A stretch of 20,606 bases of DNA from Halovenus sp. (GTDB taxonomy: Archaea; Halobacteriota; Halobacteria; Halobacteriales; Haloarculaceae): assembly GCA_003551265.1 (NCBI GenBank), contig PUMG01000203.1, positions 1 to 20,606 on the forward strand. The letters run 5' to 3'. The stretch's first letter is position 1. Each line of letters starts with the position of its first letter. Below are positions 1 to 20,606 of this stretch, in pieces. A program made the position numbers and the translations under genes. Under the pieces are notes generated by a model. The model saw only the letters and a program-made list of their open reading frames with translations. It did not search any database and was not told where the DNA came from.

Positions 1-1
1 C

Positions 2-1264
2 CTCGACGAGTTGCTCGAGTTCCTCGAACGACTCGAAACCACCGACGAAGACGCCGAACTCGTCATCAACGGCGACGCGTTCGGACTCTGGGAGTTCACG
101 AAGCTGGAGGGCATCGAGAAGTTCGACGTGCTCACAGAGACGTATCCCCGACTGTTCGAGCAGTTTCGTGCGACGGGAGAGAACGTCCGGATTACGCTCG
201 TGCCGGGCAACCACGACTACGAGCTGGCCGCCCACGAGGAGTTCGTCGAGAAATTCGCGGCGTACAACATCGACCTCGTTCAGGAACACTCGATTACCAG
301 ACCACTCGGCGGCCACGAGATTTACTTCGAACACGGCCACCAGCGCGACCCGAACAACCGTATCGAAGACTGGGGAAATCCCCAAGTGACACCGCTCGGA
401 TACTACTACACGACACAGGTCATCAGCCGTGCTGGTCAGCTCTCAAATCGTGGACGGTTCAACTGGCTCAAAGACGTGCAGGCGGTTACCCCGACAGAGC
501 GAATGCCGGTCTGGCTCATCTCCAAGTACTTCTACCGGGAGATGAATCCCGTCCTGCGGTACTCGCTGCTCCCATTTTTGTTCCTGTTCAACCTCAGCGC
601 GCTCGTCGCGATTCTCGGCGCGCTCGACCTCGTCGGCGTCTGGTCCGCTCCCGTCGACCAGGTGCAGTCGTTCTTCCAGCTGTTCGGACTCGCGGGCACC
701 GCAGCCTGGGTGTTCTTCGGGGCGAACGTGGCCGTCGCCGGGCTGTTGTTACTCGTCTCGATTCCACTGTATTTCATCCGACGCGACGTCAGAAAGACGG
801 TCAACCGCTTCGGCGTCTTCGAGACGTCACTCACCGTCGACCCCGAGGCACCCTACGAGGAGGCCGCTCGCGAGATATTCGAGGAGAATCCCGAGGCTGT
901 GCTGTTCTGTTACGGCCACACTCACCGTCCGACGGTCCGAGAAGTGGACGGAGGGATGATAGTAAACAGCGGGACGTGGCTGAAGCGACTCCACCGCCGC
1001 GACGGCATCACGGGCATCCTTCCGCCCGTATTCTACCCGTCGTATCAGCTCTGTGCTGTCCGTATCGCAGCCGAATCAGAAGGTATCGTCGTCGAGCACG
1101 AGCCCATCGAGAAGCCGAGTCCGAGTCCCGAAGAGCTGACGCTCACCGAGCGGCTGCTGACGCTCGGTCGGAAGCCAAATCCCGAGCTTCCCGAACGGAC
1201 TGTTCTCGAAGTCGAACAGCACGACGAAAAAGCCGCTGTCAGTGCGGTTTCAGCGACAGAGTGA
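2..1264 (+). CDS. Calcineurin-like metallophosphoesterase with inserted membrane segments, 5' partial
   Basis: The frame is open from the first bases, so the N-terminus, with the usual first metal motif (D-x-H), lies upstream of the window. Visible metallophosphatase motifs are NGDAFGLWEF (near nt 68), PGNHDYE (near nt 203), EHGH (near nt 329) and YGHTHRP (near nt 911). Together these fit a dinuclear-metal phosphohydrolase of the calcineurin superfamily. Between the HGH and GHTH motifs are two long hydrophobic stretches (about nt 563-640 and 671-781), probably a membrane hairpin, so the enzyme is likely membrane-tethered with its catalytic domain in the cytoplasm. The acidic tail of about 70 residues is low in complexity. 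The gene ends 12 bp from the convergent DUF3054 gene. The substrate is unknown. The motif layout resembles the LpxH/UDP-diacylglucosamine hydrolase branch, but archaea do not make lipid A, so that substrate should not be transferred. Confidence 0.9.
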   Translation, partial: LDELLEFLERLETTDEDAELVINGDAFGLWEFTKLEGIEKFDVLTETYPRLFEQFRATGENVRITLVPGNHDYELAAHEEFVEKFAAYNIDLVQEHSITRPLGGHEIYFEHGHQRDPNNRIEDWGNPQVTPLGYYYTTQVISRAGQLSNRGRFNWLKDVQAVTPTERMPVWLISKYFYREMNPVLRYSLLPFLFLFNLSALVAILGALDLVGVWSAPVDQVQSFFQLFGLAGTAAWVFFGANVAVAGLLLLVSIPLYFIRRDVRKTVNRFGVFETSLTVDPEAPYEEAAREIFEENPEAVLFCYGHTHRPTVREVDGGMIVNSGTWLKRLHRRDGITGILPPVFYPSYQLCAVRIAAESEGIVVEHEPIEKPSPSPEELTLTERLLTLGRKPNPELPERTVLEVEQHDEKAAVSAVSATE

Positions 1265-1276
1265 GTTGTCGTCTCG

Positions 1277-1705
1277 CTACCGCCGTAACGCGGCGACGAC
1301 CGCAAGCCGCCACGGGAGAAGTATCAGAAGACCGAAGACGATGTTGACGATAAAAAACGTCAGACCGGTGCCGCCGTCGAAAAACCGAGTTGCCCGGATG
1401 AGTCCACCGACGAACGCGATGACGAGCCACCCGCCGACGAGCAGGCCGAGCGTCCGACGATAGCTCCGGAGGGTGTCCCGATGATACAGGCCGAATATCG
1501 GCGCGAGCGCGAGCCATGCGATGAGAAACGGTGTGGCCGTCGTGAGCGTGTGCTGTGGCATCTCCCAGGCGGGAAGCCCGTGGCTGTACAGCCCCCAGAT
1601 GATAAACACCAGTAGTCCGAGAATGTCGCCGACCAGTACGAGAGCGGCCGCTGGTGACTGGGGGAGCGTCGGGCGAACGTCGATAGTGCGTACCTGAGAG
1701 AGCAT
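1277..1705 (-). CDS. DUF3054 family integral membrane protein
   Basis: This is a 142-residue protein with four predicted membrane helices. The first begins near residue 20 with LVGDILGLLVF and ends at GLYSHG; the GD...HG arrangement in helix 1 and the TPFLIAW start of helix 2 match my recollection of DUF3054 proteins of haloarchaea and actinobacteria. Their function is not known. The ATG at 1705 was chosen over a longer open frame reaching 1837, because the extra residues would run through the 3' end of the upstream protease gene and look like a shadow of it. The start lies about 53 bp after the stop of the M48 protease gene on the same strand, so the two may be co-transcribed. No catalytic residues are recognisable. 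The family assignment rests on pattern memory, not on a search. Confidence 0.75.
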   Translation of the reverse strand: MLSQVRTIDVRPTLPQSPAAALVLVGDILGLLVFIIWGLYSHGLPAWEMPQHTLTTATPFLIAWLALAPIFGLYHRDTLRSYRRTLGLLVGGWLVIAFVGGLIRATRFFDGGTGLTFFIVNIVFGLLILLPWRLAVVAALRR

Positions 1706-1758
1706 GACGGTCACTGTGAGTGCCGAGAGTTCGGTCTGAGGACGTTTTTGTGTGTCGA

Positions 1759-2685
1759 TTACGGTGGTGGTGTCTGTCCGGAGAGCGCCAGCAACCGGTC
1801 GATTCGCTCCTCGACCGGTGGATGCGTCGAGAGCCACTGCTCCTCTCGGTCAGGTTCGTCGTGGACGTACAGCATCGCCAGCAGCCCTCTGCGCGGCCTG
1901 GTCGCCTCCTCGATTTTGGCCAGCGCACGGGCGAGAGCGACAGGGTTGCCGGTCAACTCCGCTGCACGGCGGTCGGCCGCGAACTCCTGTTTTCGCGAGT
2001 ACGCGAGAAACCCGAGCGTGAACACGAACAACACCCCGCTCAGGGCGAGCGTCACGAGCCACTGAAAGGACCGTGCGAGACTCACCCGTGGCGGTCCCGG
2101 TCTGCCCGCAATCCACGGTGCTGCACGGTCGATACCGCCCAGGAACAGCACCAGCGGGAAGAACAGCACGAAGAACACACCGACGAGCGTCCGCATAGCG
2201 GTCATCGTGAGCGTGTTGTAGAACGTGTCCAGACGCTCCATGTGTGCGAGTTCGTGTGCGATAATCGTCTCCAGTTCGTCGAGGGTGAGCAACTGGAACA
2301 GACTCGGGTCGAGGACGACGAATCCCCGACGCGGACCCCCAATCGAGAGGGCGTTCGGAGCGTCGAGATTCGCCACGAGCAGTCGTGGCGTCTGGACGTC
2401 TGCTCTGTCGGTCAGGTCTGTGAACCGCTGGTAGAGCGCGGGTGCCCTACGAGACGGTAACTCCGTGGCGTCCAGACTGGCCACGATTCGGAGTGAGCCG
2501 AGCGAGTACCCGACGTATCCCGAGACGAGAACGACCGCGGCGAACGCGAGCAGTAACGTCACCGCATCCGGTGGATTGGTGACCAGCCACTGGAGTGCGA
2601 ACAGTCCGACGAGTGCAAATGCTGTGTAGACGAGTAAAATGGCGAAACCGATGGCAGTCATCACGGTCCGCACCAGCCAGCCCAT
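1759..2685 (-). CDS. M48 family (HtpX-like) zinc metalloprotease
   Basis: This is a 308-residue membrane protease. Two N-terminal hydrophobic segments (about residues 3-34 and 41-62) precede the zinc motif HELAH (residues 144-148, context IIAHELAHMERLD). The third zinc ligand is probably the Glu of QEFAADRRA (about residue 234), which follows two further hydrophobic segments (about 164-184 and 207-230). The tail carries the family signature STHPPVEERIDRL. This is the HtpX/Ste24-type layout, in which membrane-bound M48 enzymes degrade misfolded membrane proteins with the active site facing the cytoplasm. The ATG at 2685 was preferred to an in-frame TTG at 2712, because MGWLVRT starts the first helix in the usual HtpX way. 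The 5' side holds a 23-bp tandem repeat array and then a divergent ATP-grasp gene. The length is typical of HtpX proteins. Confidence 0.92.
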   Translation of the reverse strand: MGWLVRTVMTAIGFAILLVYTAFALVGLFALQWLVTNPPDAVTLLLAFAAVVLVSGYVGYSLGSLRIVASLDATELPSRRAPALYQRFTDLTDRADVQTPRLLVANLDAPNALSIGGPRRGFVVLDPSLFQLLTLDELETIIAHELAHMERLDTFYNTLTMTAMRTLVGVFFVLFFPLVLFLGGIDRAAPWIAGRPGPPRVSLARSFQWLVTLALSGVLFVFTLGFLAYSRKQEFAADRRAAELTGNPVALARALAKIEEATRPRRGLLAMLYVHDEPDREEQWLSTHPPVEERIDRLLALSGQTPPP

Positions 2686-2730
2686 ACATCGGTGTTTGTG
2701 CAGTGCCTGCAAAAGCTACTGGTTTCCCGT

Positions 2731-2845
2731 CTCTGGTGACGGTTGCTTCTCGTCTCTGGTGACGGTTGCTTCTCGTCTCTGGTGACGGTTGCTTCTCATC
2801 TCTGGTGACGGTTGCTTCTCATCTCTGGTAGCGGCTGCTTCTCGT
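2731..2845. repeat. 23-bp tandem repeat array, five units
   Basis: Five head-to-tail units of exactly 23 bp start at 2731, 2754, 2777, 2800 and 2823. Each begins CTCTGGT and continues with GACGGTTGCTTCTC. Units 1 and 2 are identical, units 3 and 4 are identical (differing from the first pair by one base near the end), and unit 5 has three substitutions within the unit. A sixth, strongly degraded unit may follow at 2846. The array fills about half of the 235-bp region between the divergent M48 protease (start 2685) and ATP-grasp (start 2921) genes. Because 23 is not a multiple of three, the three forward frames are read in turn, which argues against a coding role. Confidence 0.95.
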
Positions 2846-2920
2846 CGCCTGTGATAACGGCAGTGGCAAGAAACCGTGACAATCACCGTCCTCATACGTC
2901 GGTCGGTGCTAGAGAGGGCA

Positions 2921-4177
2921 ATGACCGACCGAGTTCTCTCGTTCGACGACCTGTGTTCACAGCTCGAATCGTACTCGTTCGACCGTCCGCCAGCGCTAGT
3001 CAGCAATGCTCACGTAACGGGTCTTGGCGTCGCCCGGGCGCTGTCGGCTCACGGCGTTCCAGTCATCACACTCGACCGCTCGCCTGATGGAGTCGCTCCG
3101 GGTTCGAACGCAGTCACGCTCGCCGGTGAAGTGACGTATCCGCTGGACGACCTCGATGGCTACCGGAGTGACCTCGAACGGCTGGCTGACGCACTCGATC
3201 ACACACCGGTCGCCTTCGGCTGTATGGACGAGTGGGTGCACGCACTCGCCGACACCCAGCCAGCAGGCGTCTCGCTCTCGTTCGCACCCGACAGCATCGA
3301 CGGCGTCCTCGACAAGCCAGCGCTGTACGCCCGGTGTGCCGACCTCGGAGTCCCGTTTCCCGAGACGTACCGAATCGAGGAAGCAGGCATCGACGGCGAT
3401 GGACCAGCCGTTCTCTCTGCCGAGGAAGCCGTCGAAGCGCTTGGATTCCCGCTGGTACTCAAGCCTGCGAGAAAGCGAGAGTTCGAGGAACTCGCCGGAA
3501 CGAACGTCGTCGAGGTCCACGACCGTGAGGCGTACGAGGATGTCGTGGCGACGGCGGCAGACGAAGGTGTCCGGTTGATGGCTCAAGAACGCGTACAGAT
3601 TGCCACTGGTGAAGACCGCTCAGTCGCATCCTACGTTCCCGTCGACGGTGACCCGATTGCGGTCGTGGGGAACGCACGAGTACGCTATCCGGCGAGTTAC
3701 GGAACTAGCTGTGTCGTCGACCGCGTCTCCGACCCGACACTCCGTGAGCGTGCACTCGCGGTGCTCGACGATGCGGGATATCGTGGCATCAGCGAAGCAG
3801 AGTTCGTCTACGACCAAAATCGCGAGGAGTACGTCCTGCTGGATGTGAACACCCGACCGTGGAAGTGGATTGCAATGCCTGTGGCGGCCGGGGTGAACCT
3901 GCCAATGGCCGCCTACGCTGAGGCGACTGGTAAATCGGTGGAGAAGGTTGTCGCTGACGAGGGTAACGATGTTCGCTGGGTGTTTCTCGCAGATTATGTT
4001 AAATGTCTGGCCGGTGGCGACCGAGACGTACTCTCGGAGTTAGAGTGGCTCAGCCTCGCCAGCGGTCAGCTGGGTGACGGGCTCGTGACAGGCGTGTACC
4101 GACCGGACGACCCGGAGCCCACATACCAGTTGCTCAAAAACGAGTTCACTGACCGGGAGTATTACTGCGCGTGCTGA
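2921..4177 (+). CDS. ATP-grasp superfamily carboligase (COG3919-like)
   Basis: This 418-residue protein has an N-terminal Rossmann-like pre-ATP-grasp region (ALVSNAHVTGLGVARALSAHG, residues 25-45, shaped like a nucleotide or amino-acid ligase entry domain). An ATP-grasp fold follows: DKPALYARCADLGVPFPETY near residue 130, the ATP-binding lysine in LVLKPARKR near 178, and the metal-binding strand EYVLLDVNTRPWKW near 306. ATP-grasp enzymes of this group join a carboxylate, via an acyl phosphate, to an amine or similar nucleophile; the substrates here are unknown. The ATG at 2921 is preceded by GAGAGGG, a plausible Shine-Dalgarno sequence, and was chosen over an upstream alternative start at 2876. 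The C-terminus ends in an unusual YYCAC. The MscS gene follows on the same strand after about 65 bp. Confidence 0.85.
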   Translation: MTDRVLSFDDLCSQLESYSFDRPPALVSNAHVTGLGVARALSAHGVPVITLDRSPDGVAPGSNAVTLAGEVTYPLDDLDGYRSDLERLADALDHTPVAFGCMDEWVHALADTQPAGVSLSFAPDSIDGVLDKPALYARCADLGVPFPETYRIEEAGIDGDGPAVLSAEEAVEALGFPLVLKPARKREFEELAGTNVVEVHDREAYEDVVATAADEGVRLMAQERVQIATGEDRSVASYVPVDGDPIAVVGNARVRYPASYGTSCVVDRVSDPTLRERALAVLDDAGYRGISEAEFVYDQNREEYVLLDVNTRPWKWIAMPVAAGVNLPMAAYAEATGKSVEKVVADEGNDVRWVFLADYVKCLAGGDRDVLSELEWLSLASGQLGDGLVTGVYRPDDPEPTYQLLKNEFTDREYYCAC

Positions 4178-4242
4178 TACTGCCCACAGGAGTCGAACCG
4201 CTGCAAACGATTAAGTGTCATCCAGTGGTGGACTCACTCGTG

Positions 4243-5103
4243 ATGTTTCTCCCACTACAACTGTTGGAGATAGAACAGGAAGAGATTGTTCAGGCGCTGG
4301 TAGACGTCGCGGTGACAGTCGTGGTGTTCGTCGTGGCGTTCGTTCTGCTGTATGTGGTCGGGAAGGCGGTCCTGACGCGTATCGTCCGCGAGAGCCTCAG
4401 ACAGCGGGAGTACGAGCAAGCACTCGTGGGGATGGCTGTCAGCGTCACGACCGTGGTCACGTTCGTACTCGCAATCGCGCTGGCGGCGACAGTCGCAGGG
4501 TTCGGCGTCGTGCTCTCGGCGTTTGCAATCCTCGGTGGGGCGCTTGCGCTCGCCATCGGGTTCGCCGCACAGGACCTGATTGCGAACTTCGTCGCCGGGG
4601 TGTTCATCATCCAGGACGAGCCGTTCGGAGTCGACGACTGGATCGAGTGGGACGGGAACTCCGGCATCGTACGAGAGATTCAGCTCAGAGTGACGAAAGT
4701 CCAGACGTTCGACGAGGAGCTAGTCACCGTGCCGAACAGCCATCTCGCCAACGCGGCGGTTGTCAACCCCGTCGCCAGCGACCGCCTTCGCGTCTCCTAT
4801 GACTTCGGCATCGGCTACGACGAAGATATCGACGAGGCCAGAACGGTCATCGTCGAAGAGGGCGCGAGCGTCGAGGGCGTCTTCGACGACCCAGCACCCT
4901 CTGCACCTGTCGTCGACCTAGGTGACTCGGCGGTCGTCCTCTCTGGGCGTATCTGGGTCAACCCGAACGAGACCGGTGCGGCGGGCGCTCGGACAGCGTT
5001 CGTCGAGCGCGTCAAAAAACGCTTCGACGCCGAGGGAATCGAGATGCCGTATCACAACACCGAACTCTCCGGTGAACTCACCGTCCACGAGTCGAAAGCT
5101 TGA
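4243..5103 (+). CDS. Small-conductance mechanosensitive channel (MscS family)
   Basis: This 286-residue protein opens in response to membrane tension to release solutes during hypo-osmotic shock. Two hydrophobic helices (about residues 17-45 and 60-88) precede the pore-lining TM3 at about 90-118, with the glycine/alanine pattern ILGGALALAIGFAAQDLIANF that defines MscS. The cytoplasmic beta domain follows (DDWIEWDGNSGIVREI, then FDEELVTVPNSHLANA) and then the alpha/beta end domain. The ATG at 4243 was chosen because upstream in-frame codons run into the tail of the ATP-grasp gene and do not look like channel sequence. The length is typical of the family. rpoL follows after 27 bp and may share the transcript. 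Confidence 0.93.
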   Translation: MFLPLQLLEIEQEEIVQALVDVAVTVVVFVVAFVLLYVVGKAVLTRIVRESLRQREYEQALVGMAVSVTTVVTFVLAIALAATVAGFGVVLSAFAILGGALALAIGFAAQDLIANFVAGVFIIQDEPFGVDDWIEWDGNSGIVREIQLRVTKVQTFDEELVTVPNSHLANAAVVNPVASDRLRVSYDFGIGYDEDIDEARTVIVEEGASVEGVFDDPAPSAPVVDLGDSAVVLSGRIWVNPNETGAAGARTAFVERVKKRFDAEGIEMPYHNTELSGELTVHESKA

Positions 5104-5130
5104 GATACGGACGCCTCGCTACTCGTAGAC

Positions 5131-5415
5131 ATGGAACTACGGGTTATCAACAACGAAGAAAATGAGCTCTCCATCGAGATTGCTGGCGAGGACCACACGT
5201 TCATGAACGTTCTCAAGGGTGCACTGCTCGAAACCGAAGGCGTCGAGGCCGCAACCTACGACATGAACCCCGAACAGTCCGGTGGCCAGACCGACCCCGT
5301 GTTGACGATCAAAACTCAAGACGGTGTCGACACGCTCGACGCACTCGAACTGGGTGCCCAGAGAGTCATCGACAAGACTCACGGCTTCCGTGCGGCCTAC
5401 GAAGCCGCTGTTTGA
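5131..5415 (+). CDS. rpoL: DNA-directed RNA polymerase subunit L (Rpo11)
   Basis: This 94-residue protein matches archaeal RpoL/Rpo11 along its full length. The N-terminal strand [17 protein letters not shown] is followed by [15 protein letters not shown], the conserved helix of the alpha-CTD-like dimerisation fold, and a C-terminal helix ([16 protein letters not shown]). In archaea, subunit L pairs with subunit D to form the assembly platform of RNA polymerase, equivalent to Rpb11/Rpb3 in eukaryotes and the alpha dimer in bacteria. The gene starts 27 bp after the MscS stop codon. Downstream it converges on a zinc-ribbon gene, with a small hairpin in between. The length is standard and nothing looks degenerate. 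Confidence 0.95.
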
Positions 5416-5446
5416 GCGAGTTGTGGAACAACTATCTCTGGGCACC

Positions 5447-5498
5447 CACCTCTGACAGTGAACTGTCCAGGCCCTCACCTCTGACAGGTGAACTGCCC
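5447..5498. repeat. Imperfect direct repeat spanning a gene end
   Basis: Two copies of a sequence starting CACCTCTGACAG lie 29 bp apart (5447-5468 and 5476-5498). They differ by one single-base indel and one substitution. The right-hand copy contains the last codons and part of the stop of the minus-strand zinc-ribbon gene. The left-hand copy lies just beyond that stop. This looks like a short duplication of the gene's 3' end. Confidence 0.85.
5454..5467. terminator. Hairpin between convergent genes
   Basis: GACAGTGAACTGTC is a perfect inverted repeat with 6-bp arms around GA (in practice a 5-bp stem with a four-base loop). It sits in the 59-bp gap between the stop of rpoL (5415) and the stop of the convergent zinc-ribbon gene (5475). 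No T-tract follows on either strand, so a role as a bidirectional terminator or 3'-end stabiliser is inference from position only. The single-base indel between the two direct-repeat copies here makes this copy symmetrical. Confidence 0.45.
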
Positions 5499-6305
5499 GA
5501 GATAGAGTCTGTCATCGACTGCATGGACATCGACGCCGAGTATCGTCGCGTCCTCGGGACTCCAGTCAGGGTCCTCCAGTGACTCTCTCGCGAGAGCGTC
5601 GCCGAGTGCTGTCGGGTCGTCTCCATCGGTAAATTGAACCGAGACATCCTGAAACGTGATGGGTTCGTCAGTGTGACACACCTCGGCGAGTAGTTCTGCT
5701 GTCGTCTCGGCGTCGGGTTCGGAGCCGTCGGCGAGTTGCCACCTGAGAATCTGCTGGTTGTAGAACGTCGCAATCTCGTCGAGGTCATCGTGTCGCTCCA
5801 GTTGTTCGTCCCCAGCGAGTTCGTCGTTCAGCGCCGTGAGGTACACCTGTTCGACCTCGGCGAGGGAGATGCCGTTCGCAGTCGAATCGTTGCCGGGAAC
5901 CCCATCGACCTCGGGGACGCCACCCTGGTCGAACCCCGGCAAGTCGACAATGCCAGTGAGTCCAAGCGTCACAATCACGGCGAATGCGAGCACCACCCCG
6001 AGTACGGCAAGATACTGTGGCGTCACGAGGTCACGGTATCCCGGTGGGGTCAACTCCGCCTCGTCGACGTGCTGTCGTTGCTTTTCGAGCGTCGTGTTTC
6101 CACACCTGCTACACGGCGGTGCGTGCTTCGGATGCTCGCGTCCGCAGTCGGTACACACCCACACGAGCGCCGCCTCGCGCTCGTTGCCCTCGCTCAGGTC
6201 AGTCTGGCGGACGATAGCCTCCTCAAAGCGGGCGTGTCCGCAGTTGTCACACGGCGGGTCGTTCTCTTCGTGGGGTTTCCCACACCACGTACACCGCCAT
6301 CTCAT
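5475..6305 (-). CDS. Double zinc-ribbon membrane protein with possible degenerate CAP/SCP domain
   Basis: This 276-residue protein begins with two zinc ribbons: C5-x2-C8 with C19-x2-C22 (RCTWCGKP, PPCDNCGH), and C51-x2-C54 with C65-x2-C68 (VCTDCGREH, PPCSRCGN). One transmembrane helix follows at about residues 98-120, so the ribbons are probably cytoplasmic and the C-terminal part of about 155 residues extracellular. The extracellular part has AEVEQVYLTALNDELAGDEQ, then DLDEIATFYNQQ, and ends YLGQFTCQR. This resembles the first helices and last strand of CAP/SCP domains, but I see none of the usual CAP histidines. The CAP link is tentative. The ATG at 6305 was preferred to the GTG directly before it. 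The last codons are duplicated just after the stop. The gene lies downstream of hisF on the same strand, separated by 53 bp. Confidence 0.8.
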   Translation of the reverse strand: MRWRCTWCGKPHEENDPPCDNCGHARFEEAIVRQTDLSEGNEREAALVWVCTDCGREHPKHAPPCSRCGNTTLEKQRQHVDEAELTPPGYRDLVTPQYLAVLGVVLAFAVIVTLGLTGIVDLPGFDQGGVPEVDGVPGNDSTANGISLAEVEQVYLTALNDELAGDEQLERHDDLDEIATFYNQQILRWQLADGSEPDAETTAELLAEVCHTDEPITFQDVSVQFTDGDDPTALGDALARESLEDPDWSPEDATILGVDVHAVDDRLYLGQFTCQR

Positions 6306-6358
6306 CACCGTTCGCTAGGGAAGTTGCCCGCAAAAGACTGACGTTCTCGTAGTCCGTT

Positions 6359-7174
6359 TCAGCGCCGGACAGGGACACCGCGCTCGTCGAGATACGTTTT
6401 GACCTCCTGAATCGAGTACTCGCCGAAGTGAAAAATCGAGGCTGCGAGCGCCGCGTCGGCGTCGGCATCGGTGAACACCTCGTAGGCGTCTTCGGGACCG
6501 CCACAGCCAGACGAAGCGATTACCGGCGTCGAGACGGCGTCACACACCGCCCGCATCAGCGGGATGTCGTAGCCGTCTTTCGTGCCGTCGGCGTCAATGG
6601 AGTTGACGAACAGTTCACCAGCACCCAGGGATTCGGCCTCTCTGGCCCACGAGACGACATCGACGCCGGTTCCTTCGCGGCCGCCTTTGACTGTGCATTC
6701 GAACCAGCAGGACTCGCCATCGGCCTCCACGTAGTGCTCGCCCTCGCTGTCGAAGCGTCGGCGGGCGTCGACCGAGATGACAATACACTGGCTCCCGAAC
6801 GCTCTCGCGCCATCCTCGATGAGCGTCGGGTTCTCCAGTGCCGCCGTGTTTATCGACACCTTGTCAGCACCAGCACGCAGGGTCTCTTTGATGTCCTCGC
6901 GAGTTCGGATACCCCCACCTACGGTGAGCGGGATGAACACCTCGTCGGCCACCGCACGGACGGTGTCGAGCATCGTCTCTCGCCCCTCTGCAGAGGCAGT
7001 GATATCGAGAAAGACGAATTCGTCGGCTCCCGCCTCGTTGTAGCGCTTGGCCATCTCGACCGGGTCGCCAGTGTACTCCAGATTCTCGAAGTTGACGCCG
7101 GTGTACACCGCCGGGTTCCCTTCGTCGTCCACATCGACGTCGATACACGGAATGATTCGTTTCGTGAGTACCAT
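6359..7174 (-). CDS. hisF: Imidazole glycerol phosphate synthase cyclase subunit HisF
   Basis: HisF joins PRFAR with ammonia delivered by the glutaminase HisH, giving imidazole glycerol phosphate (histidine pathway) and AICAR (purine pathway). The 271-residue sequence is a full (beta/alpha)8 barrel. It opens with [11 protein letters not shown], with catalytic Asp12. The phosphate-binding loops are [11 protein letters not shown] (about residues 85-95) and, late in the barrel, [12 protein letters not shown]. The second catalytic Asp is D136 in VISVDARRR. The C-terminal [15 protein letters not shown] is typical. The length is slightly above the bacterial norm, with acidic insertions as in haloarchaea. 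No other his gene is in the window. An AT-rich element inside an inverted repeat lies about 57 bp upstream and is the likely promoter. Confidence 0.96.
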
Positions 7175-7221
7175 GAGTGTCAGCCGTTCCGCGTTCGTGG
7201 CTTGCCCTCCCCTTGGTCTGT

Positions 7222-7238
7222 GAGGATGTTATATCCTC
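7222..7238 (-). promoter_or_regulatory. TATA-like element inside an inverted repeat, upstream of hisF
   Basis: GAGGAT and ATCCTC form 6-bp arms around a 5-bp spacer. On the minus strand the spacer region reads ATATAAC, a TATA-like box. Its centre is about 57 bp upstream of the hisF ATG, which would place the transcript start about 30 nt before the gene. Because the arms flank the box, a bound regulator would block TBP. The promoter role is inference from sequence and spacing. Confidence 0.5.
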
Positions 7239-7317
7239 GGGTAGACGTTGGTGAGGCCCTACGGCCGACTCAGTGGCCCACGCGCGAGACACGTAGACAG
7301 TTCTCCGCCGCCCGAAG

Positions 7318-8448
7318 CTACTCAGACATGTAGAAGAAATTCGGCGTTTTCACCGTCGTATCGTACGTCTGGTCGAACACGTGTGTCGTTGCAGAACTCA
7401 TCGGGGGAAGCAACCAACTGCGGTCACCAGTCACCTCTCGCCCAGCACGTTCTTCGTTTCGCTCGAACTGAGCGAACTGCTCGGTTGCGGTATGATGGTC
7501 GACGAGTGTGACGCCTGCCTCGTCGAAGGAGTGGACCACTGCGCGGTTGAGTTCAACGAGCGCTTCATCCTTCCAGAGCGAGCGATCCTCAGAGGTATCG
7601 TACCCGAGTCGGGTACCGATTTCCGCCAGCATATCGTATCGGTCCTCGTCAGCGAAGTTCCGTGCCCCGATTTCGGTGCTCAGATACCACCCGTTGAACG
7701 GGGCAGCGGTGTAGCTGATTCCACCGATTTCGAGTCGCATACTGGAGACAATCGGCACATCGTACCATCGCAGACCAAGTTCCCCAAACCAGTCGTACTG
7801 TGGGTGGGTGATCTCGACCTCTTCGAACAGCTCTGCTGGGACATCAAACAGTTCTGGCTCGTCATCACCGATCTGGATGACGTGTGGAAGCGGGTCGAAC
7901 GGGCCACCATCACCGTCCCACCCGTGTGATTGACAATACCGGGTAAACTCACACTCGGCTGGGTCACCGGCGATACCGTCTTCAGTCTCGTATCCGGCGT
8001 ACCGAAGTAGCTGGTAATTCCAGATTCGGATACGCTCAGTGTGGGGTGTCTCAGGTTGGAAAACAGTAATCGTCGGTCGGATATCGCCGCCGTTTCTGGC
8101 GTATTCGATGTGTCGACAGCACGCCTGGTGAATCTCTTCGGGTGTATCGAGGCTTCGTTCGTCGAGAACGTCCAGCGACTGCCAGAACAGCCGCCCGATA
8201 CACCGGTTGCTGTTGCGCCACGCTATCCGTGCCCCGTGAGTCAGTTCTTCTTCCGTGTGAGTGTACGTACCTGTCTGTGAAATTTCACGGTCGATGTCGG
8301 CCAGCCGAGAGTCGATTACCCACTCTCTTTCGAGCTCCTGGTAGCACTGTACGATAAACGAGTGTGCCAGTTCACGTAACGCCTCTGTACCGTACTCTGG
8401 AATCGGCCCGCTAAGCGCCCGCTCGTGTTGGCCGAGTGAATCGAGCAT
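7318..8448 (-). CDS. nos: Nitric oxide synthase, oxygenase domain only
   Basis: This 376-residue protein is a stand-alone NOS oxygenase domain, which oxidises L-arginine to citrulline and NO using haem and a reduced pterin. The haem-thiolate ligand is C83 in WRNSNRCIGR. The substrate-binding Glu is E259 in FNGWYLSTEIGARN. RYDML, LWKDEALVELNRAV and VDHHTATEQF follow, and the pterin region is GDRSWLLPP (residues 341-349). The match to Bacillus-type NOS is collinear to the C-terminal KTPNFFYMSE. No flavin reductase domain is attached or nearby, so electrons must come from a cellular redox partner. The ATG at 8448 gives the normal bacterial NOS length; an upstream in-frame GTG at 8508 adds 20 residues that do not look like NOS. 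V234 sits where Bacillus-type enzymes have Ile, and R343 replaces the first Trp of the usual DW-x-W pterin motif. The gene is divergent from a HalX response regulator across an 89-bp gap. Confidence 0.96.
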   Translation of the reverse strand: MLDSLGQHERALSGPIPEYGTEALRELAHSFIVQCYQELEREWVIDSRLADIDREISQTGTYTHTEEELTHGARIAWRNSNRCIGRLFWQSLDVLDERSLDTPEEIHQACCRHIEYARNGGDIRPTITVFQPETPHTERIRIWNYQLLRYAGYETEDGIAGDPAECEFTRYCQSHGWDGDGGPFDPLPHVIQIGDDEPELFDVPAELFEEVEITHPQYDWFGELGLRWYDVPIVSSMRLEIGGISYTAAPFNGWYLSTEIGARNFADEDRYDMLAEIGTRLGYDTSEDRSLWKDEALVELNRAVVHSFDEAGVTLVDHHTATEQFAQFERNEERAGREVTGDRSWLLPPMSSATTHVFDQTYDTTVKTPNFFYMSE

Positions 8449-8508
8449 GCGTATCCTTGGTTTCAGCGTACAAAACGTGACTGTCTCGGGAAGGAAGTTC
8501 ACGTACAC

Positions 8509-8516
8509 TTATTATC
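8509..8516 (+). promoter_or_regulatory. TATA box for a leaderless HalX regulator transcript
   Basis: TTATTATC is centred about 26 bp upstream of the GTG at 8538. That spacing places the transcription start on or next to the start codon, the common leaderless arrangement in haloarchaea. It also decides the start in favour of 8538 rather than the in-frame GTG at 8523. On the other strand the same region (GATAATAA) could serve NOS with a leader of a few tens of bases; a weaker TTTTG element at 8471-8475 lies about 25 bp before the NOS ATG. Confidence 0.55.
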
Positions 8517-8537
8517 GATGGGGTGTGCAGGTTAGGT

Positions 8538-9113
8538 GTGTCCGAGGGAACCGAGCAAACCACCGTTCTGGTCGTCGACGACGAACCCGAAGTAGCCGAC
8601 GTGTACGCGTTGCGGCTTCGGAACAACTTCGAGACGCGCGTCGCCTACAGCGGCCAGGAGGCGCTCGACGGACTCGACGAGCACATCGATGTCGTGTTGC
8701 TCGACAGGCGGATGCCCGACGTCTCGGGTGACGACGTGCTGGAATCGATTCGAGAGAACGGCTACGACTGTCGGGTCATCATGCTGACTGCGGTCGACCC
8801 CGGTCTCGACATCGTCGATATGCCGTTCGACGACTACCTGTGCAAACCGGTCGAGAAGGAAGCACTCGTCGACGCCATCGAGCAACAACTCGACGTGAAA
8901 CGCTACGACGAACAGCTTTCGACGTACCTCGAACTCACGTCGAAACTCGCACACCTCGAGCGTGACCTCCTGCGTGACGATGTCGAAGAACACGAAGAAC
9001 TCCGCGAGTTACGTGAGGAGGCCGCCGAGCTCCGGGCCGAGTTGCGCGACGTCGTGACGGAACTCGACGAGGTCGAGTCTGCATTCACCGACATCGAGCG
9101 TCATCCTGGCTGA
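8538..9113 (+). CDS. HalX-domain response regulator
   Basis: This 191-residue protein has a receiver domain (residues 8-118). The acidic pair is D14-D15 in LVVDDEP, the phosphoacceptor Asp is D56 in VVLLDRRMPDVSG, the switch Thr is T84 in IMLTA, and the conserved Lys is K103 in LCKPVEK. The C-terminal part (about 125-190) is highly charged and probably coiled-coil, as in the HalX domain found almost only in haloarchaeal response regulators. There is no classical DNA-binding domain, so the output mechanism is unknown. No histidine kinase gene is adjacent. The GTG at 8538 was chosen for its TATA spacing. The gene lies divergent from NOS and 72 bp before an MBL hydrolase on the same strand. Confidence 0.92.
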   Translation: MSEGTEQTTVLVVDDEPEVADVYALRLRNNFETRVAYSGQEALDGLDEHIDVVLLDRRMPDVSGDDVLESIRENGYDCRVIMLTAVDPGLDIVDMPFDDYLCKPVEKEALVDAIEQQLDVKRYDEQLSTYLELTSKLAHLERDLLRDDVEEHEELRELREEAAELRAELRDVVTELDEVESAFTDIERHPG

Positions 9114-9185
9114 AAGGGTTGTGCGTGACTCTGGACCGCCGAGCGGATGCTCGAATACAAGTGCACGCGGCGAGGAACTCACCGT

Positions 9186-10094
9186 ATGAGTCTCGGTGAG
9201 CTTTACGAGGCGACGGCAGCAGGGACGACCGACCTCTACTACGTCGACGTCGAGATGTACGACACATCAGGGTACGGACTGGTGTACATCCTCGATGCGG
9301 AGCGGCCAGCGCTCGTCGACACCGGAACGGGCCTTCACCACGAGACGGTGCTTGATGCCATGAGTGAGGTCGGCATCGAACCCGAGGAACTGGAGGTTAT
9401 CGCACCGACACACGTTCACCTCGACCACGCAGGTGGTGCGGGCTTGCTCGCAGAGGCCTGTCCAAACGCGGACGTCTACATCTACGAGGCGGGGGCACGG
9501 TTTCTCGCCGACCCGACACGCATCTGGGAGGGAACGAAAGGGGTCATGGAAGACCGTATCAAATACTACGTCGAACCGGAGCCAATCCCCGACGACCGAC
9601 TGGTTCCGCTCGCCGACGGAGATACGATCGACCTCGGCGACCACGCGCTGGACGTTCACCACGCGCCGGGACACGCCTTCCATCAGGCGGTGTTCTACGA
9701 CCCCGCAAACGACGGCGTGTTCACCGCCGACGCCGCAGGCATCAACTCACCTCAGCTCGACGGCGTCAGACACACTACCCCCCCGCCAGGGTTCGACCTC
9801 GACGGCTGTCTCGAAGATGTCGAAATGATAGAAGAACTTGATCCGTCTGCGCTGTACTACGCTCACTTCGGCGATAGAGAGACTGGCGACCTTCTCACAG
9901 AGTACGCCGAGGTGCTGGAGTCGTGGGTCGAGCGGGTTCGAAAAAAGCGCACAGAGCTGGGTGACGACGACGCCGTCGCCGAGTACTTCGCCGAGAGAGC
10001 CGAAACTGCCGGTGCGTGGCGACCAGCACACGCCCGTGAAGAAGAGCGCATGAACGTCAGTGGCGTGTTGCACTACCTCGACCAGAGTCAGTAG
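9186..10094 (+). CDS. MBL-fold metallo-hydrolase
   Basis: This 302-residue protein has the metallo-beta-lactamase fold. The first strands contain PALVDTGTG, then the zinc/iron motif THVHLDHAGG (H76, H78, D80, H81). Further ligands are H163 in APGHAFHQ, D182 in FTADAAG and H227 in YAHFGD. The full ligand set is consistent with an active dinuclear hydrolase. Similar stand-alone proteins include glyoxalase II-like enzymes and others of unknown substrate, and I cannot choose between them. The ATG at 9186 follows 72 bp after the response regulator; an earlier in-frame start at 9147 adds residues lacking family features. A T-tract follows the stop. If co-transcribed with the HalX gene, it would be read away from NOS. 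Confidence 0.9.
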   Translation: MSLGELYEATAAGTTDLYYVDVEMYDTSGYGLVYILDAERPALVDTGTGLHHETVLDAMSEVGIEPEELEVIAPTHVHLDHAGGAGLLAEACPNADVYIYEAGARFLADPTRIWEGTKGVMEDRIKYYVEPEPIPDDRLVPLADGDTIDLGDHALDVHHAPGHAFHQAVFYDPANDGVFTADAAGINSPQLDGVRHTTPPPGFDLDGCLEDVEMIEELDPSALYYAHFGDRETGDLLTEYAEVLESWVERVRKKRTELGDDDAVAEYFAERAETAGAWRPAHAREEERMNVSGVLHYLDQSQ

Positions 10095-10100
10095 AATCTG

Positions 10101-10106
10101 TTTTTT
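10101..10106 (+). terminator. T-tract terminator after the MBL hydrolase gene
   Basis: A run of six T starts seven bases after the TAG stop of the MBL gene. Archaeal RNA polymerase commonly terminates at such U-tracts without a hairpin. It lies in the 45-bp gap before the convergent orphan hicB. Confidence 0.55.
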
Positions 10107-10139
10107 GTGAGTGCTTTGACAACGTCTTGACCCGAAAAA

Positions 10140-10412
10140 TCACGGGACGTCATCGTCACTCTGCATGAAATCGGGAAGTTCGCCGGTTTTGTCCCGTGCA
10201 TTTTCGACCTCCTCCGGGTCGATATCTAACGCTTCGAGAACGTGCCGTTCCTTCGCTGGCGTGTCGATAACGTCCCCACTCTCTCCCCGGTGGAGTGCCA
10301 CGGCCTCGTCGAGATTTTCGAGCGCCTCGATTCGAGTCTCGCCCTGAGTCGTCACTCCCGTCTCGATATCTTTCGCGACCCACCAGTCCGCAGATTTCAC
10401 GAGGCGAATCAA
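10140..10412 (-). CDS. Orphan HicB-like antitoxin
   Basis: This 90-residue protein matches the partial-RNase-H-fold HicB antitoxins. IRLVKSADWWVAKDIETG is the first hairpin, TTQGETRIEALENLDEAVAL the signature helix, and an acidic tail of about 40 residues follows. It shares a near-identical core with the HicB near 18.8 kb. No hicA lies on either side: downstream there are only 45 bp to the MBL gene, and upstream is a thioesterase gene. The only full-length start is TTG at 10412, whose last two bases are the first two of the thioesterase TGA stop (TTGA), suggesting translational coupling. GTG at 10400 is the alternative and would remove four residues. It could be a solo regulator, a partner for a distant HicA, or a remnant that lost its toxin. 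Confidence 0.8.
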   Translation of the reverse strand: MIRLVKSADWWVAKDIETGVTTQGETRIEALENLDEAVALHRGESGDVIDTPAKERHVLEALDIDPEEVENARDKTGELPDFMQSDDDVP

Positions 10413-10843
10413 TCCTCGCCACCTGCACCCTCACCCATCCAGGGCGTCGATTCACCCTGTCCGCCGGTCTTGTAGGTTCCCTGTGCCGTCGCCACCCGGT
10501 TCTCGTCGGCGTCGTAGATGTCAACCTGGACCATGGCGAGACTCGACCCGAAGCGTATGACCTCCGCTCTGGCGTGGACCTCACCAGTCACGGGAGCGAG
10601 GTAGTCGATACGCATATCCACTGTCGGGGTAACGTCGTGTGCGAGCGAGATGACCGCCGCACCGCCGACCGTGTCTGCGAGGGCGTAGGTTGCCCCGCCG
10701 TGGGCGACCGAGCCCCAGTTGTTCGAGTGCAACTCCGCAGCAAGTGGCATCCGCGCTTCGGCGACACCATCTTCGGCTCTCGTGACCTCGATACCGAGGT
10801 GCTCGACGAACGGCGTCTGATTGAACAGCTCCGTCAGTTCCAT
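10409..10843 (-). CDS. PaaI family hotdog-fold thioesterase
   Basis: This 144-residue protein has the hotdog fold of the PaaI family, which hydrolyses acyl-CoA thioesters such as those of aromatic-acid or fatty-acid breakdown. The central helix motif is GSVAHGGATYALADTVGG (residues 44-61), with the HGG at 48-50 and the catalytic-type Asp at 57. The preceding NNW corresponds to the active-site entrance. Strand TVDMRIDYLAPVTGEVHA is also typical. The gene follows the thiolase by 45 bp on the same strand and overlaps the downstream orphan hicB by a TTGA junction. The thiolase/thioesterase pairing suggests acyl-CoA metabolism. The substrate cannot be read from the sequence. Confidence 0.9.
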   Translation of the reverse strand: MELTELFNQTPFVEHLGIEVTRAEDGVAEARMPLAAELHSNNWGSVAHGGATYALADTVGGAAVISLAHDVTPTVDMRIDYLAPVTGEVHARAEVIRFGSSLAMVQVDIYDADENRVATAQGTYKTGGQGESTPWMGEGAGGED

Positions 10844-10888
10844 ACCGGATGGTGTGGCTACAGCGTGATAAAGCTGTGAAAACGCGAG

Positions 10889-12025
10889 CTATCGGTAGAA
10901 CTCGATAGCCGCCCCCTGCCCGAAGCCGACACACTCCGTCGCCAGTCCGAGGTCTACGTCCCGACGGTTCATCTCGTGGACGAGCGTCACCGGCAGTCGC
11001 GCACCAGAAGCACCGAGGGGATGGCCGAGGGCGATGGCTCCACCGTTGACGTTGAACATCTCGTCGTCGAAGCCGAGTTCGCGCTGGCAGTACAGCGCCT
11101 GGCTGGCGAACGCCTCGTTCAACTCCACGAGGTCGTACGCGCCGATGTCGCGCCCGGTTCTCTCGGCCAGTCCCCTGACTGCAGGCACCGGACCGATACC
11201 CATGACCGTCGGGTCGACACCAGCGACGTTGTGGTCACCGACCGCGGCGAGTACGTCGAAGCCGTGTTCGTCGGCGAACTTCCTGCTGGTTATCAACAGA
11301 CCGGCCGCCCCATCGGAAATCTGGGAGGCGTTGCCCGGTGTGACGGTGCCGCTGGCTTTGAACACGGTGGGAAGCTGTGCCAGCTTTTCGAGTGACGTGT
11401 TCCGACGGATGCCCTCGTCTTCCTCGACCACACCGTCATCGGTCTCGACAGGGACAATCTCCTCTCCGAAGCGACCGTCATCCGTCGCCGCCGCTGCTCG
11501 TTGCTGACTCCGGAGGGCGTACTCGTCCTGTTCCTCCCGGGAGATGTCGAAGCGTTCGGCGACGGCTTCTGCGGTCATCCCCATGTCGAGTTCGGCGACG
11601 TTGTAGTGGTCGTTCAGTCCCGGGTGGACGTTGTGGACGTTTCCTCCCATCTTGACGCGACTCATGGACTCGACGCCCCCGGCGATGAGACAGTCACGCT
11701 GACCCGCCGCGATGGCGTCGGCCGCGCGCATCACCGCCTCCGCAGAGGAGGCACACCAGCGGTTGAGCGTACTTCCTGGTGTTGCCTCGCCGAGGTCAGA
11801 GAGCAACGCGATGACTCGCGCAAGATTGTTCCCCTGTTCGTCTCGCTGCTGGGCACAGCCCCACAGCAGGTCGTCGACGTCCTCGCCGCCGAGTCCGGTC
11901 CGGTCGAGCATCTCGTTTACGAGCGGTATCGAGAGGTCCTCGCTCCGCACATCCGCGTACACTCCGTCTTCTTTTCCCTGTGGCGTTCGCACCGCCTCGA
12001 CGACGACTGGCGTGTTCGGTGACAT
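10889..12025 (-). CDS. Thiolase (acetyl-CoA C-acyltransferase family)
   Basis: This 378-residue protein is a complete thiolase with all active-site residues: nucleophilic Cys C91 in LNRWCASSAEAV, the NEAF motif in VELNEAFASQ, H335 in GGAIALGHPLGASGAR, and C365 in ATECVGFGQGAA. Thiolases of this type either cleave 3-ketoacyl-CoA in beta-oxidation or condense two acetyl-CoA. The intact C91, H335 and C365 fit the bacterial FadA/AtoB-type arrangement rather than the archaeal HMG-CoA-pathway thiolases, which pair with an OB-fold protein. No OB-fold partner is adjacent. The ATG at 12025 is preceded by AGGAGAGT and by a TATA-like element at a leaderless distance. It is the first gene of a likely thiolase, thioesterase, hicB unit. 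Confidence 0.93.
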   Translation of the reverse strand: MSPNTPVVVEAVRTPQGKEDGVYADVRSEDLSIPLVNEMLDRTGLGGEDVDDLLWGCAQQRDEQGNNLARVIALLSDLGEATPGSTLNRWCASSAEAVMRAADAIAAGQRDCLIAGGVESMSRVKMGGNVHNVHPGLNDHYNVAELDMGMTAEAVAERFDISREEQDEYALRSQQRAAAATDDGRFGEEIVPVETDDGVVEEDEGIRRNTSLEKLAQLPTVFKASGTVTPGNASQISDGAAGLLITSRKFADEHGFDVLAAVGDHNVAGVDPTVMGIGPVPAVRGLAERTGRDIGAYDLVELNEAFASQALYCQRELGFDDEMFNVNGGAIALGHPLGASGARLPVTLVHEMNRRDVDLGLATECVGFGQGAAIEFYR

Positions 12026-12049
12026 ACTCTCCTGTTCGACGGTTGGTGT

Positions 12050-12057
12050 GTTAAAGA
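12050..12057 (-). promoter_or_regulatory. TATA-like element for the thiolase gene
   Basis: On the minus strand CTTTAA is centred about 28 bp upstream of the thiolase ATG (12025), again the leaderless spacing. AGGAGA just before the ATG could also serve as a Shine-Dalgarno, although only a few bases separate it from the start codon. The assignment rests on position and base composition only. Confidence 0.4.
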
Positions 12058-12100
12058 CCGTGGAACTGTGAACGCGTGGAAACTCGTTTTCTCCTCAAGT

Positions 12101-12109
12101 ATATATAAA
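12101..12109 (+). promoter_or_regulatory. Strong TATA box for the giant exoprotein gene
   Basis: ATATATAAA is the clearest TATA box in the window. It lies about 69 bp upstream of the ATG at 12174, predicting a transcript start near 12130 and a leader of roughly 40-45 nt. A second AT-rich element (GATAATATC, 12142-12150) lies about 27 bp before the ATG and could give a leaderless transcript instead. Confidence 0.6.
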
Positions 12110-12122
12110 ATCACGACGTGAT
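12110..12122. promoter_or_regulatory. 13-bp perfect palindrome next to the TATA box
   Basis: ATCACGACGTGAT has 6-bp arms around one central base. It directly abuts the TATA box, where an operator for a dimeric regulator would block polymerase recruitment. Its function is inferred from position. Confidence 0.55.
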
Positions 12123-12153
12123 ACAGTGTGTTGACCGATGAGATAATATCGGT

Positions 12154-12167
12154 TCATGTCGACATGA
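12154..12167. promoter_or_regulatory. 14-bp perfect palindrome just before the exoprotein start codon
   Basis: TCATGTCGACATGA is self-complementary over all 14 bases and ends six bases before the ATG at 12174. Depending on which TATA element is used, it is either in the mRNA leader, where it could pair between transcripts or act near the ribosome site, or just upstream of a leaderless start, where it would be an operator. A further inverted repeat, CCGAT...ATCGG (12135-12152), lies directly upstream. Confidence 0.5.
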
Positions 12168-12173
12168 GTTCCA

Positions 12174-15100
12174 ATGTTCAGCAACTGGAATCGAGCATCG
12201 ACGTTCACAGAAAATCCGCTTTGTCACCGAGGGTTCGTTTTGCTGTCTGTACTTGTTGTCCTCATCGTGAGCATCGCTGCAGTGAGTGCGTCTGGTTTCG
12301 CTGGGACGGCAGTCGCATCGTCGGACGAAATTATCGTCAACGAGACTGGTAGCGGTGATTACGAGAGCATTGAGGATGCAATCAACGCCTCGGAACCAGG
12401 AGATACTATTCTCGTCGAGGATGGGACCTACAATGAGTCAGTGCTCGTGGACGTGGAGAATCTGACGATTATCGCGGCAGAAGGACACACACCAGTGGTG
12501 GACGGTGAAGTCGAGGAGGACGATAACCTCAGAGTTGCGTTCAACGTGAGCAACGCGGAGAACGTCACGCTGGATGGGCTGACTATCCGCAACCACCGTC
12601 CGGAGATGATCGTCTCGAACGCGAGCGACGGACTCGAACTCCGGAACCTCGACCTGGATCTCCGTTTCGAAGGTCTCGGAAGTGAAACAGACACCACAGT
12701 GGACCAGGAGTCATCCGAAGGGACGATAATCAGTGGGAGAGCAATCAACCTGGAGTACTCGAACGAGACCGTAATCGAGTCGAACAAAATTACTGGCGAA
12801 AATCCGGGACGGGGAGAGGCAATTCAGTTGCGAAACTCAATCGATCCGACGGTAGACAACAACACGATAGAAGATCTCGGAACGAGTATCACACTGTGGG
12901 ATTCGCCCGGTGCGACAGTCACCAACAACAGCGTTGACGACCTGCTGGGAGACGCAGTATTGACAGGCAGTGGTATCAGACTCGTCGATTCGAACGAGAC
13001 ACGTGTCGAAAATAACGACATGTACCGTGTCGACCACAACGGTGTCAGTGTCACGCGTAGCCACGATGTCGAGGTTCGAAACAACCTCATCGATCACGCA
13101 CCCGAAGCTGGGATTCGGGGACTGGACTCACCCAATATAACAGTAGAAGAGAACGTGGTCGAGGGCTTTGGTGGCTCACTTACATCGGGGATAGAGGTGG
13201 CAGGTGCGTCCCACAACGGGACCGTTTTCCAGAATAACATCACCAGCACCGGTACCGGAGTGTTGGCTAATCAAGAAAGCAGCGATGTGACCTTCGAGCA
13301 GAATGTAATCGCCGAATCAGAACGTTCCGGTATCGAGGTCGCCAACGCGTCCGGAATCGTCTTCGACGCGAACGAAGTAATCGACGGTGAGATCGGACTC
13401 TCGTTCGAAAGTCCTGCTTCTCTGGATACCGAGGTAAGAAACAACGTCTTCTCGGGTAACGCCGCGGATATGGACATCATCAACGCGACCAACGCGGTAG
13501 TCGCTGATAACGAGATGGAACGAGGTATTCTCATGCGTGGCTGGGAGAGAAGCGACGCCGACCACGAGTTCACTGACAACACAGTCGGTGGCGACCCGCT
13601 GGAATACGTTCACGACGAAGACGGCTATACAGTCACCGGTGAGCCCGGTCAGGTAATCGTCGTCGACTCGACCGACATCGTCGTCGATGGGACAACACAC
13701 GAAGATGTCGTTGCACCCGTCCAGGTTCGTTACAGTGAGGACGTCACTGTGACTGACATCGATTCGTCAGGGACGATTGTACCAGTAGCGGACCTTCCGA
13801 GCTGGTACGACGGTATCGTCGTCAGCGAGTCGACCGAAGTGACGGTGGCCAACAGCGTCATCACGAACAGCTCGCAGGGTGGAATCGGCGTCATCAGGTC
13901 CGACAACACGACCATCGAGGAGAGTACACTCCAGGACAACCAGCGGGCTGGAATCAGACTCGGGCGGAGCGACGGACCGGTGATAGTGAACAACACCGTC
14001 GAGAGAACGGGTGCGGGTGGACATGGACTCGAACTGACTTTCCCCGGACCGGACGGTGAGGTCACGAACAACACGTTCGCCGATAACAACAGAGGCATCG
14101 AAGCGACGGTGACGGCCGCAGACCCCCTCGTCAGATGGAGCTTTAGCGAAAACGTCCTGCGAGAGAATGCCCGAGACGGAATGTGGATAGGTGGGGATGC
14201 AGACGAGGTCGACCTGACGCACAACGAGTTCGTCCGGAACGAGAGGGAAGGCCTCGATTACGGCGGAACGCCAGCCCTGAACGCCACTGACAACTGGTGG
14301 AACCATCCCACCGGGCCCAGTGGTGGCGAGCAGGACCCCGACACCGGAACGGTTGCCGACGGAGATGGCGAGGAGCTATCCGGCGAGGTCAGGTTCGACC
14401 CGTGGCTCGATGAGCCAGTAGTCGGTCCGGACAGGCTGGCGACGTTCGAGTGGAGTCCGGAATCACCACTGGTCGACGAATCCGTCGAGTTCGACGCTGC
14501 GAGGTCCTACTCGATTGCGGGCGGCATTCAGGAGTACCGCTGGGATGTGACCGGAAACGGGACCGTCGATGAGGTAACAAACGAGTCAAACGTGGTACAC
14601 GACTACGCGCTACCTGGCTCCTACGACGTCGAACTCGAAATTGAAGACGGTGACGGTGAGACAACAAGCGTAACCGAGAGAGTCAACGTCGCTCAGGAGA
14701 TGGACACGGAGTGGACGTTCACACAGGACCAGGCTTCGTTCGGCTCTGGAGCGACGGTTGTCGACGGAATGGTGTACACTGCGGAGTTCGACGGAATTCT
14801 GTACGCACTCGACACCGAGACCGAGACAGACGAGTGGGAGTTCGAGGCTGAAGACTGGATTCGGGGAGTGCCTGCCGTCTCTGACGACACTGTCTACACC
14901 GGCGACCGGAACGGAACTCTCTACGCGCTCGACGCCGACAGCGGTGACGAGGACTGGACGTACCATGCCGATGATGAGATTCAGACGTCACCGACCGTCT
15001 CGAATGACACCGTCTACTTCGGAAGTGACGACAATCACATCTATGCGGTCGATGCAGCAACGGGTGACGAGGAGTGGACGTTCGAGACCAACGGGACAGT

Positions 15101-17489
15101 GGAGTCCTCGGCTACGGTTGTCGATGGGACGGTGTACATCGGGAGTGACGACAACCACACGTACGCCCTGAATGCCGAGACAGGACTCGAACAGTGGCGC
15201 TTCGAGACCGACGGCCCCGTCGAATCCTCACCCACGGTTACTGATGGAACCGTCTACGTTGGGAGCAACGACGAGAATCTCTACGCACTGGATGCAGAGA
15301 CCGGTGCCGAAGACTGGTATTTCGAAACCGGTGACGAAGTGGTCTCGTCGCCAACCGCGTTCGACGGAACTGTCTACGTCGGGAGTAACGACGAGCACGT
15401 CTACGCAATCGATGCTGACACCGGCGCTCTCGAGTGGGAGTTCGAGGCGGCCGGTTCCGTCAGACAGTCCCCAACAGTCGCTCACGGCATCGTTTACGTC
15501 GGTGCTGACAAGACCGGTGGTGGAGTCGTCTATGGACTCGACGCCGAGACCGGTCAGTCGCTGTTGCGGTCCGAACTCGGGGCGAACCCCTCGACACCGA
15601 TAGTCGTCGAAGGTACCGTCTACGTCGGAAGTAACTTTGAAAACTTCTACGCGCTAGACGGCTGGATTGCCGGGTCGAGTGAGGGGACACGAGTGTTGCT
15701 CGAAACGCTCGGTCACCACAACGGCGAACTCGTAGGCCCGACCGCGGAGTTCGCTGTTCACTCCGATGTTTTCAAGACTGGAAGCGAGATACAGTTCGAC
15801 GCGCTCCGGTCGTCTGCCCCAGGTGGTATCGAGGAGTATCGCTGGGATTTCACTGGTGACGGGAGTTTCGAGGAGACGACCACCGAGTTCAGCACTACCC
15901 ACATCTACGATGACCCAGGCCGTTACAACGTCACGCTCCAGATTGTCTACGGAGACGGACAAACTGCAGAAACGAGCAAGACACTCGACGTACCAGCCTG
16001 GGAGTTCGAGACCGACGACGAAGTCTACTCTTCTCCGACGATTGTCGAAGACACCGTCTACGTCGGAAGTGATGACAACAACCTCTACGCCGTCCACGCC
16101 GACAACGGGAGCGAAAAGTGGAGCTTCGAGGCTGGATTGTCCGTGAGGTCCTCGCCGACAGTTGGAGATGACGTCGTCTACGTCGGAAGCAACGACGACA
16201 ATCTCTATGCGATACACGCAGACAACGGGAGCGAGAAGTGGAGCTTCGAGACGGGCGACACCGTCTTCTCCTCCCCCACGGTCGTAGACGATGTGGTCTA
16301 CGTCGGCAGTGCCGACGACCACGTCTACGCGATACACGCACACAACGGGAGCGAGAAGTGGAGTTACGATACTGGCAACGACGTCTGGTCCTCGCCAACC
16401 GTCGTAGATGACGTCGTCTACGTCGGCAGCTATCCGGGTGCAGGTGATACAGTCCACGCGCTGCACGCTGATAACGGGAGCAAGATGTGGGGCTACGAAA
16501 TCGACGCGTTCGTGTACTCGTCGCCGACGGTCGCAGACGGGACGGTCTATGTCGGCAGCAGCGACAGTTACGTCTACGCCTTCGACGCCGAGACCGGCAC
16601 GAAAGAGTGGAAGTTCGAGACAGACGACAGCGTCTGGTCCTCACCGACGGTCGACGACGACCTGGTGTACGTCGGAAGTGAGGACTGGCACCTCTATGCG
16701 ATACACGCAACCAACGGCACCGAGGCGTGGGAGTTCGAGACGCAACAGGGAATCGAGTCCTCACCGACCGTCGCTGACGGGGTCGTCTACTTCGGCGGCC
16801 AGGAGAGCTTCGACTCCGAAGATGGCCGTATCTACGGACTCGACGCCCAGACCGGTGACCAGGTGTGGCACTTCGACCTCGGTGGACCGATCTACTCCTC
16901 GCCGACGGTGTACGAGGGAGTCGTCTACGTCGGAAACAGCGACTTCGGAAACTACAGGCTCTTAGCGATTGGGGCTGCGACGGACGGGTCGAGTAGCGAC
17001 TCGCGCGTTCTGGGCGAGACGCTCGGCCACCACGACGGCGACGTCGAAACCGGGGATGCGTTCTTCGACGTCGGGTTCGTCGACCTGCCGTCGGAAGTCA
17101 AAGACGGCTTCAACCTGACCGTCGACTACGAGGTCGAGAACACCGGCGACGCGACCGGTACCCAGGACGTCTCGCTGTTCGTCGAGAGCGAAGAGGTGAA
17201 CGTAACACAACTGACGCTCGCAGAAAGCGAGAGCGAAGCCCGAACAGTCATCCACAACACTCTCGAAGACGACGTGGGTGACCTCAATCTCACCGTCGAA
17301 ACCGACGACGATACCGCCGAGGCGACAGTCGAAGTCCTCCACAGCGTCGTCACCTACGCAGATGGAGAGGGCGTTGTGGGAACTGACGGCCTGCTCGACG
17401 CAATCAGTGACTGGCGCGGAGACGATATCGACACTGACCTGCTGCTCGACGTCATCAACGCCTGGCGCTCCGGCGAGGACGTGACGTAG
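12174..17489 (+). CDS. Giant secreted beta-helix / PKD / PQQ-propeller protein with dockerin-like tail
   Basis: This is a 1771-residue exoprotein. Residues 1-49 form a Sec-type signal (hydrophobic core FVLLSVLVVLIVSIAAVSAS, no twin Arg, no lipobox). Residues about 55-745 form a right-handed parallel beta-helix with roughly 20 irregular coils of the NosD/pectate-lyase type (NNTIEDLG, RNNLIDHAP, QNNITSTG and similar), closed by NATDNWWNHPTGPSGG near residue 702. Then come PKD domain 1 (754-841), an eight-blade PQQ-like propeller (842-1165), a GHH linker, PKD domain 2 (1193-1276), a second eight-blade propeller (1276-1603), a second GHH linker, a CARDB-like domain (1629-1725), and a dockerin-like tail with two similar halves (LLDAISDWRGDDID, LLDVINAWRSGEDV). 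Many N-x-S/T sequons suggest N-glycosylation. There is no PGF-CTERM or C-terminal membrane anchor. The roles are probably binding or adhesion; no catalytic site is evident. Preceding regulatory palindromes suggest tight control. Confidence 0.9.
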   Translation: MFSNWNRASTFTENPLCHRGFVLLSVLVVLIVSIAAVSASGFAGTAVASSDEIIVNETGSGDYESIEDAINASEPGDTILVEDGTYNESVLVDVENLTIIAAEGHTPVVDGEVEEDDNLRVAFNVSNAENVTLDGLTIRNHRPEMIVSNASDGLELRNLDLDLRFEGLGSETDTTVDQESSEGTIISGRAINLEYSNETVIESNKITGENPGRGEAIQLRNSIDPTVDNNTIEDLGTSITLWDSPGATVTNNSVDDLLGDAVLTGSGIRLVDSNETRVENNDMYRVDHNGVSVTRSHDVEVRNNLIDHAPEAGIRGLDSPNITVEENVVEGFGGSLTSGIEVAGASHNGTVFQNNITSTGTGVLANQESSDVTFEQNVIAESERSGIEVANASGIVFDANEVIDGEIGLSFESPASLDTEVRNNVFSGNAADMDIINATNAVVADNEMERGILMRGWERSDADHEFTDNTVGGDPLEYVHDEDGYTVTGEPGQVIVVDSTDIVVDGTTHEDVVAPVQVRYSEDVTVTDIDSSGTIVPVADLPSWYDGIVVSESTEVTVANSVITNSSQGGIGVIRSDNTTIEESTLQDNQRAGIRLGRSDGPVIVNNTVERTGAGGHGLELTFPGPDGEVTNNTFADNNRGIEATVTAADPLVRWSFSENVLRENARDGMWIGGDADEVDLTHNEFVRNEREGLDYGGTPALNATDNWWNHPTGPSGGEQDPDTGTVADGDGEELSGEVRFDPWLDEPVVGPDRLATFEWSPESPLVDESVEFDAARSYSIAGGIQEYRWDVTGNGTVDEVTNESNVVHDYALPGSYDVELEIEDGDGETTSVTERVNVAQEMDTEWTFTQDQASFGSGATVVDGMVYTAEFDGILYALDTETETDEWEFEAEDWIRGVPAVSDDTVYTGDRNGTLYALDADSGDEDWTYHADDEIQTSPTVSNDTVYFGSDDNHIYAVDAATGDEEWTFETNGTVESSATVVDGTVYIGSDDNHTYALNAETGLEQWRFETDGPVESSPTVTDGTVYVGSNDENLYALDAETGAEDWYFETGDEVVSSPTAFDGTVYVGSNDEHVYAIDADTGALEWEFEAAGSVRQSPTVAHGIVYVGADKTGGGVVYGLDAETGQSLLRSELGANPSTPIVVEGTVYVGSNFENFYALDGWIAGSSEGTRVLLETLGHHNGELVGPTAEFAVHSDVFKTGSEIQFDALRSSAPGGIEEYRWDFTGDGSFEETTTEFSTTHIYDDPGRYNVTLQIVYGDGQTAETSKTLDVPAWEFETDDEVYSSPTIVEDTVYVGSDDNNLYAVHADNGSEKWSFEAGLSVRSSPTVGDDVVYVGSNDDNLYAIHADNGSEKWSFETGDTVFSSPTVVDDVVYVGSADDHVYAIHAHNGSEKWSYDTGNDVWSSPTVVDDVVYVGSYPGAGDTVHALHADNGSKMWGYEIDAFVYSSPTVADGTVYVGSSDSYVYAFDAETGTKEWKFETDDSVWSSPTVDDDLVYVGSEDWHLYAIHATNGTEAWEFETQQGIESSPTVADGVVYFGGQESFDSEDGRIYGLDAQTGDQVWHFDLGGPIYSSPTVYEGVVYVGNSDFGNYRLLAIGAATDGSSSDSRVLGETLGHHDGDVETGDAFFDVGFVDLPSEVKDGFNLTVDYEVENTGDATGTQDVSLFVESEEVNVTQLTLAESESEARTVIHNTLEDDVGDLNLTVETDDDTAEATVEVLHSVVTYADGEGVVGTDGLLDAISDWRGDDIDTDLLLDVINAWRSGEDVT
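14698..15665 (+). repeat. PQQ-like propeller repeats, module 1
   Basis: Eight repeats of about 40 residues carry the core VYxGSxDxxxYALDAxTG. The middle blades keep an exact or nearly exact 120-bp spacing (TG..EW/DW motifs near 15061, 15180, 15300 and 15420). The first two blades are the most diverged. A blade with an insertion (VYVGADKTGGGVVYGLD) is seventh. They encode the first propeller of the giant exoprotein. Confidence 0.85.
16000..16980 (+). repeat. PQQ-like propeller repeats, module 2
   Basis: Eight blades of about 40 residues, mostly SSPTVxDDVVYVGSxDDxxYAIHA. Blades 1-3 share GACAACGGGAGCG or nearly the same DNA at exact 120-bp spacing (16101, 16221, 16341), and blade 4 repeats it after a 9-bp insertion. 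This DNA-level identity points to recent blade duplication. Later blades (TGTKEW, NGTEAW, TGDQVW) are more diverged. Confidence 0.88.
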
Positions 17490-17520
17490 CCACTCACCTC
17501 CAGTTCTCAGACTGTTCTGC

Positions 17521-17733
17521 TCACTCACCGAGCCAGTGTTCGTGTCGGTCGGTGACCTCCCTAGACGCGGGGGACGAGAGTTCGCGTGCCCGGTTCACCG
17601 TCGAACGAGAGTGCCCCGTCTCCGTGACGAGGTCGCGAATGTACACCGGCGACCGACAGAGACGTCCGAGAACCTCGAATCGAGCGAACACCGTCTCTAT
17701 TTTATCACATCTGGGGACCAGATTCGCTCTCAC
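17521..17733 (-). pseudogene. Short HTH regulator, probably truncated
   Basis: This 70-residue frame carries an ArsR/MarR-like DNA-binding core: KIETVFARFEVLGRLC, then YIRDLVTETGHSRSTVNRA, where the last stretch is a good recognition helix. After RARELSSPA the sequence loses the expected wing and effector part and ends within 20 residues. Related haloarchaeal winged-helix regulators, as I recall them, continue with an alternating pattern (REL...GLV) and a longer C-terminal domain. No other frame clearly restores it. The start is GTG at 17733, divergent from the VOC gene. It is either a decayed regulator or a genuine mini-HTH protein; I favour decay. The AT-rich stretch CTATTTTATC inside its 5' end could be the VOC promoter. 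Confidence 0.5.
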
Positions 17734-17773
17734 GCCACCCTAGGTCTATTGCCACTGCAACCCTACACCGAGT

Positions 17774-18403
17774 ATGTCCAACGACACCACTGCCGAAGAA
17801 CATCCAGTGACAGCAACGCCGCCAGAGAGTCCATTTCACACGACGGGAACCGACCACATCACCATCTGGGGGAGCAACGCGGCCGACACTGTCGCGTACT
17901 ACCGCGACCTGCTTGGGATGTCGCTGGTGTTGCGCCAGCCCAACCTCGACGACCCGTCACAGGAGCACCTGTTTTTCGACACTGGCGACGGCACCATCCT
18001 GACATTTTTCGTCAGTGACGACCGCCCCTCGAACCCAGGTCCACAGCGCACCGGTGTCGGTGGCGTCCACCACCTCTGTTTCAACATCGACCCCACCCGG
18101 TTCGAAGAGGTCCGCGAGGCGCTCGACGCCGCTGGTCGCTCGTACAACGTCTTCGACCGGGGCATCTTCTTCTCGCTGTACACCCGCGACCACGACGGTC
18201 TCATCATCGAACTCACCGCCGACAAGTTTGACTTCCCCGACGAGCGCAAGGGCGAGGTGCTCGCGAAAGCACAGGAGATTCGCGTCGAAGCGGGGGCACA
18301 GTACGCCCAGACCGAACACCTCGAAGCCGCGCTCGAAGCGCTCGGAATCGACGCCGAACCGTACGATCTTCCCGACGCCAGCAGCGGCGCTGCGGGTGTG
18401 TGA
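17774..18403 (+). CDS. VOC family (glyoxalase / extradiol dioxygenase-like) protein
   Basis: This 209-residue protein is built from paired beta-alpha-beta-beta-beta modules of the vicinal-oxygen-chelate superfamily. TDHITIWGSNAADTVAYYRDLLGM (from residue 27) gives the first metal ligand H28. GGVHHLCFNID (residues 97-106) gives the second (H99 or H100). LIIELTAD gives the third, E146. The set His/His/Glu fits a metal site used by glyoxalases, dioxygenases and related lyases. The helix-rich C-terminal extension of about 55 residues is not part of the core fold. The substrate is unknown. It starts 40 bp from the divergent truncated HTH gene and converges with hicA. Confidence 0.88.
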   Translation: MSNDTTAEEHPVTATPPESPFHTTGTDHITIWGSNAADTVAYYRDLLGMSLVLRQPNLDDPSQEHLFFDTGDGTILTFFVSDDRPSNPGPQRTGVGGVHHLCFNIDPTRFEEVREALDAAGRSYNVFDRGIFFSLYTRDHDGLIIELTADKFDFPDERKGEVLAKAQEIRVEAGAQYAQTEHLEAALEALGIDAEPYDLPDASSGAAGV

Positions 18404-18424
18404 ACATCAGCACCAGAACTAACA

Positions 18425-18438
18425 GTGTTGCCCAACAC
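18425..18438. terminator. Small inverted repeat between convergent genes
   Basis: GTGTTG and CAACAC form 6-bp arms separated by CC, in effect a 5-bp stem with a GCCC loop. It lies in the 53-bp gap between the VOC stop and the convergent hicA stop. There is no U-tract, so a terminator role is inferred from position alone. Confidence 0.35.
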
Positions 18439-18456
18439 CCAGAGCGTGTCACAGTC

Positions 18457-18699
18457 TCAGAGAATGTCGTCGATCCAGTCACACCATCGATGGAAGTCGT
18501 CGGCACCACATTGGTTGGAGATGTTTCGGAGCGTGTCGCCGCTGATCTCTTTGCCCATCGGAATCGTGACGTTTCGGACTTCCCCGGTCTCTGGATGGAC
18601 GTACCGGAGTTTGAGGTGACTGCCAGCCCGGTCAACTGGCTGGTACCCCATTCCCGTGAGCGCCGTCACGAGCTCTCGAGACGAATATGGGGCAGGCAC
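18457..18699 (-). CDS. hicA: HicA family mRNA-interferase toxin
   Basis: This 80-residue protein is a type II toxin with the double-stranded-RNA-binding-like fold. The N-terminal helix is SSRELVTALTGMGYQPVDRA. The catalytic His is H28 in GSHLKLRYVHPETG, and NVTIPMGKEISGDTLRNI is the conserved second half. Known HicA toxins cleave mRNA and tmRNA in translating cells. The start is GTG at 18699, two bases after the stop of hicB, so the pair is tightly coupled with the antitoxin first. The length is normal and the catalytic His is present, so it is likely functional. The pair lies between the VOC gene and thrC and looks like an inserted accessory module, although no boundary repeats are visible. 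Confidence 0.93.
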   Translation of the reverse strand: MPAPYSSRELVTALTGMGYQPVDRAGSHLKLRYVHPETGEVRNVTIPMGKEISGDTLRNISNQCGADDFHRWCDWIDDIL

Positions 18700-18701
18700 A
18701 G

Positions 18702-18983
18702 TTACTCAGAAAACCACGGTGCATCAGGTTCCTGTGGTTCGGCCGGAACTGTGTCAGGGTCAATCCCGAGATCGCGCAGATCGGCATCTGTTACCGGTTC
18801 CCCGATCTCTCCCCTGTGCAGTGCGACTGCCTCGTCCAGATTAGCGAGCGCCTCAGACCGTGTCTCACCCTGACTTGCCACCTCCTCCCCTTCGTCGATT
18901 GCTGACCACCGGCCGTCTTTCTCCTTGACGAGGCGAATCTCTCGCCGCCCCGAATCCAAATCACCGGTGTCAGCTCGTGCCAT
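18702..18983 (-). CDS. hicB: HicB family antitoxin
   Basis: This 93-residue antitoxin is cognate to the adjacent HicA. REIRLVKEKDGRWSAIDEGE is the first hairpin and SQGETRSEALANLDEAVALH the family signature helix, followed by an acidic C-terminal tail. The ATG at 18983 was chosen over an in-frame start at 19040 because a TATA-like GTTTTTACC is centred about 26 bp upstream, giving a leaderless transcript. No ribbon-helix-helix or HTH tail is evident, so DNA binding for autoregulation would have to come from the complex or from another protein. Its core closely matches the orphan HicB at 10.1-10.4 kb. Confidence 0.92.
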   Translation of the reverse strand: MARADTGDLDSGRREIRLVKEKDGRWSAIDEGEEVASQGETRSEALANLDEAVALHRGEIGEPVTDADLRDLGIDPDTVPAEPQEPDAPWFSE

Positions 18984-19013
18984 GTACCTCAGTACTTGAC
19001 CGAGGGTAAAAAC
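18984..19013 (-). promoter_or_regulatory. hicBA promoter with GTAC-N4-GTAC operator candidate
   Basis: The minus-strand TATA-like element GTTTTTACC (19005-19013) lies at the leaderless distance from the hicB ATG. Between it and the ATG is GTACCTCAGTAC (18984-18995), an inverted pair of GTAC sites exactly at the predicted transcription start. It is a good candidate site for toxin-antitoxin autoregulation or for a separate repressor. Confidence 0.5.
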
Positions 19014-19046
19014 GCTTCGGGAGTCCAGTGACTGCGACATGCTCCG

Positions 19047-20246
19047 TCACCCAACGAACTCGCCGATTTTCCCCGCAGTCTTGCAGCCAGCGCCGGTGTT
19101 GATGACCACGACATCCTCGTCGGGACCGAACACTCCCTGGGCAGCGAGTTCTTTCGTACCGGCGAGTGCGACCGCGGCTGTCACACACATCTCGATACCG
19201 GACTCACGGGCGGCCAGGAGCGACGCCTCGAACGCCTGTTCGTCGGTTACGGCGACGCCGGTCCCGCCGGAGTCGAACACCGCGTCGAGCATCCACGGCG
19301 ATGCACCCGGGTCGGGGATTTCGACACCACGGGCAACCGTCTCCGGATTCTCCCAGGGTTGGTGTCTCGTTCGACCTGACTCGATTGCCTCGACGACAGG
19401 TGCGCTGCCGGTCGTCTGTGCGACGTGGAGTCGGGGTGGGTCGTCGTTCATCCAGCCCAGTTCGACGAGTTCCTGATACGCCTTCCAGATGCCGATGAGA
19501 CCGACGCCGCCGCCGGTGGGGTAGACGATGTGCTCGGGGGCGCACCAGTCGAACGCCTCGAACACCTCGAAGCCCATCGTCTTCTTGCCCTCGTGGCGAA
19601 ACGGCGTCTCGAACGTCTTGACCGAGTACCAGCCATGCTCGTGCCGTGCATCGGTGAACGCTACCCCGGCGTCACCGATTTTTCCGTCGTAAAGATGCAG
19701 GTGTGCGCCGTGTGCGCGAACGAGATCCTTCTTCACGCCACCTGCCTGGTGGTTCAAAAAGACGTGGCAGTCCATCCCTGCACGGGCAGCGTAGGCGCTT
19801 GCGGACTGGCCTGCGTTCCCGGCAGAGGGAAGCGCAACGTCGGTGATGCCCTGTTCGTTCGCACACGAGATAGCGGCCGACTGCCCGCGGTCTTTGAACG
19901 TGTTCGTCGGGTTCTGTCCCTCGTCTTTGAGCCAGAGCTGGCCACAGCCGAACGCCTCTGCCAGCTGTGGCGCGTCGACGAGCGGCGTGTCGCCTTCGCC
20001 CATCGAGACGATGGCGCTCGCGTCCCGGACCGGCAGCAGTTCGCGGTAGGCCCACATCGACCCGGAGCGCTGCTCCCACTGCTCGGGAGTGACGTCGACA
20101 GCGTCGTAGTCGTACTGTGGGTCGAGAATCCCGCCACACTCCCGGCAGGGGAACGTGGTGAGGTCAGGTTCGTACGTCGCCCCACACGAGCGACACGCGA
20201 TGTGTGTGAATACGCTGTCAGTCTGCGTTCCGTCGAATGCGTGCAT
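19047..20246 (-). CDS. thrC: Threonine synthase
   Basis: Threonine synthase converts O-phosphohomoserine to threonine and phosphate with PLP. The 399-residue protein starts with a small zinc-ribbon-like segment (C18, C21, C34, C37 in ACRSCG and PCRECGG), as in many archaeal and plant-type enzymes. The fold-type II PLP core follows: MGEGDTPLV at 82-90, the Schiff-base Lys K118 in NPTNTFKDRG, the PLP phosphate-binding SAGNAGQSASAYAA near 141, and TGGGVGLIG in the second half. The end, VVINTGAGCKTAGKIGEF, is typical. The ATG at 20246 has a TATA element at the leaderless distance. It is divergent from tpiA. A related PLP lyase such as threonine dehydratase is less likely, because the N-terminal ribbon and NPTNTFKDR context favour ThrC. 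Confidence 0.9.
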   Translation of the reverse strand: MHAFDGTQTDSVFTHIACRSCGATYEPDLTTFPCRECGGILDPQYDYDAVDVTPEQWEQRSGSMWAYRELLPVRDASAIVSMGEGDTPLVDAPQLAEAFGCGQLWLKDEGQNPTNTFKDRGQSAAISCANEQGITDVALPSAGNAGQSASAYAARAGMDCHVFLNHQAGGVKKDLVRAHGAHLHLYDGKIGDAGVAFTDARHEHGWYSVKTFETPFRHEGKKTMGFEVFEAFDWCAPEHIVYPTGGGVGLIGIWKAYQELVELGWMNDDPPRLHVAQTTGSAPVVEAIESGRTRHQPWENPETVARGVEIPDPGASPWMLDAVFDSGGTGVAVTDEQAFEASLLAARESGIEMCVTAAVALAGTKELAAQGVFGPDEDVVVINTGAGCKTAGKIGEFVG

Positions 20247-20266
20247 ACCGACAGTGTGGGGGTTCA

Positions 20267-20276
20267 GATATTAAGC
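20267..20276 (-). promoter_or_regulatory. TATA box for a leaderless thrC transcript
   Basis: On the minus strand GCTTAATATC is centred about 25 bp upstream of the thrC ATG. The 82-bp gap to tpiA also has to carry the tpiA promoter; the best candidate there is the weaker GTATTT around 20298. Confidence 0.55.
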
Positions 20277-20328
20277 CTCTTGCCGGAACACACAACGTAT
20301 TTGGCTGCCGCGATGTTCTGGCTGGAGT

Positions 20329-20606
20329 ATGTTCGTCCTCATCAATCTGAAGGCGTATCCGTGCGACCCGGTCGCTGTCGCCAGCGCGGCCGAGGCGGTC
20401 GCAACGGACCACGACGCCGACGTGGCGGTCGCACCGCAGGCAGCACACCTCCAGCGTGTCACCGAGACAAGCGTCGAAACCTGGGCACAGCACGTCAGCC
20501 CCGTCGGACACGGCAGTCACACCGGCAGCACACTCGCCGAGAGTGTCGCTGACGCCGGTGCGGTCGGTACCCTCATCAACCACTCCGAGCGGCGGCTGAA
20601 ACTCGC
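20329..20606 (+). CDS. tpiA: Triosephosphate isomerase, 3' partial
   Basis: From the ATG at 20329 the frame stays open to the window end (92 codons), so only the N-terminal part is present. It begins [10 protein letters not shown], with the active-site Asn and Lys of the archaeal TPI signature (N6 and K8), continues with [13 protein letters not shown] and [16 protein letters not shown], and reaches [14 protein letters not shown], where the His of NHSE is the catalytic electrophile. TPI interconverts dihydroxyacetone phosphate and glyceraldehyde-3-phosphate in glycolysis and gluconeogenesis. This is the short archaeal form, which lacks several helices of bacterial TPI. The gene is divergent from thrC. 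Confidence 0.95.

What the first reader, a model, noticed from the sequence alone, without database searches (positions are those of the whole stretch)
7318..8448. Stand-alone nitric oxide synthase oxygenase in a haloarchaeon
Seen: the complete NOS oxygenase signature (haem Cys in WRNSNRCIGR, substrate Glu in TEIGARN, C-terminal DHHTA and PNFFY), with no reductase domain or flavoprotein nearby. Known: bacterial NOS of this form use non-dedicated reductases; archaeal NOS are rare and little studied. Inference: this is a functional NO source in a halophile whose redox partner (ferredoxin or flavodoxin) and pterin cofactor are unknown.
Basis: partly seen in the sequence, partly recalled or inferred. 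Interest (0 to 1): 0.8.

Follow-up and report, generated by a model that had tools for sequence, protein, structure and literature searches.

The report
Haloarchaeal nitric oxide synthase oxygenase gene
A salt-loving archaeon carries a bacterial-type enzyme that should make the signalling gas nitric oxide; such genes are already known in a minority of haloarchaea, but this one shows a recurring change at the cofactor site that deserves a test.

Summary
Window 7318-8448 (-) encodes a complete 376-aa NOS oxygenase (Pfam 534.9 bits, cut-off 22.7; E 3e-136 to solved bacterial NOS) with haem Cys, substrate Glu and no fused reductase. None of the window's 20 predicted genes is a flavodoxin, ferredoxin or FNR protein. 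In kind it is ordinary: 24 of 392 sampled genomes of the order have the gene, and the Natronomonas pharaonis homologue was published in 2020 (seen as a citation). The 135 archaeal-clade rows group together inside a sample of mostly Bacillota NOS. Unreported as far as I could search: Trp327 (B. subtilis numbering; iNOS Trp455, a published pterin contact) is Arg/Lys in 69 of 124 distinct archaeal-clade sequences, this one included, and in 0 of 97 readable other rows; it changed at least 9 times on the tree, with linked neighbours. The NO-gate residue is Val in 110 of 124, as in animals. Most likely mechanism: arginine to citrulline plus NO, with a ferredoxin as donor and tetrahydrofolate as pterin (both inferred; a flavodoxin-like donor is not excluded).

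The parts
7318..8448 (-). NOS oxygenase gene, 376 aa plus stop (ATG start)
   Evidence: Pfam PF02898 534.9 bits; PDB NOS E 3.1e-136; start supported by relatives
8200..8202 (-). haem-ligand Cys83 codon
   Evidence: residue numbering; aligns with bsNOS Cys66
8014..8016 (-). Tyr145 codon, at the position of bsNOS His128 (second gate, recalled)
7747..7749 (-). Val234 codon, NO-gate position (bsNOS Ile218; iNOS Val346 recalled)
7672..7674 (-). substrate Glu259 codon (bsNOS Glu243)
7420..7422 (-). Arg343 codon (CGC) at the pterin-site position of iNOS Trp455 / bsNOS Trp327
6359..7174 (-). hisF, downstream neighbour; not part of the NOS function
   Evidence: NCBIfam TIGR00735 362.5 bits; in G224 hisF lies 897 bases from the HalX regulator and NOS lies elsewhere
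8523..9113 (+). divergent HalX response regulator; no evidence that it controls NOS
   Evidence: Pfam Response_reg and HalX; 62-70% identical relatives in 15 of 17 other genomes of the genus, with or without NOS

Best explanation
The gene encodes a working bacterial-type NOS oxygenase (dimer by family) that oxidises L-arginine through N-hydroxyarginine to citrulline and NO at a Cys-ligated haem. Haloarchaea probably gained it once from a Bacillota-like donor and have since passed it around and lost it patchily. Electrons come most likely from a halophilic [2Fe-2S] ferredoxin (I give this about 0.55; a Flavodoxin_5 protein in the genome is a rival donor), and the pterin is probably tetrahydrofolate, the haloarchaeal C1 carrier (about 0.5). 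Val at the gate should let NO leave faster than from wild-type B. subtilis NOS. Shown: family, active-site residues, clade, lack of a linked reductase. Inferred: activity, donor, pterin, rate. The confidence below is for the first sentence.
For: Pfam 534.9 bits; 54-58% identical to solved B. subtilis and Geobacillus NOS. Cys, substrate Glu and the pterin residues Arg247, Trp329 and Phe342 (bsNOS numbers) kept. One archaeal clade of 135 rows, support 1.0, within the sampled Bacillota NOS. Patchy: 24 of 392 in the order and 13 of 146 in the family, own genome included, one of the 13 a remnant. All 8 hits in a 392-genome phylum sample lie in this order (how many of the 392 lie outside the order is not shown). 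Own genome holds Fer2 matches, an MptA-type GTP cyclohydrolase and a Pterin_bind-family gene and no FNR-type NAD_binding_1 match. Haloarchaea use tetrahydrofolate (PMC8305020, passages read).
Against: No activity was measured here. One of the five iNOS residues reported to contact BH4, Trp455, is Arg here, so normal pterin binding cannot be assumed. The own genome is 88% complete, so absences are weak. TrxB-like flavodoxin reductases (recalled as the B. subtilis type) were not searched. The own genome has a Flavodoxin_5 protein, and weak Flavodoxin_1 hits at E <= 1e-3 are commoner in carriers (10 of 28) than in the chosen non-carriers (1 of 23); relatedness was not controlled, but this speaks for a flavodoxin-like donor.
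Confidence: 0.88

Rival explanations
1. The protein is a NOS-fold haem enzyme that has lost normal pterin-coupled NO synthesis, because the iNOS Trp455 position is Arg; it works by a peroxide shunt or makes other nitrogen oxides.
For: The Trp455-equivalent is Arg in this protein and Arg/Lys in 69 of 124 distinct archaeal-clade sequences, never in 97 readable other rows.
Against: The other four listed pterin contacts are kept. The Arg form recurs on several branches with linked changes, which fits adaptation better than decay. The NOS of N. pharaonis, the published archaeal one, is of the Arg form.
Confidence: 0.1
2. The gene is a passenger: a transferred copy without a role in this host.
For: Patchy presence, different positions within the genus, no neighbour conserved across families in the stretches compared, and a broken NOS remnant in one same-genus genome.
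Against: Intact frame; strongly acidic make-up (pI 4.5, net charge -39 over a 358-residue cropped row, against pI 5.7 and 6.2 for the bacillar rows), so it is long adapted to high salt; a 97% identical copy in another assembly.
Confidence: 0.08
3. The divergent HalX response regulator and NOS form a dedicated signalling pair.
For: Divergent neighbours with under 100 bases between the likely starts.
Against: 62-70% identical relatives of the regulator occur in genomes of the genus where no NOS was found (for example G268, G182, G421); in G224 the regulator lies beside hisF while NOS is 37 kb away.
Confidence: 0.04

Closest known systems
Natronomonas pharaonis NOS (Orsini et al. 2020, MicrobiologyOpen 9:e1124; seen only as a citation)
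   Same: 67% identical (row L034 of G148); same stand-alone form, gate Val and Arg at the Trp455 position. G148 contig 1 has the length printed for the N. pharaonis DSM 2160 sequence, 2595221.
   Different: Different genus and genomic neighbours. What that paper found (NO formation supported by peroxide, a knockout with phenotypes) is recalled, not read.
Natronomonas salsuginis NOS (G043, row L038; matched by the N50 of 675769 printed in PMC7232251)
   Same: 85% identical, same pterin-site block.
   Different: Different neighbours.
Bacillus subtilis and Geobacillus stearothermophilus NOS (PDB 11yv and 4d7i; 2flq; species names recalled)
   Same: 54-58% identical, stand-alone oxygenase, same catalytic residues.
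   Different: Ile at the gate in 2flq and in the bsNOS sequence with most entries (11yv, 68 entries); 4d7i has Val. Trp327 present, less acidic.
Animal NOS oxygenase domain
   Same: Sequence match to the oxygenase domain; haem Cys, substrate Glu, four of five BH4 contacts and Val at the gate.
   Different: No reductase domain, no N-terminal zinc hook (hook recalled); Arg instead of Trp455.

Membership tests
NOS oxygenase (PF02898) | Profile match over curated cut-off along the full domain | tested here: met
   534.9 bits against 22.7, positions 3-357 of 362
NOS oxygenase (PF02898) | Haem-ligand Cys and substrate Glu | tested here: met
   Cys83, Glu259; alignments
NOS oxygenase (PF02898) | NO and citrulline from arginine | not testable with these tools
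   needs a bench assay
Bacterial-type stand-alone NOS | No fused reductase domain | tested here: met
   376 aa, NOS domain only; no redox-carrier or reductase gene among the 20 window genes
Bacterial-type stand-alone NOS | No N-terminal zinc-hook extension | tested here: met
   Only 82 residues precede the haem Cys and the first Cys is residue 35 (sequence); the animal hook is recalled
BH4 contact set of animal NOS (iNOS Arg193, Arg375, Trp455, Trp457, Phe470; PMC3795282) | Arg193, Arg375, Trp457, Phe470 equivalents | tested here: met
   Arg82, Arg263, Trp345, Phe358; equivalence to iNOS numbers by motif spacing, no iNOS row was aligned
BH4 contact set of animal NOS (iNOS Arg193, Arg375, Trp455, Trp457, Phe470; PMC3795282) | Trp455 equivalent | tested here: not met
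   Arg343
Flavodoxin-coupled NOS as in B. subtilis (recalled) | A canonical flavodoxin in the genome | tested here: inconclusive
   One partial Flavodoxin_1 hit, 23.5 bits in the genome search and 26.3 in the protein scan (cut-off 25); the protein is Flavodoxin_5, 125.1 bits; genome 88% complete

The most novel reading that the evidence does not exclude
Haloarchaea repeatedly rebuilt the pterin and dimer-interface site of an enzyme acquired from bacteria. Trp at the iNOS Trp455 position becomes Arg together with Leu331, Ser336 and often Met334, so that the site takes the acidic tail of tetrahydrofolate instead of BH4. With the Val gate this would make archaeal NOS a folate-driven, fast-releasing form of NOS.
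Probability: 0.25. Interest if true: 0.6.

Novelty: new member of a known kind. Interest (0 to 1): 0.35.

Why it matters
Which pterin and which electron donor serve stand-alone NOS in vivo looks open for archaea. The recurrent Trp-to-Arg switch gives a natural set of related enzymes, with and without the Trp, on which pterin choice can be tested. The Val gate is a natural counterpart of mutants made in bacterial and animal NOS. Otherwise the finding adds one more archaeal NOS to a known, patchy group.

Tried and rejected
Conserved gene neighbourhood as a pointer to the redox partner: 28 NOS loci (the window, 20 stretches of 12-18 kb and 7 loci of up to about 4 kb) were compared. Shared neighbours recur mostly inside a genus or one family. 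Of the 309 predicted proteins outside the window that are not NOS, 15 were scanned with Pfam; none was a ferredoxin, flavodoxin or FNR, and one small protein had no match. The rest were not scanned. The first run missed 8 of the 28 NOS genes because longer antisense frames won; one search used codon scores instead and found 28 of 28.

Gene conversion as the source of the shared Arg block: pairs of Arg-type genes do not share more identical codons in the block than elsewhere (mean excess -0.046, sd 0.112, 120 pairs; Trp-Trp 0.008, 101 pairs; mixed -0.015, 185 pairs). Single pairs with the window do show an excess (L036: 0.64 against 0.49; L053: 0.53 against 0.39). Ancient exchange cannot be excluded.

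One origin of the Arg form: an AU test rejects the 69 Arg/Lys rows as one clade (p 2.4e-52, quick tree with LG+G4), but the group was named after seeing a tree, so the p value is not formal. Only 4 independent pairs lie on well-supported branches. Leu331 and Ser336 each go with Arg in on average 2.7 of them and never against; too few for significance.

Papers: Orsini et al. 2020 is not held. A search for 'npNOS', 'archaeal NOS' and similar phrases found two papers on other subjects, so the claim that the Trp455-position Arg is unreported rests on a library that lacks the key paper. No structure was predicted; the sequence match to solved NOS made it unnecessary.

Rows: one search failed to extract NOS from 13 of 83 loci; one search replaced that step. 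L105 gave only 8 residues before a stop and was kept as a row; its place there means nothing. The bsNOS row (4d7i) carries Val at 218 whereas the commoner bsNOS sequence has Ile, so one of the 23 non-archaeal Val counts is probably an engineered mutant. Of 135 archaeal-clade rows, 11 duplicates or short rows were dropped to give 124. Many protein rows are unnamed and are called archaeal by their place in the tree. The NOS remnant of G416 was left out of the 28 carriers.

Full report
What is there. The minus strand at 7318-8448 encodes 376 residues with a full-length NOS oxygenase domain (534.9 bits, cut-off 22.7). The best solved relatives are bacillar NOS. The mechanical ORF starts 60 bases earlier at a GTG, but the ATG at 8448 matches the starts of the nearest relatives. 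The window is a complete 20.6-kb contig of a genome that is 88% complete. Its genus is inferred to be Halovenus from matching contig lengths.

Surroundings. Twenty genes were predicted and all were scanned with Pfam. Upstream and divergent is a response regulator with a HalX domain; downstream is hisF. Others include an MBL-fold hydrolase, a thiolase, an MscS-type channel, an RNA polymerase L-type subunit, an M48 peptidase and a 1771-residue beta-propeller/beta-helix/PKD protein. None is a flavodoxin, ferredoxin or FNR-type reductase. What fills the 897 bases was not examined. In three other genomes with both genes on one contig (G304, G416, G357) hisF and the regulator lie about 23-36 kb apart, so their closeness is itself not a rule. 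NOS thus stands at different places within the genus, and the regulator does not look like a dedicated partner.

Distribution. NOS matches occurred in 24 of 392 genomes sampled from the order, 13 of 146 in the family (one of the 13 is a short remnant with a stop) and 8 of 392 in a phylum sample, all 8 in the same order (the answer does not say how many of the 392 lie outside the order). Each count includes the window's own genome. The protein search scored 7997 candidates and found 5461 relatives at E <= 1e-10, of which the best 120 were listed and used.

Phylogeny. A FastTree of 233 rows, rooted on a NOS from a viral-collection contig, places all archaeal loci in one clade of 135 rows (support 1.0) inside Bacillota (the middle of the printed tree was cut). 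No Bacillota locus falls in it. Branches just outside have support from 0.06 to 0.91, so the donor lineage is not resolved. Because the bacterial rows were picked by similarity to the query, distant NOS (Deinococcus, actinobacteria, animals) were not in the tree. The simplest reading is one transfer from a Bacillota-like donor, followed by transfers and losses among haloarchaea.

Active site. Positions are given in B. subtilis numbering, anchored on Glu243 (recalled). In the halo loci set (33 rows, a few of them the same genome twice) and the Bacillota set (75 rows, 74 readable), Cys66, Glu243, Arg247 and Trp329 are invariant. Position 218, the NO gate, is Val in 31 of 33 halo rows and Ile in 55 of 74 Bacillota rows. 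A paper on nNOS says that this Val is conserved in animal NOS and is Ile in most bacterial NOS, where NO dissociation is much slower (PMC6120233, abstract and passages read). Position 128 is Tyr in 25 of 33 halo rows and His in 59 of 74 Bacillota rows; that His128 corresponds to a second gate residue studied in Geobacillus NOS is recalled.

Pterin site. Position 327 is two residues before Trp329, hence iNOS Trp455 and Trp457. A paper on eNOS lists Trp455, Trp457, Phe470, Arg375 and Arg193 of iNOS as residues that interact with BH4 (PMC3795282, passages read). Position 327 is Arg in 68 and Lys in 1 of 124 distinct archaeal-clade sequences and Trp in 97 of 97 readable other rows. Here it is Arg343, codon CGC. 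On a tree built without positions 322-347, 128 and 218, the Trp/Arg state changes at least 9 times, and holding the Arg rows together is strongly rejected. Arg goes with Leu331 (64 of 69, against 0 of 55 with Trp), Ser336 (57 of 69 against 0 of 55) and Met334 (45 of 69 against 6 of 55); these counts ignore relatedness. The DNA of the block shows no general sign of recent exchange. The Arg codons vary among 16 Arg loci (CGA 6, CGT 4, CGC 3, CGG 2, AGA 1), which also fits old or separate origins.

Reading. The repeated coordinated change at a cofactor contact suggests adaptation to a different pterin or to dimer packing in high salt. Haloarchaea use tetrahydrofolate (PMC8305020, passages read), and this genome has an MptA-type GTP cyclohydrolase and a Pterin_bind-family gene. 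BH4-specific enzymes were not searched. That Arg meets the acidic folate tail is my inference. Dimer packing, or drift at a tolerant position, remain open.

Electron donor. Over-cut-off Flavodoxin_1 matches were found in 4 of 51 chosen genomes, all partial. Matches at E <= 1e-3 were in 10 of 28 carriers and 1 of 23 non-carriers; the non-carriers were taken from listed rows, not at random, and relatedness was not controlled. The window genome's match scored 23.5 bits in that search and 26.3 (over the cut-off of 25) when the protein was scanned on its own, but its best family is Flavodoxin_5 (125.1 bits), recalled as the fold of HemG-type enzymes. NAD_binding_1 was in 8 of 28 carriers and 6 of 23 non-carriers and not in the own genome. 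The own genome has five Fer2 matches on four open frames. A ferredoxin donor is my favoured reading, not shown, and a flavodoxin-like one is not excluded.

Known work. Bacterial-like NOS in Natronomonas pharaonis was published in 2020; I saw it only as a reference or one-line mention in four papers and it is not in the library. G148 is taken to be that species, since its contig 1 length equals the value printed for N. pharaonis DSM 2160 (table passage of PMC7232251), and its NOS (L034) has the same Val and Arg.

Verdict. A real, complete and probably functional NOS; a new member of a known, patchy archaeal group; not a surprise in itself. The pterin-site switch is the part worth following.

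Noticed in passing
window 18457-19040 (-) and 10140-10412 (-): HicA-like toxin gene beside a DUF7387 gene, probably a toxin-antitoxin pair, and a second DUF7387 gene 8 kb away next to no HicA match.
   Followed up: no
window 12174-17489 (+): 1771-residue protein with PQQ-type beta-propellers, beta-helix (NosD-like) and PKD domains, probably a cell-surface protein.
   Followed up: no
L130, L131, L132: Three IMG/VR contigs of 124-165 kb encode NOS 42-52% identical to the query; viral origin or host contamination not checked.
   Followed up: no
L049 (G416:C1:469647-469913): Short NOS remnant with an internal stop in a same-genus genome, a sign of gene loss.
   Followed up: no
L027-L031: In five genomes of one family members of two protein clusters lie near NOS: an EF-Tu-like GTPase and a methenyl-pterin cyclohydrolase (MCH), identified by Pfam in L028 only. 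In four of the five an unidentified small protein (87-135 aa) directly precedes NOS on the same strand.
   Followed up: partly
L041, L044: In two genomes of one genus a gene identified in L044 as SCO1/SenC directly follows NOS on the same strand.
   Followed up: partly
L141 and L146 (G000 contig C149): In the window's own genome a Fer2 match and a Pterin_bind match lie about 2.4 kb apart on one contig.
   Followed up: no
L137 1857-2450 (+) (G000 contig C305): Flavodoxin_5 protein of 197 aa in the window's own genome, a possible redox carrier or a HemG-type enzyme.
   Followed up: partly
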